This document shows, in pieces, positions 1 to 64,000 of a DNA stretch of 64,000 bases (its first letter is position 1; every line of letters begins with the position of its first letter). The translations under genes were made by a program, and so were the position numbers. The notes below the pieces were generated by a model. It searched no databases. It was not told where the DNA came from and worked only from the letters and a program-made list of their open reading frames with translations. Origin of the DNA: Planctomycetaceae bacterium (lineage in GTDB: Bacteria; Planctomycetota; Planctomycetia; Planctomycetales; Planctomycetaceae). The stretch is from NCBI GenBank assembly GCA_015485495.1, contig WFTL01000125.1:1-64000 (forward strand), read 5' to 3'.

Positions 1-1
1 C

Positions 2-523
2 ATGGGAGAATTTCCCTGCGGTTCGATCGCCGATCTGCCCGGATTGTTTCAGCAGGCCCGGAAGCATCTGCTGCCGCCGCTGTTCCTGATGTGCGACCGA
101 ATTCAGGACGCACACAATCTGGGGGCGATTCTGAGAAACTGTGATGCGGCGGCTGTGACAGCCGTCATCATCGGAATGCGTCAGCAGGTCGGAATCACGC
201 CGCATGTGGCGCGGGCTTCTGCCGGAGCGGTCAATCATGTGCCGCTGGTTCGGTGTCCGGATCTTTGCGAGGCTGCGGACTGTCTGGCCGGGCAGGGCTG
301 TGTGTTCGTGGCGGCCGATGAAAAGGGGAGCGACGATGTCCGGGTTCTGTCCGGCAGCGGCCCCGCCGTGCTGATCATCGGCAGTGAAGCTCAGGGAATC
401 GCCCCGGATCTTCTGAAACGCTGCTCTCGCCGCGTCGCTGTTCCCATGCGCGGTCATGTGTCGTCTTTGAATGCGGCCGTGGCCGCCGGCATCCTGCTGC
501 ACGAACTGCGGCGGGACGTCTGA
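2..523 (+). CDS. SpoU/TrmH-family rRNA 2'-O-methyltransferase, 5' end cut by window
   Basis: The 173 visible residues form the SPOUT methyltransferase domain that 2'-O-methylates a nucleotide in rRNA or tRNA using S-adenosylmethionine. All three family motifs are present: motif 1 around DAHNLGAILRNCDAA (about residues 36-50), motif 2 around IIGSEAQGI and motif 3 around SSLNAAVAAGILL near the C-terminus; together these form the trefoil knot. The frame is open at the window edge. RlmB-type enzymes carry a substrate-binding domain before this point, so the first visible ATG is probably internal. A second, complete family member lies at 22091-22831, so the two may modify different sites. The exact target (RlmB, TrmH or other) cannot be decided from this fragment. 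Confidence 0.85.
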   Translation: MGEFPCGSIADLPGLFQQARKHLLPPLFLMCDRIQDAHNLGAILRNCDAAAVTAVIIGMRQQVGITPHVARASAGAVNHVPLVRCPDLCEAADCLAGQGCVFVAADEKGSDDVRVLSGSGPAVLIIGSEAQGIAPDLLKRCSRRVAVPMRGHVSSLNAAVAAGILLHELRRDV

Positions 524-790
524 CTGCGCCCGACACGGCCGCCGGAACGTGCGCCCGGCCGCGGTAGCCGCTGCGATCGCCACGGCTCTTCCAGACGGCA
601 CAGTCGGTGCAGACGGAACTCCCGGCGGCGGGGGAATGCGGCAAATCGGCAACGCGCTGTCAGAACCGGACAGCAGACGGCCCGTTCGTGACCTAGGTTC
701 CGAATACGGTTCCATCCGGGCCGGTCCGTCCAGGTTCGCCGGCCGGGCCGGTGCGGTCCGCTCACGGGGATGTTGACAGGAGATGCAGCG

Positions 791-2101
791 ATGGCCATCC
801 AGACGGCTGCGGCGAAAGGTTCATCGAACGAATTCGAGTCCCTCAAAGAACTCATCCACGGAAAACTCGTGGAGAAACTGGATCTGACCCGTCTTTCGGA
901 ACTCGAAGGAGATTCCCTGCGGCGTGAGATCCGGGTCGTCGTTGAGCATCTGTGCGACACGGAAAACCCCATGCTCAACCGTTCCGAACGGGAACGGCTG
1001 GTGGAAGAGGTGCTGGATGAAGCGTTCGGCTTCGGCCCGCTGGAACTGCTGCTCAAGGAAGAGGGCGTGGCGGACATCATGATCAACGGTCCGAAGAACG
1101 TGTTTCTGGAAAAGAACGGCCGCATCGTCAAATCGGACGTGACCTTCCGAGATGACGAACATCTCCTGCAGATTCTCGACCGCATCGTGTCCAAAGTCGG
1201 CCGCCGCGTCGATGAAACATCTCCGATGGTCGATGCCCGCCTTCCCGACGGATCGCGGCTGAATGCCATCATTCCTCCTCTGGCCCTGGACGGTCCGTCA
1301 CTGACCATCCGGCGATTCGGTTCCAATCCGCTGACTCTGGAAGACCTCCTGAAGTTCGGCGCCTTCACTCCCGAAATGGTCATGTTTCTGGAAGGCGGCA
1401 TGAAGGCCCGTCTGAACATGATCATCAGCGGCGGGACGGGATCGGGAAAGACAACGCTGCTGAACACGCTGTCCAGCTTCATTTCCAACGAAGACCGTAT
1501 CATCACGATCGAGGATGCAGCCGAACTCCAGCTTCAGCAGGATCACGTTCTGCGTCTGGAAACGCGCCCTCCGAACATCGAAGGGAAAGGCCAGGTATCC
1601 GCCACTGATCTGGTGAAGAACGCCCTGCGAATGCGTCCGGACCGGATCATCATCGGGGAATGCCGGGGCGGAGAAACGCTCGACATGCTCCAGGCGATGA
1701 ACACCGGTCACGACGGTTCACTGACAACCGTCCACGCGAACAACCCGCGCGACGCCATTTCCCGGATCGAAACGCTGGTGAATATGAGCGGTGTGGAACT
1801 GCCCCTCACGGCTCTGCGAAAACAGATCGCTTCGGCCGTGAATCTCATCATTCAGGCCAATCGGCTGCAGGGAGGACCGCGCAAAGTCACCTACATCACG
1901 GAAATCGTGGGCATGGAACAGGACACGATCGTCATGCAGGACATCTTCGTTTTCGTGCAGGACGGAATCGATGAAAACGGCAAAGCCTGGGGACACTTCG
2001 AAGCAACGGGAGTTCGCCCCAGGTGCATCGAACAGCTCGAAGCCGCCGGTGTGCGTCTTCCTCCAGGAATCTTTCAGCAGCGGGTTCTGCACTCTCCGTA
2101 A
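791..2101 (+). CDS. cpaF: Tad pilus / type II-IV secretion ATPase CpaF (TadA)
   Basis: This 436-residue protein is the hexameric ATPase that powers Tad (type IVc) pilus assembly at the cytoplasmic face of the inner membrane. It has the CpaF-type N-terminal domain ([15 protein letters not shown], then [12 protein letters not shown]), a Walker A loop GGTGSGKTT, an Asp-box/Walker B region ([14 protein letters not shown]) and a His-box region ([14 protein letters not shown]). The ATG at 791 is preferred over one 21 bases upstream because AGGAG sits about 8 bases before it. Its order with tadB and tadC, all on the same strand with gaps of 50-75 bases, is the standard Tad motor-platform arrangement. 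The secretin, pilin and prepilin peptidase genes are not in the window and may lie elsewhere. Confidence 0.95.
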
Positions 2102-2175
2102 TCCGAACAGCCTCCGCAGAAACACACGAAACGATCTGCCGAACCATCCGCACTTTTTATTGAAAACACACAGCC

Positions 2176-3138
2176 ATGGATCCGACCATCATCATCCTGG
2201 CCGCGGCCTTCATCGGAGCGGTCACTCTGGTCGCCGGCATCGGCATGTTTGTTCAGAGCCGAACGGCGACCCGGGTCGAGTCGCGTCTGGCCGCGTTCAC
2301 CGGGCAGCGGACCGCCGGCACCAGTCAGATCGCCGAAGAACTGATTCAGGACGGATACACGACTGCCTCCGGCGTGTTCAGCACACTGACGCGGCGATTC
2401 GAAAAGCTGCCGCTGTTTTTTCAGCAGGCTGAATCTCCCCTGAAAGTGGAACAGTTTCTCGCACTGTGTGCCGGGCTGGCGGTGCTGGGAACGTGCAGTC
2501 TGATGATCGTGCGGGCGCCTGCCGCTCTGCTGCCGCTGGGCGGCCTGCTGGGAGCCGCCCTGCCGTGGGGCTGGCTGATGTTTCGACGGAAACGCCGGTT
2601 CCGAAAGTTCGAAAAACAGCTTCCCGATGCCCTGGAACTGATGGCCCGGGCACTGCGATCCGGCCACAGCCTGGCATCCGGGCTCAGTGTCGTCGCCAGT
2701 GAAATGCCGTCGCCGATCGCGGATGAATTTCACAATGCCTTTGAGGAACAGAATCTGGGAATTCCCATTGATCAGGCGCTGCGCAACATGCTGGTGCGCG
2801 TGCCGAATGTCGACCTGCAGTTTTTTGTCACGGCTGTGGCCATTCAGAGGCAGGCAGGCGGCGATCTGGCGGAAATTCTCAGCAAGATCAGCGGCCTGGT
2901 CCGGGAACGCTTCAAAATTCTCGGACAGGTCAAGGCTCTCACGGGTGAAGGCCGCATCAGCGGAATCGTGCTGATCGCTCTGCCGATCGCACTGTTTTTC
3001 ACCGTGTACTACCTGAACCCCGATTATGTGATGGTTCTGTTCGAACACGAAGACGGCCGCCGCATGCTGACCGGGGCCATCGTGATGCAGATCATCGGTG
3101 CCTACGTCATTCGAAAAATCTGCGACATCAAAGTTTAG
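2176..3138 (+). CDS. tadB: Tad pilus inner-membrane platform protein TadB
   Basis: The 320-residue protein has a type II secretion GspF-like domain. An N-terminal membrane helix (about residues 4-26) is followed by a paired hydrophobic region (about 97-135). The cytoplasmic helical GspF core, with DALELMARALRSGHSL and AVAIQRQAGGDLAEIL, comes next, and two membrane segments close the protein. These features are diagnostic of TadB, which with TadC forms the platform that couples CpaF ATP hydrolysis to pilin insertion. The gene follows cpaF by 74 bases and precedes tadC by 54 bases, so co-transcription is likely. Confidence 0.92.
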   Translation: MDPTIIILAAAFIGAVTLVAGIGMFVQSRTATRVESRLAAFTGQRTAGTSQIAEELIQDGYTTASGVFSTLTRRFEKLPLFFQQAESPLKVEQFLALCAGLAVLGTCSLMIVRAPAALLPLGGLLGAALPWGWLMFRRKRRFRKFEKQLPDALELMARALRSGHSLASGLSVVASEMPSPIADEFHNAFEEQNLGIPIDQALRNMLVRVPNVDLQFFVTAVAIQRQAGGDLAEILSKISGLVRERFKILGQVKALTGEGRISGIVLIALPIALFFTVYYLNPDYVMVLFEHEDGRRMLTGAIVMQIIGAYVIRKICDIKV

Positions 3139-3192
3139 GCCTTTTCATTCGAACATTCCGCCAGCCGGAACCGTTACGCCGGATTCGCCATC

Positions 3193-4125
3193 ATGAACAT
3201 CGATCTGATCATACCAGTTGCCGCCTTCATCGGTGCGGCGAGCGTCGTGTGGGCACTGATGGGCCTGTTCACGAAGAAGCAGTCGCGCGCTGCCGAACGT
3301 CTGGAACGTCTTCAGCATCCCGGCCGCCGAAGGGACACGTCCGAAGGGATCGGTGGCCCGGGGGCCGTTGGCAGTCTGATTGAGAAAACGGCGCCGACCC
3401 TTTCGAAAGCACTCGATTCGGGAAACGAAGAGGAAGAAAACAGCCTGAAAATCCGGCTGGCCAATGCCGGATTTTCCGGTCCCAACGCCCGCCGCAACTT
3501 CCTGGCCATCAAGGTGGTCGCACTGGGACTGGGACTGCTCTGCGGCGGAAGCTGGGCTCTGGCCCGCGGCGGCAGCAATGCGTGGATGGCCTGGGTGATC
3601 GGAGCCGGGGCCGGGTTCTACCTGCCGGAACTGGTTCTGACCTTTCTGAAGATGTCGCGTCAGTCGAAAATCTTCCTGCAGCTTCCGGACGCCCTGGACC
3701 TGCTGGTCGTCTGCGTGGAAGCCGGGCTGGGGCTGGATGCCGGTATGCGCCGCGTGTCCGAAGAACTGGCCACCGGGGCCCCCGAAGTGTGTCAGGAGCT
3801 GGCGACCGCCAACATGCAGCTTCAGATGGGGATTCCCCGCCGACAGGTTCTGCACGATCTGGGCGTCCGCACAGGGGTGGACGATGTTCGGGCCCTGGCC
3901 GCCATCCTCATTCAGGCCGACCGGTTCGGAGCGTCGATCGCCCAGGCCCTGCGTGTCCAGTCGGACAGCATGCGTGTGAAGCGGCGGCAGATGGCTGAGG
4001 AGAAAGCCCAGCAGACGGCCGTCAAAATGATCTTTCCGCTCGTGCTGTTCATCTTCCCGGGAATCTTCGTTGTGCTCGTCGGCCCCGCCGGCATCCAGCT
4101 CATGGAAAACCTGGTCAACAAGTGA
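3193..4125 (+). CDS. tadC: Tad pilus inner-membrane platform protein TadC
   Basis: The 310-residue protein is a second GspF-domain membrane protein, the partner of TadB. It starts with a membrane helix (IIPVAAFIGAASVVWALMG) and has a hydrophobic pair near residues 97-145. The conserved core includes LPDALDLLVVCVEAGLGLDAG, which is typical of TadC, and ILIQADRFGASIAQALRV. A final membrane helix is rich in Phe, Pro and Ile. It is 54 bases downstream of tadB, on the same strand. No further Tad gene follows: the next gene is a small zinc-ribbon protein after a 268-base gap, so this looks like the 3' end of a short motor/platform operon. Confidence 0.92.
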   Translation: MNIDLIIPVAAFIGAASVVWALMGLFTKKQSRAAERLERLQHPGRRRDTSEGIGGPGAVGSLIEKTAPTLSKALDSGNEEEENSLKIRLANAGFSGPNARRNFLAIKVVALGLGLLCGGSWALARGGSNAWMAWVIGAGAGFYLPELVLTFLKMSRQSKIFLQLPDALDLLVVCVEAGLGLDAGMRRVSEELATGAPEVCQELATANMQLQMGIPRRQVLHDLGVRTGVDDVRALAAILIQADRFGASIAQALRVQSDSMRVKRRQMAEEKAQQTAVKMIFPLVLFIFPGIFVVLVGPAGIQLMENLVNK

Positions 4126-4393
4126 AACCCGGCGGCGTGCTTTTCCGAAACGGCCTGAAACGGCTGTTCAGATTCCAAAGCATTCCGTCCCGTCCTGTTC
4201 AGCAGCCGAAGCGCATTATGAAATGCGGCCTGCGTCTGTCTGGACTGCGTCCCCTGTGCCAGAACTTCGGTACGACATTTGCGAAACCCGTGGCGCCAGC
4301 CATGCCTTCTTCCCTTCGACCGATGTTCACCCGGCGGCACGGTCGTCCCGACTGGTCCGGGTCTCGCGGCGTCCTGCTGAAAGCCGTCCGATC

Positions 4394-4729
4394 ATGATTT
4401 CCGACATTTTTCGCTGCCCCTTCTGCCGCCGTCGCCTGCGCCGGGCACCATCGGGACTTCCCGGACTGATCCTGGCCGTGTTCGGTCTGCGCCGCTGCTA
4501 CTGCCCGCACTGTTTCTCGGAATACTGGCGTCCCGGAGGACTTCTGTATCTCCTGCTGCTGCCTCCGATGTATCTGGAGATCGGCTGGGAGCGTCTGACG
4601 GCCCCGCTGCGTCGCCCGATCCCGACCGCATCCGGATCCACAGGCCGCCACCGGGCGTCTTCCGTGTGCTCAGGGAACACGCCCGCATCACCGCCGGGCG
4701 ACCGCTCATCGGTCAGCGGTTCCCACTGA
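4394..4729 (+). CDS. Small zinc-ribbon protein with a membrane segment (hypothetical)
   Basis: This 111-residue protein is not recognised as a named family. It opens with a CPFC...CPHC pair of CxxC motifs (about residues 8-11 and 36-39) flanking a basic and then hydrophobic stretch, so a zinc-ribbon fold is likely. A second hydrophobic segment (LLYLLLLPPMYLEIG) follows, suggesting membrane association. The last 40 residues are low-complexity Ser/Pro/Arg and look disordered. The ATG at 4394 is chosen because the Cys-rich domain starts right after it, although the frame is open further upstream. It lies downstream of tadC on the same strand, but no functional link is shown. It could still be a chance frame at its 3' end. 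Confidence 0.55.
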   Translation: MISDIFRCPFCRRRLRRAPSGLPGLILAVFGLRRCYCPHCFSEYWRPGGLLYLLLLPPMYLEIGWERLTAPLRRPIPTASGSTGRHRASSVCSGNTPASPPGDRSSVSGSH

Positions 4730-4880
4730 TCCCCGAAGCAGTTCCACAGAACCGGACCCGGCCCCGCCTGCGACAGTTCTGCCAGGCTGCCCGGAACAAC
4801 AGGCACAACCAGGTGCCCAGGTGCCCGCTTCCGCTGGCATCGGTCAGTGACAGGCCGGTGCAGCGCGGTCCGGGCAGCAC

Positions 4881-4905
4881 GAACCGGCTCATCATGAGCC
4901 GGTTC
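4881..4905. terminator. Perfect inverted repeat between convergent genes
   Basis: GAACCGGCTCA and its exact reverse complement are separated by only three bases, giving a 25-base near-perfect palindrome between the convergent zinc-ribbon and DUF1080 genes. It is well placed to act as a bidirectional terminator, but neither strand has a clear run of T after the stem. Confidence 0.55.
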
Positions 4906-4930
4906 ACCTGAGAAGGATTCCGGACGACGT

Positions 4931-6238
4931 TCATTCTTCCGGCGGCGGCAGACGACGGACAGCGATGTTTCGAAAGGCGACCGGATCACTGTGTCCGGCA
5001 AAGCCGAAATATCCCCGGGTGCGGTCTTTTCCGTTGTGAGCCGAATTGTTCATGAACTCGCTCACTTCAGACAGATCGGCGTCCAGAATGACCGATCCGT
5101 TCAGTTCCACGCGCACGGAACTGCCCTGAACAGTGACCTCCTGGAAGTTCCATTCGCCCACCGGCCTCAGCCAGCCGCGGCGTGCCGGAACCATTCCGTA
5201 GGCAGATCCGTGGTACTGGCGAGGATCCAGGCGGGCATACTTTTCGTGTTCGGAATCCAGCACCTGCAGTTCACACATCCCTTCATAGGCCGGATTGCCT
5301 TCCAGCGGAGCACGAATGGCCAGTCCGTTGTTTCCGCCGGGCGGCAGACGAAATTCGAGACGCACCATGAAATGATCGAATTCTTCCTCCGTCAGCAGCA
5401 CTCCGCCGCGTCCGCTGCGGCACTGAATCGCGCCGTCCACGACTTCATAGTCGTCGACCGCCCCCTGCCAGCCCCGAAGAGTCTTTCCGTCGAACAGAGA
5501 CCGAAAGGCCTGTTCCCGATGACCGGCGAGAACAGCATTGGCTTCGTCGGCGGTCAGCTCGCGAATCTCGATGTTTCTCCAGCGAATTTCTCCTCCATGA
5601 GTCTGGAGCACCACGGGTCCGCTGACAGGCAGCGGGGCACCGCGGTCGAAGTAGTTTTCCATCACAGCATGGTCGACCACAAGCTGATCATTCAGCCAGA
5701 CACTGGTGCGCGAACCGACCTGGACGATGCGAAAGGAATTCCATTCGCCGAATCGGCGGTCCGCCAGAACAAACGGATCCTTTCCACGACTTCCAGGCGA
5801 GTTGTTCCACAGTCCGCCACTGCCCAGGTCGGCTCCAATGCGAAACTTTTTCGGATCCGTATAGTCCCAGATCTGAACCTGAGGGCAGCCTTTCAGATAG
5901 ATACCGCTGTCCGCACGCGGCACGGTTCGGTACTGCAGGCGCAGCTCATAATCGCGGTAGTTTCCGTCCGTTGCCAGATAGGCCCCGTGACCGTCGTTGA
6001 TCAGTTCCCCATCGACGACTGACCAGTGCTTCCGGGCATCGGCCGTCCATTCGTCGAATCGGGCCTGGCGCTGTTCGTCCGATGCGTCCTGCAGGTCCGT
6101 CATCGCGGCGTGCGTCCACCCATGCCATCCGGACAGATCCTTCCCGTTGAACAGCGGCACGAAATCCTGGGCCATTCCCATGGACCAGGAGGAAACAGAT
6201 ACCAGCAGCACGACGGCAACACAGCCACACAGTCTCAT
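4931..6238 (-). CDS. Secreted protein with two DUF1080 (3-keto-disaccharide hydrolase-like) domains
   Basis: The 435-residue precursor starts with a signal peptide (MRLCGCVAVVLLVSVSSWS, cleaved near GMAQD). Two DUF1080 domains follow in tandem, each opening with the family signature: FVPLFNGKDLSGW (about residue 24) and FRSLFDGKTLRGW (about residue 240). DUF1080 has a concanavalin-like jelly-roll fold; some members hydrolyse 3-keto-glycosides, and the family is greatly expanded in planctomycetes. The start at 6238 is chosen over upstream ATGs because GGAG precedes it by about 9 bases and it places the signal peptide at the N-terminus. The substrate is unknown. It is probably periplasmic and may act on polysaccharide breakdown products. 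Confidence 0.85.
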   Translation of the reverse strand: MRLCGCVAVVLLVSVSSWSMGMAQDFVPLFNGKDLSGWHGWTHAAMTDLQDASDEQRQARFDEWTADARKHWSVVDGELINDGHGAYLATDGNYRDYELRLQYRTVPRADSGIYLKGCPQVQIWDYTDPKKFRIGADLGSGGLWNNSPGSRGKDPFVLADRRFGEWNSFRIVQVGSRTSVWLNDQLVVDHAVMENYFDRGAPLPVSGPVVLQTHGGEIRWRNIEIRELTADEANAVLAGHREQAFRSLFDGKTLRGWQGAVDDYEVVDGAIQCRSGRGGVLLTEEEFDHFMVRLEFRLPPGGNNGLAIRAPLEGNPAYEGMCELQVLDSEHEKYARLDPRQYHGSAYGMVPARRGWLRPVGEWNFQEVTVQGSSVRVELNGSVILDADLSEVSEFMNNSAHNGKDRTRGYFGFAGHSDPVAFRNIAVRRLPPPEE

Positions 6239-6356
6239 GACAGAACACTCCGGAAGGAAAGCAGTCCCGGCGACGCAGGACATCAGTGGGAGGGAAACAC
6301 AGGCGCCATTCTGCATGATCACCCTGGACGGATGACAGCAGAATGTGACCGGAATT

Positions 6357-7118
6357 CTAAATCACCATGCCGCCATCCACATTGAGAACGGCCCCGGTTG
6401 TGAAGGACGCGGCGTCGGAAGCAAAGTACAGGGCGGCTCCGATCAGTTCATCCGTGGTGCCGACCCGGCCGAGAGCCTTCAGGGCAGCCGCCTGTTTTTC
6501 CGCCTGCGGATCGGCCCACAGTGCTTCGCTGAGCCGCGTTTTGATGACTCCAGGACAGATGCAGTTCACCCGGACTCCCTGCGAACCCAGCTCCCGGGCC
6601 ATCACCTTCGTCAGCATGATCACCCCCGCCTTGCTGATGGAATAAATCCCCTGCATGGGAGAGGCGATGTGGCCGGCCACCGAGGCGATGTTGATGATCG
6701 ACCCGCCACCGGCCGCCACCATCCGGCGGGCCACCCGCCGGGAAAGCATGTAGGGACCTTTCAGATTGACTTCCATCGTCTTGTCCCAGGCGGCTTCATC
6801 CGAATCGATGATGGGCCCGTAGTATGGGTTCGTCCCGGCATTGTTCACCAGAATCTGCACGGAACCGAACCGATCCTCAGCCGTGTCCAAAAGGCCTTCC
6901 AGATCGTTCGCTTTTCCCACATGAGCAGCGACCCCCAGAACACGGTCGCCGAACTCGCTCAGCTCCTGCACGGCACCGTCCACGTTCTCCTGCCGCCGGC
7001 TGCAGATCGTGACACGGGCTCCCGCTTCGAGAAATCCCCGAGCGATCGCCAGACCGATGCCACGTGTGCCGCCCGTGATCAGAGCGTGCTGTTCCGCAAG
7101 AGAAAACCGGTCTGTCAT
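6357..7118 (-). CDS. Short-chain dehydrogenase/reductase (SDR, FabG-like)
   Basis: The 253-residue protein has the classical SDR layout: the glycine-rich cofactor motif TGGTRGIGLAIA (about residues 15-26), NNAG near residue 92, a catalytic Ser in IASVAG, the YSISK active-site Tyr/Lys, and the C-terminal CPGVIKT. An Arg after the second beta strand (SRRQE) suggests NADP preference. The length is normal for the family. It is divergent from the fadJ-type gene, with a 273-base shared promoter region, so a link to lipid or polyketide oxidation or reduction is plausible but not demonstrated. The substrate cannot be read from the sequence. Confidence 0.9.
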   Translation of the reverse strand: MTDRFSLAEQHALITGGTRGIGLAIARGFLEAGARVTICSRRQENVDGAVQELSEFGDRVLGVAAHVGKANDLEGLLDTAEDRFGSVQILVNNAGTNPYYGPIIDSDEAAWDKTMEVNLKGPYMLSRRVARRMVAAGGGSIINIASVAGHIASPMQGIYSISKAGVIMLTKVMARELGSQGVRVNCICPGVIKTRLSEALWADPQAEKQAAALKALGRVGTTDELIGAALYFASDAASFTTGAVLNVDGGMVI

Positions 7119-7263
7119 GGCTGCTGCTTCCCAGGGATGTCACGACGAATTCACACCGACACAGTTCCGAAGCGGCTTCATCAGACAGCAGCCGGAAGGC
7201 CGCCGGCAGAAGAGAACCCGTTTTCTGCTTTGACGCCGTCCCGGAACACTGGTAACTTTCCGA

Positions 7264-7273
7264 CCGTTCGGTA
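7264..7273. promoter_or_regulatory. ACCG-TT-CGGT palindrome in divergent promoter region
   Basis: A perfect 10-base palindrome sits between the divergent SDR gene (start 7118) and fadJ-type gene (start 7392). Short ACCG/CGGT dyads are common cores of TetR-family operators, and TetR-type regulators often control beta-oxidation genes. The flanks match only partly, so this is a candidate only. Confidence 0.3.
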
Positions 7274-7391
7274 GAACCAATGGTATCGATGATCGGATCC
7301 AACGACAATCGATGCGGCGGAGGTTCTGAGCGGCAGATCTGACGCTGCCGATGTTTTGTCTGAATTCGTGGCATTTTGCTGAGGATGTTTC

Positions 7392-9518
7392 ATGACCAGT
7401 CTCGTTCAGGTGGACCATCAGGACGATGTTGCTGTCGTCACACTCAATCACCCTCCCGTCAACGCCCTCAGCCAGGATCTGTGTCGCGCTCTGCTGGCGG
7501 CCGTCCGGACGGAAGCGGCAAAGGACACCGTTCGTGCGATCGTGATCACCGGTGGCGGGAGCACGTTTTCCGGAGGTGCCGACATTTCGGAATTCGGTGC
7601 TCTGCGGGAACGTGGGCCGGGCGATGAATTTCCGATGCACGACATGATCAACGGCATCGAAGCCTGTGACAAACCGGTCATTGCCGCGATTCACGGCAAT
7701 GCTCTGGGAGGGGGACTGGAAACAGCCCTGGGCTGCCACTACCGAATCGCCACACCGACAGCTCGAATTGGACTTCCTGAAGTCAAACTGGGGCTCATTC
7801 CCGGCGCCATGGGAACGCAGCGTCTGCCGCGTCTGTGCGGGATTCCGAAAGCCGCGGAAATCGCTGCCTCGGGGACGATGATTCCGGCCGCGGAGGCTGT
7901 GGAACTGGGAATCATCGATCGGCTGGCTGAAGGCGACCTGGTTGCCGACGCCGTCCAGTGGGCGCGGGAACTGGCCGACGCGGGGGAACCGCCGCGCCGA
8001 ACAAGTGAACTCACAGATCGACTCGGTGATCCGGACGCGAATGCGGCGGCTCTGGAAGAACTGCGGAAGAATGTGGCCCGCAAAGCGCGCGGCCAGGAAT
8101 CTCCCCTGCGCTGCATCGAAGCGGTGGAAGCCGCCGGGACGATGTCGTTTGAAGACGGTTCGAAAAACGAATTCCGCATTTTCGGCGAATGTCTGGCCAG
8201 TACCCAGTCGCAGGGCCTCATTCATGCCTTCTTCGGCGAACGGACCGTCGGGAAGATCCCCGGAATCACCAAAGAAACGCCGCGCCGGGAGATCCGGTCG
8301 GCTGCCGTGATCGGAGCCGGAACGATGGGCGGCGGAATCGCCATGACCTACGCGAATGCCGGAATTCCGGTGGTGATCAAGGAAGTCAGCCAGGACGTCC
8401 TCGAAAAGGGCCTCGACCGAATCCGCCAGAACTATGACGTGTCCGTGAAACGCGGAAAAATGACGCCGGAAGACGTGGATCAGCGGATGGCCCTGATCAC
8501 CGGGACCACGGATTACAGCGATCTGGCCGATGCGGACATCATCGTGGAAGCCGCATTCGAAGGAATGGATCTGAAAAAACAGATCTTTTCAGAACTCGAT
8601 GCGGTGGCCAAACCCGGCGCGATTCTTGCAACAAACACGTCGACTCTGGACGTCGATGCCATCGCATCCGCGACGAAGCGGCCGGAAAGTGTCATCGGCC
8701 ACCATTTTTTCAGCCCGGCCAATGTGATGAAACTGCTGGAAATCGTTCGTGGAGAGAAAACGGGCCAGGATGTCATTGCCACGTCGATGGATCTTGCCAA
8801 ACGGCTTCGCAAAATCGGCGTTCTGGTCGGCAACTGCTTCGGTTTCGTCGGCAACCGGATGTTCTGGCCCTTCCAGCGGGAAGCTCAGTTCGTTCTGGAA
8901 GAAGGCGCGTCCGTCGAACAGGTCGACAAAGCCCATACGGACTTCGGCATGGCGATGGGCCCCCACGCGGTTTCTGACCTGTCCGGAATCGATGTGTTCT
9001 GGCGCATCAACGAAGAAATCAAGGACACGATTCCGGAAGGAATGCGGCAGCCGCTGGTGGCTCCGAAACTGTATGAGATGGGGCGCTATGGACAGAAAAC
9101 CGGGGCCGGCTGGTATCGGTACGAAGGACGCAGACCGATCCCCGACCCGGAAGTCGAAGCGCTCATTGAATCGCTCGCGACCGAAGCCGGCATCGAACGG
9201 CGAAAGATCAGCGACGAAGAGATCATCGAACGCACCATGTATGCCCTGGTCAACGAAGGGGCCCTCATTCTGGAAGAAGGCATTGCCCTGAGGTCGGTCG
9301 ACATCGACATCGTCTACCTGTACGGCTACGGATTTCCTGCCTGGCGGGGCGGCCCCATGAAGTATGCCGACATGGTCGGCCTGAAGAAGGTCTACGACCG
9401 CATCTGCCACTATCGCGATACTCAGGGGTTCTGGTGGGAACCGGCTCCCCTGCTGAAGGAACTGGCGGAAAACGGGTCCACGTTCAGCGAATGGGAACGG
9501 CCGACTCAGAACAACTGA
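7392..9518 (+). CDS. fadJ: Bifunctional enoyl-CoA hydratase / 3-hydroxyacyl-CoA dehydrogenase (FadJ/FadB type)
   Basis: The 708-residue multifunctional beta-oxidation enzyme has an N-terminal crotonase domain with both catalytic glutamates (Glu110 in GGGLETALG, Glu130 in GLPEVKLG). This hydrates the enoyl-CoA double bond. The NAD-binding 3-hydroxyacyl-CoA dehydrogenase domain follows (GAGTMGGGIA at about 308-317), with a catalytic His in GHHFFSPANVMKLLE (about 436-450) and the C-terminal helical HAD domain pair. GAGGA lies about 8 bases before the ATG. No thiolase is adjacent, unlike typical fadBA operons, so the thiolase must be elsewhere. FadB versus FadJ cannot be separated by eye. Confidence 0.93.
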   Translation: MTSLVQVDHQDDVAVVTLNHPPVNALSQDLCRALLAAVRTEAAKDTVRAIVITGGGSTFSGGADISEFGALRERGPGDEFPMHDMINGIEACDKPVIAAIHGNALGGGLETALGCHYRIATPTARIGLPEVKLGLIPGAMGTQRLPRLCGIPKAAEIAASGTMIPAAEAVELGIIDRLAEGDLVADAVQWARELADAGEPPRRTSELTDRLGDPDANAAALEELRKNVARKARGQESPLRCIEAVEAAGTMSFEDGSKNEFRIFGECLASTQSQGLIHAFFGERTVGKIPGITKETPRREIRSAAVIGAGTMGGGIAMTYANAGIPVVIKEVSQDVLEKGLDRIRQNYDVSVKRGKMTPEDVDQRMALITGTTDYSDLADADIIVEAAFEGMDLKKQIFSELDAVAKPGAILATNTSTLDVDAIASATKRPESVIGHHFFSPANVMKLLEIVRGEKTGQDVIATSMDLAKRLRKIGVLVGNCFGFVGNRMFWPFQREAQFVLEEGASVEQVDKAHTDFGMAMGPHAVSDLSGIDVFWRINEEIKDTIPEGMRQPLVAPKLYEMGRYGQKTGAGWYRYEGRRPIPDPEVEALIESLATEAGIERRKISDEEIIERTMYALVNEGALILEEGIALRSVDIDIVYLYGYGFPAWRGGPMKYADMVGLKKVYDRICHYRDTQGFWWEPAPLLKELAENGSTFSEWERPTQNN

Positions 9519-9643
9519 TCCCCCCAGGGGCGGGAGTGCGGCAATGGCGGCCGGTTCGGCGTCACGGACCGGTCTGCCCGCACCTCACGGAACCGGCCGG
9601 CGCGTCTGCCTGCGTCCGGAACAGACCGTTTCTTTGTCTGTCC

Positions 9644-9661
9644 TCCGGCGGTTCCGCCGGA
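9644..9661. terminator. Hairpin between convergent fadJ-type gene and globin operon
   Basis: TCCGGCG-GTTC-CGCCGGA forms a perfect 7-base-pair stem with a 4-base loop in the 184-base gap between convergent transcription units. There is no clear T tract after the stem on either strand, so terminator function is inferred from position. Confidence 0.45.
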
Positions 9662-9702
9662 CGATGGAAAGGCGTGGCTGATGAACGGTTCCGATCGGGG
9701 CA

Positions 9703-10110
9703 TCACAGCGTATAGACGCTTTCGTATCCCTGCAGCATCACCTGAACGGCCTGGTTGATGGCATCGAACCACTGTCGCGCCAGGTCGTCACTCCAGTCGT
9801 CTGAGTGAAAATCCTTCAGGACCGTCAGCAGCACATCGCGAAACCGGGCAAAATCCTCAGGCCGGACTCCGTTGTGATAGTGGCGATGTCCCAGAACCTT
9901 CAGATAGTGTTCGGTCGCCGGGAATCGATTCGAATACCAGGCTTCCACGGAAACCAAAGCCATGGTGACGATGCTCGCCTGAACCTCCATGTCTCGGGTT
10001 TCGAAGTGATGCCGCAGGTCCGGATGCAGCCGCAGCAGCCGTTCGTAAAACCGTTCCACGACACGGTCAGAACTGTTCAGCAGGGCCTCGACGCTTTCAC
10101 TGATATTCAT
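9703..10110 (-). CDS. Single-domain globin (flavohemoglobin-like)
   Basis: The 135-residue protein is a complete globin fold without a reductase domain. It shows the bacterial flavohemoglobin-type signature: FYERLLRLHPDLRHHF with Tyr22 at the expected B10 position, Gln44 at about E7, and proximal His77 in the LGHRHYHNGV stretch before the PEDF helix. A B10 Tyr/E7 Gln pair is the known distal pocket for tight O2 binding and NO dioxygenation. The gene is 33 bases downstream of the protoglobin gene on the same strand and follows hcp, so a role in NO or O2 chemistry in one operon is likely. A separate reductase would be needed for turnover. Confidence 0.85.
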   Translation of the reverse strand: MNISESVEALLNSSDRVVERFYERLLRLHPDLRHHFETRDMEVQASIVTMALVSVEAWYSNRFPATEHYLKVLGHRHYHNGVRPEDFARFRDVLLTVLKDFHSDDWSDDLARQWFDAINQAVQVMLQGYESVYTL

Positions 10111-10143
10111 CGAGACATCTTTCTCAGCAGAACCGAAAACCGT

Positions 10144-10752
10144 TCATGACGCTGTCGAACAGGACGCACGACAGGCGGCCGCAGTCGTGTAATGGCGGCT
10201 GATCAGATCGTTCTGAATCCACAGCAGCCGGTTGAAGGCACGAACGGTTGCCGCGGCCGTCGGACGGTCGAGCGGTGATTCCAGAATGAACTCCGTGAGA
10301 ATATCTGAAACGAAGCCCAGCAGCACGTTCATCTGAATGAGCGGCACATCGATTTCCTCGCTTCCCGCTTTCGGTGTGTGGATTTTTCCCACCATGTCCA
10401 GGTAGGCGGCCATTTTCGGTCCGCCGGGACGTCCGATGAGCTGCAGAAAATAGCGATTCAGGTGGTCTTTTCGAAACCGAATCTGCGGATGCTGTTCGGT
10501 GACATCAGACAGCGACTCGGGAAGGACGCCGCCGTACCCGGACTGTCGAGGCACAAAGTGCCGTGCGGTCGCATCGTACATCAGCAGCCGCGTGTAGGTT
10601 TTGTCCACAAGCGCCCCGATCTGCGGCCCCAGATGCGGAGCGAACTGCTGAATCCGGGAAGCGTCCTCCGATGTGAATCCAATGAACTCGCAGAGGTAGT
10701 CAAATCGATACGACAGATCCGATTCCAGACGTTCTTCATCAATACAGCGCAT
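10144..10752 (-). CDS. Protoglobin
   Basis: The 202-residue protein resembles the protoglobin family, the globin fold related to the sensor domain of globin-coupled sensors. Helix landmarks include FTSEDASRIQQFAPHLGPQI, the FRKDHLNRYFLQLIG region and the proximal-histidine region YLDMVGKIHT (His125). The C-terminal helices follow, with no signalling domain attached. It would bind O2, CO or NO through heme. The start at 10752 is preferred over 10800 because GAGGG precedes it by 7 bases and the extra N-terminal residues are low complexity. It lies between hcp (144-base gap) and a second globin (33-base gap), all on the minus strand. Confidence 0.8.
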   Translation of the reverse strand: MRCIDEERLESDLSYRFDYLCEFIGFTSEDASRIQQFAPHLGPQIGALVDKTYTRLLMYDATARHFVPRQSGYGGVLPESLSDVTEQHPQIRFRKDHLNRYFLQLIGRPGGPKMAAYLDMVGKIHTPKAGSEEIDVPLIQMNVLLGFVSDILTEFILESPLDRPTAAATVRAFNRLLWIQNDLISRHYTTAAACRASCSTAS

Positions 10753-10896
10753 GCGTTGTCCCTCGTAAGTCCCGCGGCCGGACCGCGGGCTTTCAGACAA
10801 ATGGTTCTTCTGACGAATGCCGTCCGGCGATGGCCCCGATGTCCTTCAGTCCGGATGTGTCCGGAACTTCCGGCCCGACCGGTTCCGCATAGATCG

Positions 10897-12183
10897 TCAG
10901 ACTCCCAGCTGCACCAGTTCGGCCGGTGGAGCCGGTTCGATCAGCTTCAGGTCGAAACGCTCCTGAAGCAGATCGAACACGCGGGGAGAGACGAATGCCG
11001 GCGGTTCCGGGCCCAGACGAATTCCGCGGATGTCCAGAGCCAGCAGACTCAGAAGAACGGCCACCGCCTTCTGTTCGAACCAGGAAAGCACGATTTCCAG
11101 GGGCAGGTCGTTGATGCCGCAGCCGAAAGCTTCGGCAAGAGCCTGAGCCACGCGGACAGCGCCCCAGGCATCATTGCACTGTCCCATATCCAGCAGTCGG
11201 GGCAGACCGGCCACCTCGCCGAATTCCTGATCGCGAATCCGATACTTGCCGCATCCCAGAGTCAGAATGATACTTTCTTCCGGCGTCGCTCTGGCCAGAT
11301 CCGTGTAGAAACTCCGGCCGCTTTCGGCTCCGTCACATCCGCCAATCAGATAAAACCGTCGAATGGCTCCCGACTTCACTGCATCAACGATCTGATCGGC
11401 AGCCTGAAGAACCGTGCGGTGATGAAACCCGATCGTGGATTCCCGGATGAACTGCTCCGGCAGCGGATCGCAGGACCGTGCCCGCTCAATCACCGGAGAA
11501 AAATCGCCGTCCGGAATCCGTGTGCCACCGGGAACGGCTGTCATCCGGGTTGTGAACAGGCGGTCCGCATATGATTCCGGTGGAATGAGAATGCAGTTCG
11601 TCGTCGCCACGATCGGTCCTGTAAACAGGGGGAATTCCCAGACCTGGTTCTGCCAGGCTCCCCCGAAATGACCAGCCAGGTGAGGATGCCGGCGCAGCTC
11701 CGGATAACTGTGGGCCGGCAGCATCTCCCCGTGCGTGTACACGTTGATCCCCGTCCCGGCAGTCTGTTCCAGCAGCTCTGCCAGATCCACCAGATCATGT
11801 CCGGTCACCAGAATGCCAGGACCGGACAGGGTGCCTTCCCGCACCGTCACCGGCGTCGGCGTTCCGAAACGCCCGGTGTGCCCCTCATCCAGCATCTCCA
11901 TGACCCGGATGTTCTGACGTCCGCACTCCAGCACCAGTTCAAACAGGGAGTCCAGATCGAAATTCACGTTCGTCATCGTGGAAAACAGGGCCTCCTCAAT
12001 GAAGGCATTCACCCCGTCGTCCGTTTTCCCCAGCCGACGAGCATGGTGCGCATAGGCCGCCATTCCTTTGACTCCGTAGAGCAGAATCTCCTGGAGCGAC
12101 TGAACATCTTCGTCTTTGCCGCACACTCCGATTTCCGTGCACCCGGTCCCGTTCTGAGTCTGTTCACACTGATTGCAGAACAT
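10897..12183 (-). CDS. hcp: Hybrid cluster protein (hydroxylamine / NO reductase), class III type
   Basis: The 428-residue cytoplasmic protein carries the N-terminal iron-sulfur motif C-x2-C-x8-C-x5-C (Cys3, Cys6, Cys15, Cys21). Hybrid-cluster ligand regions follow: GHDLVDLAELLEQT, THGEMLPAH, NCILIPPESY, GCDGAESGRSFY, LTLGCGKYR and DMGQCNDAWGAV. Hcp proteins reduce hydroxylamine in vitro and act as NO reductases or protein S-nitrosylases in vivo. The length (about 430 against about 550 for class I/II) together with the class I-like cysteine spacing fits class III, which lacks an internal helical domain. AGAGAGGA precedes the ATG at 12183 by about 7-9 bases. It is the first gene of a run with two globins. 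Confidence 0.93.
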   Translation of the reverse strand: MFCNQCEQTQNGTGCTEIGVCGKDEDVQSLQEILLYGVKGMAAYAHHARRLGKTDDGVNAFIEEALFSTMTNVNFDLDSLFELVLECGRQNIRVMEMLDEGHTGRFGTPTPVTVREGTLSGPGILVTGHDLVDLAELLEQTAGTGINVYTHGEMLPAHSYPELRRHPHLAGHFGGAWQNQVWEFPLFTGPIVATTNCILIPPESYADRLFTTRMTAVPGGTRIPDGDFSPVIERARSCDPLPEQFIRESTIGFHHRTVLQAADQIVDAVKSGAIRRFYLIGGCDGAESGRSFYTDLARATPEESIILTLGCGKYRIRDQEFGEVAGLPRLLDMGQCNDAWGAVRVAQALAEAFGCGINDLPLEIVLSWFEQKAVAVLLSLLALDIRGIRLGPEPPAFVSPRVFDLLQERFDLKLIEPAPPAELVQLGV

Positions 12184-12327
12184 GAATGCTGTCCTCTCTC
12201 TGTAAATGACCGTCCTGAACAGGCAGGAAACCGATCTCTGCGGTCTGGAACTGATCGCCCGGCAGATGTCTCCAGCGGGCCTGATCACCACGGAGCACGA
12301 CACTGCATAAGCAGATCTTTTTGTCTT

Positions 12328-12355
12328 CTTTTAGCGGGATTGAGCGGTATGTCAA
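12328..12355 (-). promoter_or_regulatory. Candidate sigma-70 promoter of hcp
   Basis: On the minus strand a consensus -35 box TTGACA (12355-12350) is followed after 16 bases by TAAAAG (12333-12328), a 4/6 match to TATAAT. The start of transcription would fall near 12320, giving a leader of about 135 bases before the hcp ATG at 12183. The -35 box lies inside the palindrome listed next. Confidence 0.45.
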
Positions 12356-12361
12356 TACCGC
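12344..12361. promoter_or_regulatory. Perfect palindrome overlapping the hcp -35 box
   Basis: GCGGTAT-GTCA-ATACCGC has two exact 7-base arms with a 4-base centre. Read on the minus strand the centre contains TTGACA, the putative hcp -35 box, so a dimeric regulator bound here would block RNA polymerase. NO-responsive repressors of the Rrf2 family act in this way on hcp genes in other bacteria, but the cognate factor here is unknown. Confidence 0.55.
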
Positions 12362-13363
12362 GCAGGTCCGGACCGAGTGGTGCAGCCGGAAAGAAGACGG
12401 TTTCCGTCCATTTGTGGGAATCGGTTTCCGGGACACACCGAAATCCTCATGCAACGGCATTCCAGCCCCGTCATACCTGATCGGCAGTGCACCGAACGCG
12501 GGTGTCTGCGGAAGTCGGGTCACGAAAAGCCAGTCCATGGCACAGCCAGGCCGGAACAGCCAGCAACAGAACGAACGTCTGCGCGAAAAGACTCCACAGC
12601 ATTCACACGGGCAGAACGGCGACATGCGGACGTCCGTCAGGGCCCTGGATTTCATTTCGGCATGCGCACAGCGAACGACAGGCTGTTTTCCGGCGTCGTT
12701 CCTGTCACCGACGTCTGGCGATGGCCCATCTGTGCTGCGGGTACTGCTGCGGCCATGCGTCCGGCAGAAGCGACTCCGCAGAAACGCCCCGCGCAGGTTC
12801 GGTCAGAACCTCACGCAGCCCGGCTCAGGCACCCGCTTCGCACAGACGGCTGCTTCCTGTCAGGCTCATCAAAACGGACGCCCGATGACCGACCTCCGAA
12901 CTGCCCCCCCAACAGCCGGTTTTTCCGACCGATCGCCACCGGTTTCACGGCTCGTTCGCCCGCGTCACTTCCTCCGACGGAAAAGCCATCAGTCTGCACG
13001 CCCTCGCAACATGCACGTCACCGGGTCGTGACGCCAGGCCGGGAGCCGCTTCCAGGAATTCGCAGATCGCTCTGGAAAGCCAGCTTTTTTCAACAACCTG
13101 CCGGACAAACGGAAGACGGACTTCGCCAGGGGACCAACAGCATGGTTTTCTGCCCTGCAGTCCGCAGGCGTGAAGGAATCGGTTCTGACGATTGTGTTAC
13201 AGGCCGACATAACGCAAAATGGAGCATCCGGCAGCAGAAATGACGAAATCCGATCCGGGGCCCTTTCCGCGGCCGCACATCCCGGATCGGCTGGTGTACA
13301 ATTGCAGTGACAGTCCGATCGATGGGCAGGGGCGATTCCTGAACAGGCGGGACGTTCTGTCCT
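12362..13363. other. About 1 kb without a credible gene
   Basis: Open frames exist on both strands (for example 12321-13031 plus, 12377-13243 plus, 12989-13612 minus), but their translations are Arg/Ser/Pro-rich, lack recognisable motifs and have no ribosome binding site. I see no tRNA, no RNase P or tmRNA signature and no tandem repeat. The stretch separates the divergently transcribed hcp operon and the kinase gene and could hold an unrecognised RNA or a decayed gene. Confidence 0.5.
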
Positions 13364-13444
13364 GATCTGCATGCATATCGTGCACATGCAGATCTTCGGT
13401 CTGATCCGAATGCATTTCGGAACAGGAATCCAGACGGTTCCGAA
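13364..13444 (+). promoter_or_regulatory. Three consecutive perfect hairpins in the kinase leader
   Basis: Hairpin 1 pairs GATCTGCATG (13364-13373) with CATGCAGATC (13385-13394), 10 base pairs. Hairpin 2 pairs TTCGG (13395-13399) with CCGAA (13406-13410). Hairpin 3 pairs TTCGGAAC (13416-13423) with GTTCCGAA (13437-13444), 8 base pairs. They follow one another directly and end 47 bases before the kinase ATG. Function is unknown; it may be a structured leader or a set of protein-binding dyads. Confidence 0.45.
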
Positions 13445-13491
13445 CGAACGGAGCGTGTCCGGAGTCATCACCATTTTTGCAGTCCTGACGC

Positions 13492-15234
13492 ATGACCGGA
13501 TCGACTGAGACAACGGCGACGGCTGAAGACTATCTGGCTCTGCTGGAGCGCAGTGGTCTGCTGACCGCCCGTCAGGTGGACAAAGTCCGTCGCACGTTCG
13601 ATGTCGGTGCATCGGTCACTGCGGAGGACCTGGCCCGTCAGCTGGTTCGAGGCCGTGTGCTGACTCCTTTCCAGGCAGAGCGTCTGCTGGAAGGCCGATA
13701 TCGCGGCTTCCTGATCGACCATTACCGGATTCGCGAAATTCTCGGTGTGGGCGGCATGGGCTGCGTGTTCGTCGCTGAAGACGGGCGGACCCGGGAGAAA
13801 GTGGCCATCAAGGTGCTGGCCAGTCAGTATGCGACCGACGCCGGTATGCTGACGCGCATGAAGCTGGAAGCCTGGGCCGGGATGCAGATCGACCATCCCA
13901 ATGTGGTGCGAACGCACTGTTTCGGTTCTACGGGAGCAGTGAACTATCTGGTGATGGATCTGCTGCGGGCCATCACGATGCACGAAATGGTGGCTTTGGG
14001 AGGCCCCGTGAAACCGGAAATGGCCTGTGACATGTTTCGTCAGGCGGCCCTGGGACTCCAGGCGGCCCATGACCGCAACATCATTCATCGCGACATGAAG
14101 CCCGCCAATCTCCTCATCGATCACACGGGCCACACGTCCGTTCTCGATTTCGGCCTGGCTCTGGTGGGAGACGACCGGGCCTCCGAGTTTTCTCTGACGA
14201 TGATCTTCGGACACGACTGCCTGGGAACACCGGACTACATCGCTCCCGAACAGTCGCTCAACAGCGACCGTGTCGACTGTCGGGCCGACGTCTACAGTCT
14301 GGGATGCACCATGTACGTCGCGCTGACCGGGCGTGTTCCGTTCGCCGACTGCCGGTCCAATTCCGAGAAGCTGGAAGCGCAGCGGACCCGTTCGGCTCCG
14401 CCCGTCCAGGCGATCAATCCGGAAGTGCCCCTGGAAATCTCCGACATCGTCGCCAGGATGATGCAGCGGGATCCGGACAAACGATACCAGTCCGCGGCCG
14501 AAGTGGCCGCCGCTCTGGAAAATCATGCCCGACGCCGTCCGGTGAAGTTCGATTTCCGCAAGCTCATCACGATTCGCGCCAAGCTGGCACGGCAACGCGA
14601 ACTGGCCGAAAACCGCAGCCGTCCGATGTCGCGGTCGTTCATCACATCGACCCTCTCATGGGTCGATCAGCCGAGTCATCACCTGCGGGCTGAAGGGGAC
14701 GACACATTCACCGGGAAGGAAACACCGGCTGTTCGTCAGATGGATCCGCGTCGCGGACCTGCATCCGGCGGAAACGCTGCCCGGGAGGTCCGACCGGCGG
14801 TGACGGCGGCCGCCGCACGAACCGTCCCGCGCGGCTGGTACGTCGAATCGATCCGCAGCGGGCGGAAAACCGCACTGCGCACAGCCCGCTGCCGCGTCGG
14901 AACAGCCGACGATGCCGAAATTCGTGTGGCGAGCCGCACCTGCGATTCCCTGCAGTGTCTTCTGGAATTCGACGGCCAGGACTGGCACCTGAAACAGGAA
15001 TCCCGCAGTTTTCCCACGTTCGTCGACGGAGACCTTCGGCCCTACACCCGCCTGAACCCGGGCGCTGTGCTCACATTTCAGGACGGAACAGGATTCATCC
15101 TGAAACATGCCCGAAGTGATTCGGACGAGACGCTCCGGGTTCGCATTCCTCTGAGATACCTGGCCGCGGCCGCAGCCGCCGCTCTTCTGGCCGCCGCAGC
15201 CGTCGGCGGGTTTCTCTGGGTGGTGCTGCGCTGA
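13492..15234 (+). CDS. Ser/Thr protein kinase with FHA-like domain and C-terminal membrane anchor
   Basis: The 580-residue protein begins with a planctomycete-type leader (LARQLVRGRVLTPFQAERLL, about 47-66). The kinase domain follows: a Gly loop GVGGMG (85-90), Lys107, HRD at 199-201 (HRDMKPANLL), DFG at 219-221, the activation-segment end GTPDYIAPEQ and ADVYSLGC. All catalytic residues are present, so it should be active. About residues 440-540 look like a diverged FHA (phosphothreonine-binding) fold (RVGTADDAEIRV, FVDGDL, LNPGAVLTFQD). A single Ala-rich membrane helix lies at the C-terminus, so the kinase faces the cytoplasm. A response regulator gene follows on the same strand after 258 bases. 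Substrates are unknown. Confidence 0.92.
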   Translation: MTGSTETTATAEDYLALLERSGLLTARQVDKVRRTFDVGASVTAEDLARQLVRGRVLTPFQAERLLEGRYRGFLIDHYRIREILGVGGMGCVFVAEDGRTREKVAIKVLASQYATDAGMLTRMKLEAWAGMQIDHPNVVRTHCFGSTGAVNYLVMDLLRAITMHEMVALGGPVKPEMACDMFRQAALGLQAAHDRNIIHRDMKPANLLIDHTGHTSVLDFGLALVGDDRASEFSLTMIFGHDCLGTPDYIAPEQSLNSDRVDCRADVYSLGCTMYVALTGRVPFADCRSNSEKLEAQRTRSAPPVQAINPEVPLEISDIVARMMQRDPDKRYQSAAEVAAALENHARRRPVKFDFRKLITIRAKLARQRELAENRSRPMSRSFITSTLSWVDQPSHHLRAEGDDTFTGKETPAVRQMDPRRGPASGGNAAREVRPAVTAAAARTVPRGWYVESIRSGRKTALRTARCRVGTADDAEIRVASRTCDSLQCLLEFDGQDWHLKQESRSFPTFVDGDLRPYTRLNPGAVLTFQDGTGFILKHARSDSDETLRVRIPLRYLAAAAAAALLAAAAVGGFLWVVLR

Positions 15235-15492
15235 CGGCAGTCGGAACCAGGTGTCCTGAAACGGACGCCACGGATCCGAAAACCCGGATGGCCGATGTGC
15301 ACGGGGATCTCCGGCCGGGACGATCCTCGAATCTCCGGCCGCTCCCCGGCAGGACCGGCAAACGGCAGACAGCGATCCACGGAATTCGCGAAGACATCAG
15401 CAGCCGGATCTTTCCCAGGAGTGTCCGGGGAACTACATTTTCTGCAGCCTTTTTCCGCAGATCACACGTACTTCGCGGGGCAGACCGGAACC

Positions 15493-15915
15493 ATGCTGGC
15501 CGACAGATCCTCCGATGATTTCAGCCTGCTGATCGCCGATGACAACAGCACATTCCGCAGGACGCTCCGCGAAGTCCTCGAACGACGGTTTCGTTTCGAC
15601 ATTGTGGAAGTGGACAGCGGCGAGGAAGCTCTGGACTGTGTTCAGGAATGCCGGATCGACATCGTGCTTCTCGACATGCACATGCACCGCATGTCGGGGC
15701 TGGAAACCATCCGTCAACTCAAGGATCTGGACGTCGTCCGGCCCTGCATTCTGATCACCTCCGACCGGAGCGAGCAGATCCGACGGCATGCCGATCAGGT
15801 GGAAGCGGACGCGGTTCTGCACAAGCCGCTGCAGCAGCAGCAACTGGTGACGACAGTATCCCGAGCCCTGCACGATGCGTATGACGCTCCGCTGACAGGA
15901 GACTTTCCCGTCTGA
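15493..15915 (+). CDS. Single-domain response regulator (receiver only)
   Basis: The 140-residue protein consists of one CheY-like receiver domain. It has the acidic pair in LLIADDNSTF, the phospho-acceptor Asp in DIVLLDMHMHRMSG, a Thr/Ser switch residue in ILITSDRS and the conserved Lys in AVLHKPL. No DNA-binding or enzymatic output domain is attached. The ATG at 15493 is chosen because the receiver begins about 10 residues later; the frame stays open upstream to 15295 but that part is low complexity. No histidine kinase is adjacent (the nearest is at 45822), so it is an orphan by position. It sits between a Ser/Thr kinase and a cytochrome-like lipoprotein. Confidence 0.9.
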   Translation: MLADRSSDDFSLLIADDNSTFRRTLREVLERRFRFDIVEVDSGEEALDCVQECRIDIVLLDMHMHRMSGLETIRQLKDLDVVRPCILITSDRSEQIRRHADQVEADAVLHKPLQQQQLVTTVSRALHDAYDAPLTGDFPV

Positions 15916-15947
15916 ACACCCGTTGTTCTGGCCGGCAGGAACAGCCC

Positions 15948-17072
15948 GTGACCATTTCCCGCGCTCTGATCGCAGTCCTTCTGAGTGCAGCACTGACCGG
16001 CTGCCGTCGGTCAGCGGATTCCTCCGAACGAGCTATGTCAGAATCGTCTGCACCGGTTGCATCCCCATCGGCTGCGGCTGCCCCGACTGCTGCGCCGGGC
16101 CGCTCCACAGAATCGCACTTCCGGCGGAATCCTGAGGCGGCATCTTCGCAGCAACCGCGTCCCGATGAAGTCTGGGAAGATGAACAGGGACGCCGCTATC
16201 TGGGCCGTGTTCCCTACGACGTGTTCTTCGATCATCCTCTGGACATTGCCGGCGACCCGGCACCGGCCGATGGTTCCCCGACTGCCGGGACGTCCGGCGG
16301 ATCAGACGAAACCGCGTCGGTGGTTTCGGACACGGATGCTGTTCCGCCGAACGGAACATCGGGCGACTCAGCGGATAACAGACCCGCCTGGCACGACATC
16401 CTGCCGGCAGCCGTCATTGAAACGGAAATGAAGGCCGTTCGAAACTTTCTCAATGAGAAACTGCGGTCGGTGGGAACATACAATGCATCCGTCACGATGC
16501 TGCCGGCCGCCGCGGCTCTGGGAGCCGCTCTGGCGGTCATGGCTGCCAATCATGAGGGAGACATTTCCTGGAAGGACGATGCATTGTGGCTGCGGGATCT
16601 GGCTGCCGGAATGAACGAAACACCCCTGCAGCGCGGTGCGAAGGATCAGCGTCGTCTGCTGCGTCTGTTCGAAGACATGGCCGACATTCTGAATCGGTCC
16701 CGTCCGGCCGGACTGCCGGATCCGCAGGATGCCGATCCGGCTGATGTGGCGGACATGCGACTGCTGATGCAGCGGATGGAAACGGCCGAACAGCGTCTCC
16801 GCACCGACGTTTCCAGGGAATCGATCGGACGCTCCAGAGAACAGATCCATCACGAAACCTGGCTGCTCAGCGGCCTCATGGCCCTTCTGTCCACAGAATC
16901 ATATGGGTATGCTGATGACCCGGATTTTCTGGGCCATGCAACGAAACTGCGCACAGCATGCGACGGCATGCGGACAGCGGCGGACACCGGAGACTTCGAC
17001 ACCTATCAGGTGCATCTTTCAGCGGCAGCGGCAGCCTGCCAGGCGTGCCATCGCGATTATCGAACCAACTGA
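15948..17072 (+). CDS. Lipoprotein with C-terminal c-type heme motif (cytochrome c'-like)
   Basis: The 374-residue precursor has a lipoprotein signal peptide (LIAVLLSAALTGC, lipid-modified Cys about residue 19), then a long Ser/Ala/Pro/Glu-rich low-complexity linker. The second half is mostly helical and ends with a CQACHRDY heme-binding CxxCH motif about ten residues from the C-terminus. A helical domain with one CxxCH at the extreme C-terminus is the arrangement of cytochrome c'/c556. Such proteins bind NO and other gases or shuttle electrons. The gene lies 32 bases after the response regulator. The heme assignment is firm from the motif; the electron partner is unknown. Confidence 0.72.
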   Translation: MTISRALIAVLLSAALTGCRRSADSSERAMSESSAPVASPSAAAAPTAAPGRSTESHFRRNPEAASSQQPRPDEVWEDEQGRRYLGRVPYDVFFDHPLDIAGDPAPADGSPTAGTSGGSDETASVVSDTDAVPPNGTSGDSADNRPAWHDILPAAVIETEMKAVRNFLNEKLRSVGTYNASVTMLPAAAALGAALAVMAANHEGDISWKDDALWLRDLAAGMNETPLQRGAKDQRRLLRLFEDMADILNRSRPAGLPDPQDADPADVADMRLLMQRMETAEQRLRTDVSRESIGRSREQIHHETWLLSGLMALLSTESYGYADDPDFLGHATKLRTACDGMRTAADTGDFDTYQVHLSAAAAACQACHRDYRTN

Positions 17073-17133
17073 CGCACGCTGTGCCCCGACCGGTGTCCGG
17101 CGGCACCGGCCGGCTCGTCGGGTCTGATGAGGA

Positions 17134-18720
17134 ATGAACCGCGAAATGAATATCGACTATGTGCTTCGATATATGGAACAGGCATCGCGGCGCGATGTGC
17201 TGCGTTCTGCACTGGCGTTTTCCATCCTGTCTCTGACGAACCGCGGCTCCCGGGCTGCCGTCCACACGCGACGCAGTTTTGCAGACGACCCTTTCCGCCT
17301 GGGAGTGGCATCGGGCGACCCGTCTGCCGACGGAGCGGTACTCTGGACACGTCTGGCTCCCGATCCACTGAACGGCGGCGGACTGCCGCCGGAGAACATT
17401 CGTGTCGGCTGGGAAGTCGCCGAAGACGACAGCATGCAGCACATTGTCTGCAGCGGGTCGGAAACTGCCGACGCCCGACTGGCCCATTCTGTTCATGTCG
17501 AGGTGCGCGGACTGCAGCCGGACCGCTGGTACTTCTATCGGTTTCATGCCGGTGACGCTGTCAGTCCCGTCGGGCGCCTGCGAACGACTCCGGAACGTCA
17601 TGTTCAGATGGAGCGTCTGCGGTTCTGTTTCGCATCCTGCCAGCACTACGAACATGGCTATTACCACGCCTGGCGTCACATGCGGGAGGACAGTCCGGAT
17701 CTCGTGATCCACCTGGGAGACTACATCTACGAAGGGGCCGCTTCGGGTGACCGGGTGCGACGTCACAACAGCGACGAAATCATTTCGCTCGATGACTACC
17801 GAAACCGGCACGCCCTGTACCGGACGGATCCCGACCTGCAGGCCGCTCATGCGATGTGTCCGTGGCTGATCACCTGGGACGATCACGAATTCGACAATAA
17901 CTACGCCGGCGAAATTTCGGAAGAACCGGACGTGGATCCGGAACAGTTCCTGAAGCGTCGGGCGGCCGCCTATCAGGCATGGTATGAACACATGCCGGTC
18001 CGTCGGACGGCTGTGCCACGGGGACCGCATGCCCGGATCTATCGCAGCGTGCCCTTTGGAACGCTGGCGGAATTCGACGTGCTCGATACGCGACAGTTTC
18101 GCAGTGATCAGCCCTGTGGCGACCGGCGGGTGAAACCCTGCGCAGATGTGTCCGACCCACAGGCCACCATGCTGGGAGAGCGTCAGGAATCGTGGCTCCG
18201 TTCCACCCTGCAGAAGTCTCCTGCCGTGTGGAACATTCTGGCCCAGCAGGTGATGATGGCGCGGGTGGATCGGGATCCCGGAGACGGCGTGATCTGGAGC
18301 TATGACCAGTGGGCCGGTTATGACATCGCCCGCAGACGCCTGCTCAGATTTCTTCAGGAAGCACGGATTTCCGGCCCGGTCGTGCTCACCGGTGACATCC
18401 ACAATCACTGGGTGAACGATCTGAAAATCGACTTCGATTCCGACCGCAGTCCCGTAGTGGCCACGGAATTCGTCGGCACCTCCATTTCCTCCGGAGGAAA
18501 CGGGTCGGACATCCGCTCCGACACACCCGGGGTGCTGCGAGACAATCCCTTCGTGAAGTTTTTCAGCAACCGGCGGGGCTACGTCTGCTGCACGGTCACA
18601 CCGGACTGCTGGCAGTCCGACTATCGGGTACTGGACACGGTCACACAGCCGGAGTCTCAGTGCCGCACAGCAGCATCCTTCGTGGTCACTCCCGATCAGC
18701 CGGGAGCAGAACGTGCCTGA
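17134..18720 (+). CDS. phoD: Alkaline phosphatase D (PhoD-like phosphodiesterase), Tat-exported
   Basis: The 528-residue precursor has a twin-arginine type signal (SRRDVLRSALAFSIL, about residues 18-32). The PhoD N-terminal Ig-like domain (FRLGVASGDPSADGAVLWTR) and the metallophosphatase domain follow, with metal-ligand motifs LGDYIYEG, TWDDHEFDNNYAG and VVLTGDIHNHW. The family hydrolyses phosphomono- and diesters outside the cytoplasm using Fe/Ca. Two in-frame ATGs compete: 17134 touches the GAGGA box directly, while 17146 is about 12 bases after it and may be the real start. The gene follows the cytochrome-like lipoprotein by 61 bases. No Pho-box was recognised. Confidence 0.92.
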   Translation: MNREMNIDYVLRYMEQASRRDVLRSALAFSILSLTNRGSRAAVHTRRSFADDPFRLGVASGDPSADGAVLWTRLAPDPLNGGGLPPENIRVGWEVAEDDSMQHIVCSGSETADARLAHSVHVEVRGLQPDRWYFYRFHAGDAVSPVGRLRTTPERHVQMERLRFCFASCQHYEHGYYHAWRHMREDSPDLVIHLGDYIYEGAASGDRVRRHNSDEIISLDDYRNRHALYRTDPDLQAAHAMCPWLITWDDHEFDNNYAGEISEEPDVDPEQFLKRRAAAYQAWYEHMPVRRTAVPRGPHARIYRSVPFGTLAEFDVLDTRQFRSDQPCGDRRVKPCADVSDPQATMLGERQESWLRSTLQKSPAVWNILAQQVMMARVDRDPGDGVIWSYDQWAGYDIARRRLLRFLQEARISGPVVLTGDIHNHWVNDLKIDFDSDRSPVVATEFVGTSISSGGNGSDIRSDTPGVLRDNPFVKFFSNRRGYVCCTVTPDCWQSDYRVLDTVTQPESQCRTAASFVVTPDQPGAERA

Positions 18721-18939
18721 CGCGGTAAAATCCGTCCGATTCACAGGAATTCGCCGCTTCTTCACGGCGTGACCGGACGCGGCCGCTTCGACCGAAGTTA
18801 CCGTATCTGTCTGTGCGAACAAGCCGCCGCAGCGTCATCTCACCGCGTGGTCGTCTTCCCATGGTGTTCTGAGCGCCGGAACGGACAGAAGGCTCTCCCC
18901 GGCATCCTCACCTTCCATCATTCAGGTTTATTGACATTC

Positions 18940-19827
18940 ATGTCTGAGCAGATTGAACACGATTTTCGCCAGGTCCATTCGGCCGACGTGCCGACACAGT
19001 TCCGTTCGGGCACGACAATCGAAGTGGTGGACGGTTTCGCTCCCCGCGTGCTTCCCGAACACGTTCTGTTCGACTTCGACGGCACACTGAGTCTCGTTCG
19101 GGAAGGCTGGGTCCATGTCATGGTTCCCATGATGGTGGAGTATCTTCAGGAAACCGGCACGGACGAAACAGCCGATCAGCTCACTGAGTACTGTTCCGAG
19201 TTCGTCATGGAGCTGACCGGTAAACAGACGATCTACCAGATGATTCGTCTGGCAGAAGAGGTGTCCCGCCGGGGCGGAACGCCCCGGGAACCGCAGGAGT
19301 ACAAAGAAGACTATCACCAGCGGCTGATGCGTCAGATCGAATCCCGACGGGAAAATCTCCGCAGTGGAGCAGCAGCGCCAGCAGAATATGTGGTCCCCGG
19401 CAGTTTCGCTCTGCTGGATCTGCTCAAAGAACGGGGCGTTCAGCTCTACCTGGCCAGCGGCACGGATGAACACTATGTCCGTGAGGAAGTGTCCCTGCTG
19501 CAGCTCGACTCATACTTCGGTCCGCACGTGTACGGGGCTCAGGACGATTACCGTTCCTTTTCCAAAGCGCAGGTCATCGAACGCATTCTGACCGACAATC
19601 GCGTTCCCGGAGAAAAGCTGCTGGGATTCGGAGACGGGTATGTCGAAATCCAGAACGTCCGGGATGCCGGTGGGACGGCCATTGCCGTGGCCAGCGACGA
19701 AACAGAACGCAGCGGCAGACCGGATCAATGGAAACGGGATCGGCTCATTGCAGCCGGCGCCCATGCCGTGATACCGGATTACCAGGATGCTGCGGCTGTC
19801 ATCGACTGGCTGTGGAACGTGGAATGA
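18940..19827 (+). CDS. HAD-superfamily phosphatase
   Basis: The 295-residue hydrolase has the HAD nucleophile motif LFDFDGTLS (Asp45 nucleophile, Asp47 acid/base), motif II LYLASGT, a Lys in the KAQVIERIL region and motif IV FGDGYVEIQNV. A helical cap lies between motifs I and II, as in phosphoglycolate-phosphatase-like enzymes. The ATG at 18940 is used although the frame extends to 18769, because the family motifs start soon after it. It is 10 bases upstream of an unrecognised 370-residue gene, which overlaps a PfkB kinase gene. That operon suggests dephosphorylation of a sugar phosphate, perhaps a heptose bisphosphate, but the substrate is inference only. Confidence 0.85.
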   Translation: MSEQIEHDFRQVHSADVPTQFRSGTTIEVVDGFAPRVLPEHVLFDFDGTLSLVREGWVHVMVPMMVEYLQETGTDETADQLTEYCSEFVMELTGKQTIYQMIRLAEEVSRRGGTPREPQEYKEDYHQRLMRQIESRRENLRSGAAAPAEYVVPGSFALLDLLKERGVQLYLASGTDEHYVREEVSLLQLDSYFGPHVYGAQDDYRSFSKAQVIERILTDNRVPGEKLLGFGDGYVEIQNVRDAGGTAIAVASDETERSGRPDQWKRDRLIAAGAHAVIPDYQDAAAVIDWLWNVE

Positions 19828-19837
19828 AAGTGGCACC

Positions 19838-20950
19838 ATGCCTTACCCTCAGCTCGACCGTTTTCAGGTCCGCATGAACCCGCTGAGCACGCGGGAAAAC
19901 AAAAAGTTCATCGAAAAGGATCACGTGTCTCCGAACGCGGATGCCCCGAAACTGCCCGAATCCGCTCAACGGGTCGTTGCAGAAACGGTGCAGCGCATCC
20001 GGACAGCGCGGGCTGAGGACCGACCGGTTGTGGCCGCCTTCGGCGCCCACGCGATCAAGAACGGACTGGGACCGGTGTTTCTGAGACTCGTGGAACGCGG
20101 CTGGCTGACTCACCTGGCCACCAACGGAGCCGGTGTCATTCACGACTGGGAGTTCGCCTGGCAGGGCCGCAGTTGTGAACATGTGGGCCCCATGGTGAAC
20201 GAAGGAAAATTCGGCAACTGGACGGAAACCGGGTTCTACATCAATCTGGCACTGAACGTGGGAGCTTTTGAGGGCCGGGGTTACGGGGAATCCGTCGGTT
20301 CACTGATCGACGGGGAAGGCCTGCAGATTCCGTCACCGGAAGATCTGGAACAGACGATCCGTGATCAGGCCGGATCGGATCCGTGGCAGGCGGCAGCCGC
20401 CGCGGATCTGCTGGGTATTGTTCAGGCATTCGAGCTGACTCCCGGACGACTGGAGGTTCCGCATCCCTGGAAGCAGTACAGCATTCAGGCCGGAGCATTT
20501 CGGGAGAACGTGCCTTTTACGGCACATCCCATGATCGGCCACGACATCATCTACAACCACCCCATGAACCACTGTGCCGCTCTGGGCCGGGCCGCTCAGC
20601 GAGATTTCCTCACCTACGCAGAAAGCATCCGGCAGATCGATGGGGGCGTGTATCTGTCGATCGGGTCGGCCGTGATGAGTCCGATGATATTCGAAAAATC
20701 TCTGTCGATGGCCCAGAACCTGGCCATTCAGCAGGGACGGCACATCGACGGCCATTTCATTCTGGTGAGCGATCTGGCCGAATCGAACTGGGACTGGAGC
20801 CGGGGAGAACCTCCGGAAGAGGATCCGGCCTACTATCTTCGATACAACAAGTCGTTCAGCCGCATGGGAGGCACCATGCGCTATCTGCAGGCCGATAACC
20901 GCGCTCTGCTGCTGAATCTGGTGCATGAGCTGGGAGAACGCTGCACGTGA
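19838..20950 (+). CDS. Conserved-looking protein of unknown function in HAD-PfkB operon
   Basis: The 370-residue soluble protein has no signal peptide and no membrane segment, and I do not recognise its family with confidence. It has well-formed secondary structure, with Gly-rich turns such as VVAAFGAHAIKNGLGPVF, THLATNGAGVIHDWEFA and GGVYLSIGSAV. The NGAG segment faintly recalls the NAD-binding turn of deoxyhypusine-synthase-like proteins, but that is a weak resemblance. The cluster HPMIGHDIIYNHPMNH is rich in His and could bind metal or substrate. It starts 10 bases after the HAD gene and its stop overlaps the PfkB start (GTGA), so the three products are almost certainly made together. Confidence 0.8.
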   Translation: MPYPQLDRFQVRMNPLSTRENKKFIEKDHVSPNADAPKLPESAQRVVAETVQRIRTARAEDRPVVAAFGAHAIKNGLGPVFLRLVERGWLTHLATNGAGVIHDWEFAWQGRSCEHVGPMVNEGKFGNWTETGFYINLALNVGAFEGRGYGESVGSLIDGEGLQIPSPEDLEQTIRDQAGSDPWQAAAAADLLGIVQAFELTPGRLEVPHPWKQYSIQAGAFRENVPFTAHPMIGHDIIYNHPMNHCAALGRAAQRDFLTYAESIRQIDGGVYLSIGSAVMSPMIFEKSLSMAQNLAIQQGRHIDGHFILVSDLAESNWDWSRGEPPEEDPAYYLRYNKSFSRMGGTMRYLQADNRALLLNLVHELGERCT

Positions 20951-21993
20951 GTGTCATGATGACGCCGGATCGTCTGGCCGAACTGACAGAACGGTTCGCC
21001 GCTGCCCGCATCGTGGTTGTCGGAGACTTTTTTCTCGACAGATACTTCGACATCGACCCGGCTCTGGAAGAAATCAGTGTGGAAACCGGCCTGCCGGCAC
21101 ATCAGGTCGTGTCGGTCCGCAGCACGCCGGGCGCGGCCGGTACGGTCGTGGCGAACCTCGCCTCTCTGGGAACCGGCCGTCTGCATGCTGTCGGATTTTC
21201 CGGAGAAGACGGAGAAGGCTGGGAGCTGCGACGCGGTCTGAATCGACTGGGATGTTCCGATGAACACTTCCATCTGTGCCCGGAACGCTTCACTCCCACG
21301 TACCTGAAACCGCGCGACCGGACGCAGCCCGGCCTGGCCGGTGAACATTCCCGGATCGACACGAAGAACCGGCAGCCCACACCGGAAGACATTCAGAGGC
21401 ACATCCAGGAATCGCTCAGCCGGCTGGCCGGCGATGCGGATGCCGTGGTCGTGATGGATCAGGTGGAATCGCCAGAATGCGGAGCCGTTACGACTGCCGT
21501 CCGCAACCGTCTGGCAGAACTGGCGGTCGAACACCCCAACGTGATTTTCTGGGCAGACAGCCGCCGCCGAATTCGCCAGTATCGCAATGTGATCATCAAA
21601 CCGAATGAGTTCGAAGCGGTGGGCAACGATGATCCACGGCCTGGAGATTCAGTCGACGTGGCCGCCGTGGAAGCCGCAGCCCGGTCTCTCCGCCGGCAGA
21701 CGCAGGCGCCGGTGTTCGTCACCCGGGGAGCTGCCGGAATGTATGTGACGGACCCGGATTGGACGGCCGTTCCCGGAGTGCGCGTCAGCGGAGAAACCGA
21801 CACCACCGGGGCCGGCGACAGTGCCACCGCCGGATGCGTACTGGCCCTGTGTGCAGGGGCCACCTGTCCGGAAGCAGCGCTCATCGGGAATCTCGTCGCG
21901 TCGATCACCGTTCAGCAGCTTGCTACCACCGGCACCGCTCGACCGGAGCAGCTTGTCGACCGTCTGCAGATGTGGCGGGATCAGAACACCTGA
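20947..21993 (+). CDS. PfkB-family sugar kinase (RfaE/HldE N-domain-like)
   Basis: The 348-residue kinase has the ribokinase-family pattern: an N-terminal VVVGDFFLDRYFDID strand, GAAGTVVANLASLG (PfkB signature 1-like), IIKPNEFEA, and the C-terminal signature DTTGAGDSATAG with the catalytic Asp. The VGDFFLDRY/NEFEA pattern is closest to RfaE/HldE heptose-7-phosphate kinases, but sugar specificity cannot be assigned. Translation starts at GTG 20947, which overlaps the preceding stop by four bases, a sign of coupling. No nucleotidyltransferase domain is fused and no isomerase (GmhA) gene is adjacent. Confidence 0.88.
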   Translation: MSVMMTPDRLAELTERFAAARIVVVGDFFLDRYFDIDPALEEISVETGLPAHQVVSVRSTPGAAGTVVANLASLGTGRLHAVGFSGEDGEGWELRRGLNRLGCSDEHFHLCPERFTPTYLKPRDRTQPGLAGEHSRIDTKNRQPTPEDIQRHIQESLSRLAGDADAVVVMDQVESPECGAVTTAVRNRLAELAVEHPNVIFWADSRRRIRQYRNVIIKPNEFEAVGNDDPRPGDSVDVAAVEAAARSLRRQTQAPVFVTRGAAGMYVTDPDWTAVPGVRVSGETDTTGAGDSATAGCVLALCAGATCPEAALIGNLVASITVQQLATTGTARPEQLVDRLQMWRDQNT

Positions 21994-22090
21994 TGTCCCC
22001 GGAACGGGCCGTACGGGTACCACAGCCGGTCGCCGCCCCGCCCCCCGAAAAACGATCCGGACATCCGGCCGCGGCGATGAAACGGAACCA

Positions 22091-22831
22091 TCAGGAACGA
22101 CCCGACACGGCCTGACCGGATGTCAGAACGGTCAGGCAGACCGCGGCGGCCGTGGCCACATTCAGGGAACCGATGGGCCCCTGCGAGGGAAAGGCACACA
22201 CCTGGTCACAGCGTTCCTGCGTCAGCCGCCGCAGCCCGCTGCCTTCACTCCCCAGAACCAGCATCCACGGGCGATCGATCGGTACATCACGGATATCGTC
22301 CGATGCATGTTCGCTCGTCCCCAGAATCCAGATGCCGGCATCCTGAACAGTGCGGAAAGCCTGCGCGAGATTTCCGGCCAGCGACCAGGGCGTGTATTCG
22401 ACGCCGCCGGCAGCCACATCACAGACCGTGCTGCTGACCGGGGCACTGTGTTCACGCGTCATGAGAATGCCGCGGACACCGAAGAAACCCGCCAGACGGA
22501 ACAGAGCCCCCAGGTTCTGGGGATCCTGGATACGGTCCAGGCCCAGCCAGAGTCCTCCTGAATCGTCGGCACCGGACAGCAGGCTGCGAAGCGGAACCGG
22601 AGACGGCGGTTCCACCAGGGCACTGTTCCCGCCGGCCCGCTCCGTGGGACCCGACCGCCGCCCGGAAGATCGGCTGACCACCGACACCGCAACGCCCACA
22701 TCTTCTGCCAGTTCACGCACCTGCTGCCAGGCCGTTCCGGCTTTGCCTTGTCGCATCTCCACGGACCGGACAGCGCGAGGCCTCTTCTGCAGAGCCGCCA
22801 GGACGGCATGAGGATTTTTCAGTCGGAGCAT
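22091..22831 (-). CDS. rlmB: 23S rRNA 2'-O-methyltransferase, RlmB type
   Basis: The 246-residue protein has both RlmB domains: a small N-terminal RNA-binding domain (residues about 1-80, with NPHAVLAAL) and the SPOUT catalytic domain. The catalytic motifs are LDRIQDPQNLGALFR, LVLGSEGSGL and GSLNVATAAAVCL. The family methylates G2251 of 23S rRNA in E. coli. A Ser/Arg/Gly-rich linker (about 52-70) joins the domains. It is convergent with the PfkB gene (97-base gap) and is followed upstream, on the same strand, by the DUF2617-like gene 45 bases away. The paralogous fragment at 2-523 shows that the genome has at least two such enzymes. Confidence 0.9.
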   Translation of the reverse strand: MLRLKNPHAVLAALQKRPRAVRSVEMRQGKAGTAWQQVRELAEDVGVAVSVVSRSSGRRSGPTERAGGNSALVEPPSPVPLRSLLSGADDSGGLWLGLDRIQDPQNLGALFRLAGFFGVRGILMTREHSAPVSSTVCDVAAGGVEYTPWSLAGNLAQAFRTVQDAGIWILGTSEHASDDIRDVPIDRPWMLVLGSEGSGLRRLTQERCDQVCAFPSQGPIGSLNVATAAAVCLTVLTSGQAVSGRS

Positions 22832-22876
22832 GGACGAAGTGTCCCGCAGGACGAAGCGGTTCGGTCAACCGGCAGT

Positions 22877-23419
22877 CTACAACAGTTCGAACAGCGTCTG
22901 CGTTCTGAGAATCGCCGCATTTTCCGGAAACGTGTGGAAGGCGTGAACCACGAGACCTTCCGGAAGGATGTCGCACTTGAGCAGACTGATCCATCCGGGA
23001 CTGTGCCGGCCCGGTCCCGGCACGATCAGTGACAGGGTGGCCGACCGGGCATCGCATTCCAGTTCGCGATGGATCTGCAGATAGATGTCCAGCGGGACAT
23101 GTTCGAGCTGATAGCTGCAGTGGTACCGGACTCCCGGCAGGTCGAACATGTGCGTGCGATAACCGATCAGCCGCCGCTGCACGAGCAGCAGCCGTTCCGG
23201 AAGACTGACCTGACGAGCCGTCGCGACTTCTGTCAGAGTCGATTCTGCGGTTCGAAACGCGAGACTGTGCCCCCGCATGCCCAGACGGACCGTTGCCTGA
23301 TGCCCGCCGACGGAAAACGAACAGTCGCGCTGCGATTCGAAAAGTTCCGGATGAATGGGCCGTTCATACGTTCGCAGAACCATGTCGGCCACATCCGGGC
23401 GGGCAAGCTGAATACTCAT
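22877..23419 (-). CDS. DUF2617-like protein of unknown function
   Basis: The 180-residue protein has no signal peptide or membrane helix. It has a compact alpha/beta character, with the segments RLIGYRTHMFDLPGVRYHCSY and LVVHAFHTFPE. Its length and pattern resemble DUF2617, a family known from planctomycetes and actinobacteria with no assigned function; this match is from memory of the family and is tentative. The ATG at 23419 is preferred over 23476 because GAGAAG precedes it and the extra N-terminal stretch is Cys-rich and atypical. A (TG)7 tract lies 28-41 bases upstream of the start in the leader. It is probably co-transcribed with the downstream rlmB-type gene. Confidence 0.65.
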   Translation of the reverse strand: MSIQLARPDVADMVLRTYERPIHPELFESQRDCSFSVGGHQATVRLGMRGHSLAFRTAESTLTEVATARQVSLPERLLLVQRRLIGYRTHMFDLPGVRYHCSYQLEHVPLDIYLQIHRELECDARSATLSLIVPGPGRHSPGWISLLKCDILPEGLVVHAFHTFPENAAILRTQTLFELL

Positions 23420-23446
23420 GCAACGCTTCTCACGGACACAACAGAT

Positions 23447-23460
23447 CACACACACACACA
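23447..23460. repeat. CA/TG dinucleotide tract
   Basis: Seven CA units (TG on the minus strand) lie in the presumed leader of the DUF2617-like gene, 28-41 bases before its ATG. Such tracts can change length by polymerase slippage; here that would alter promoter or leader spacing, not the reading frame. Confidence 0.6.
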
Positions 23461-23689
23461 AACCACCGGCCACCATCGACAGTGGAATTGTACGAAGCGC
23501 ATCCGGCTTCAGATATGTCCAACCGGACGCTCCTCAGAGGATTTGGCCGAATCTCCCGCCGAGTGCTGAAATCCGTTTCCTTTCGTCTCACAGTCTGCTA
23601 ACCGGTCACGGCCTGCTGGCCGGATTCTTCCGTCGATCACCCCTGGAGTTCCGCCGACCCGGCGCCGCGTCTCCCCCTGGTGACATTCT

Positions 23690-24550
<861 letters not shown>

Positions 24551-24578
24551 AGATCACTCCTGAGGCGGGAAACGCACG

Positions 24579-24623
24579 TTGCCCGGCCACTGCGAAGAAA
24601 ATCGAACACCGGCAGCCGGGCAA
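24579..24623. promoter_or_regulatory. 9-base inverted repeat in divergent promoter region
   Basis: TTGCCCGGC (24579-24587) and its exact complement GCCGGGCAA (24615-24623) flank 27 bases between the isomerase-like gene and the KDPG aldolase gene. It could be a pair of operator half-sites or a hairpin. GC-rich arms of this size can occur by chance. Confidence 0.3.
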
Positions 24624-24716
24624 TAGATGACGGGTCAGTCGGCTGTTATCGTACCGCCTGCCGGATGGTCCTCCATCCCGATTTCTTCTCCCTGACATTC
24701 CTGCAGAGACGATTTT

Positions 24717-25388
24717 GTGGATTCTCAGTTTCCTGCAGACCTTCTGACACGACTGGAAAGCGGACGGATCGTGGCCGTGCTGACCGTGGAACGCGCCGAC
24801 GATGCCGTTGTTCTGGCCGAAGCACTGCTGTCCGGAGGGGTGTCTGCCATGGAACTGACGCTGCGGACCGGTTCTGCCCTGCAGGCGATCGAACGCATCC
24901 GTTCGGGCGTCCCGGAGATGCTGATTGGTGCCGGTACGGTTTTGGAACCCGATCAGGTCGATGCGGTTCTGGCAGCCGGTGCGGTGTTCGCCGTGTCGCC
25001 AGGGCTGAACCCGGATGTGGTCCGTCGGGCACAGCAGCGGGGCCTCCCATTCGCTCCGGGCATCATGACGCCGACAGACATCGAAGCGGCCGTTCGGCTG
25101 GGCTGCCGGGAACTGAAACTCTTTCCGGCAGAAGCAGCCGGCGGACGAACGCTGCTGCGTAGCCTGCAGGCCCCCTACGCACATCTCGGCATTCGTTTCA
25201 TGCCGCTGGGAGGCATCGGCCCGAACAGCCTCCGCGACTGGCTGATACATCCTGGGGTCTTTGCCGTTGGCGGGTCCTGGCTGGCACCGCCTGACGTCGT
25301 CCGGGCGCGTGACTGGCCGGAAATCACCCGGCGAGCGGCCGCTGCTCGAGCCGTGGCCGACGCGGCCGGACAGGCAGGGCATTCCTGA
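24717..25388 (+). CDS. eda: 2-dehydro-3-deoxy-phosphogluconate (KDPG) aldolase
   Basis: The 223-residue class I aldolase cleaves KDPG to pyruvate and glyceraldehyde 3-phosphate (Entner-Doudoroff and uronate pathways). The active site is intact: Glu46 in AMELTLRT, Arg50, and Schiff-base Lys134 in RELKLFPAE. GAGTVL and LGGIGPNSL form the phosphate-binding loops. The start is a GTG at 24717 with only a weak purine stretch upstream. There is no dehydratase (edd) or KDG kinase next to it, so it is a solitary gene. It could also act on related 2-keto-3-deoxy acids. Confidence 0.92.
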   Translation: MDSQFPADLLTRLESGRIVAVLTVERADDAVVLAEALLSGGVSAMELTLRTGSALQAIERIRSGVPEMLIGAGTVLEPDQVDAVLAAGAVFAVSPGLNPDVVRRAQQRGLPFAPGIMTPTDIEAAVRLGCRELKLFPAEAAGGRTLLRSLQAPYAHLGIRFMPLGGIGPNSLRDWLIHPGVFAVGGSWLAPPDVVRARDWPEITRRAAAARAVADAAGQAGHS

Positions 25389-25429
25389 GCGGCTGCCCGT
25401 ACGAACACGAGTGTCGGACCTGGCTGCTG

Positions 25430-25448
25430 CCGGATCCGCCGGATCCGG
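25430..25448. terminator. Hairpin between convergent eda and acetyltransferase genes
   Basis: CCGGATCC and GGATCCGG enclose a three-base loop, a perfect 8-base-pair stem in a 93-base convergent gap. The position fits a shared terminator although no T run follows. Confidence 0.5.
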
Positions 25449-25481
25449 GTGTGAAAATGGTCCCCAAAAGAAACGGATCGG

Positions 25482-26630
25482 TCAGACGGGAACACGCACA
25501 GAAAACAGAGACGTCAGTTGCCGCGTCATACGGGCGGCCCCGGCCAGCAGACGACTGGGGGAGACGGTGAATGTCTGCCGACATCCGTCCACGCAGGCCC
25601 CCCAGCGCTGTTTATAGTGCAGATGTCCGTCACCGAACTCAAAACACCGCAGGCCCCGCTCGATCCCTTCGCGCATCATCTGCCAGTACAGAATGGACCC
25701 GGTGCTGTACCGCCGCACTGAGCGGCTGTAGTTGTTGGCGATGACGAAGCGGGTCGTGCCGTCGCAGATCGTGAAACAGAAGCTGACCGGTGTCCCGTCG
25801 AACGTCATCACCCAGCAGTCGATGCGATCGTATGGCGACAGATACCGGAGCGTCAGTTCTCTCCAGAATCGACACAGGTCCGGATTGCTGAAGCGGGGAA
25901 CGGCATCCGGGTGAGTGGCCATCCAGGAGGACGATTCAATGGCAGCCAGATCCCGAAAAAGCGTCTCTGTCTCTTCTGCCGTCGGCTGCCGGTAGTGACG
26001 GATACTGACCATCCCGTCAGATCGCATCCGTCTTTCCTTGCGTCGGACGTCGCGAATCAGACTGTTGCTGATGACGGACCGAACATACGTATCCCAGTCG
26101 TCCGGCGCATGCAGGGAAATCTGGTCGTACCAGGCCGTCGGCTGCAGCACCATTGAACGCTCTCTCAGCCGTCTGAGCATGGCCTGATCAGGAAAAGAAT
26201 CCAGTCGCAACGGACCAAGCTGCACCAAAGGCCACGACTGATCGGCCAGAAAGTCTCCGATTGCCGCTCCGACATCCCTGTCCATCCATTCTTCGCAGAC
26301 GATTCCCCGATGGGGGACGTCATGACCGCCGGTGGCATACACGCGCAACGGACCGGTCCGCGGTCGTGCCAGTGGTAAAATGCCGACAAGGCGGCTCTGT
26401 TCGTCACGAACCGCCAGCAGAACCAGATGTCCGGACCAGTGGCCCGTTGCCCCCCAGGTCTCCGACCAGATGCGCACCCAGTCCGGGGCGAAAAGCTGAT
26501 GCCGCTCCCCGCAGCGCGGCATCAGATTCCGCCAGTCCTGCCAGATGGCATCATGAGGAGATTCCGGGACAACAGGTTCGCAGCGGAGCATCATCTGACG
26601 ACTTTCAGACTGCCGCCTGTTTTCGGACAC
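25482..26630 (-). CDS. CelD/BcsL-type GNAT acetyltransferase
   Basis: The 382-residue soluble protein resembles the double-GNAT CelD/BcsL and FemAB-like group. An N-terminal half (FAPDWVRIWSETWG, LVLLAVRDEQSRLVGILPLA) is followed by a C-terminal GNAT core. The core contains DGTPVSFCFTICDGTTRFVIANNY, the motif-A-like RYSTGSILYWQMMREGIERG and CFEFGDGHLHYKQRWG. In related bacteria such proteins occur with polysaccharide or exopolysaccharide genes, but no glycosyltransferase is adjacent here. Several in-frame ATGs (26630, 26594, 26591) are possible starts. The acyl donor and acceptor are unknown. Confidence 0.78.
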   Translation of the reverse strand: MSENRRQSESRQMMLRCEPVVPESPHDAIWQDWRNLMPRCGERHQLFAPDWVRIWSETWGATGHWSGHLVLLAVRDEQSRLVGILPLARPRTGPLRVYATGGHDVPHRGIVCEEWMDRDVGAAIGDFLADQSWPLVQLGPLRLDSFPDQAMLRRLRERSMVLQPTAWYDQISLHAPDDWDTYVRSVISNSLIRDVRRKERRMRSDGMVSIRHYRQPTAEETETLFRDLAAIESSSWMATHPDAVPRFSNPDLCRFWRELTLRYLSPYDRIDCWVMTFDGTPVSFCFTICDGTTRFVIANNYSRSVRRYSTGSILYWQMMREGIERGLRCFEFGDGHLHYKQRWGACVDGCRQTFTVSPSRLLAGAARMTRQLTSLFSVRVPV

Positions 26631-26794
26631 CCACAGGATCGGGGCCTGGCACAGACGGCATCGAAACCTGGCACGCCGACACCGATCCGCACAACGGGAA
26701 TCCGGAACCGGCCCCGGGATGACGTTTTCGCATCGATCAAAGGCGGCAACACCCGTCCAGCCGGCAGAACCGGCCCGGTGATCCGACCCGTTTC

Positions 26795-26815
26795 GCTGCC
26801 GCCTGTCGCGGCAGC
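26795..26815 (-). terminator. Hairpin after the permease gene
   Basis: GCTGCCGC and GCGGCAGC enclose five bases, a perfect 8-base-pair stem 23 bases past the stop of the minus-strand permease gene. No T run follows on the minus strand, so factor-independent termination is doubtful. Confidence 0.4.
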
Positions 26816-26837
26816 AGCCGGCCGGCGGAATCGCCTG

Positions 26838-29063
26838 TCAGGGTTCCAGTTTGATTTCGCCACTGCTGTGCACGATGAGCACGTCCGGCAGGCGACCGGT
26901 CAGACGTTCCACGCTCCTGTAGAAATCGAGTTCCGTGCCCTCTTCCGGCGGCTGGAATCCGATGATCACGACAGCAGCCGACACCGATGCGGTCTGAATC
27001 GTGCGGGCCACGTCTTCTCCGCAGACAGCCACTGGTTCCGCATCGATCCGCGACGAAGACGCCAGTGCCGTCAGATGCTGACGGACTTCAGCCAGAGCTT
27101 CCTGATTCGGTACGACCCGCATCAGCCGAAGCGGATGGTGACGCCAGCCGGGATTCCGACGCAGAAGGTGGGCCAGCAGCAGCATGAGCTGCCCGTTGAC
27201 CTGGCCGCGCCACCAGACATCGATGGACCCGTCAGGCACCGACCAGGTATCGGTCTGTTCGCTTTTCGAGCCGGCGTCCGTCCGCCGCAGGCACACAATG
27301 CTCCGTCCGAACCGGGACAGCAGTCGCAGGTCCCTTCCGAATGCAGCGATGTCCTCATCACCGCCACCCCGGGGCCAGTTCAGCATCACTGTGTTCGGCC
27401 GCAGACCACCAATGCCATGGCACTGAATGAGCGATGTCAGGCCGGCGTCCACGTTTTCCGAGACAACCACAGCCGGGAAGGCCTGGAGATTCCGGCGGCG
27501 AATGTACTGCCGCAGAGTTTTTTCGTAGGCGGACTGACGTTCGGCATGCTCAGCCGGATCGCCTGTGACCACATGGGCGAGTGTGAGAATTCCGTGGCCG
27601 GCCGTCAGCCAGTGTCCGTACACAGCCAGTTGCGGACGTGTCCATTCCGACCGACTGAGTGCCAGTATGAAAGGACGCCAGTTTCTGGGATGCCATGACT
27701 GCTGTTCGAGCCGCAGCAGACTGCGCCGCAGACGTTCCAGGGCGATTCCGCTGTTGATATCGCCCCAGCGGGCGCGGATTTCCCGAACACGAATGGACCG
27801 GTGCACACCGGCGATCACCAGAAGGGACACGGTGGCCCAGAACCAGCTGATCAGAAACATGACCACCACACAGAAGACGGCTCCGGCCAGGGACACCGAC
27901 CAGTGGCAGTAACGGAAAGCCGGCCGATAACTCGGATTGCCCGTCACCGCTTCGTAGAACGTGGCGAGATTGAGCAGGCCGTAGGTGATCATGAAGAACA
28001 TCGTGATGACCGGGGCGATCGTGTTCAGATCGCCGGCCAGAATCCCCAGTTGAGCGATCATGAATGTGAGCACCGCCGCCCGACGCGGCTCGCCGGACCC
28101 GTCCCCCCCGGCTCCGAAGAACCGCAGCGAGGGAAAGATCTCATCCCGTGCCAGGGCCTGCAGGATTCGAGGGGCTCCCATCATGGAACCCAGAGCAGAT
28201 GACAGCGTCGCCGCAAACACGCCGGCCGTGATCAGTCCGGGCCAGGCCGCGATGTCGCGGAGTACCAGGCTGCCGGAAGTCAGTTCTCCGCTGCTGCGGC
28301 AGCCGCCCAGAAGAACGGCCAGGGACACATAGATCAGTCCGGTGAAGGCGATGGCCGCCAGCGTGCCGCGGGGAATCGACCGGGCCGGGTTCGCCAGATC
28401 GCCCGACATATTGGCCCCCGCCATGATGCCGGTCACCGCGGGGAAGAAGAGCGCGAACACGGTCCACACGGATTCTCCGGCATCGAACGCAGGACGCAGG
28501 TTCTGTTTCAGAATCTGCGGTGAAAAATCTGCAACGGCACCGAAGTAGAACGATGCCAGGGACGCCATCAGAACGGCCAGAATGACGTACTGCAGCCGAA
28601 TGGTCCAGCCGGCCCCCGTGTACACACACAGAAACACCAGCAGATTGACCAGTGCCGCCGTTTCCGTTCCATGATCCCGCAGCGCCGGCACCGTGCCGGT
28701 CAGAGCTTCCGTGAAGCCGATGACATACATGGCCACCGAGACGGCCTGGGCCAGGAAAAACAGAATCCCGATCGCCCCGCCGAATTCCACGCCCAGAGTA
28801 CGGCTGATCAGATAGTAGGCGCCGCCACCCTGCACCTGCGTGCTGGTCACAATGGCGGACAAAGACAGACTCGTGAGCGTCGTGATGAGTTTCGCGCTGA
28901 GTACGATGAGGACAGCAGCCAGGACGCCGGCCTGACCGACCACGTCACCGAACCTCAGGAACATGATCACGCCGAGAATCGTCAGCGTACACGGTGTGAA
29001 CACGCCGCCGAACGTACCGAACTTCCGTTCCCGGCGGCTGTCCTGTCGGGTTCCCGTGCTCAT
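26838..29063 (-). CDS. Cation-chloride-cotransporter-like (SLC12/APC) permease with cytoplasmic C-terminal domain
   Basis: The 741-residue membrane protein has the APC-superfamily start FGTFGGVFTPCTLTILGVIMFLRFG. The SLC12-type TM3 region VQGGGAYYLISRTLGVEFGG follows, and about 12 hydrophobic segments run to about residue 435. A 300-residue soluble C-terminal domain contains nucleotide-binding-like strands (WPLVQLG-type alternation, VVIIGFQPPEEGTE), as in eukaryotic NKCC and bacterial homologs. This supports an amino acid/cation/chloride symporter in the inner membrane. The ATG at 29063 is chosen over 29123 because the conserved FGTFGG motif follows it closely. Ion specificity is not readable. 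The BatA-like gene upstream is 84 bases away on the same strand. Confidence 0.82.
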   Translation of the reverse strand: MSTGTRQDSRRERKFGTFGGVFTPCTLTILGVIMFLRFGDVVGQAGVLAAVLIVLSAKLITTLTSLSLSAIVTSTQVQGGGAYYLISRTLGVEFGGAIGILFFLAQAVSVAMYVIGFTEALTGTVPALRDHGTETAALVNLLVFLCVYTGAGWTIRLQYVILAVLMASLASFYFGAVADFSPQILKQNLRPAFDAGESVWTVFALFFPAVTGIMAGANMSGDLANPARSIPRGTLAAIAFTGLIYVSLAVLLGGCRSSGELTSGSLVLRDIAAWPGLITAGVFAATLSSALGSMMGAPRILQALARDEIFPSLRFFGAGGDGSGEPRRAAVLTFMIAQLGILAGDLNTIAPVITMFFMITYGLLNLATFYEAVTGNPSYRPAFRYCHWSVSLAGAVFCVVVMFLISWFWATVSLLVIAGVHRSIRVREIRARWGDINSGIALERLRRSLLRLEQQSWHPRNWRPFILALSRSEWTRPQLAVYGHWLTAGHGILTLAHVVTGDPAEHAERQSAYEKTLRQYIRRRNLQAFPAVVVSENVDAGLTSLIQCHGIGGLRPNTVMLNWPRGGGDEDIAAFGRDLRLLSRFGRSIVCLRRTDAGSKSEQTDTWSVPDGSIDVWWRGQVNGQLMLLLAHLLRRNPGWRHHPLRLMRVVPNQEALAEVRQHLTALASSSRIDAEPVAVCGEDVARTIQTASVSAAVVIIGFQPPEEGTELDFYRSVERLTGRLPDVLIVHSSGEIKLEP

Positions 29064-29147
29064 CGAATTGCCCGGCCGTGAAGAAAATGGGAGCCCGTTC
29101 GGTGTGCGGTGTCTTCCGACCACGTCGCGGGCGGTCGAACGTCCCGG

Positions 29148-31628
29148 TCAGCCTGCCTGAAGCGTATCGGCCGAAACCGGCTGCGGCAAAGCCACAGACT
29201 GATCGGCGGAAACCGGCTGCGGATCGTAAAAGAATGCGGACATGAGATACTCACTGCAGAACAGCAGCAGAAGAAGTCCCAGCAGAACGGGAAAGACTTC
29301 GACCCCCAGCCGACCGCGATCCGCCGCTGCCTGCAGTTCTCCCAGGCCACGAACGATCTGAAACCGTTCCTTTCCCAGAACACCGGTGAGCTGATCGGTC
29401 GTCAGGGCCGTCAGGTCCGCTTCCTCATCCGGAAGATTCACAGCAAATCCGCTTTCGAACACGGTGGTATCCGGGTGAGACAGAATCCGGTAGTGACCGG
29501 GTTCATCGGCATCATCGATCGCAATGGTCCGCTGTCCGGCGGCCAGGGCCCGCCGTTCCTGACGCAGCCCGGGACGCAGAATCCGATACTCCGCAAACGG
29601 CTGCCCGGCCGTCACCTGAATCTCCACCGGCTCCCCCGTCACGAAGTTGTAGCGCTGATCGGCGGCACCGGTCAGATAACGAATCATCTGGTCGGTCAGC
29701 ATGAGGAACGACCAGGCGGCCGGCAGTTCGTTCCACGGGCGGCGCCCCGGAGCATTGTAGCAGGCTGTGGCGAGCATCAGAGACCGTCCGCTGCCGACAG
29801 GACGCTCTACGAGTGCCGGCAGGTGCCGTTCGTCGCTGAAGGACATCACGATCCGCGCGTCGTCCGCCGGTTCGATCAGCCAGCAGCGGTAGACGGGCGT
29901 GACCATCAGGTCGGTGCGTGCCTGGTCGTCGTGCCGAAAAGCTTCCGTGATCGGGTGCGACGTCCCGAAAACGAAATGGGCCGGCGGAGACAGATTCACC
30001 GGCCGCAGCAGCACTCCTGGAAGAACCTTCTGGCAGTCGACGCTGCTCCAGCCGCCATCGACATCCAGCCGCTGTCGCCCTCCGGTAAAGGTCAGCAGAG
30101 CGCCACCGTCTTCGACCCAGCTTCGCAGCCGGGTCCACAGCGAATCGGGAGGCCGCCGGCAGCCGACCAGACAGACCACGTCGTAGCTGCTGAGGAGATG
30201 ACGGCCGAAATTCGTCGTTGTTGTGACCGTGCATTCGTAGATCTGTTCGAAGCTGCCGGACGCGTCCTGCGGCTGGAGCAGATAGTACAGAAAACGGGCA
30301 TCACTGCGGCTGTCGGCCACAAGCAGAATGCGCGGTCTGGGCCGGACACCGAGAGTGAACCAGCGAACATCGTCGGCCGGCAGCGGATCCTCCGTGGACA
30401 GCCGCACCAGGCCCTGACGAACGGACCGGCCAGGGCCCGGCGGAATCAGAAAGCGCGCCGTGGCCGCACCGTGAGCTGTGTCCACCGGAAGCGGTGCGGT
30501 CGATCGGCGTTCCTGCCCGTCTTCAGAAACAAAGATCACTTCCACAATCGGTCTGTGTTCCGACGCACCGACAGAAGACACATCCACCGTCAGTTCCAGC
30601 GGCTGCCCCCGCACCACGGACGACTCCGAAAGCTTCAGCCCCGTCAAAGCCGTGTTGACCGGATCCGACACACTGACATCCACGATGTACAGACGGATCC
30701 AGTCGTGTTCCAGAAGCAGATCGTGCAGGCCCCGGTCGTCCGGAAAGTGCCAGGCGCTGGCTGCCCGATCGGTGAACACGCAGATCTCACGCACATACCG
30801 GTCCGCACCATCGGCCTGGCCGGCTTCTGCGAGGATCCGTCTGCGGTCATTCACCTGGGCCGCAATGGCCAGACGCACCATCTGATTGAGCGTGGCCGTT
30901 CGGGATGTGGATTCCAGGGATGCGATCCGCGAACGGGTGCCTGCCAGATCCGCCTGAAACACCACACTGCTGTCGTAGCGGCTGCCGGTCACGGCGACCC
31001 GGCTGCCAGGAGGAAGCACCTGAAGATGGTCGACCGCGATCTGGCAGGCGTCTTCGAGCCGCGTCCGTCCGCTGTGACGGTATGTCATGCTGGCACTCGT
31101 ATCGAATACGAACACCGCAGCCACCGGCACGTTTTCGGCCATCACAGTTCCGGGCGAACGGATTTCCGCGCGGACACGCAGGCCCCATGGCAGCCCGACA
31201 GCAGCCGCAGCCGCTGCAAGTCCCGACAGCAGCAGAATGGCCTTCAGACGTGCCGTGTCGGCACGCACCTGCCAGGCCGGCTTCTGACTGTGCCGCCATC
31301 GACGCCGGATGACCACGTAAACGGCCACCGTAACGGCGGCGATCCCGACTGCCGACAGCCATTCGTACCACAGCAGCCCATAACGAGCCGGCGGCAGCGA
31401 CGGCCGGGCCAGAGCCAGGGCGGCCACAGCCACCAGAATCATGCGCAGCAGCAACAGGAGAAGATGCCGCAGCCTCAGACGGCGGGTGCTGGCGGCGTGC
31501 CGCTGCTGAAGCAGCCGCAAAGCCGGGAACTCCAGAGGTTTCGGACGAGCCCGCATCATCAGATGCAGGACAATCGGCAACGCAGCCAGGCTGATTCCGG
31601 CGATGAGGCTCAGATTGAGGAACGTCAT
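29148..31628 (-). CDS. BatA/VWA membrane protein (aerotolerance-type)
   Basis: The 826-residue protein starts with the BatA N-terminal domain, a short membrane helix pair with the LHLMMRARPKPLEFPALRLL signature. More membrane helices follow (about 58-75, 86-108, 130-150). Next is a von Willebrand A domain whose metal site DTSASM is intact (about residue 179). The middle region is beta-rich and includes a ThuA/glutamine-amidotransferase-like stretch (YDVVCLVGCRRPPDSLW). A C-terminal membrane helix (VFPVLLGLLLLLFCSEYLM) closes the protein. Proteins of this type sit next to MoxR ATPases and DUF58 genes in planctomycetes; neither is in the window downstream. The role is likely in envelope stress or assembly, but it is inferred. 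Confidence 0.82.
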   Translation of the reverse strand: MTFLNLSLIAGISLAALPIVLHLMMRARPKPLEFPALRLLQQRHAASTRRLRLRHLLLLLLRMILVAVAALALARPSLPPARYGLLWYEWLSAVGIAAVTVAVYVVIRRRWRHSQKPAWQVRADTARLKAILLLSGLAAAAAAVGLPWGLRVRAEIRSPGTVMAENVPVAAVFVFDTSASMTYRHSGRTRLEDACQIAVDHLQVLPPGSRVAVTGSRYDSSVVFQADLAGTRSRIASLESTSRTATLNQMVRLAIAAQVNDRRRILAEAGQADGADRYVREICVFTDRAASAWHFPDDRGLHDLLLEHDWIRLYIVDVSVSDPVNTALTGLKLSESSVVRGQPLELTVDVSSVGASEHRPIVEVIFVSEDGQERRSTAPLPVDTAHGAATARFLIPPGPGRSVRQGLVRLSTEDPLPADDVRWFTLGVRPRPRILLVADSRSDARFLYYLLQPQDASGSFEQIYECTVTTTTNFGRHLLSSYDVVCLVGCRRPPDSLWTRLRSWVEDGGALLTFTGGRQRLDVDGGWSSVDCQKVLPGVLLRPVNLSPPAHFVFGTSHPITEAFRHDDQARTDLMVTPVYRCWLIEPADDARIVMSFSDERHLPALVERPVGSGRSLMLATACYNAPGRRPWNELPAAWSFLMLTDQMIRYLTGAADQRYNFVTGEPVEIQVTAGQPFAEYRILRPGLRQERRALAAGQRTIAIDDADEPGHYRILSHPDTTVFESGFAVNLPDEEADLTALTTDQLTGVLGKERFQIVRGLGELQAAADRGRLGVEVFPVLLGLLLLLFCSEYLMSAFFYDPQPVSADQSVALPQPVSADTLQAG

Positions 31629-31755
31629 GCCAGCGGCACCATCCTGCGGCCGGTCCGGACCTGCTGCTGTCTTTTCAGACGATCGGCTGTCGAACCGCCG
31701 CAGCTGTCACGAACATCCGTCCCCGACCGCTGCGGTCGGCCGACACCGGCCGCCG

Positions 31756-32790
31756 TCATTCGGAAATTTTCAGGATCTGTCCCTGACCGGAATCGAACAT
31801 CGGGCCCAGTTGAGCAATGAACAGTTCATTGTCTGGAGAAAATGCACAGGACACCGGCCCCTTCAGCCGATCCGCCACGACCATCACCTGAGCTTCCCCG
31901 CCGTCTGCCGGGAGCTGAACCAGGGCGATCCGGCCGTCTTTGACTTCTGTCAGAGCCCAGTTGTTGTCAACAACAACGTAAATGTCCTGTCCCGGCATTC
32001 TGGCGAAACCCATCGGGTCCGTCAGTCCCGGAAGCGTCCACTGCGCCATCACCTGTTTCGTTGCCACGTTCCAGCGAACAATGAGACCGTCGTCCTGACC
32101 GCCGGCTCCCGAATAAAGCACCAGCAGACTGTCGCCTTCCGGAAGCGTGGCCATCGGCGAATTCACGGTGATTCCCGCGCGGTCCGCAGAAAAAACAGGA
32201 GACAGCCGACGTTTTTGCACATCGGCCGAAAGCACCCAGGTTCCCGCATCCGACCCCTGACCGGCGGCGAACAGAGTCGAACCGTCCTCCGACAGACTCA
32301 GGCCCGTCAGGTTGCCTTCCCCCTTGTCCCTGGGATCGTCCGACGTGGGTCCCACGCTGTTCGTCGCCCGTCCGGAATCGGCTGTCCCCGGTCCGCTGAA
32401 GAACAGAATGGTCTCCTGGCCGTCGGCCAGACCGGCATTGGTGACCGCCAGCGTGTCGTTGTCGATCCAGACAGCAGACAACGGTCCCAGTCGGAAGCGC
32501 TGCGTGCCCGTCTGAGCATCCGTTTTCCAGTATTCCGTGGGAAAACCAGTGATGTAATCGGAGACCGTCCCGTTGTCATCAATGAGAACCACCCGGCCGT
32601 TCCCGGAATCGCACACTGTCAGTGTTCCGTCCGGCCGGAATGTCACGCAGGACGGGTTGTTCAGGCCGTCTGCAACCAGCCGGGTCGTGTAGGGAAGCTG
32701 CAGCCCGATGTCCACGATGTCGTCGGCCTGCAGGACGGCTGAAGACAGCACCATCAGGGACAGCACGAAACACACACGGCAGCAGGACAT
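31756..32790 (-). CDS. Secreted beta-propeller (NHL/SMP-30-like) protein
   Basis: The 344-residue precursor has a signal peptide (CFVLSLMVLSSAVLQA). Repeated four-strand blades follow, with motifs such as GLNNPSCVTFRPDGTLTVCD, NLTGLSLSEDGSTLFAAG, PMGFARMPGQDIYVVVDN and PVSCAFSPDNELFIAQ. This is typical of NHL or SMP-30/gluconolactonase-like six-blade propellers, which may bind ligands or hydrolyse lactones. No lactonase metal ligands could be placed with confidence. The start at 32790 puts the signal peptide at the N-terminus. It lies 127 bases downstream of nothing on its own strand except RNase D (102-base gap), so co-transcription is uncertain. Confidence 0.75.
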   Translation of the reverse strand: MSCCRVCFVLSLMVLSSAVLQADDIVDIGLQLPYTTRLVADGLNNPSCVTFRPDGTLTVCDSGNGRVVLIDDNGTVSDYITGFPTEYWKTDAQTGTQRFRLGPLSAVWIDNDTLAVTNAGLADGQETILFFSGPGTADSGRATNSVGPTSDDPRDKGEGNLTGLSLSEDGSTLFAAGQGSDAGTWVLSADVQKRRLSPVFSADRAGITVNSPMATLPEGDSLLVLYSGAGGQDDGLIVRWNVATKQVMAQWTLPGLTDPMGFARMPGQDIYVVVDNNWALTEVKDGRIALVQLPADGGEAQVMVVADRLKGPVSCAFSPDNELFIAQLGPMFDSGQGQILKISE

Positions 32791-32892
32791 CAGTTCGACT
32801 CCGAAAACATACACTCAAAAACACTTCCGATCTGCCAATTGCATCCGGTCGGACCGGTCAATGCAAGCGATTCGCGGGTCCGGACATGCGAT

Positions 32893-34095
32893 TCAGGACG
32901 CCGGTCGATCGTCCGTGCGTTCGAACAGCACCGGAGACGGCCCCCCCTGAGGTGCCACTCGAAAAGACACCCGGCCATCCAGAACGTCGCCGATCAGTTC
33001 ACCGAACAGTTCGTGACGCCACCCGTTCAGCAGTCGGGGGGAGTGGTCTCGAGACTGCCCGCCGCGGTGCCAGCGCACCAGTTCGAGCAGATCGCGATTG
33101 CTGGCGACGAGCGTCCAGGCGATGTCCAGTTCTGCGCAGCGGCTGGACAGGGCCAGCCCCAGAAGACGGGCAACGATCTGTTCGTCCGACGATGCATCCT
33201 CACGGCGGCTGGGCGGTCGCCGGGGCAGTTCTTCATCCGGAATCTGACCGGCTTCACGGATCACCTGGACGATGCGATCGATATGACGCCGGTATTCCCG
33301 GCGATTCAGGTCTCTGGTGGCCAGTGCCTGACTGGCTGTTGTCGGCTGACGTCGGGCCAGATCGATCAGCAGATCATCCCGCAGCACGCGACGCACCGGC
33401 CGATTCTGCTGCGCAGCCTCGTCTTCCCTCCACTGAGCCAGCTTCTGCAGGACCGCCAGTTCGCGGCGGCTGAGGCGATACAGACCGGGGAGACGTTCCC
33501 AGGGAGCCGTCGCGTGATCGTCGCAGATGTCGCGGATCATCTGTTCGATTTCCAGAGCGGCCCATTCCAGACGGTTCCGCTGACTGAGCCATCGGGTCTG
33601 AGTGCGATGGATGGGCAGCAGATGTTCGACGTCTTCCAGAGCATAAGAAAGCTGATCCCGTGACAGCGGACGCCGTGTCCAGTCCGTGCGTGTCTGTTTC
33701 CCGTCCACCCGCCGATTGAGTACGCGGCGCACAATCGCCGAATACGACAAAGGATAACTGCGTCCCCGAAATCCTTCCGCAAGCTGGACATCGAACAGCC
33801 GTCTCGGCGAACGTCCGGACTGCTGCAGACAGAATCGGATCTCGGCCTGTCCCCCGTGAACGATCACGGTCGTGGAATCGTCCGCCATCACCTCCCACCA
33901 GGGCGACAGGTCGGAAACAGCCAGCGGATCGACCGCGACAGAACGTTCCCGGGTGGAAAACTGCAGCAGTCCCAGAACAGGACGGTACGTGCTGTCTGAA
34001 ACGAACTCCGTGTCGAAACCCACCAGCCCGGCCCGGCGGATTTCATCGCACAGGTCCTGGAAGTCGTCGTCAGAATCAATGACATCGGCCGTCAT
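32893..34095 (-). CDS. rnd: Ribonuclease D
   Basis: The 400-residue protein has an N-terminal DEDDy 3'-5' exonuclease domain and C-terminal HRDC domains, the RNase D layout for tRNA and small RNA 3' trimming. Exo I is GFDTEF (Asp28, Glu30) and Exo III is YALEDVEHLL with the Tyr and Asp. Exo II reads HGGQAEIRF (His80-Phe88), where Glu85 stands at the place usually held by a catalytic Asp. The HRDC region starts near REYRRHIDRIVQVI. The ATG at 34095 is used because Exo I follows it at the usual distance; the frame continues upstream without family sequence. It diverges from a lipoprotein gene across a CRP-type site. Confidence 0.9.
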   Translation of the reverse strand: MTADVIDSDDDFQDLCDEIRRAGLVGFDTEFVSDSTYRPVLGLLQFSTRERSVAVDPLAVSDLSPWWEVMADDSTTVIVHGGQAEIRFCLQQSGRSPRRLFDVQLAEGFRGRSYPLSYSAIVRRVLNRRVDGKQTRTDWTRRPLSRDQLSYALEDVEHLLPIHRTQTRWLSQRNRLEWAALEIEQMIRDICDDHATAPWERLPGLYRLSRRELAVLQKLAQWREDEAAQQNRPVRRVLRDDLLIDLARRQPTTASQALATRDLNRREYRRHIDRIVQVIREAGQIPDEELPRRPPSRREDASSDEQIVARLLGLALSSRCAELDIAWTLVASNRDLLELVRWHRGGQSRDHSPRLLNGWRHELFGELIGDVLDGRVSFRVAPQGGPSPVLFERTDDRPAS

Positions 34096-34406
34096 GGAAA
34101 TCGCTGGTGTCCGATTGGTTCCTGGATGAATCGAAATATCCCTCTGAACGGCCTGAAGGTGACCAAACCGAACCATCAGCGTCAATGCCGGAACGGCCTT
34201 CGGATTGTTCTGCAATCCCTGATAATTTGTGTGAACCTGTTCACAGGATATTTCGTTCTTCCGGAAGATCGCTACGATCCCGGCATGAAAACGGACAGCT
34301 TCCCGCAGCAGTCCGTACCGGACCATCCGATCTCGGCCGGTGTCAGCCCGATCCGAACGACCAGACTGAAGACACCTGTTTTCCTTCCGAATGGAGCAAC
34401 TGGAAC
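34096..34406. other. Divergent promoter region of rnd and lipoprotein genes
   Basis: This 311-base stretch is more AT-rich than its neighbours and holds no credible gene. It contains the CRP-type palindrome at 34230-34245, a TACGAT box (34273-34278) that could be the -10 of the lipoprotein gene, and a GGAG ribosome site at 34393. Confidence 0.55.
34230..34245. promoter_or_regulatory. CRP/FNR-family type binding site
   Basis: TGTGAACCTGTTCACA matches the CRP consensus TGTGA-N6-TCACA at all ten conserved positions, and the N6 is itself partly symmetric. Its centre is about 45-50 bases upstream of the likely transcription start for the lipoprotein gene (from a TACGAT -10), a position where CRP-type activators work. 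The regulator is not encoded in the window. Confidence 0.5.
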
Positions 34407-35504
34407 ATGAACAAACTCTTCTTTCCCGGCCTGCTGTCTCTGGCCTGTCTGCTGACAGTCGGCTGTTCAGATGAACCGAGCACAGGGACTTCCGGTACAG
34501 AGACTCCTGCGGACCAGGCCGCTTCGGAAGCTCCGGAGCCATCGGTTTCTGTCGATGATTCGGCCGAAGCGTCCGTCAAAGCGATTCTCGAAGGCCTGTC
34601 TGCCGGCGATGGAACCGTCCTGTGGAACGCTCTTCCTGAAGGACACCAGAAGGACGTGACAGACATCGTTCAGCAGTTTGCCGGCGCCATGAACCCGATG
34701 GTCTGGGACCAGATCCACGGACTCCTGGCGAAGATTCACGCTCTGCTGGAAAAACAGAAGGATTTCATCGTGAATTCCAGCGTGGTGAAGGAATCCGGAC
34801 AGGCCGATGTGGTGGCCGAAGCGGTTCCGGCCGTGACGGCTTTTCTGGGAACGATTCTGGACAGCACGAAACTGGACAATCTGAAAGCCTTCGACGGCGA
34901 GAAGTTTTTCGCCGGCCCTGTGTCTCAGCTTCTGAAACAGGGGGATGTTCTGGCACGTCTTGCACCCGGCGGCGCAACACTGGCCTCGCTGCGGAATTCC
35001 ACCGTGGAAACTGTTTCTGAAGAAGGCGATACGGCGACCCTGAAAATCACTCCGCCGGCCGAAGCCGGTGAAACCCTCGAACCACGGGAAATGAAGTTCG
35101 TGCGGGTGGATGGACACTGGCTGCCGGAAGACCTGCAGAAGGACTGGGACCAGAACGTTGCCAATACCAAAGAACAGCTGAAGACTCTGCCGGAAACCTC
35201 CAAAGAAATGGCCGCTCAGGTTCCGATGATCGTCGGCATGGTTTCCGGAATACTGGCGCCGCTGGAAGCCGCCGAAACGCAGGAGCAGTTCGACAAAGCC
35301 CTGTCTCAGGTCCAGTCGATGGCCGGCGGGATGCTGGGAGGCTTCGCGCCGGGTCTGGGCGGGCCGCCGTCCGGATCCGCAGGCGAACCCGACGGCTCGA
35401 CAGATGCCGGAGGACCGCCGGAGTCCATCAGCCTCGATGAATCTGCGGAATCCACTCCCGGCGCGGACAGCACGGAAGAACCGTCCGACGACACTGCGGA
35501 GTAA
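34407..35504 (+). CDS. Lipoprotein of unknown function
   Basis: The 365-residue precursor has a clear lipoprotein signal (LLSLACLLTVGC, Cys about residue 20). A Thr/Glu/Ala-rich linker, a mostly helical middle and an acidic Gly/Pro/Ser-rich tail (from about residue 310) follow. The segment ASVKAILEGLSAGDGTVLWN resembles the start of planctomycete lipoproteins that track gene dosage of helical repeats, but I do not recognise a named family. GGAG lies 11 bases before the ATG. It stands alone on the plus strand, divergent from rnd and convergent with folC, so it is probably monocistronic and, from the site at 34230, possibly under a CRP-type regulator. Confidence 0.78.
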   Translation: MNKLFFPGLLSLACLLTVGCSDEPSTGTSGTETPADQAASEAPEPSVSVDDSAEASVKAILEGLSAGDGTVLWNALPEGHQKDVTDIVQQFAGAMNPMVWDQIHGLLAKIHALLEKQKDFIVNSSVVKESGQADVVAEAVPAVTAFLGTILDSTKLDNLKAFDGEKFFAGPVSQLLKQGDVLARLAPGGATLASLRNSTVETVSEEGDTATLKITPPAEAGETLEPREMKFVRVDGHWLPEDLQKDWDQNVANTKEQLKTLPETSKEMAAQVPMIVGMVSGILAPLEAAETQEQFDKALSQVQSMAGGMLGGFAPGLGGPPSGSAGEPDGSTDAGGPPESISLDESAESTPGADSTEEPSDDTAE

Positions 35505-35612
35505 TCGCTGCGGGTTCGCAGCAGATGGCGACTCGATGGGGGAATCGATCCGGAAGGAACGGTTCCCCCGTTTCTGTTTTCCGGACCCCAGAAGGCGTTT
35601 CCTCGCACGGAC

Positions 35613-36950
35613 CTACAGGGTGCGGCACTGAGCGGCAAGGAACACCGAACCGGTCACCACGACAAGTCCGTGCGGGCCGGACAGAGAACGCGCCTGGATC
35701 ATCGCATGATCGGGAGCATCAGCAGACAGAACGCCGGAAGAATCCGGAACGAGTTTCTGAAGTTCAACGGGCGAACAGCTTCGAGGGCTGTGGGCGTAGC
35801 GGGTCAGCACAAGGAAATCGAAGTGCGGCTGCAGAGTCTGCAGCATCCCCGCGACATCCTTGTCGGTGCTGGCTGCGAACACGAGCACGCGGGGGCGTTC
35901 CGGCCAGCAGCCGTTGTTCAGAGTCGCGATGAGTGCCGACGCCGCGTCCGGGTTGTGGGCGGCATCGAAAATGATGGTCGGAGAACCTTCGACCGCTTCA
36001 AAACGCAGCGGCCAGACAGTCGCCGCCAGGCCGCCACGGATGGCCATGGGAGTCAGCGAGGGAAACTCCCGGCAGGCGGTGTCGGCAGCAGCGACGGCCA
36101 GGGCCGCGTTTTCAGCCTGGTGAGCCCCCACAAGCGGCAGGTGCAGATTTTCATGAAGCCTCCACGGCGTCGTGACGGATATCGTCTGGCCCCCGCGCGA
36201 TTCCTTCTGAATGTCCAGATGGATGTCGCTCCCAACACGCTGCACGGGAACCTGAAGTCCACCGGCCCGATGATCACTCAGAGCAATCACTTCCGGCTGA
36301 GTCACTCCGGTGATCAGCGGCACGCCGGGTTTGAGAATTCCGAGTTTTTCTTCGGCGATCTTTTCGATCGTGTCGCCGAGAACGGCCGTGTGATCCAGGC
36401 CGATGTTCGTAATGACGGTCACGACGGGTGAACAGACATTCGTGCAGTCCAGACGCCCGCCCAGACCGGTTTCCAGCACGACCAGGTCGACTCCGCGACG
36501 ATCGAAATACATCCAGGCCAGCAGCGTCGCCACTTCGAAATACGTCGGCGGACTGCGGCGAATCACCTCATCCGCCGCCTCCAGACGCTCCCGCAGTTCC
36601 GCAACAAGTTCCGTGAGTTCCTCCGGATCCGGACACTGTCCGCCGACCTGCATGCGTTCTTCGAACCGGATCAGATGGGGCGAAGTGAACAGGCCTGAGG
36701 TCAGGCCGGCTGCCCGGATGATCGCGTCAAGCATGGCGGCCGTGGACCCCTTGCCCTTCGTCCCGGCGATGTGAATACAGGGAAGGCGCTGCTGTGGACT
36801 GCCGATCAGCGCCAGTTGCCGGCGCACCCGTTCGAGCTGAAAATGCGGGGACGAACGGACCGGAGGTACCCGTTCGTAATTGATCCGTTCGTAGATCCAG
36901 TCGACGGCATCCGCGTACGACAGAGCAGTTTCGGAAGACAGGCGAGTCAT
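35613..36950 (-). CDS. folC: Folylpolyglutamate synthase / dihydrofolate synthase
   Basis: The 445-residue Mur-ligase-family enzyme adds glutamate to dihydropteroate or folate using ATP. The P-loop is IAGTKGKGSTAAML and the omega-loop Ser follows at GLFTSPHLIRF. TYFEVATLLAWMYF, LETGLGGRLDCTN and IGLDHTAVLGDT are standard FolC motifs, and FDAAHNPDAASAL marks the C-terminal domain. An alternative ATG at 36995 would add 15 residues and overlap the upstream gene by 22 bases. The upstream YkgJ-type gene is on the same strand, only 23 bases away, so the two form an operon. The accC/accD genes that often neighbour folC elsewhere are absent. Confidence 0.93.
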   Translation of the reverse strand: MTRLSSETALSYADAVDWIYERINYERVPPVRSSPHFQLERVRRQLALIGSPQQRLPCIHIAGTKGKGSTAAMLDAIIRAAGLTSGLFTSPHLIRFEERMQVGGQCPDPEELTELVAELRERLEAADEVIRRSPPTYFEVATLLAWMYFDRRGVDLVVLETGLGGRLDCTNVCSPVVTVITNIGLDHTAVLGDTIEKIAEEKLGILKPGVPLITGVTQPEVIALSDHRAGGLQVPVQRVGSDIHLDIQKESRGGQTISVTTPWRLHENLHLPLVGAHQAENAALAVAAADTACREFPSLTPMAIRGGLAATVWPLRFEAVEGSPTIIFDAAHNPDAASALIATLNNGCWPERPRVLVFAASTDKDVAGMLQTLQPHFDFLVLTRYAHSPRSCSPVELQKLVPDSSGVLSADAPDHAMIQARSLSGPHGLVVVTGSVFLAAQCRTL

Positions 36951-36973
36951 CAACGCGGTTCTGGTCGGCAGGT

Positions 36974-38266
36974 CTACAGACTGTACCACCCGCACAGGGC
37001 AGAGATCTGGCCCATCTTAGCGAGCTGACGCACACGATTCTTTGCCCCGGACGTCGCCAGCGCCGGAGAATACGCAAAGTTGTGATCGGCCGTCGCCAGA
37101 GCCGCCTGAACGTCTTCCGGTTCCAGCTTCGAACGGCCGCTGCAGGCCGCCCGCCAGCGAGCCAGCCACAGGACCACCGGGTACATCAGCGCCAGTGTGT
37201 GAAACCCGTCGACCAGCGACAGATCGGCGCAGGCCGCCCCGCAGAAATGAAGCCCCTGGATTTTCACGCGGAAATAGCGTTCGAACAGGGCATCGATCTG
37301 TTCACAACGCCCTCCTGCGTGAGCTTCCAGCTGCCGAAAAGTCACAGTGGTCTCCGGCAGCCGGCCGTACACGGCCACAACCGATGCCGGTTCCGGAAAC
37401 CGGGGAACCGTTCCGGCTCCGGCACTCAGCCGCAGAATCGTCTTCAGAAGCTGCAGCCGTGCCGTCCAGCCGGCACGGACCAGGACGGCAGTGTCATGAC
37501 GGGCGAGCTGTCCGGCCAACTGACGGAACAGAATGCGGGCCAGACGGGAAGGACGCAGAACCGGAAGATCATTATCCGGCTGAGCCCGGCGGGTCAGCTC
37601 CTGCATGAGTTCCAGAAACTCATCCAGTCTGTCCCGCCGCACAGACGAAAACTCGGACTGTTCCACGACACGCAGCCATTCCAGGGTTCGCAGAAGACGC
37701 ACGGTGAAACACACGCTGTCATCCTGCAGCGAACGGTCCAGAGCTTCCACAAACCGATTGAAATCGGGCCAGTCCACAGTTTCTGTCCCGTGAACCGCAG
37801 GAGGAGCGATGTCAGTGTTTCGGCCGGCGATGACTTCGGAACACAGCTTCTGCAGATCGGCACGCTGCTGTTCCGCAGAAGGTCCCAGATTGCGCACCAC
37901 CGACGGACAGCTGAAACGCAGGCTGGCCGTGATCCGTGAACCCCGCGGATGAAAGGCCCACGGATACAGGCGGCAGGCCAGAGGCTTGGCCGCTTCTCCG
38001 AAGCGGGCATGGATGCGGCACAGGCCCTGTTCATCGAGAAACACACAGGCTCCGTCGTCCTGATGGGCCAGATAGTACCGGCCATCGCCGGGCCCGGAAA
38101 CGATCGGCTCCTCCGTGCACAGGCCGTCGGACCGACTCCACTTCTGCCCTTCGATCCGGCGTTTTTCTTCCGGTGTCACCGCGATGAGATGTTCGCGACA
38201 GCAGCCTCCACAGTGATGACAGCTCCAGTTCTGCAGGACAGGAAGTTTCAGTTGCCCGTGCGCCAT
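36974..38266 (-). CDS. YkgJ-family Cys-cluster protein (putative zinc/iron-binding)
   Basis: The 430-residue protein has at its N-terminus the YkgJ cysteine cluster: CHHCGGCCREH (about 16-26), CVFLDEQGLCRIH and a CRLYPW motif. Together these are a predicted Fe or Zn site related to the FliB lysine-methylase family. The following 300 residues are helical and diverged. A second Cys pair lies in LHFCGAACADL near the C-terminus. The ATG at 38266 is used because the Cys cluster follows about 15 residues later. It is co-oriented with folC 23 bases downstream. A shorter YkgJ protein is encoded at 45427-45771. Function is unknown. Confidence 0.75.
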   Translation of the reverse strand: MAHGQLKLPVLQNWSCHHCGGCCREHLIAVTPEEKRRIEGQKWSRSDGLCTEEPIVSGPGDGRYYLAHQDDGACVFLDEQGLCRIHARFGEAAKPLACRLYPWAFHPRGSRITASLRFSCPSVVRNLGPSAEQQRADLQKLCSEVIAGRNTDIAPPAVHGTETVDWPDFNRFVEALDRSLQDDSVCFTVRLLRTLEWLRVVEQSEFSSVRRDRLDEFLELMQELTRRAQPDNDLPVLRPSRLARILFRQLAGQLARHDTAVLVRAGWTARLQLLKTILRLSAGAGTVPRFPEPASVVAVYGRLPETTVTFRQLEAHAGGRCEQIDALFERYFRVKIQGLHFCGAACADLSLVDGFHTLALMYPVVLWLARWRAACSGRSKLEPEDVQAALATADHNFAYSPALATSGAKNRVRQLAKMGQISALCGWYSL

Positions 38267-38343
38267 GCTGAGAACCCTTTTTGCACTGTTCGGTCTTCCG
38301 GCCCGAACAGCGACCCGCTTCCGAACCACCGGTCGTCCGGCAG

Positions 38344-39726
38344 TTACTGAAAGCGCAGAGAATACAGGTCGGCGTTTTTCAACGTGAATTTCAGCGACAC
38401 CGTGCCCGGACGCAGATGCGGATCGATGTCCCAGGACACCGGCCGGTCGACGGCACTGCCGGTCAGCGGCCGGGAACGGCCGATGACGCGGTCCTGGGAG
38501 TCCAGGATTTCCACCTGCAGCGATCCACCGGCACGAACGACATAATTCAGCAGCAGTTCATGCCCGGTGTGCTTCAGCCACTTCGTGCGGACCGATCCGG
38601 AGTCCGCCCCGCAGCGAAGCGCTGCAAATCCGTCCACCCGGTAGACGAAACGCCGCAGTCGTCCCGGCGTGCGTTCGTAGTAGTTTTCTGTCGCGTAAAC
38701 GGAAATTTCGTGCGGGCGATCCGGAAGCTGCAGCATCCCCCAGGCCATGTAGTTGCTGCGGTTGTGACTGCGGTCTTCAGGAGCCGTGGGAGGAATGACG
38801 GCTTCAGCAGAACGCTGAAACAGGACGCCGTCCCGGCTGGTCATCAGGACCGGCTCCACCTGACTGGTTTCGGGATCGTACCGCGCCGGAAATCCGATCA
38901 GCAGATGAGGCGCCCGCATGTATGGCTGAATGGCGTTCGTGTAGAGATGTTCGGCGGGTGTGCCGGGCGGATAGCGGAGATCGGCCTCCTGGGACCAGTG
39001 AATGAAATCCCGGGAGACAGCCGTCCGGATGGAACGGATTTCGTTCTCGTCGAAGTAGCGCCAGTAGGCACGGTATTCCTGTCGGTGACTGTCCCAGAAC
39101 GCGAGATTCTGTGAATCGAACGTTCCGTTCGTAATCACAGGTTCTGCCTGAAGACGGCGCCAGTGGACCGCATCCGGCGAAACCAGGGCCGTCAGACCGG
39201 TCCAGACGCCTCCCAGCGCCCGGTACCGCATGTCGGGCGGTGTGCGGGGGCATGTGTCGACGAAAAAGGTGAAATTGTGCGATTCCGGCCCCTGCCAGAC
39301 GATGTTGTTCTGCGTGGATCCGTTGAATTCGAACAGGCCCAGCGACGGCCGCTGCCAGTGAATGCCGTCGGTGCTTTCGGCCAGACATGTCACTTCCGGA
39401 CGAACCGGTTTCTTTTTCTCGTCGTGCTGCCAGCCTCGGTAAATCATGCGATACACCGATCCGCTCTGAAACACCGCGAAACAGCCGGATGTGTTTCCTT
39501 CCCAGGGCCGATCCATCGTAAAAACGACTTCCCGCGGTTCCGGCTGCACCACGCATCGGGAAATGCCACTGTCCCGCTCCAGAACGATCTCATCGTCGAC
39601 GAACAGTTCCAGCCGACTGCCGATGTCCACGACCTCCTCGGCAGCCGCTCCGGGAACCAGCCGGAACATCAGCATGAGAACCGTCAGACGAATCACGCAT
39701 CCGGCCGCTGTTCGGAACGGTTCCAT
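38344..39726 (-). CDS. Secreted five-blade-propeller glycosidase-like protein
   Basis: The 460-residue precursor has a signal peptide (VIRLTVLMLMFRLVPGAAA). The body has repeated blades with Asp/Trp-rich motifs typical of the GH43/GH32-like or sialidase-like propeller superfamily: LAESTDGIHWQRPSLGLFE, LVSPDAVHWRRL, AVSRDFIHWSQEA and MTSRDGVLFQRS. The C-terminal about 120 residues look like a jelly-roll module (VQVEILDSQDRVIGRS-type). Such proteins are abundant in planctomycetes, with no proven activity. AGGGGA precedes the ATG at 39726 by about 6 bases. It is monocistronic and divergent from the CBS-domain gene. Confidence 0.75.
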   Translation of the reverse strand: MEPFRTAAGCVIRLTVLMLMFRLVPGAAAEEVVDIGSRLELFVDDEIVLERDSGISRCVVQPEPREVVFTMDRPWEGNTSGCFAVFQSGSVYRMIYRGWQHDEKKKPVRPEVTCLAESTDGIHWQRPSLGLFEFNGSTQNNIVWQGPESHNFTFFVDTCPRTPPDMRYRALGGVWTGLTALVSPDAVHWRRLQAEPVITNGTFDSQNLAFWDSHRQEYRAYWRYFDENEIRSIRTAVSRDFIHWSQEADLRYPPGTPAEHLYTNAIQPYMRAPHLLIGFPARYDPETSQVEPVLMTSRDGVLFQRSAEAVIPPTAPEDRSHNRSNYMAWGMLQLPDRPHEISVYATENYYERTPGRLRRFVYRVDGFAALRCGADSGSVRTKWLKHTGHELLLNYVVRAGGSLQVEILDSQDRVIGRSRPLTGSAVDRPVSWDIDPHLRPGTVSLKFTLKNADLYSLRFQ

Positions 39727-40045
39727 TCGAATCCCCTGGGACATGACGGGTGAGCAGACGCACAAATGACCGGCTGTTCCGACACACTGAGCCACCGAAA
39801 CGCCTTCAGGCCGGCCGAATGATAAACGCTGTGCCGACAACATGCATCCTTCGGAATGACTGATGCAGTCAGAATAACAGTCACAGCCGCCATCACCCGG
39901 ATTCGGGGATTCACGACTTCCGGGGCAAGTTGTGACCGGCGCAGACGATACTGGATACGGGACATTGTCCAAACGGAAGTCTGTCTGTCACCAGCCCGTC
40001 GGTCGTCTTCAGCGATGGAGCGGGAGAGGGGAGTAGCCGGTTGCC
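39727..40045. other. Divergent promoter region with a TGACTG dyad
   Basis: This 319-base region between the propeller gene and the CBS gene has no credible gene. It contains TGACTG-ATG-CAGTCA (39857-39871), exact 6-base arms, and AT-richer patches on both sides that could hold -10 boxes. Confidence 0.4.
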
Positions 40046-41122
40046 ATGAGTGTTGTCGATCTGTTTCATCGCATCGCCCGGAACGACTTCGGTTTCTTTC
40101 AGCAGATCCGTACGGCCGCGGACGTCATGACGGTTCAGCCGCCCACGCTGACACTCGACGACACGCTGGAAAGTGCCGCAGAGATTTTTCGGCGGCTGCA
40201 GGTCGATCATGCGCCTGTGATCAGTCCGGAAGACAAAACCATCACCGGGATCGTGTCCCGACGCGATCTGGCACGCAGCTTCCCCCGGCTTCTGGGGACA
40301 GCCGCGGAGCAGGAAGATGATCACAAGGCCCTGCAGGTCGGCATCCCCCGGATCATGACCCGAAATCCGATCTGCTGTCCGGCCGATGCCGCGGTCACCG
40401 ATGTCATCACACTCATGCTGAAACACCACATCGATTCCGTTGTCATCTCCCCGGACGGACGGACTCTGGACGGTCTGATCACCGTCGACAGTTTTCTCCG
40501 GACTTTGTCTCTTTATCATCGCGTGTGCACCCGCGACGTGCGTCTGCGCCGTCTGAGACTCGTCGACATGGACCTGCCCAACGGACTGCCGCTGGATGAA
40601 GTGTTCGCCACCGGAGCGCAGACGGTACGCGATGTGATGTCCGGAAACGTCCACACCATCCGGCACGACGATCACCTGTCCGCGGCCATGGACATCATGC
40701 AGGAACGTGAAATCCGCCATCTGCCCGTCCTGAATGGCGACGGTCAGGTGGCCGGGATTCTTTCCGATACGGACATTCTTCATTTCCTGCCTGTTCCGGA
40801 CCGAACGGTGGAAGAGTCGGAATCGCGGTTTCGGGAAAAACTGTTTGCCACAGACGACAAATCCGTCCTGCGGGAACGCGTCGATAACGTCATGAACACG
40901 CAGGTCGGCTGTGTGCCCCCGGAAATGCTCCTCACAGAGGCTCTGAACCTGTTTTCCGATCGGCACATCGCCGGACTGCCGGTGGCCGATCCGTCCACCG
41001 GAAAACTGTGCGGCATCCTGACCAAGTTCGATGTGCTGCGGGTGTTTCGAGTGGTGGTTCAGATCGGCATCTGGACGGAAGCCGCATCGGATCAGGCAGC
41101 CGCCGCGGAAACCACTCGCTGA
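40046..41122 (+). CDS. Four-CBS-domain protein (two Bateman modules)
   Basis: The 358-residue cytoplasmic protein has four CBS motifs: VMTVQPPTLTLDDTL (about 27-41), IMTRNPICCPADAAV (about 103), VMSGNVHTIRHDDHL (about 201) and VMNTQVGCVPPEML (about 281). Each is followed by the usual strand-helix pattern ending in GIVSRRDL, GLITVDSF, GILSDTDIL or GILTKFDVL. CBS pairs bind adenine nucleotides such as AMP, ATP or c-di-AMP and act as energy sensors. No effector domain is fused, so it may act on a partner protein. It is convergent with the sulfatase gene across only 33 bases. Confidence 0.9.
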   Translation: MSVVDLFHRIARNDFGFFQQIRTAADVMTVQPPTLTLDDTLESAAEIFRRLQVDHAPVISPEDKTITGIVSRRDLARSFPRLLGTAAEQEDDHKALQVGIPRIMTRNPICCPADAAVTDVITLMLKHHIDSVVISPDGRTLDGLITVDSFLRTLSLYHRVCTRDVRLRRLRLVDMDLPNGLPLDEVFATGAQTVRDVMSGNVHTIRHDDHLSAAMDIMQEREIRHLPVLNGDGQVAGILSDTDILHFLPVPDRTVEESESRFREKLFATDDKSVLRERVDNVMNTQVGCVPPEMLLTEALNLFSDRHIAGLPVADPSTGKLCGILTKFDVLRVFRVVVQIGIWTEAASDQAAAAETTR

Positions 41123-41155
41123 AACCGGGGCGGTGAACAGGGCCGATCGGCGCCC

Positions 41156-42613
41156 CTAAGAACCGGTGCCGTCCGCCCCGGATGTGCTGCCCGCCGCCGG
41201 ATCCTCCTTCAGCCATGGCGGACTCCAGATCGGCCGTCCTGTGTAGACCTGCCCGATCGGATACCGCGGATGCGGTACGGCAGCCCGGTCCATGATCCGC
41301 AGAATACGCCTCACAATGCCGGGATGTTCGGCCGCCACGTCCCGGGTTTCCCCCGGATCGGTTTCCAGGTTGTAAAGCTGCACGGGAGCGTCCCTGCCTT
41401 CCTGAAGTCCTTTCCACTGACGCCACCGTACGGCCCGGTCGTATCGCTGACGACAGTGTCCGTAATCCCAGTACAGGTATCCGCGTTCTCGCCCCGGCGA
41501 GCGGCCTCGCAGAATGCCCGTCAGGGACATGCCGTCCGTGTCCTGAGGGACGGGCACATCGGCCAGTTCGCACAGCGTCGGAAACACATCCTGAAAGGCA
41601 ACAACGTCTTCGCTGACCGTTCCCGCAGGAATCGTTCCCGGCCAGCGTGCGATCAGCGGCACGCGAATGCCGCCCTCCGTCAGCTGCCTCTTGGCTCCCC
41701 GATACGGTCCCGTACTGTGAAAGAAAGACGCCACCCGAGCCTCGGCACCATTGTCGCTCGTGAAAAGAATGAGTGTGCGTTCTGTCAGATGCATCCGATC
41801 GACCAGATCGACCAGGCGGCCGACTGCATCATCCAGCCGATGCACCATGGCGGCATACTTCCTGGCGGCTTCGGGCCACGGACGTGTGCTGTAGGGAGCC
41901 GTGGAAGGCACCGGCAGGCGATCCGGATCCTCGGCCGGAGCCGAAATGTGGGGCAGCGTGAATGCCACGTAGAGGAAAAACGGCCGCCTGTCGCGATCGG
42001 CACGCCGAATGAAATCCAGAGCCCGGGAAACAATCAGATCGTGGCTGTATCGGGTCCGGTGACGGCTGTTTCCCGGCAGCAGCAGCCGGGCTTCATTGTC
42101 ATCGAGGTATTCGGGAAAGTAGTAATGCGCGTGGTCCTGGTTGAGATAGCCGAACCACGTCTCGAATCCCTGCTGCGTGGCTCGCCCTGCTGTCCCCGCA
42201 TCTCCCAGCGACCATTTGCCTGTCCCTCCGGTCCGATATCCCGCTTCCTGAAGCACCGCGGCAATGGTGATGTCGTTCTTCTGCAGATACGTCGGGAAAT
42301 GGGGCACATTGTCCCGCACGGAGCTGTGACCATTGTGCCGGCCGGTCATCAGCACGGCTCGCGAAGGCGCACAGACGGGAGAGCCGGCGTACGCCTGCCG
42401 GAATCGCATGCCTTCAGCCGCCAGCCGATCGATCCAGGGGGTTCTGATGAGCGACTGTCCGTAACACCCGCAGTCTCCGATTCCGAGGTCATCGGCAAGA
42501 ATGAGGATGATGGAGGGTGGCTGTTCCGGATTCCCGGGCGGAATGGCCGCGACAGCCGGCAGACACACCGCAGCCGCTATCAGCAGCCCTGCAGCAGACA
42601 AACGGCACCTCAT
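41156..42613 (-). CDS. Secreted S1-family sulfatase (arylsulfatase-like)
   Basis: The 485-residue precursor has a signal peptide (LSAAGLLIAAAVCLPAVAA). The sulfatase core has LADDLGIGDCGCYG and the CAPSR active-site signature, with Cys81 predicted to become formylglycine. Calcium-binding Asp residues lie in the ADD pair and in FTSDNGAE. RWPGTIPAGTVSEDVVAF and the C-terminal ETDPGETRDVAA are family hallmarks. It likely removes sulfate esters from algal or animal polysaccharides in the periplasm. The substrate group within S1 was not determined. It diverges from a second sulfatase (42871), with a 257-base shared promoter region. Confidence 0.93.
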   Translation of the reverse strand: MRCRLSAAGLLIAAAVCLPAVAAIPPGNPEQPPSIILILADDLGIGDCGCYGQSLIRTPWIDRLAAEGMRFRQAYAGSPVCAPSRAVLMTGRHNGHSSVRDNVPHFPTYLQKNDITIAAVLQEAGYRTGGTGKWSLGDAGTAGRATQQGFETWFGYLNQDHAHYYFPEYLDDNEARLLLPGNSRHRTRYSHDLIVSRALDFIRRADRDRRPFFLYVAFTLPHISAPAEDPDRLPVPSTAPYSTRPWPEAARKYAAMVHRLDDAVGRLVDLVDRMHLTERTLILFTSDNGAEARVASFFHSTGPYRGAKRQLTEGGIRVPLIARWPGTIPAGTVSEDVVAFQDVFPTLCELADVPVPQDTDGMSLTGILRGRSPGRERGYLYWDYGHCRQRYDRAVRWRQWKGLQEGRDAPVQLYNLETDPGETRDVAAEHPGIVRRILRIMDRAAVPHPRYPIGQVYTGRPIWSPPWLKEDPAAGSTSGADGTGS

Positions 42614-42870
42614 CGGAAACTCTCCGCCGAATTCGGGACGAAAAACGGAGCCCGCATCAGATGAGATCCATTGTGCGATTGTGTTCGCATTCGAAGAATG
42701 TCTGAATGAATGATTCTCGACGGCCTGTCGGGAGTCCCGATCAGTCTACACGGTGCACAGCAGATGTCATGAAAACGCGTTCAGTTTTCACCGCAGCGGA
42801 ACGGGACGGCACGTTTCGCGGAGTCGTTCCGGAAGCAGAGTCGGACGAGCGTCCGTCATTCAGACGGGCC

Positions 42871-44412
42871 ATGCAGAGAATCTGTCTGCTGTGCTGCGGG
42901 CTTCTGCTGGGGCGTGCCGCCGCCGGTGCGGGTGTGGACGACACCAGACCGGATTCCCGAATCAACATCATTCTGCTGATTGCAGATGATGTGAGCTGGA
43001 ACGACCTGGGATGCTACGGCAATCCGGCAGCCCGCACACCGAATATCGATGCCCTGGCTGCCGGAGGTCTGCGTTTCGACCGGGCGTTTCTGACGGCCAG
43101 CAGCTGCAGTCCCAGCCGGTCCAGCATCATCACCGGCCGCTATCCGCACAACACGGGTCCGGCCTGCGAACTGCATCAGCCGATCAGCGGACACCTTCCC
43201 TGGTTTCCGGAGATTCTGCGCACCGCCGGATACTACACGGCTTTGTCCGGCAAGTCCCACATGCGGTCGACGGCACCGAAATCCGGTCCCCGGGCACGAC
43301 CGCGGGCCTTCGATCATATCGACGGGGGACGCGTTCCGGGAAATTCCGGAGGCCACGCGAACTGGGTACGGGTGCTGAAGAATCGGCCGAAAGACCGTCC
43401 CTTCTTTTTCTGGTTCGCATCGTACGATGCACATCGTGACTGGGATGCCGATTCTCAGTGGGATGATTCCCGGTATGGTCCGCGGCACGATCCGCGGAAC
43501 GTCATCGTGCCGCCGTTTCTGATGGACGACATGCCCACCCGCCGCGATCTGGCCTCGTATTACAATGAAATCACACGATTCGACTGGTTCGTCGGCCAGG
43601 TCGTTCAGGAACTGCGACGGCAGGACGTGCTGCAGCAGACACTGCTGCTGATCATGGCGGACAACGGGCGCCCGTTTCCACGTGCCAAAACCCGGCTGCA
43701 CGATTCCGGAATGCGGACACCGCTGATCGCACACTGGCCCGACGGGATCCGGACACCGGGAATCGCGACGGACATCGTCAGCGCCGTCGACCTGGCACCG
43801 ACCATCCTGGAACTCGCCGGCTGCTCCCTCCCTTCGGAAATCCAGGGCGTCTCCTTCGCCACCGTCCTGCGTACCGGTTCAGGCGGACAGCGATGTTACG
43901 CGTTTTCCGAACACAACTGGCACGACTATCAGGCTCATGGACGCAGTGTGCGCCGGCAGGATTTCCTGCTGATCAGGAACTTTCGTCCCGAACAGCCCTG
44001 GCAGGGACCGGCGGATTCTGTCCGCTCGCCGTCCCACCGGAGTCTGCTGCGGGCCCCTTTCGATTCTCTCACCCCGGCCCGAAAGGACGTGCTGCGGGCG
44101 CCGCGGCCGGAAATCGAGCTGTACGATACGGCCCGCGATCCGCATCAGATTCGCAATCTGGCCAATCGCCCCGAATGGCACCGTGTCCGCCAGGAACTGG
44201 ACGACGTTCTTCGTCGCTGGATGGATGAAACCGGCGACAGTGTTCCCGATCGGCTGCGTCCGGATGGCTTCGACCGACGCCTGGGCACGCCGCTGCCGGA
44301 CTCCGAACAGCCGCAGCCGCCGTTTGCATTTCCAGGGCAGGACCGAGAGGCAGACCGGATCAGCCGGCCGGGCCCTTACAGATGTCCGGAAGACCTGCGG
44401 ACTCGCGGATGA
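42871..44412 (+). CDS. Secreted S1-family sulfatase (heparan-sulfatase-like type)
   Basis: The 513-residue precursor starts with MQRICLLCCGLLLGRAAAG as signal peptide, which is why 42871 is chosen over earlier in-frame ATGs (42706, 42769). The core has LIADDVSWNDLGCYG and the active-site CSPSR, with Cys79 the predicted formylglycine. KSHMRS and FFFWFASYDAHRDW follow, a pattern often seen in sulfamidase-like (S1_8) planctomycete sulfatases. The C-terminal 60 residues are Pro/Arg/Asp-rich. The gene is followed after 144 bases by an SDR gene on the same strand. Substrate is unknown. Confidence 0.92.
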   Translation: MQRICLLCCGLLLGRAAAGAGVDDTRPDSRINIILLIADDVSWNDLGCYGNPAARTPNIDALAAGGLRFDRAFLTASSCSPSRSSIITGRYPHNTGPACELHQPISGHLPWFPEILRTAGYYTALSGKSHMRSTAPKSGPRARPRAFDHIDGGRVPGNSGGHANWVRVLKNRPKDRPFFFWFASYDAHRDWDADSQWDDSRYGPRHDPRNVIVPPFLMDDMPTRRDLASYYNEITRFDWFVGQVVQELRRQDVLQQTLLLIMADNGRPFPRAKTRLHDSGMRTPLIAHWPDGIRTPGIATDIVSAVDLAPTILELAGCSLPSEIQGVSFATVLRTGSGGQRCYAFSEHNWHDYQAHGRSVRRQDFLLIRNFRPEQPWQGPADSVRSPSHRSLLRAPFDSLTPARKDVLRAPRPEIELYDTARDPHQIRNLANRPEWHRVRQELDDVLRRWMDETGDSVPDRLRPDGFDRRLGTPLPDSEQPQPPFAFPGQDREADRISRPGPYRCPEDLRTRG

Positions 44413-44556
44413 TGAAACTGTCTGCTTTTTCCTGCAGTCGGCACGACACGGGCGGACATCCGTTCTAATCTGCCAGCAGAGTTCGGCCTGCCTGGCGGCT
44501 GAAGACGAATCAGCACAGCAGGCATTGTGCGGCAGCAGACACGAACGGGGAACGGG

Positions 44557-45336
44557 ATGGAACTGAAGGACAAAGTGATTGTGGTCACCGGCGGCGGGCG
44601 CGGCATCGGCCGCGGCCTGTGTGAACGGTTCGCCCAGGAATCGCCCGCCGGAATCGTGGTGGCCGATATCGATGAAGACGAAGCCCGGCAGACCGCCGAT
44701 GCGGTCAGCGGCCTGCCGGTGGTCTGCGATGTGCGCCACGAAGAATCCATTCGGAAACTGGTGGCCGCCGCTGAAAACGCCTTCGGTCCGATCGATCTGT
44801 TCTGTGCCAACGCCGGAATCGCCTTCAGCGGTGGATTCGAACTGCCGGATGAGCGATGGCGGGAGATGATGGAGATCAACTTCATGTCGCATGTCTGGTC
44901 GACGCGTGCCGTCCTGCCGGGCATGCTGGAAAGAGGACAGGGGGCGCTGCTGTTCACCGCATCAGCCGCCGGCCTGCTCATGGAGTTTTCCTCAGCCCCT
45001 TATCAGGTGTCCAAACATGCGGCGGTGGCGTTCGCAGAATGGCTGGCCGTCAAATACGGACGCCGCGGCATTCAGGTGAACTGTCTGTGTCCCCAGGGGG
45101 TGCGCACACGCATGATCGACGGGGATCATCCGATGAGCCGTCATCTGCAGGAAACGTCGGTGTCCGTTGAACATGTCGCGGAAAAGACGGTCGAATGCCT
45201 GCGGTCCGGCGAATTTCTGATTCTGCCGCACCCGGAAGTCCGACAGTACATGATCAACCGGGCGGCCGAACATCAGCGGTGGCTGAAGGGGATGATGAAA
45301 CTTCGGGAACGCGTTTTCGAAGGATCGCCGGACTGA
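44557..45336 (+). CDS. Short-chain dehydrogenase/reductase
   Basis: The 259-residue SDR has TGGGRGIGRGL (residues about 11-21), an Asp in VVADIDEDEA that favours NAD, CANAGIAFSG, a catalytic Ser in FTASAAG and YQVSKHA with the active-site Tyr and Lys. The start at 44557 is preferred over 44527 because a purine-rich GGGGAACGGG precedes it. It may be co-transcribed with the sulfatase upstream, though 144 bases separate them. Sequence alone does not give a substrate; it differs clearly from the FabG-like SDR at 6357. Confidence 0.88.
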   Translation: MELKDKVIVVTGGGRGIGRGLCERFAQESPAGIVVADIDEDEARQTADAVSGLPVVCDVRHEESIRKLVAAAENAFGPIDLFCANAGIAFSGGFELPDERWREMMEINFMSHVWSTRAVLPGMLERGQGALLFTASAAGLLMEFSSAPYQVSKHAAVAFAEWLAVKYGRRGIQVNCLCPQGVRTRMIDGDHPMSRHLQETSVSVEHVAEKTVECLRSGEFLILPHPEVRQYMINRAAEHQRWLKGMMKLRERVFEGSPD

Positions 45337-45426
45337 ATGATCAGCAGGACAGACACGTTTTCATGCATCGCGCATGATCCGCGCACGGATTCGGTCGCAG
45401 ACACCGCTCACCGGGTGCTGAACACG

Positions 45427-45771
45427 CTATCCGGGAAGGCCGATGTCGATGCGGGACAGACGGCACAATGTGCTGCCCGGTTCGAATCTGCGGCAGGCGT
45501 CCGGCCGCTGTTCGTAGTGGCGGCAGCGTCGCGTTTGCGAATCGAACCAGACACATGGCAGCCGGTCGAACTGCTGTCCGCCGGCGATGCGGTCCCGAAT
45601 GGGACGGAGCTGCGCGGGGGGCAGATTCCAGCGGGCTTCCTCGCCCGGTTCAAAAGGCGGCACGGGCGTCCCCATGCAGCAGGCTCCGCAGCCGCTGCAG
45701 TCATCGATGACCGGGGCCGGCAGAACCGGGATCGGCGGATCGGGAAACGGGGTACCGGAAACGTCCGTCAT
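45427..45771 (-). CDS. Short YkgJ-family Cys-cluster protein
   Basis: The 114-residue protein carries the YkgJ cluster CSGCGACCMG (about 25-34), LPCVWFDSQTRRCRHYEQRP and CRRFEPGSTLC. That makes eight cysteines placed as in the zinc- or iron-chelating family. The start at 45771 is used because the Cys cluster lies 25 residues in; an earlier ATG at 45858 would overlap the histidine kinase gene on the other strand. It is convergent with the SDR gene and divergent from the histidine kinase gene (50-base gap). Function is unknown. Confidence 0.75.
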   Translation of the reverse strand: MTDVSGTPFPDPPIPVLPAPVIDDCSGCGACCMGTPVPPFEPGEEARWNLPPAQLRPIRDRIAGGQQFDRLPCVWFDSQTRRCRHYEQRPDACRRFEPGSTLCRLSRIDIGLPG

Positions 45772-45821
45772 ACGTGTTCCGTCAGGGATGTCAGTCTGTA
45801 ATCTGTAATGAGTGAACCGGG

Positions 45822-47174
45822 ATGACCAGTTCTGACACAGAAACTCCAGGGCACACACGGCCGGCCGACAGCGAAGTCTTCGATCCGCTGGGCGAAGATC
45901 TGAAAGCGGAATTCATCACGCTGCGCATTCGCTGGCTGGGACTGGCCGTGGGTTTTTTCATTGTCAACGTCGGCAGCCGTCTGGCCGGTTCGGAACCGCG
46001 CAGCCAGCTGGCGCTCAATGCCATCCTCACCCTGGGCATCGTGTATGCGTTCGTGGATACCTGGTGGAGCTTCCGAGGGAAAGTCTTTCTCGCTCAGTTT
46101 CGCCCGGTCGTTTCCGTGATGGAAGCGCTGTTCATCGGCCTTTTGTGCTTTTTCGATGAAGGCGTGTCCAGCCCGTTTCGCTTCTATTACTTCCTGTCGC
46201 TGATGGTCTGTGCCATCCGCCACCCGCCGGCGATGACCTGGATGACGCTGGGACTGCATTCACTGAGTTACTGCGTGCTCGGCGTGACAGCCACAGACAT
46301 GAATCCCGCCACGACCTTCACTCTGGGACTGACGGTGCTGTTTCTGGCGTGGGGCACCTGGGCCATGAATGCGCTCACCTGGCTGCTGAAATCCGCCGCC
46401 GTGCGGCTGGAAACTCTGAACGCCCGGCTGCGCGACCACCAGGCGACTCTGGAATCGAAGATCGAAGAGCGAACCCGGGCCCTCCAGGAATCGCAGGCCC
46501 GCCTGGTCCAGCAGGAAAAACAGGCGGCCTTCGGCCTGCTGGCCGCCGGGATCGCTCACGAAGTGGGCAATCCTCTGGCATCGATCAGTTCCATCGTGCA
46601 GATGCTCAACCGCCGCAGCCAGGACGACTACACGGCCGGCCGGCTGCACATGGTCGACGCTCAGCTCAGACGCATTCAGAAAATCCTTCGGGAACTGGTC
46701 GGGTTCAGCAGACCGGCGTCGCAGGACGTCACCGCAGTGGATGTCCACGCAGCCATCACGGAAGCCCTGAACATCGCCAAGTACTACAAACGCTGGAAGG
46801 GCAAAACGGTTGAAACGCATTTCAGTCCCGGCATGCCCGTGATTCGCACCGTTTACGATCAGCTTGTGCAGCTCGTCCTGAACCTCATCATGAATGCACT
46901 CGACGCCACAGAAGAAGGAGCGAAAATCATTGTTCAGACAGATGTCCTGCCGGACGATGAAAAAATCGCCATCACGATTTCTGATGAAGGCCACGGCATT
47001 CCTCAGGAGCTGCAGGACAAAATCTTCCGTGCGTATTTCACCACCAAATCCACAGGAACCGGGCTGGGACTGTTCGTCTGCCAGCAGCTCGCGGAAACGG
47101 AACTCGGAGGCAGCATTGAACTGGTCCACTCCGATTCTTCCGGAACCACGTTTCGGATCCTGCTGCCTTCCTGA
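45822..47174 (+). CDS. Membrane sensor histidine kinase
   Basis: The 450-residue protein has about six N-terminal membrane segments (residues about 38-188) with no large periplasmic sensor domain. A coiled-coil linker (LNARLRDHQATLESKIEERT) follows, then a HisKA domain with phospho-acceptor His246 in GIAHEVGNPL. The HATPase domain has the N box LIMNALDA, G1 DEGHGIP and G2 GTGLGLFV. HEVGNPL with a coiled-coil is the NtrB/ZraS-like pattern. No response regulator is adjacent; the HExxH lipoprotein gene follows 40 bases downstream on the same strand. The stimulus may be sensed by the membrane helices. Confidence 0.92.
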   Translation: MTSSDTETPGHTRPADSEVFDPLGEDLKAEFITLRIRWLGLAVGFFIVNVGSRLAGSEPRSQLALNAILTLGIVYAFVDTWWSFRGKVFLAQFRPVVSVMEALFIGLLCFFDEGVSSPFRFYYFLSLMVCAIRHPPAMTWMTLGLHSLSYCVLGVTATDMNPATTFTLGLTVLFLAWGTWAMNALTWLLKSAAVRLETLNARLRDHQATLESKIEERTRALQESQARLVQQEKQAAFGLLAAGIAHEVGNPLASISSIVQMLNRRSQDDYTAGRLHMVDAQLRRIQKILRELVGFSRPASQDVTAVDVHAAITEALNIAKYYKRWKGKTVETHFSPGMPVIRTVYDQLVQLVLNLIMNALDATEEGAKIIVQTDVLPDDEKIAITISDEGHGIPQELQDKIFRAYFTTKSTGTGLGLFVCQQLAETELGGSIELVHSDSSGTTFRILLPS

Positions 47175-47214
47175 AAGTGCTGACCACCCGGTTTCCACAG
47201 GCGGACGGTTCGCG

Positions 47215-48696
47215 ATGCGCGGGCTGAGCGTCATGGTTTTTCTGCTGGTCTGCGCAGGCCTGTTCGGATGCCGGCATTCCGCGACTGATTCCGCAGAGAA
47301 TCCCGCACCGCCGGACCATTCGTCCGACCGACAGCCTGCCGACCCCTGGAAAGCCGCTGCCGCACCGGTTCCTGCTGCTTCGGAGTCGGAAACTGCTGTT
47401 TCGGAGCCCGGCATCCGTGAAAAAACTGGAAGTGTCCGGACCGGAAACACGTATCGAACCGATCAGCCGCCGTTCGAAACCGACGCGGCGGCTCTTCAGA
47501 AAAGCGGCATCCGACGACTGGATGGACGCCATGTGGTTCTGCTGACAGACCTTCCGGCAGAGGCGGTGCACGACATTCCCGGCCTGGTCGATCGCCTGTA
47601 CGATCGACTCAGCCGGGACTGCGGCAGCCCGGCGGAAGAACGAAGCGGATCTGTGTTTCAGGCAGTCATCTGTCTGATGGAGGATCCCGAGCGTTTCCGG
47701 ATCGCGGGCCTGTTTCCGGATGAAGCCCGCCGAATGAAACACGGCCGACAGATCGGCTACCGCGCCTGGGTCCGCGTGCAGGATACCGACTATTACACGC
47801 GGCACCTTGTCCTGCACGAGTTCGTTCATGTCTATATGACGTGCGATGTGCTTCTTTCCGACCCGGCTCCCCGCTGGTTTGCCGAAGGTGTCGCCGAACT
47901 GTATGCCACTCATCAGACGTCCGAATCGCAGGTCCGGTTTGCCGTTCTTCCGTCGTCGTTCGAAGGCTTCGACGGATGGGGCCGGATTTCGTCCGTTCGC
48001 CGGCAGCGCCGGAATGCCGAAGAGAACGGCGCCCCGGTTCAGTCGCTGCCCTCCCTGGCCCAGGTGATGTCGGACCAGCCGGTGACATCAGCCGATGGAG
48101 ACGGGTATGAGTGGTGGTGGGCACTGGCGTGGATGCTCAGCCGCCATCCGGATTATGCGCTCCACTGGCACAACATGTGTCAGGGGCGGTCCGGCACGTC
48201 TGTCCGGAATTCTCCCATCACAGTCAACGGCCCCCTGTCCGGCCGACTGGCCGCCGACTGGCTGCTGTTCGCCGACACTCTGTGTGAAAATTTCGACCCG
48301 GACCGGTCCTTCTGCCGCCTCGCAGAACATCGCGATTCCCCGTCCGATACGCTCTGCGTGCAGGCGGATCGAAGCTGGCAGGACACCGGCTGGGACATCC
48401 CCGCGGGGCAGGCGGTCGTCGTGGAATGTTCAGGACGCTGCGTTCTGCGGACAACCACGGCACCGTGGGATGCCGGACCGGACGGTATCACGCTGGAGTA
48501 TCATCGAGGTCAGCCGCTGGGACGGCTTCTGGCGGTCTTTGTCGCCCCGGACGGTATCTCCACCCGCTTCCCGGCAGGCCGATCTGCCGTGCTGACACCG
48601 GAATTCGGCGGACGCCTGTGGCTTCAGATCAACGACAGTGCCGCTTCCCGAAGCGACAATCGGGGGGAATACACGGTCCGCATCCACCGACCATGA
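47215..48696 (+). CDS. Lipoprotein with HExxH metallopeptidase-like domain
   Basis: The 493-residue precursor has a lipoprotein signal (VFLLVCAGLFGC, Cys about residue 19), followed by a Ser/Ala/Pro/Glu linker. The middle domain has HEFVHVYM (the HExxH zinc motif, about residue 205) followed by PRWFAEGVAEL. The Glu downstream of Trp-Phe-Ala is the third-ligand pattern of peptidase MA-like gluzincins. About 130 C-terminal residues are beta-rich. I cannot name the family with certainty. The start at 47215 is chosen for the signal peptide; the frame is open upstream inside the kinase gene. It lies 40 bases after the histidine kinase gene. Confidence 0.75.
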   Translation: MRGLSVMVFLLVCAGLFGCRHSATDSAENPAPPDHSSDRQPADPWKAAAAPVPAASESETAVSEPGIREKTGSVRTGNTYRTDQPPFETDAAALQKSGIRRLDGRHVVLLTDLPAEAVHDIPGLVDRLYDRLSRDCGSPAEERSGSVFQAVICLMEDPERFRIAGLFPDEARRMKHGRQIGYRAWVRVQDTDYYTRHLVLHEFVHVYMTCDVLLSDPAPRWFAEGVAELYATHQTSESQVRFAVLPSSFEGFDGWGRISSVRRQRRNAEENGAPVQSLPSLAQVMSDQPVTSADGDGYEWWWALAWMLSRHPDYALHWHNMCQGRSGTSVRNSPITVNGPLSGRLAADWLLFADTLCENFDPDRSFCRLAEHRDSPSDTLCVQADRSWQDTGWDIPAGQAVVVECSGRCVLRTTTAPWDAGPDGITLEYHRGQPLGRLLAVFVAPDGISTRFPAGRSAVLTPEFGGRLWLQINDSAASRSDNRGEYTVRIHRP

Positions 48697-48719
48697 CGGG
48701 CATCCGCACCATGGTCTGG

Positions 48720-49151
48720 TCATCGTGCCCGCAGAAACGCTTCCTCGGTCCGGCCGGCAGTGCGGGCTGCCGTTGAAGCCGGATGCTGTGACCGGGAACG
48801 CAGCCGCGCTGTGAACGGTGGCAGCTCGTCCAGAAGGTCCCATGCGTCCGCATCGGGATCACCCCGATGGTCCAGAGCACGGATTTCTCTGGCGACGAAC
48901 TCCGCGTTTCCGGATTCGATTTCTTCCGCCACTGCCTGCAGAGCCTGAAACACGTGAGCCCGGGCAGACGACCGTTCCTGAACGCGGGCGGCCAGAAATC
49001 CGCCGGCAGCCGACAGGATGGTCATCAGGACAACGAAGGTGCCGCCGCACCAGTGCCGGATCCAGCGAATGTCCCGGGAATCGCCCACGCACCAGCCCCA
49101 GAAACTCCAGCATGTCATCAGCACCAGAATGGCGGCGACCACGATCAGCAT
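48720..49151 (-). CDS. Small membrane protein, unknown function
   Basis: The 143-residue protein has two N-terminal hydrophobic helices (LIVVAAILVLMTCWSFWGW and GGTFVVLMTILSAAGGFLAA). An Arg/Glu/Ala-rich helical cytoplasmic part (QERSSARAHVFQALQAVAEE, about 57-80) and an Arg/Ser-rich tail follow. Two membrane helices then a helical cytoplasmic tail is a sensible protein layout, so I accept it, but no family is recognised. It is convergent with the HExxH lipoprotein gene (22-base gap). Confidence 0.55.
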   Translation of the reverse strand: MLIVVAAILVLMTCWSFWGWCVGDSRDIRWIRHWCGGTFVVLMTILSAAGGFLAARVQERSSARAHVFQALQAVAEEIESGNAEFVAREIRALDHRGDPDADAWDLLDELPPFTARLRSRSQHPASTAARTAGRTEEAFLRAR

Positions 49152-49463
49152 CGAAGAACTCCTGCAGGCAGCAGGCCAGCGAATTTCAGGGCAGATTCAA
49201 CCGACGATTCGACCCGACCGTTGGTTATATCGACCTGGGCCCCCTGGGAACGGGAGTCCGGAGACGCCGCTCCGGTCGGTTTCCTGGCGGCCGGTCAGGT
49301 TGTGTGACGACCGCGGCGACGCGTTTCCCGCTGAGAGGTCGTGTAGAAATGACAATCTGCACGGGAATGATGTAAGAAATGCAGGCCCAACGGCGGACCG
49401 TCCCCGACACAGCACCAACAGACGACTGTCGACGCAACCCGTGTCCTGCCTGTAGGTTACGAT
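49152..49463. other. Intergenic stretch upstream of hairpin array
   Basis: About 310 bases between the small membrane protein gene and the hairpin array. No credible reading frame was found. The sequence TGTAGGTTACGAT (49451-49463) directly precedes the first hairpin and could include a -10 box, but no convincing -35 partner is seen. Confidence 0.4.
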
Positions 49464-49557
49464 GCGGGTTCGTATCCCGCCTCGGAATAGCGCCCTATTG
49501 GACCGGCATTTGCTGCCGGTGGATTCCGTCGGCGAAAGGATTCGCCGGCGGCGAATC
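49464..49557 (+). promoter_or_regulatory. Array of four consecutive perfect hairpins upstream of an HExxH gene
   Basis: H1 pairs GCGGG with CCCGC (49464-49480). H2 pairs AATAG with CTATT (49486-49499). H3 pairs ACCGGCA with TGCCGGT (49502-49520). H4 pairs CCGTCGGCGAA with TTCGCCGGCGG, 11 base pairs with one G-U (49526-49551). The segment TTCGCC in H4 can instead pair with GGCGAA at 49550-49555, giving an exclusive alternative stem (49539-49557). The array ends 33 bases before the ATG at 49590 and may be a regulatory leader or a small RNA. Confidence 0.45.
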
Positions 49558-49589
49558 ATCAAGAGTGGAACCCAACCTGTGGGCCGAGC

Positions 49590-50792
49590 ATGGATGCTCT
49601 GAATTTCCGGACCCTGCTGGTGTCCGTGACGCTTCTGATCAGTACCGGCGCTTCGCACCGAACGGCGAATTTCGTGGTGACCGCTTCCAGCCCGGCTGAA
49701 GCCCGGGCGGTGGGAAGAGCTGCGGAAATCTATCGGCGCCGCCTGGCACTCTACTGGACGGGACGGGAACTGCCCCGATGGGAACGTCCCTGTACGATCC
49801 GAGTGAAATCCGGCGCTCTGGGAGCCGGCGGGCAGACGACGTTCCAGTTCATGGGGACACAGGTCGGAAACTGGCGGATGTCCGTTCAGGGATCTTCAGA
49901 ACGGATTCTGGATTCGGTTCTGCCGCACGAAATCAATCACACGGTGTTCGCGTGTTATTTCCGGAGGCCGCTGCCGCGGTGGGCGGATGAAGGAGCGTCG
50001 ACTTTGTTCGAACACCGTTCTGAACAGCAGATCCAGCTCGATCGCCTGAACAGAGTGACCCGCAGTGGACGAGGCTACATTCCGCTGAAACGGCTGCTGA
50101 ACATGAAGCAGTACCCTTCCGATCAGCGATCCATGCTCATTCTGTACGCTCAGGGATTCGGCCTGGTCGATTTTCTCATGTATCAGGGCGGCCCGAAAAC
50201 GTATCTGAAATTTCTGAATGACGGCCATCGCTACGGCTGGGAGAACGCCATCCGGCGTCACTACAACCACGAAGGCATCGACGCTCTGGAAACCGACTGG
50301 AAAAGCTGGGTCCTGGCCGGCATGCCCAGGTACGGGCATGCACCGGAAGAACTTGTGGCGATGATCCATGCGACCACCCGCGATGTGGCCCGACCGGTGG
50401 CGGCCCGGGGGCGTTCACGGAGACAGCGTCCGTCCCGGCCGGCAGCCGAGTCCGGCCGGTTTCCGGGATCACGTGAACTCGATCCGCCGACGACGGCATC
50501 CCGTCCACAGCGGTCTGCGGCAGACACCGCAGCCGTCGAAGCCCCGCTGCCGGTGAAGACTTCCGAACAGGTCCCGGACGGCCCCATCGTACCGGCTGTA
50601 TTCGGTTCCGGCCTGCTGCCGTCGGATTCCGCAACAGTTTTTCCGGAAGGCAGCCATCTGGAACCAACGGGGCATCGCGAAGCACTGCAGCAGCCGAAAC
50701 CCGAACAGATGCTTCTCCCCTGGAAACGCAGCCGGGAATCCGGTGCCACCCCGCAATGGGCCGGATTTCCGGGACAGAAAGGATTGTTCTGA
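49590..50792 (+). CDS. Secreted HExxH (peptidase MA-like) protein
   Basis: The 400-residue precursor has a short hydrophobic signal (LLVSVTLLISTGAS). In its core domain, HEINHTVF (HExxH) is followed by PRWADEGASTLFE, again the gluzincin/peptidase-MA pattern with a downstream Glu. The last 150 residues are Arg/Ser/Pro-rich and likely disordered. It has the same catalytic layout as the lipoprotein at 47215, but the two sequences are clearly different. The ATG at 49590 is used; no strong Shine-Dalgarno precedes it. A strong terminator hairpin lies at 50883. Confidence 0.75.
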   Translation: MDALNFRTLLVSVTLLISTGASHRTANFVVTASSPAEARAVGRAAEIYRRRLALYWTGRELPRWERPCTIRVKSGALGAGGQTTFQFMGTQVGNWRMSVQGSSERILDSVLPHEINHTVFACYFRRPLPRWADEGASTLFEHRSEQQIQLDRLNRVTRSGRGYIPLKRLLNMKQYPSDQRSMLILYAQGFGLVDFLMYQGGPKTYLKFLNDGHRYGWENAIRRHYNHEGIDALETDWKSWVLAGMPRYGHAPEELVAMIHATTRDVARPVAARGRSRRQRPSRPAAESGRFPGSRELDPPTTASRPQRSAADTAAVEAPLPVKTSEQVPDGPIVPAVFGSGLLPSDSATVFPEGSHLEPTGHREALQQPKPEQMLLPWKRSRESGATPQWAGFPGQKGLF

Positions 50793-50882
50793 TCCCGGCG
50801 AAGGACGTGAGTCACCCTGTGACCCGCTTCACCTTTCTCCTCCTGAGTTGATGCAGTTCTTCGCTCTGTGGCGTTTCCAGCC

Positions 50883-50927
50883 GGCGAGTCACCAGTCCCG
50901 CATGGTGGCTCGCCTTTTTTCTTTTCC
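50883..50927 (+). terminator. Rho-independent terminator
   Basis: GGCGAGTCACCA (50883-50894) pairs with TGGTGGCTCGCC (50903-50914), 12 base pairs with one G-U and an 8-base loop, followed by TTTTTTCTTTT. This is the clearest intrinsic terminator in the window, for the HExxH gene. Confidence 0.85.
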
Positions 50928-51177
50928 GTCGTGATGTTATGGGCGCAGGGATGGCCTGTGTGTCATCCGGTGAGTCTGAATGGGATCGGTGGAGAGCTTT
51001 GATCCTGAGCCAGAACGAATCCTGATCGCGAAATCCCCACGCCTGAGCGTCCTGTCCTGTTGTTCGTCCCTTCCAGTGGCCTCCCTCTCGTTCCGGGAGA
51101 GGCCCGGGGATGAGCGGGCCCGGTGAGGGACGGACTGCTTCAGCGTGGCGTTCGCCGGCTACGGATTCAATAAGAAC

Positions 51178-51205
51178 GGGGCGAACTGCACTGGCAGTTC
51201 GCCCC
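51178..51205 (-). terminator. Hairpin after groEL
   Basis: GGGGCGAACTGC pairs perfectly with GCAGTTCGCCCC around a four-base loop (12 base pairs). On the minus strand it lies 63 bases past the groEL stop and is followed by GTTCTTATT, a weak T-rich stretch. Confidence 0.65.
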
Positions 51206-51267
51206 GCATCGGTCGGAAAACGCATCGGTGACAGAGGGCCCGTTCGGCTGCGGACCCTCAAACCGGA

Positions 51268-52887
51268 TCAGTACAGTTCTTCGTCGCCACCGCCGGCAAC
51301 GCCGTTCTTGCTTTCCTTGGGTTTTTCGGCGATGAGAGCATCGCTGGTCAGCAGCAGGGTGGACACGCTGGCAGCATTCTGCAGAGCCGCACGCGTGACC
51401 TTTTTCGGATCGATGACACCGGCTTTCACCATGTCTTCGAACTTATCGGCGGCAGCGTTATAGCCGACATTGCCTTCCTGCTCAGCCACTTTCTCGCAGA
51501 TGACGCTTCCGTCGACTCCGGCGTTGTCCGCGATCTGCGTCAGTGGTGCCCGGCAGGCCCGCACGATGATGTTGTAGCCGACCTTTTCGTCGTGGGTCAG
51601 GCGGCCCGGTTTGACGGCCGTGGAGGCCCGCAGCAGGGCCACACCGCCGCCCGGCAGAATGCCTTCTTCCACTGCGGCCCGGGTGGCATGCAGAGCATCT
51701 TCCACGCGTGCCTTCTTTTCCTTCATCTCGCTTTCCGTGGCCGCGCCGACATTGACCTGAGCCACGCCGCCGGCCAGCTTGGCGATCCGTTCTTCCAGCT
51801 TTTCGCGATCATAATCGCTCGTGCTGTTTTCCAGCTCCCGCCGAATCTGTTCGATGCGGGCCTGGATGTCGGCCTTCTTTCCTCCGCCTTCGACGATGGT
51901 CGTGTTGTCCTTGTCGACGACAATCTTGCGGGCCGTACCCAGATCCGTCAGTTCGATGTTTTCCAGCTTCACTCCGAGATCTTCGAAGATCGCCTGGCCA
52001 CCCACCATGATGGCGATGTCCTGGAGCATGGCTTTGCGGCGGTCTCCGTAGCCCGGTGCCTTGACGGCGGCCACCTTGAAGGTGCCTCGCAGCTTGTTGA
52101 TCACCAGCGTCGCCAGAGCCTCGCCTTCGACGTCTTCGGCGATGATCAGCAGGCCCTTGCCGCTGTTGACGACCTTTTCCAGAACCGGGACCAGATCCTT
52201 GATGTTGCTGATTTTCTTTTCGTGAATCAGCACGTAAGCATCTTCCAGCACGCACTCCATGTTTTCAGAATCCGTCACGAAGTACGGCGACAGATATCCG
52301 CGGTCGAACTGAAGTCCTTCCACGACTTCGAAGTTCGTTTCCAGACTTTTGCCTTCTTCCACGGTGATGACGCCGTCCTTGCCGACGTGTTCCATGGCGT
52401 CCGCGAGAATCTGTCCGATTTCCGCATCGCCGTTGGCTGCCACCGTGCCGACCTGAGCAATCGCTTTACGCGTGCGGCATTCGGTCGCCATGTCCGCAAG
52501 CTGTTCCACGATGTCTGAAACAGCCTGATCCATGCCCCGCTTCATTTCCAGAGGGCTGACACCGGCCACGACAGCCTTCAGGCCTTCCTTGTAGATGGCT
52601 TCGGCCATCACTGTTGCCGTCGTGGTTCCGTCTCCGGCCACATCCGACGTCTTGCTGGCAACTTCGCGCACCATCCGGGCGCCCATGTCTTCGAACTTCT
52701 CCGACAGTTCGATTTCCCGCGCCACCGTGACGCCGTCTTTCGTGACCGTGGGCGACCCGAAGCTCTTTTCAATGATGACATTCCGCCCTTTCGGTCCGAG
52801 TGTGACTTTGACGGCACGTGCCAGTCGGGACACACCCCGCCGCATCGCTTCCTGGGCTTCCTGGTCGAAGGCGATCATTTTGGCCAT
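51268..52887 (-). CDS. groL: 60 kDa chaperonin GroEL
   Basis: The 539-residue subunit forms the double-ring ATP-dependent folding machine. It has the canonical start [13 protein letters not shown], the nucleotide-binding [22 protein letters not shown] and [16 protein letters not shown], and [16 protein letters not shown] in the equatorial domain. The C-terminus ends in GGDEELY without the repeated GGM tail found in E. coli and many other GroELs. AGGAG lies 10 bases before the ATG at 52887. The groES gene is upstream on the same strand with an unusually long 297-base gap that contains a terminator-like hairpin. Planctomycetes often have several groEL copies. Confidence 0.97.
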
Positions 52888-53054
52888 GACTGCATTTCTC
52901 CTGTTTTCTGCTCTTTCAGCAGGACACACGAAACGGAAAACACTGACATCGTTCCCCTGACGGCCGCAGCCGACAGGATCGGTCAAAGCACCGGACAGGG
53001 ACCCATCAGACGGTCGTCAGGCGGCACTTCTGACCTGCCAGGCATTCCTCAAAA

Positions 53055-53074
53055 GCAGCGGATCACGCCGCTGC
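53055..53074 (-). terminator. Terminator-like hairpin between groES and groEL
   Basis: On the minus strand GCAGCGG and CCGCTGC enclose six bases (7-base-pair stem) and TTTT follows. It lies about 110 bases past the groES stop and about 170 bases before the groEL ATG, so it could attenuate groEL relative to groES. Confidence 0.5.
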
Positions 53075-53184
53075 ACACACTGAATTCACTGTGATTCCGA
53101 ATGATTCCGCTCACGGAAGATTCCAGACCGCGGTCCGGCAACTGTCTCCGCCGGAAACGGGTTCTCGTCAGCCGGATGAACCCG

Positions 53185-53499
53185 TCACACGGTCGCCAGA
53201 ATGTCGCTCTCCCGCAGCAGCAGGTAGTCTTCATCCCCCACGCTGATTTCGTCGCCCGCGTACGAACTGAAAATCACTTTGTCACCTTCCTGAACGGTCA
53301 GAGCGATCCGTTCGCCCTTGTCGTTGACGTGTCCGTCTCCCACCGCCACGACTTCGCCGCGCTGCGGCTTGTCTTTGGCCGTGTCCGGCAGCACGATCCC
53401 GCCGGCCGTCGTTTCTTCCGCTTCTGCACGCCGCAGAACAACCCGATCTCCCAGCGGGACAATGCGGATGCCGCCGGAAGGCCCCTTCTTCTTCGCCAT
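53185..53499 (-). CDS. groS: 10 kDa co-chaperonin GroES
   Basis: The 104-residue co-chaperonin has [12 protein letters not shown] near the N-terminus and the mobile-loop segment [37 protein letters not shown] and [14 protein letters not shown] follow. All are standard for GroES, which caps the GroEL ring. Two adjacent ATGs exist (53502 and 53499); the second has better spacing from AGGAG (6 against 3 bases). A short basic N-terminal extension ([10 protein letters not shown]) precedes the domain. No CIRCE operator was found in the leader; instead there is a long stem-loop. Confidence 0.95.
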
Positions 53500-53524
53500 C
53501 ATTCTCTCCTGACGTCATTGGAAC

Positions 53525-53582
53525 CGGTTCTCATCGGCCGTCCGGAATTCATTCCAGGCCGAATGGCACCATCTGAGAACCG
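53525..53582 (-). promoter_or_regulatory. Long bulged stem-loop in groES leader
   Basis: CGGTTCTCA (53525-53533) pairs with TGAGAACCG (53574-53582), 9 base pairs. Inside it TCGGCC (53534-53539) pairs with GGCCGA (53557-53562), and GGAA (53544-53547) with TTCC (53552-53555). In the minus-strand transcript the structure ends about 15 bases before the groES Shine-Dalgarno AGGAG. The TTCTC segment could also pair with GAGAA that overlaps the Shine-Dalgarno box. It might be a heat- or ligand-responsive leader. Confidence 0.4.
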
Positions 53583-53925
53583 AATTGGATCAGGGGGCGG
53601 CCTGCGAATGCTGTACCAAACCCGCAACAGTCGTGGCAAATCGTTGTACAACAACCATTTGTGTCAAATCAACAGTTTCCGACGAACAGCGGATGGCAGA
53701 ACGAACACACGAATTCTGCCGATTTGGCACCTGTCTCTGTCTGCCCTGGGGAGGATCGTGACGGCACTCTGACACGATCCCCGACAATCCTCAAAATCGG
53801 CCATTCTTTCCTGTTTTAACATTGTCCCGTGTGGGGAGACCGCCGTACGGTGAAGGCCGCTCTGCTCTCGCTGTCTTTCCTGTCACTGGTGTATCCGTGC
53901 AGCCTGTGGCTGCCGCTTTTGGCCG
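53583..53925. other. Divergent region between groES and helical-repeat gene
   Basis: Beyond the groES leader and promoter candidate, this region holds a second dyad, GGATCGTG (53755-53762) with CACGATCC (53775-53782), 12 bases apart. No CIRCE (TTAGCACTC-N9-GAGTGCTAA) is present. A signal-peptide-like frame starts at GTG 53829 but leads nowhere clear. Confidence 0.45.
53643..53672 (-). promoter_or_regulatory. Candidate groES promoter with GTTGTACAAC palindrome
   Basis: On the minus strand TTGATT (53672-53667) and TACAAC (53648-53643) are 18 bases apart. The -10 box is inside the 10-base palindrome GTTGTACAAC (53643-53652), a possible repressor site. The matches are moderate, so this is tentative. 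Confidence 0.3.
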
Positions 53926-54714
53926 GTGACAGAAACCATGCATCCGAAAAGGGCTGCTCAGCCGGATTCCCAGGGAATGCGGCTTTTGATCCCATTGGTT
54001 CCGTTGAGAGAGCGTGTTCGAGACGGTCGGGCGGCGCCGGGGGCAGGCGAATCCGGCCTGGGGCAGCCGAATGATGGAAACGATTCGCAGGAACTCCGGA
54101 CAGCCGCTCCGGCATGGAACACGCTGCTGGGCCAGGCCGGACGGCTGCTGGCAGCGGGCGACCTGACGGCAGCCTGGCAGGCGACGCAGCGGGCCCTGCT
54201 GCTGCGGACGCGCTGGGAATGCCGTCACCGGCGGACCCTCGACCCGACCACCGGCCAGTGGATTGTTCTGTGCGCCTGTCTGCTCAGCCAGGCCGACTGG
54301 CCGGCCGCTCGGGCACTGGCCCGGCGTGCCTGGGAATCTGCGTGTCGGGACTGGACACAGGATCTGGATGAGGACTTTTGCGATTCCTGCGCCGACGCGA
54401 TGTCGCTGACCGGCATCATGCGTCTGTGTGAACACTGTCCGGACGAAGCAGAAGCACTGATGACTGCGGCGGCAGCGCGTCATGCTGCGGTTGCGGATCT
54501 GCAGCAGGTAGTGGCGGATCGTCTGGTTTTGGCGCTGTGTCAGGAACAGAAGGGAGCCGCCGCCCAGGCAGCCGCGACCCGACAGTCTGCCAGAAAGATC
54601 CTCGAAAACGAACTGGATTCGGAGCGGCATTTCCGGTTTCGCTTTCTGAGTGACTGGCTGGACCGCTGCGGACAGACGCGGCCGTTTCTGCTGAAGGGAT
54701 CCCGGATTGTGTGA
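53926..54714 (+). CDS. Helical-repeat (TPR-like) protein
   Basis: The 262-residue protein is mostly helical, with TPR-like helix pairs: WNTLLGQAGRLLAAGDLTAAWQATQRALLLR, WIVLCACLLSQADWPAARALARRAWE and AVADLQQVVADRLVLALCQEQKGAAAQAA. Its stop overlaps the start of the nucleoside transporter gene by four bases (GTGA), so the two are coupled. GTG 53926 is the nominal start and ATG 53938 the next; neither is backed by a strong ribosome site. A signal-peptide-like sequence lies just upstream in another frame, so a frameshift cannot be excluded. Function is unknown. Confidence 0.65.
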   Translation: MTETMHPKRAAQPDSQGMRLLIPLVPLRERVRDGRAAPGAGESGLGQPNDGNDSQELRTAAPAWNTLLGQAGRLLAAGDLTAAWQATQRALLLRTRWECRHRRTLDPTTGQWIVLCACLLSQADWPAARALARRAWESACRDWTQDLDEDFCDSCADAMSLTGIMRLCEHCPDEAEALMTAAAARHAAVADLQQVVADRLVLALCQEQKGAAAQAAATRQSARKILENELDSERHFRFRFLSDWLDRCGQTRPFLLKGSRIV

Positions 54715-56048
54715 GCGGTTCGGAGCGTTATCATCGTGGCGTTTCCATACCCGACGCACAGGACACAGCGATGCCGGACGAACTGCCGATCGCTGCCATG
54801 AATCATCGGCTGACCGCCGGCATGGGACTGCTGACCATGGTGTTTTTCGCCTGGCTGCTCAGCAGTCGCCGCCGCCTGTTCCCATGGCGGGTTGTGATCG
54901 GAGGACTGCTGTGTCAGCTGGTGCTGGTTGGCCTGATTCTGGGGACTTCAGCCGGCCGGGATCTGTTTGAAAACCTGGGCCAGGCGTTCAATGTGCTGCT
55001 GGGGTTCGTGGATGAAGGCTGCGCTCTGGTTTTCGGCGACCGCTTCCGTGAGTTCTACTTCGCGTTTCGGGTACTGCCGACGATCATTTTCTTTTCGTCT
55101 TTGATGGCCATTTTGTATCACCTGAAAGTGATGCAGTTCATCGTGCGGCAGCTGGCTCGGGTTCTGCGTCATTCTCTGGGGACATCCGGGGCCGAATCGC
55201 TTTCGGCAGCCGCCAATGTGTTTGTGGGACAGACAGAAGCGCCGCTTGTGATCCGGCCGTATCTGGCGCAGATGACGCAGTCGGAACTGATGGCGGTGAT
55301 GACCGGCGGGTTCGCAACGGTCGCCGGCGGCGTGCTGGCTGTGTACATCGGTTTCGGAATCGACGCGGGCCATCTGATCACCGCCTCGGTCATTTCCGCT
55401 CCGGCCGGACTGCTCATTGCCAAAGTCATGCTTCCGGAAACCAGGGTTCCTCTGACCGCCGGTCGCCAGGCAGCCGATGTGCCTGTGGAAACGACGAATG
55501 TCATTGAAGCCGCCACCGCAGGCGCGGCGGACGGACTGCGTCTGGCTTTGAACGTGGCCGCCATGCTCATCGCTTTCACCGCACTGATCGCTCTGGCGGA
55601 TTATCTTCTGAACAGTTTTTCTCTGTTTGTCATGAACCGTCTGCTGGGGATGGGCCGCATGGAAGGCCTGACGCTTTCCGAAATGTGCGGGTATGCGTTC
55701 TGGCCGCTGGCCTGGCTGATGGGCATTGAAACCCGAGACTGTTTTCACGCGGGACAGCTTTTGGGGCTGAAAGTCGTGGCGAATGAGCTGCTGGCGTATC
55801 AGAAGATGGCGGTCTGGATTCAGGACGGCAGTGACGGACCGATGATCTCGCAGCGATCGGCCGTCATCCTGACGTATGCTTTGTCCGGATTCTCGAATTT
55901 CGCGTCCATTGGGATTCAGGTGGGCGGAATTGGAGGCCTGTGTCCGGAACGCCGCGCCGATCTGGCGCGGCTGGGACTGCGGGCGATGATCGGCGGTGTG
56001 CTGGCCTGCTGCATGACAGCCTGTGTGGCCGGAATCGCCGTCGCGTGA
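54711..56048 (+). CDS. Concentrative nucleoside transporter (CNT/NupC family)
   Basis: The 445-residue inner-membrane protein has the CNT layout with about 8-10 hydrophobic segments. Key motifs are VLPTIIFFSSLMAILYHL, the GxTEAP motif VGQTEAPLVIRPYL, MTGGFATVAGGVLAVYIGFG and SAPAGLLIAKVMLPE. C-terminal substrate-site residues lie in LVANELLAYQ (NEF/NEL type) and LSGFSNFASIGIQVGGIG. It imports nucleosides with Na+ or H+. GTG 54711 overlaps the upstream stop; ATG 54771 is an alternative start. Confidence 0.93.
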   Translation: MSGSERYHRGVSIPDAQDTAMPDELPIAAMNHRLTAGMGLLTMVFFAWLLSSRRRLFPWRVVIGGLLCQLVLVGLILGTSAGRDLFENLGQAFNVLLGFVDEGCALVFGDRFREFYFAFRVLPTIIFFSSLMAILYHLKVMQFIVRQLARVLRHSLGTSGAESLSAAANVFVGQTEAPLVIRPYLAQMTQSELMAVMTGGFATVAGGVLAVYIGFGIDAGHLITASVISAPAGLLIAKVMLPETRVPLTAGRQAADVPVETTNVIEAATAGAADGLRLALNVAAMLIAFTALIALADYLLNSFSLFVMNRLLGMGRMEGLTLSEMCGYAFWPLAWLMGIETRDCFHAGQLLGLKVVANELLAYQKMAVWIQDGSDGPMISQRSAVILTYALSGFSNFASIGIQVGGIGGLCPERRADLARLGLRAMIGGVLACCMTACVAGIAVA

Positions 56049-56313
56049 AACCGCTTCCCGGCTGCCTTCTGGCACCCTGTCTGCACCGGTCCGCGTCAGC
56101 AGCGGCGCTGCAGGTCAGGAACCGCCACCGGGCCGCCGGATAACAATAAAACAGGATGCCCGGCAGAAGACACGGCTGTCAGGACACGGCCGCACCGCCA
56201 CACTGGTGAAGAAATTATCGGCAGACGGCTGCCTTTTGTGATTGACGGTCTGCCTGGCAGAGCGGTCTAATGGACGGCTGATTTCCGTCCTTTTTTCTGC
56301 GAGCCGGCGCGGA

Positions 56314-56634
56314 ATGACCGACCTCAGTCGCCTTCCTCTGTCTGAACGGCTGAAAAACGCTGAGTACCTCGCCAGGGAACTCAGTGAACATCTCCGCCAG
56401 TCCTACCTGCCTCGACTGGCGGAGCTGCGTAATTCGTGCCGCGTTTACGACGTGAACCGCGTTTCCGATCAGCAGATGTTCGATCAGATTCAGGAAGTAC
56501 TGAAGTCCGACGAATTCGCCCAGGATGTGTACGCCCGCCTGTCGGCTCACCTGACAAGTGTGCGCGATGAAATGCACCATCTGGTTCTGGGTGGCGACAC
56601 GAGTCCAGGCAGCGGTGACCTGACCGTCACGTAA
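56314..56634 (+). CDS. Small helical protein, unknown function
   Basis: The 106-residue protein is rich in helix-forming residues (LPLSERLKNAEYLARELSEHL, DQQMFDQIQEVLKSDEFAQDVY) with no membrane helix or signal. The start at 56314 fits the coding pattern, and the frame upstream is low complexity. It stands alone between the nucleoside transporter and a sulfatase gene, with gaps of 265 and 150 bases. I accept it on composition only and cannot name a family. Confidence 0.5.
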   Translation: MTDLSRLPLSERLKNAEYLARELSEHLRQSYLPRLAELRNSCRVYDVNRVSDQQMFDQIQEVLKSDEFAQDVYARLSAHLTSVRDEMHHLVLGGDTSPGSGDLTVT

Positions 56635-56784
56635 CCGGATCGTTTCTGTCGGGGGGACAGTCTGCCGGAACGGTTTCTGCCGAGAAATCGTCGGCCGCCG
56701 TTGTGCGGCTGCCGACCACGTCGTCGAACCCGTTTTCACCCGTGCTTCGGTTCGCAGGCGCCGGCCGAACGAAAGACAGACGAT

Positions 56785-58155
56785 ATGGATTTTCAGATCA
56801 TCAGAAGAAGTTTTCTCGCTGCTGCATGCGCAGTCGCGGTACCGGCTCTGTCGGCTGCCGAACAGCGTCCGAATCTGCTGATCATTCTGGCGGACGATCT
56901 GGGTTACGGAGATCTGTCCTGTTACGGGGCATCGGACCTGAAGAGCCCCCATCTGGACCGGCTGTGCCGGCAGGGCATGCGGCTGACCGGTTTCTATGCA
57001 AACAGCTGCGTCTGTTCACCGACGCGGGCGGCCCTGCTGAGCGGCTGCTATCCGGAACGGGTCGGAGTTCCCGGCGTGATTCGCACTCATGCCGACAACA
57101 GCTGGGGATATCTGTCCCCGTCGGCCACGCTGCTTCCGGCGGTGGCCCGGCAGGCGGGATACGCAACGGCGATCATCGGGAAGTGGCATCTGGGTCTGGA
57201 GTCTCCCAACACACCGCCGGACCGGGGATTCGATCACTTCCATGGATTTCTCGGCGACATGATGGACGATTACTACACCCACCGGCGACATGGACACAAC
57301 TACATGCGCCGGGACAGGACCGTCATCGATCCGAACGGGCACGCCACAGACCTGTTCGCGGACTGGGCCGTCGAGTACATCCGTTCGCGGAAAAATCAGA
57401 CGTCTCCGTTTCTTCTGTACCTGGCCTTCAACGCGCCGCATTCTCCCATTCAGCCTCCGGAAGAATGGCTCGAAAAAGTGCGTTCCCGGGAACCGGGACT
57501 GAGTGACCGGCGAGCAGCCCTGGTGGCCTTGATCGAACATCTGGACGACGCCGTTGGTCGGGTTCTGGAAGCGCTGGACACAGCGGGACTGGAACAGAAC
57601 ACGATCGTGGTGTTCACATCGGACAACGGCGGATCTCTTCCCCATGGAGCATCCAACGGTCCGCTGCGCGACGGCAAAGGATCGATGTACGAAGGCGGAC
57701 TGAAGGTGCCTGCCTTCGTGCGCTGGCCGGAAAACATCGCGCCCGGCAGCGAGACCGACCTGCCGGTGCTGACCATGGATATTCTTCCGACTCTGCTGGA
57801 TGCTGCGAACGCTGACGTGGACTTTTCATCGATCGACGGACGCAGTTTTCTTCCGACTCTTCTGGGACAGCAGCAGGATTCCCTCCGCCCCCGCCGCTTC
57901 TTCGTCCGTCGCGAAGGCGGATATGCCTGGGGCGGAAAAACGGCCGATGCTGTGCAGGAAGGGCCATGGAAACTGCTTCAGAATACTCCCTTCTCACGGC
58001 GGGAACTGTACCGGCTGGACACGGATCCTCAGGAACGCCTCAACGTGATTGACCGGTATCCTCAGGTCGCACGGCGTCTGAGTGCCGCGATGCGGCGGCA
58101 GATCCAGGAAGGAGCCCGTGTTCCCTGGCAGCGTCCGGCGCGCGTCACGAACTGA
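56785..58155 (+). CDS. Secreted S1-family sulfatase (arylsulfatase A type)
   Basis: The 456-residue precursor has a Tat-like or Sec signal (RRSFLAAACAVAVPALSAA). The sulfatase core starts at RPNLLIILADDLGYGDLSCYG. The active site CSPTR gives Cys77 as the predicted formylglycine residue. GKWHLGLE supplies the catalytic Lys/His pair, and FTSDNGGS and DGKGSMYEGGLKVPAFVRWP the metal and substrate residues. The latter pattern is typical of arylsulfatase A-like (S1_16 or S1_20-like) planctomycete enzymes. The gene overlaps the TolQ-like gene tail-to-tail by 11 bases. Substrate is unknown. Confidence 0.94.
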   Translation: MDFQIIRRSFLAAACAVAVPALSAAEQRPNLLIILADDLGYGDLSCYGASDLKSPHLDRLCRQGMRLTGFYANSCVCSPTRAALLSGCYPERVGVPGVIRTHADNSWGYLSPSATLLPAVARQAGYATAIIGKWHLGLESPNTPPDRGFDHFHGFLGDMMDDYYTHRRHGHNYMRRDRTVIDPNGHATDLFADWAVEYIRSRKNQTSPFLLYLAFNAPHSPIQPPEEWLEKVRSREPGLSDRRAALVALIEHLDDAVGRVLEALDTAGLEQNTIVVFTSDNGGSLPHGASNGPLRDGKGSMYEGGLKVPAFVRWPENIAPGSETDLPVLTMDILPTLLDAANADVDFSSIDGRSFLPTLLGQQQDSLRPRRFFVRREGGYAWGGKTADAVQEGPWKLLQNTPFSRRELYRLDTDPQERLNVIDRYPQVARRLSAAMRRQIQEGARVPWQRPARVTN

Positions 58156-58945
58156 TCGATTCGCCGTCGGTATGCCGTTTTTTGCGGATGCTCCGGCGAT
58201 AATCGGCGAACACATGTTCGGCCAGCAGCGTGGCTTCCGCCGCCAGTTCGTCAATCCGGTTGCGAAAAATGGCAAAAGCACTCAGCGACGGCACAGCCAC
58301 GCCCAGCCCCAGCAGTGTCGTCACCAGGGCGCGGTAAATGCCGGGAGCCAGTTCGGAAACCTGAGGGTTCGCCTTCTGTTCGAATTCCACAAAGGCCTGA
58401 ATCATTCCCCAGACGGTTCCCATGAGCCCCAGCATGGGAACGATGGTGCCGATGACGGACAGGTATTCGATCCGCCGATACAGCCGGGCGGACTGTTCCA
58501 CAGCGGCATCTTCCATCGATTTCTCGATCCCCGCATAACCGACTCCGACTTCCGCCAGGCCCGCAGCAAGAAGACGACTCAAAAAGCCAGGATGCTCCTC
58601 ACACACCTGTCGGGCCCCCTCGATATCGCGTTCTCCCAGACGCCGATGCACCTCTTCAGCCAGCCCCGGCGGCATCAGGGTGTGGCGGCGAATGTTGAGA
58701 ATGTGGTCGATGATCAGAGCGACCATCACAAGACTCAGCAGCCCAATGAGAAATCCGATCAATCCGCCGGCCCGGATCAGTTCTCCGGGATCCAGGGGCC
58801 CCGGACGGGATTCACCCGTCCGGACGGTGACCACGTTGTCCGGAGCCGCCTCATCCTGCGGAAAAGCGGTGTTCATGCCGCTGCCGACCCACAGGATTCC
58901 GGGGGACAGAATCAGCCAGAGCACACATCGGAGAACATGCATCAT
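58145..58945 (-). CDS. MotA/TolQ/ExbB-type proton channel protein
   Basis: The 266-residue protein has a signal-like N-terminus, then a membrane helix (GLIGFLIGLLSLVMVALIIDHIL, about 61-83). The cytoplasmic helical segment and the paired membrane helices typical of TolQ/ExbB follow: IEYLSVIGTIVPMLGLMGTVWGMIQAF and YRALVTTLLGLGVAVPSLSAFAIF. These form the channel of proton-driven motors that energise outer-membrane transport or cell-division stability. The ExbD/TolR partner gene is not adjacent downstream, because the sulfatase gene occupies that position. Two adjacent ATGs (58945, 58942) are possible starts. Confidence 0.9.
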   Translation of the reverse strand: MMHVLRCVLWLILSPGILWVGSGMNTAFPQDEAAPDNVVTVRTGESRPGPLDPGELIRAGGLIGFLIGLLSLVMVALIIDHILNIRRHTLMPPGLAEEVHRRLGERDIEGARQVCEEHPGFLSRLLAAGLAEVGVGYAGIEKSMEDAAVEQSARLYRRIEYLSVIGTIVPMLGLMGTVWGMIQAFVEFEQKANPQVSELAPGIYRALVTTLLGLGVAVPSLSAFAIFRNRIDELAAEATLLAEHVFADYRRSIRKKRHTDGESISS

Positions 58946-59258
58946 GGGGACAGTCCGTTGTCAGAAACGGTCCGTGATCGATGGCCGGAACCTGTCAATT
59001 CCACACTCGGAAGATCGACGCGATGCTGGTAGGATCGCAGCCGGCAGCCGTCGCCGCAGCGGATGGAGCCCGGACGGCGCCGCCTTCACAGATCTCGCCC
59101 GCCACCGGCCGTCCGTGTGGCCGGTGAAGCAGTGTAGCGGCCGGCGGGGAACCTGGCGAGGGCACGCAGGAGACTCGTGCCTCCCGACAGGAAACGGCTG
59201 ACCGGCCGGAACCGTCAACCGGATTCAGGCAGAAGCAGACGACATTTCGGAGCAATTC
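58946..59258. other. Divergent region between TolQ-like gene and mnmA
   Basis: This 313-base, GC-rich region has no credible gene. It holds the inverted repeat CACCGGCC (59103-59110) with GGCCGGTG (59119-59126) and the mnmA ribosome site CGGAG near 59249. Confidence 0.45.
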
Positions 59259-60392
59259 ATGGCGTCGGGACGCGTGGTTCTGGCGATGAGCGGGGGTGTG
59301 GACAGTTCGGCGGCAGCCGTTCTGCTGCATCGGCGCGGTTATGAAGTGATCGGGCTGTTCATGCGCTCCGGCGAAACGGAACAGACGTGCGCGGTCGACA
59401 GCGATCTGCCCGTACTGACAGAAAAGCGTCATCGTCAGGGGTGCTGCAGCGCCGCAGACGCGGCCGACGCCCGCCGCGTGGCCGATGATCTGGGCATCCC
59501 CTTTCATTCACTCAACTTTCAGGACGCGTTCCGCCGGATCAAGGACTACTTCGCTGATGAGTACCTGTCCGGCCGGACTCCCAATCCCTGTGTGCAGTGC
59601 AACAACTGGCTGAAGTTCGGCCGACTGTGGGAATTCGCTCAGCAGGTGGGAGCCGATCACATCGCCACCGGACACTACGCCCGCATTCAGACAGATGACT
59701 CGGGACGTCCCGGACTGTACTGCGGGGTGGACATGCAGAAAGACCAGTCGTACGTGCTGTTTGGAATTCGTGCGGACCTGCTGCCCCACATTCTGCTGCC
59801 GATCGGCGATTTTCAGAAGCCGCAGATCCGCCGGCTCGCGCAGGAAGCCGGTCTTCAGGTAGCCGATAAGAAGGACAGCTACGAGATCTGTTTTGTTCCG
59901 GACAATGATTACGCCGCCTTTCTGAACCGATACCGTGATGTGCCGGACACGGCAGGCGAGTTCGTGGATCTGCAGGGCCGTGTGCTGGGCCACCATGACG
60001 GCTATGAACGGTTCACCATCGGCCAGCGAAAAGGGCTGGGGGTGGCTTTCGGCGAACCACGCTACGTGGTCCGGGTCGATGCGGCGTCCCGACGCGTGAC
60101 TCTGGGCAGCTACGATGACCTGGCCGTTCGTTCGGTCGGCATCCGGGAACTGAACTGGCTCATCCCCGCCCCGTCCGCTGCACTGTCCTGCCGTGTGCGG
60201 CTTCGGTACCAGCAGGAAGCGACCGGCTGCACAGTCGAAACGTCCGGAACGGATCAGGCTGTCATCCGGCTGGACGATTCAGCCCACGGTGTGGCGCCGG
60301 GACAGGCCGCCGTGTTCTATGACGGAGACCGTGTTCTGGGAGGCGGCTGGATCGACTGGACATCCCCTCGAACCGACCAGGCTGTTTTATGA
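59259..60392 (+). CDS. mnmA: tRNA-specific 2-thiouridylase MnmA
   Basis: The 377-residue enzyme makes the 2-thiouridine at the wobble position of tRNA(Lys/Glu/Gln) using ATP and persulfide sulfur. It has the PP-loop SGGVDSS (11-17), the catalytic Cys111 in TPNPCVQCN, the second catalytic Cys211 in YEICFVPD, and the GRTPNPCVQCN region that binds tRNA. The C-terminal beta-barrel domain completes the protein. CGGAG lies about 6 bases before the ATG. The gene ends with an ATGA overlap (4 bases) with the following FGE-like lipoprotein gene, so translation is probably coupled. Confidence 0.96.
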   Translation: MASGRVVLAMSGGVDSSAAAVLLHRRGYEVIGLFMRSGETEQTCAVDSDLPVLTEKRHRQGCCSAADAADARRVADDLGIPFHSLNFQDAFRRIKDYFADEYLSGRTPNPCVQCNNWLKFGRLWEFAQQVGADHIATGHYARIQTDDSGRPGLYCGVDMQKDQSYVLFGIRADLLPHILLPIGDFQKPQIRRLAQEAGLQVADKKDSYEICFVPDNDYAAFLNRYRDVPDTAGEFVDLQGRVLGHHDGYERFTIGQRKGLGVAFGEPRYVVRVDAASRRVTLGSYDDLAVRSVGIRELNWLIPAPSAALSCRVRLRYQQEATGCTVETSGTDQAVIRLDDSAHGVAPGQAAVFYDGDRVLGGGWIDWTSPRTDQAVL

Positions 60393-61300
60393 ATCCCGCC
60401 GACTGCCGTCAGACGAATGCCGCCGAACGAACGACCCGGCCGGACTGCAGGGCAGGAGAACGGGGCGGCCACATTGTTCGAATGTTCGGTGTCGCGGTCG
60501 TCCTGGCTGTCGGGAATGCCGGTCTGTGGTGCTGTGGTTCCGATGGACCGGGTGCCGAACCCTCCCGCGACACACGCCAGCCATCCCGCGATGCCCAGGA
60601 CATGCTGACCCGTTTTCTTGAAGAACTCGTCCGGATCGCTCCAGGACACGCACCGTTTCCGGAATCGATTGTCGTCCGGGGCCGGACTCTGCGGCCTGAG
60701 CAGTCCTTTCAGATCGCTCGGTACGAAACCACTCAGGAACTGTACGAACTGATCATGGGGACGAATCCGAGTCGCTGGCGGGGACCGCGCAATGCGGTGG
60801 AATCGATGACAGCCGAACAGGCCCGACAGTTCTGCCGGCGTCTGACAGACCGCCTGCGGCAGGCCGGCCTGCTGGATTCCCGTCGGCAGGTGCGTCTGCC
60901 CACTGCCGAAGAATGGGAATATGCCTGCCGCGCCGGTTCCACAAACACCTATGGACTGGGCCGTTCCGGTTCTCCTGTGGCCGGGCACCTGAACGAGTAT
61001 GCGTGGTACGAAGCGAATGCAGCCGGCAACGATCCGGCCGTGGGCGTGCTGCGGCCGAATGCCTGGGGACTGTACGACATGCACGGGTATGTCAGGGAAT
61101 TCGTCGAAATTTCCGCAGCCGAATCAGGCGGCACGGCCGAATCCGGGGCACCCGGAAACGTAGCCGCCATGGGCGGTTCGTGGAGAGATCCGGAGGAAGA
61201 GCTGGCCTGTGACCGGCAGTGGATTCTTCCGCCGGGAGCCCGGGGGGATCATCTGGGCTTTCGCTGCGTCGTGTCGAAAACCGCCTCCGGCCGCCGGTGA
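60389..61300 (+). CDS. FGE-sulfatase-domain lipoprotein without the usual active-site Cys pair
   Basis: The 303-residue protein has the formylglycine-generating-enzyme (SUMF1) fold: FQIARYETTQELYELIMG, LPTAEEWEYACRAGS, NAWGLYDMHGYVREFVE and the C-terminal GGSWRDPEEELACDRQW followed by GDHLGFRCV. Active FGEs have two cysteines in the GGS-x-C region; only one Cys is in that stretch here, so oxidase activity is doubtful. The N-terminus has a lipoprotein-like signal if translation starts at ATG 60482 (VVLAVGNAGLWCC). Coupling with mnmA by an ATGA overlap argues for the start at 60389 or for re-initiation. Confidence 0.8.
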   Translation: MNPADCRQTNAAERTTRPDCRAGERGGHIVRMFGVAVVLAVGNAGLWCCGSDGPGAEPSRDTRQPSRDAQDMLTRFLEELVRIAPGHAPFPESIVVRGRTLRPEQSFQIARYETTQELYELIMGTNPSRWRGPRNAVESMTAEQARQFCRRLTDRLRQAGLLDSRRQVRLPTAEEWEYACRAGSTNTYGLGRSGSPVAGHLNEYAWYEANAAGNDPAVGVLRPNAWGLYDMHGYVREFVEISAAESGGTAESGAPGNVAAMGGSWRDPEEELACDRQWILPPGARGDHLGFRCVVSKTASGRR

Positions 61301-61423
61301 TGGCGGCGAACAGGTAGCCAATTCGCAGCCGATGCGGTATGCTCCAGGCTGGTTCAACGCTCGGGTATCGACAACTGCACATCGCCGCCTGCGCGTTCCG
61401 GACGGCCGCGAGGAAACGGAAGA

Positions 61424-63190
61424 ATGACGACGGAACAGAAGGGCCCCGTGGATGCCGAACCGAAGGCATCCGAAGTCTCCCCCCAGAAACACGCCGCGTC
61501 TGCGTCGCAGGAAGATTCTTTGCAGCCGGACCATCCTGCTGTCCCGCAGGAATCGACCGCATCCGAACCCGATTCGGTTCCTGGGACGGAGCCGCCGAAA
61601 GACCCCGGCATGACGTCGCCGGCTGTCAGCCCGCCCGGTTCCGTGAAGACCGTCTCGGATTCTGACAGCGGTCCTGCCACAGCCGATCCCGCTGACAGTG
61701 CGGCGGACGATTCCCCCGAAACGAATGTGTCCGGTTCTGAAGAATCATCACCGATTTCGCCGTCGGTGCCGGAAGCATCAGCATCTGCCGGTCAGCCTGC
61801 CGCAGCGCGTTCCGGTGCGGACGGCGACACGGACCCTGCCAGGCTGCGTGAAAAAATGATGCAGCGGACGGACGAATCCCGGGCTGTTGCCGATTCGGCG
61901 GCTGCAGGCTCGGATGCGCCGGCCGCTGGCGGTCCGGTCGACATTCCGAAAGATGAGGTCCTCGATGCTTCCCTGGAGGCTCAGATTTCAGAAGCCCTTT
62001 CAGCAGAAACCGGAGCGCCAGACCAGCCGGCCGGGGATGGAAGCGCTGAAGACACGGCGGTTCCGCCGGCGGAAGACATCCGTTCCGGATCAGAGCTGAC
62101 AGGCATCGTCCAGCAGATCCACGGCGACGACGTGTTCATCGACGCAGGTCTGCGCGGCGCCGTGATCATTCCGATCCGTCAGTTTCCTCAGAATAAACCG
62201 CCGTCTCCCGGCGACCGCATTCAGGCGATCGTCGATTCTGTAGATGACGATGGCAACGTGCGGGCCCGGCTGCCCCAGGCCCGCCACCGGGCCGGCGGCA
62301 ACTGGGATGCTCTGAAGGAAGGCCAGGTGGTCGACTGCATGGTGACGGGCACCAACAAGGGCGGCCTTCAGGTCACCGTCAGCAATCTGCGGGGATTCAT
62401 GCCGGCCAGCCAGATCGACACGAGTTATGTGGCAGATCTGGAAGCTTTTGTCGGGAAAAAGCTGACCGCCCGGATCACGGAAGTCAATCGCAGAAAACGC
62501 AACCTGGTGGTCAGTCGTCGTGCGCTTCTGGAAGCCGAACGAGCCAGCCAGCAGGGGGATTTCTGGGAATCTCTGGAAGTGGGCCAGGAACACGAAGGAA
62601 TCGTGAAAACCATCAAGGACTACGGTGCCTTCATCAACATGGGACCGATGGACGGATTTCTTCACATCGGAGAAATGTCGTGGTCGCGCATCAATCATCC
62701 CCGCGATGTGCTCACGGAAGGCCAGTCCGTTCAGGTTCGGATACTGCGGCTCGATCCGGACCGAAAACGCATCAGTCTCGGAATGAAACAACTGGTGCAG
62801 AACCCCTGGCACACGGCCGCCGAACGCTACGCTCCTGAACGCGTTGTTCCCGGCAAAGTGACGCGAATCGCCGACTTCGGCGCGTTCGTCGAACTGGAAC
62901 CGGGAATCGAAGGTCTGGTGCACATCAGCGAACTGGCCTGGCGGCGTGTGGGCAGCGTGAACGAAGTGCTGTCCGTGGGAGACGAACGGGATTTTCAGGT
63001 GATCGATGTCGATCCGAAACGTCGTCGGGTGTCGCTTTCTGTCAAAGCCCTGGAAAAACGGCCGGAACCCCCGGCACAGCCCGAACGACAGGCGGCCTCT
63101 GAAGAACGCCGACCCCGGAGAAATCTGCGGGGAGGCACCGGAGGGACGGAAGCCGGAGGCCTGTTCGGCAATCCCTCCGATTTTTCCTGA
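61424..63190 (+). CDS. S1-domain RNA-binding protein with acidic N-terminal extension
   Basis: The 588-residue protein starts with about 225 residues of Ser/Ala/Pro/Asp/Glu-rich, probably disordered sequence. Four S1 (OB-fold) repeats follow: [18 protein letters not shown] (about 226), [18 protein letters not shown] (about 300), [19 protein letters not shown] (about 387) and [18 protein letters not shown] (about 477). The last two carry the canonical GAF and HISEL/HIGEM motifs. It is related to ribosomal protein S1 but lacks the usual six repeats and has the long acidic tail at the N-terminus, so it is more likely an S1-like accessory factor. A purine-rich ribosome site precedes ATG 61424. 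Confidence 0.85.
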
Positions 63191-63196
63191 AGCGCC

Positions 63197-63227
63197 CGTC
63201 CGGCCGCTGAAGCGGCAATGCCGGACG
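63197..63227 (+). terminator. Hairpin after the S1-domain gene
   Basis: CGTCCGG (63197-63203) pairs with CCGGACG (63221-63227); an inner CCGC/GCGG stem has a TGAA loop. It lies just after the stop of the S1-domain gene and before the last gene, with no T run. Confidence 0.35.
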
Positions 63228-63234
63228 GCGTCCG

Positions 63235-64000
63235 ATGAGACATCGAATCGTGCATGCACCGTCTCTGGCTGATTTCACAGACCGCCGACTGACAGGAGAC
63301 TTTCCCGACGGTCAGGTGTTCGAATGCCGATCGAACGATGTGTCCGACTGCCGGCTGGTGCTGTTTTCAGAAGACGTCTCTGAACATCATCGTTTTCGGG
63401 CCCTGTGTCGTCGAGACCTGGGACTGCTGGAACAGCTGCCGCATGACAGTCTGCCGCGCGTCCTCGCCTGGGGAGACGAATCCGGGCGCATGGGATATGT
63501 GACGACGCGACCGGAAGGAACCATCCTGCGGAACTTTCTGTCTCTCCGACGTCTGTCTTGGGACGAAGTCGCTGACATCGGATGGCAACTGGCGTCCGTT
63601 GTGCAGCATCTGCACAACAGCGGGCTCGTCCATGCCGGGCTTTCCCTGGATACGATCTGCGTCACCCCGGGACTGCGGGTGACCGTTGTGGATTCCGGTC
63701 ATCAGCGATGGGTGCGGGCCGTTCGCGAACCGACTGCAGAAGTCAGCATCATCTCCCTGCTGCGAGGTGATCTGACGGCTCTGGGATGCCTGCTGGAACA
63801 TCTGGCCGAGTGCACGGAGACCGACGGAGCGGAATCGGAGGAGGCGATGGCCGCGTGGAAGCAGCTCATTGCAGATCTGTCGAATCCGCAGTCCCTGCAG
63901 TTTCCGGAAACCGCCCGGGATGTGCAGGGACGCCTGGGAGACATCCTGCTGCTGGCGGCCGGTGAGGCGATGGATGTGGTGACCGACCGAACCGGAACGG
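63235..64000 (+). CDS. Kinase-like protein (probable pseudokinase), 3' end cut by window
   Basis: The frame from ATG 63235 is open to the window end (255 residues seen). The pattern is that of a Ser/Thr kinase C-lobe: GWQLASVVQHLHNSGLVHAG followed by a VTVVDSGHQRW segment. These two positions normally read HRDL/HxD and DFG; here HAGL replaces HRD and DSG replaces DFG. Both the catalytic Asp and the DFG Phe are therefore changed. The N-lobe has no clear Gly loop and the usual Lys was not found. It may be a pseudokinase that binds a partner or regulates a kinase. The start codon is uncertain and the rest of the gene is outside the window. Confidence 0.6.
   Translation, partial: MRHRIVHAPSLADFTDRRLTGDFPDGQVFECRSNDVSDCRLVLFSEDVSEHHRFRALCRRDLGLLEQLPHDSLPRVLAWGDESGRMGYVTTRPEGTILRNFLSLRRLSWDEVADIGWQLASVVQHLHNSGLVHAGLSLDTICVTPGLRVTVVDSGHQRWVRAVREPTAEVSIISLLRGDLTALGCLLEHLAECTETDGAESEEAMAAWKQLIADLSNPQSLQFPETARDVQGRLGDILLLAAGEAMDVVTDRTGT

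Follow-up and report, generated by a model that had tools for sequence, protein, structure and literature searches.

The window analyzed here, a 64,000-nucleotide stretch of DNA from a member of the Planctomycetaceae, contains on its forward strand a gene for a secreted HExxH metalloprotease of the Peptidase MA superfamily (49590–50792 +, 400 aa). Its product has an apparent signal peptide, carries HEINH at residues 113–117, and weakly matches Peptidase_MA_2, as do 21 of 23 orthologs; no NCBIfam equivalog scored above its cut-off for the product. An alignment-based structure model (pLDDT 90.5) most closely resembles bacterial collagenase peptidase domains and M30 lugdulysin, with modest TM-scores. 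Of 59 genomes, 58 have a relative of the gene, as do 136 of 150 genomes of the family. An intrinsic-terminator-like hairpin followed by a T run (50883–50914 +) ends the unit, which suggests that the metalloprotease transcript consists of one gene. A groEL-like gene (51268–52986 −, Cpn60 by Pfam) and, upstream of it, a groES-like open reading frame recognized by eye (53185–53502 −) lie on the opposite strand and converge on this unit. On the other side, a second HExxH protein (HEFVH; 46894–48696 +), probably a lipoprotein starting near 47203, adjoins an AtoS/ZraS-like histidine kinase (45822–47174).

Ahead of the metalloprotease gene lie four inverted repeats, H1 (49464–49480), H2 (49486–49499), H3 (49502–49520) and H4 (49526–49551 +), which a first-pass annotation had taken together as a candidate cis-regulatory RNA. 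The repeats do exist where claimed, between 49464 and 49551, with stems of 5, 5, 7 and 11 bp; the H4 stem includes one G-U pair, closes the loop AGGA and can be extended to 49522–49557 if one bulge is allowed. Folding against shuffled sequences, a check that the annotation had suggested, gave a divided answer. The folding energy of the 94-nt block is −43.6 kcal/mol vs −36.6 ± 3.8 kcal/mol for dinucleotide shuffles (z −1.8, with 15 of 300 shuffles as low), and a wider 161-nt stretch that includes the repeats has a z of −2.4, so the excess of stability over chance is modest; H1 and H2 by themselves do not differ from chance (z −0.2, with 116 of 300 shuffles as low). Neither H1 nor H2 is visible in two same-genus relatives. 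The block had also been called the densest RNA structure in the window, which it is not, because 71 of 2,720 tiled 94-nt windows (both strands) fold more stably. The absence of any known riboswitch or tRNA was borne out: no Rfam match in the window reached its gathering score, a relaxed Rfam search of the region returned chance-level matches only, and we rejected an Rfam family or riboswitch identity on these zero matches. A tRNA or tRNA remnant, considered because H1 resembles a T-arm, was likewise rejected, as ARAGORN finds none and H1 is not seen in the same-genus relatives.

The nature of H3 became apparent from 89 upstream regions of family-level orthologs of the HExxH gene. Anchoring these on the H3 sequence yields TGG-N8-TTTGC, that is GG-N10-GC, the −24/−12 signature of sigma-54 promoters. 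In the window, the element TGGaccggcatTTGCt lies at 49499–49514 +, with its GG at 49500–49501 and its GC at 49512–49513, and H3 overlaps it; scored as TGGACCGGCATTTGCT, it agrees with the consensus TGGCACG-N4-TTGCW at 10 of 12 positions. Under a threshold of at least 9 of 12 that also demands the GG and the GC, the element is present in 60 of 89 orthologs vs approximately 6% of shuffles, and a reverse-strand control gave 4 of 89. The pairing of H3 behaves otherwise: across 72 distinct promoters its pairs match no better than shuffled columns, and all six tested pairs are kept in only 7. Because the sequence is conserved and the pairing is not, we read H3 as a conserved promoter DNA element whose palindromic look is a local coincidence, and we rejected it as an RNA hairpin. 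The host genome encodes one RpoN and gives 19 matches to sigma-54 activators, 15 of them strong, and a sigma70 promoter upstream of the gene was rejected, none being found by consensus. Taken together, sigma-54 control of the metalloprotease gene is well supported by comparative sequence evidence. Sigma-54 regulons have been surveyed in Planctomycetia, with many targets, and csrA of Pirellula is among the genes reported to have such a promoter (PMC12316311); we found no discussion of the metalloprotease gene in the portions of that survey available to us.

From the position of the −12 element, the sigma-54 rule predicts a transcription start at 49525 (+), which places H1, H2 and H3 upstream of it. 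H1 and H2, at chance and ahead of the predicted +1, together with an H3 that belongs to the promoter, argue that the four repeats are not one RNA module. That H1–H4 nevertheless form a single cis-regulatory RNA array is, in our view, highly improbable: in its favor is the modest excess of folding stability (z −1.8 to −2.4), and against it stand the chance-level H1 and H2, the unconserved H3 pairing, the lack of an Rfam match and a predicted +1 that falls downstream of H3. The first-pass idea of a cis-regulatory RNA thus survives for H4, joined by a start-codon hairpin described below, and fails for H1, H2 and H3. We judge H1 and H2 to be chance repeats outside the element, and the locus offers a case of a promoter mistaken for an RNA hairpin in a reading by eye.

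The orthologs also share a palindrome, TTGYARNNNYTRCAA, mostly 120–190 bp upstream of the −12, which matches at least 11 of 13 positions in 54 of 89 orthologs vs approximately 1% of mononucleotide shuffles. Two candidate enhancer sites are present in the window. Site A (GTGTAGAAATGACAA, 49341–49355), of the same palindrome type, matches 10 of 13 consensus positions, is centered 165 bp upstream of the −12 and lines up by eye with the copy in L003/L004; site B (ATGTAAGAAATGCAG, 49370–49384) is centered 136 bp upstream, and inspection by eye aligns it with TTGTAGGAATTGCAA in L003/L004, which lies 134 bp from the −12 there. These copies are moderate and imperfect, and a strict composite pattern of enhancer plus promoter, TTGTARNNNYTRCAA-N108-138-GG-N8-TTGC, has no match in the window. 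Searched in 150 genomes, this pattern occurs at 23 places, 17 of which are, by coordinates, directly upstream of the metalloprotease gene. Reversal of the pattern gave 9 matches, and shifting the sigma-54 spacing by two bases gave 3, none at the metalloprotease gene. An activator site within the expected range of about 80–200 bp upstream is therefore indicated by the ortholog palindrome and by the gene-specific composite pattern.

Because the predicted +1 is 49525, H4 would be the first structure of the mRNA, a leader hairpin at its very 5′ end. Its loop, AAGGAU, is of the CsrA type, with the ANGGA core at 49536–49540. Between +1 and the start codon, the orthologs contain 60 ANGGA sites vs 32.8 in shuffles; of 69 leaders, 20 have a best ANGGA hairpin of 6 bp or more vs approximately 1.3 expected, and 25 lack ANGGA ahead of the start codon. 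The pairing was examined at 37 distinct sites located at +8 to +35 and picked regardless of pairing. Of these, 30 retain the innermost pair vs 17.6 when shuffled (0 of 5,000 shuffles as good), and most outer pairs are also above shuffles, in a comparison whose shuffle controls leave the relatedness of the sequences in place. Two-sided changes occur at all seven pairs among 17 clear hairpins, with a covariation score of 0.97 vs 0.30, values that come from hand-picked cases and so from a selection biased toward pairing. The alignment of orthologs that the first-pass annotation had called for therefore brought covariation for H4 and none of the conserved pairing looked for in H3. The H4-type hairpin is strongest within the window’s own clade.

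A fifth hairpin, GAGC[AUGGAU]GCUC (49586–49599 +), had been overlooked; it covers the start codon. Of the 89 family orthologs, 75 have an AUGGAN start with this hairpin, and the start hairpin is found also in further families of the class. Among the 75, the non-coding positions −2 and −1 are G and C without exception, and GC directly follows AUGGAN in 73. Positions −3 and +9 pair in 58 of 75 vs 44.9 when shuffled (0 of 2,000 shuffles as good), through A-U, G-U and C-G pairs, and among 65 distinct sequences 86.9% of cells are paired vs 80.3% in shuffled and 23–41% in slid registers; as for H4, shuffling leaves the kinship among the orthologs uncorrected. The motif could in principle reflect conservation of an N-terminal Met-Asp/Glu-Ala at the protein level rather than RNA, and the near-constant Ala codon (GC in 73 of 75) would fit such an account. 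We nonetheless regard it as improbable, given that the invariant −2G and −1C are non-coding, that +9, a third codon position, covaries with −3, and that conservation is poor over the remainder of the signal peptide. The orthologs that lack AUGGA at the start are also informative: 10 of 14 have ANGGA within −30 to +6 vs 2.0 expected, so that the core shifts upstream when the peptide changes. Because ANGGA recurs near the start where AUGGA has been lost, the comparison argues that the feature under selection is probably ANGGA and not the peptide. Overall, comparison of orthologs gives good support to H4 and the start-codon hairpin as real, conserved RNA hairpins.

Start hairpins of the form GCATGGANGC are not general among the genome’s genes; a large genome-wide regulon of such hairpins was rejected, most of 30 inspected places being intragenic or chance. 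In another family of the class (L208, L209, L210 and L211), the sigma-54 site and a palindrome persist (e.g. TGGCACACCACTTGCG), and in place of the start hairpin there is a leader such as GGTCAAGGGAATG, which has AGGGA ahead of the start.

What might bind these hairpins? CsrA/RsmA recognizes ANGGAN where it is displayed in a hairpin loop, and repression of glgC involves two sites, with a CsrA dimer reaching from a leader hairpin to the ribosome-binding region (PMC7652899). In the metalloprotease leader, ANGGAN is looped in both hairpins (AAGGAU in H4, AUGGAU at the start codon) on covarying stems, and there are thus two sites, one at the translation start, with GGA cores 54 nt apart. CsrA is present in all 59 genomes examined, with six genes in the host genome; among the relatives G000–G058 it has multiplied to between 2 and 16 copies per genome. 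The two hairpins look like a CsrA docking site, and we infer that CsrA is the ligand of both and that it represses, rather than activates, the metalloprotease gene. One counterpoint is the H4 stem, which at 11 bp is longer than those of typical SELEX ligands; SELEX-derived CsrA ligands typically have stems of at most 4 bp (PMC7652899). It is thus conceivable that the sigma-54 promoter stands and that the hairpins bind another protein or act without a ligand, through 5′-end stability, start-codon masking or thermosensing. Conservation of hairpins and loop together with a ligand that is putative would be compatible with this, as would the long stem. We consider it unlikely, if still a serious contender, because both loops fit the CsrA core ANGGAN, the ANGGA core stays near the start even where there is no hairpin, and CsrA is encoded in every genome. 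A purely structural element is disfavored in particular because the GGA would be unnecessary.

We propose, as the probable reading of these conserved features, that the metalloprotease gene is under two layers of control, with sigma-54 and an enhancer-binding protein switching on transcription and CsrA gating translation. The enhancer-binding protein, at palindromes ~136–165 bp upstream, would activate RNA polymerase–sigma-54 at TGG-N8-TTTGC (49499–49514), and transcription would begin near 49525. The 5′ end of the resulting mRNA would be H4, whose AAGGAU loop would serve as a high-affinity CsrA-type site, and a second, weaker hairpin would hold the start codon in its AUGGAU loop. Docked on H4, a CsrA dimer could then span 54 nt to reach the start-codon hairpin and block ribosome loading until withdrawal of CsrA allows translation. 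CsrA could instead act as an activator, or another ligand could take its place.

The six composite-pattern matches away from the metalloprotease gene extend this picture. Three fall inside coding sequence; the other three precede non-coding stretches that end in terminators and that have no credible Rfam match. Two of these three non-coding loci served to build a covariance model, which was searched in 150 genomes and has matches in 22, including a copy in the host genome (G000:C153:45570-45782, equal to L269:1501-1713 +; E 2e-39). Two of the matches, L285 and L286, are weak and look false, which leaves 20 credible members (L265–L284) of an apparently undescribed, sigma-54-dependent small-RNA family. 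All 20 have a sigma-54 element scoring 9–12 of 12, with the −12 located 7–16 nt (mostly 12) ahead of where the model begins, and all 20 have the palindrome, 143–192 bp upstream of the −12. For 18 members this promoter evidence is independent of the composite pattern behind the first two, because the RNA model alone found them. The RNA, of ~175–240 nt, consists of hairpins with UGAGAA loops, GAGAGA linkers and an intrinsic terminator, with covarying stems. CUGAGAA occurs 38 times in the members vs 0.3 expected, and GGA is depleted (59 vs 105 expected). A CsrA-sponge role was rejected as unlikely because of this depletion, as was pairing with the metalloprotease mRNA, which is no better than with shuffled mRNA. 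A further non-coding stretch, L227:1663-1867 + (G024:C87), lies behind the same enhancer and a strong sigma-54 site; its genome, G024, has no metalloprotease ortholog. The stretch is GAGAG-rich, has a long terminator hairpin and is unmatched by the small-RNA model.

CrcZ is a sigma-54-driven sponge RNA, and the small RNA resembles such RNAs in logic. As a tentative possibility, one enhancer-binding protein and sigma-54 may run a small clade regulon composed of the CsrA-gated metalloprotease and a ~200-nt sponge RNA for an RNA-binding protein. In such a regulon, the repeated CUGAGAA and GAGAGA would provide a sponge of CsrB- or CrcZ-like logic with a new motif that avoids GGA.

Little has been described of how Planctomycetota control their genes post-transcriptionally, despite many CsrA paralogs, and our literature searches surfaced no planctomycete CsrA target. 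The locus provides a concrete and deeply conserved candidate for one, in which the start codon would supply the ANGGA core. The sigma-54 promoter with its enhancer motif is also searchable in other genomes and has already led to the unannotated small-RNA family.

The mechanisms proposed here are of known kinds; what appears to be new is that one conserved metalloprotease gene combines them and that its initiation codon is itself part of the proposed CsrA core. With NtrC-family sigma-54 promoters, the locus shares the GG-N10-GC −24/−12 element and a palindromic enhancer 100–190 bp upstream, and the host genome encodes the RpoN and AAA+ activators of such systems. TwoAYGGAY RNA (PMC2864571) has, as its name indicates, two AYGGAY hairpin loops, which resemble ANGGAN. 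In the part of that report available to us, it comes from human gut samples, gammaproteobacteria and Clostridiales and is listed as not cis-regulatory; the window gave no Rfam match to it, in a search that may not contain its model, since the table gives no Rfam number. The closest comparison is with E. coli glgC (PMC7652899), which likewise has a leader hairpin with a GGA in its loop and a second site at the translation start, and for which the dimer bridging that we propose for the metalloprotease leader is described. Unlike in glgC, the metalloprotease start codon itself forms the ANGGA core, no clear Shine-Dalgarno sequence is needed in most orthologs (one is present in 20 of 75), and H4 would sit at the extreme 5′ end of a transcript made from a sigma-54 promoter, as a putative site of CsrA binding.
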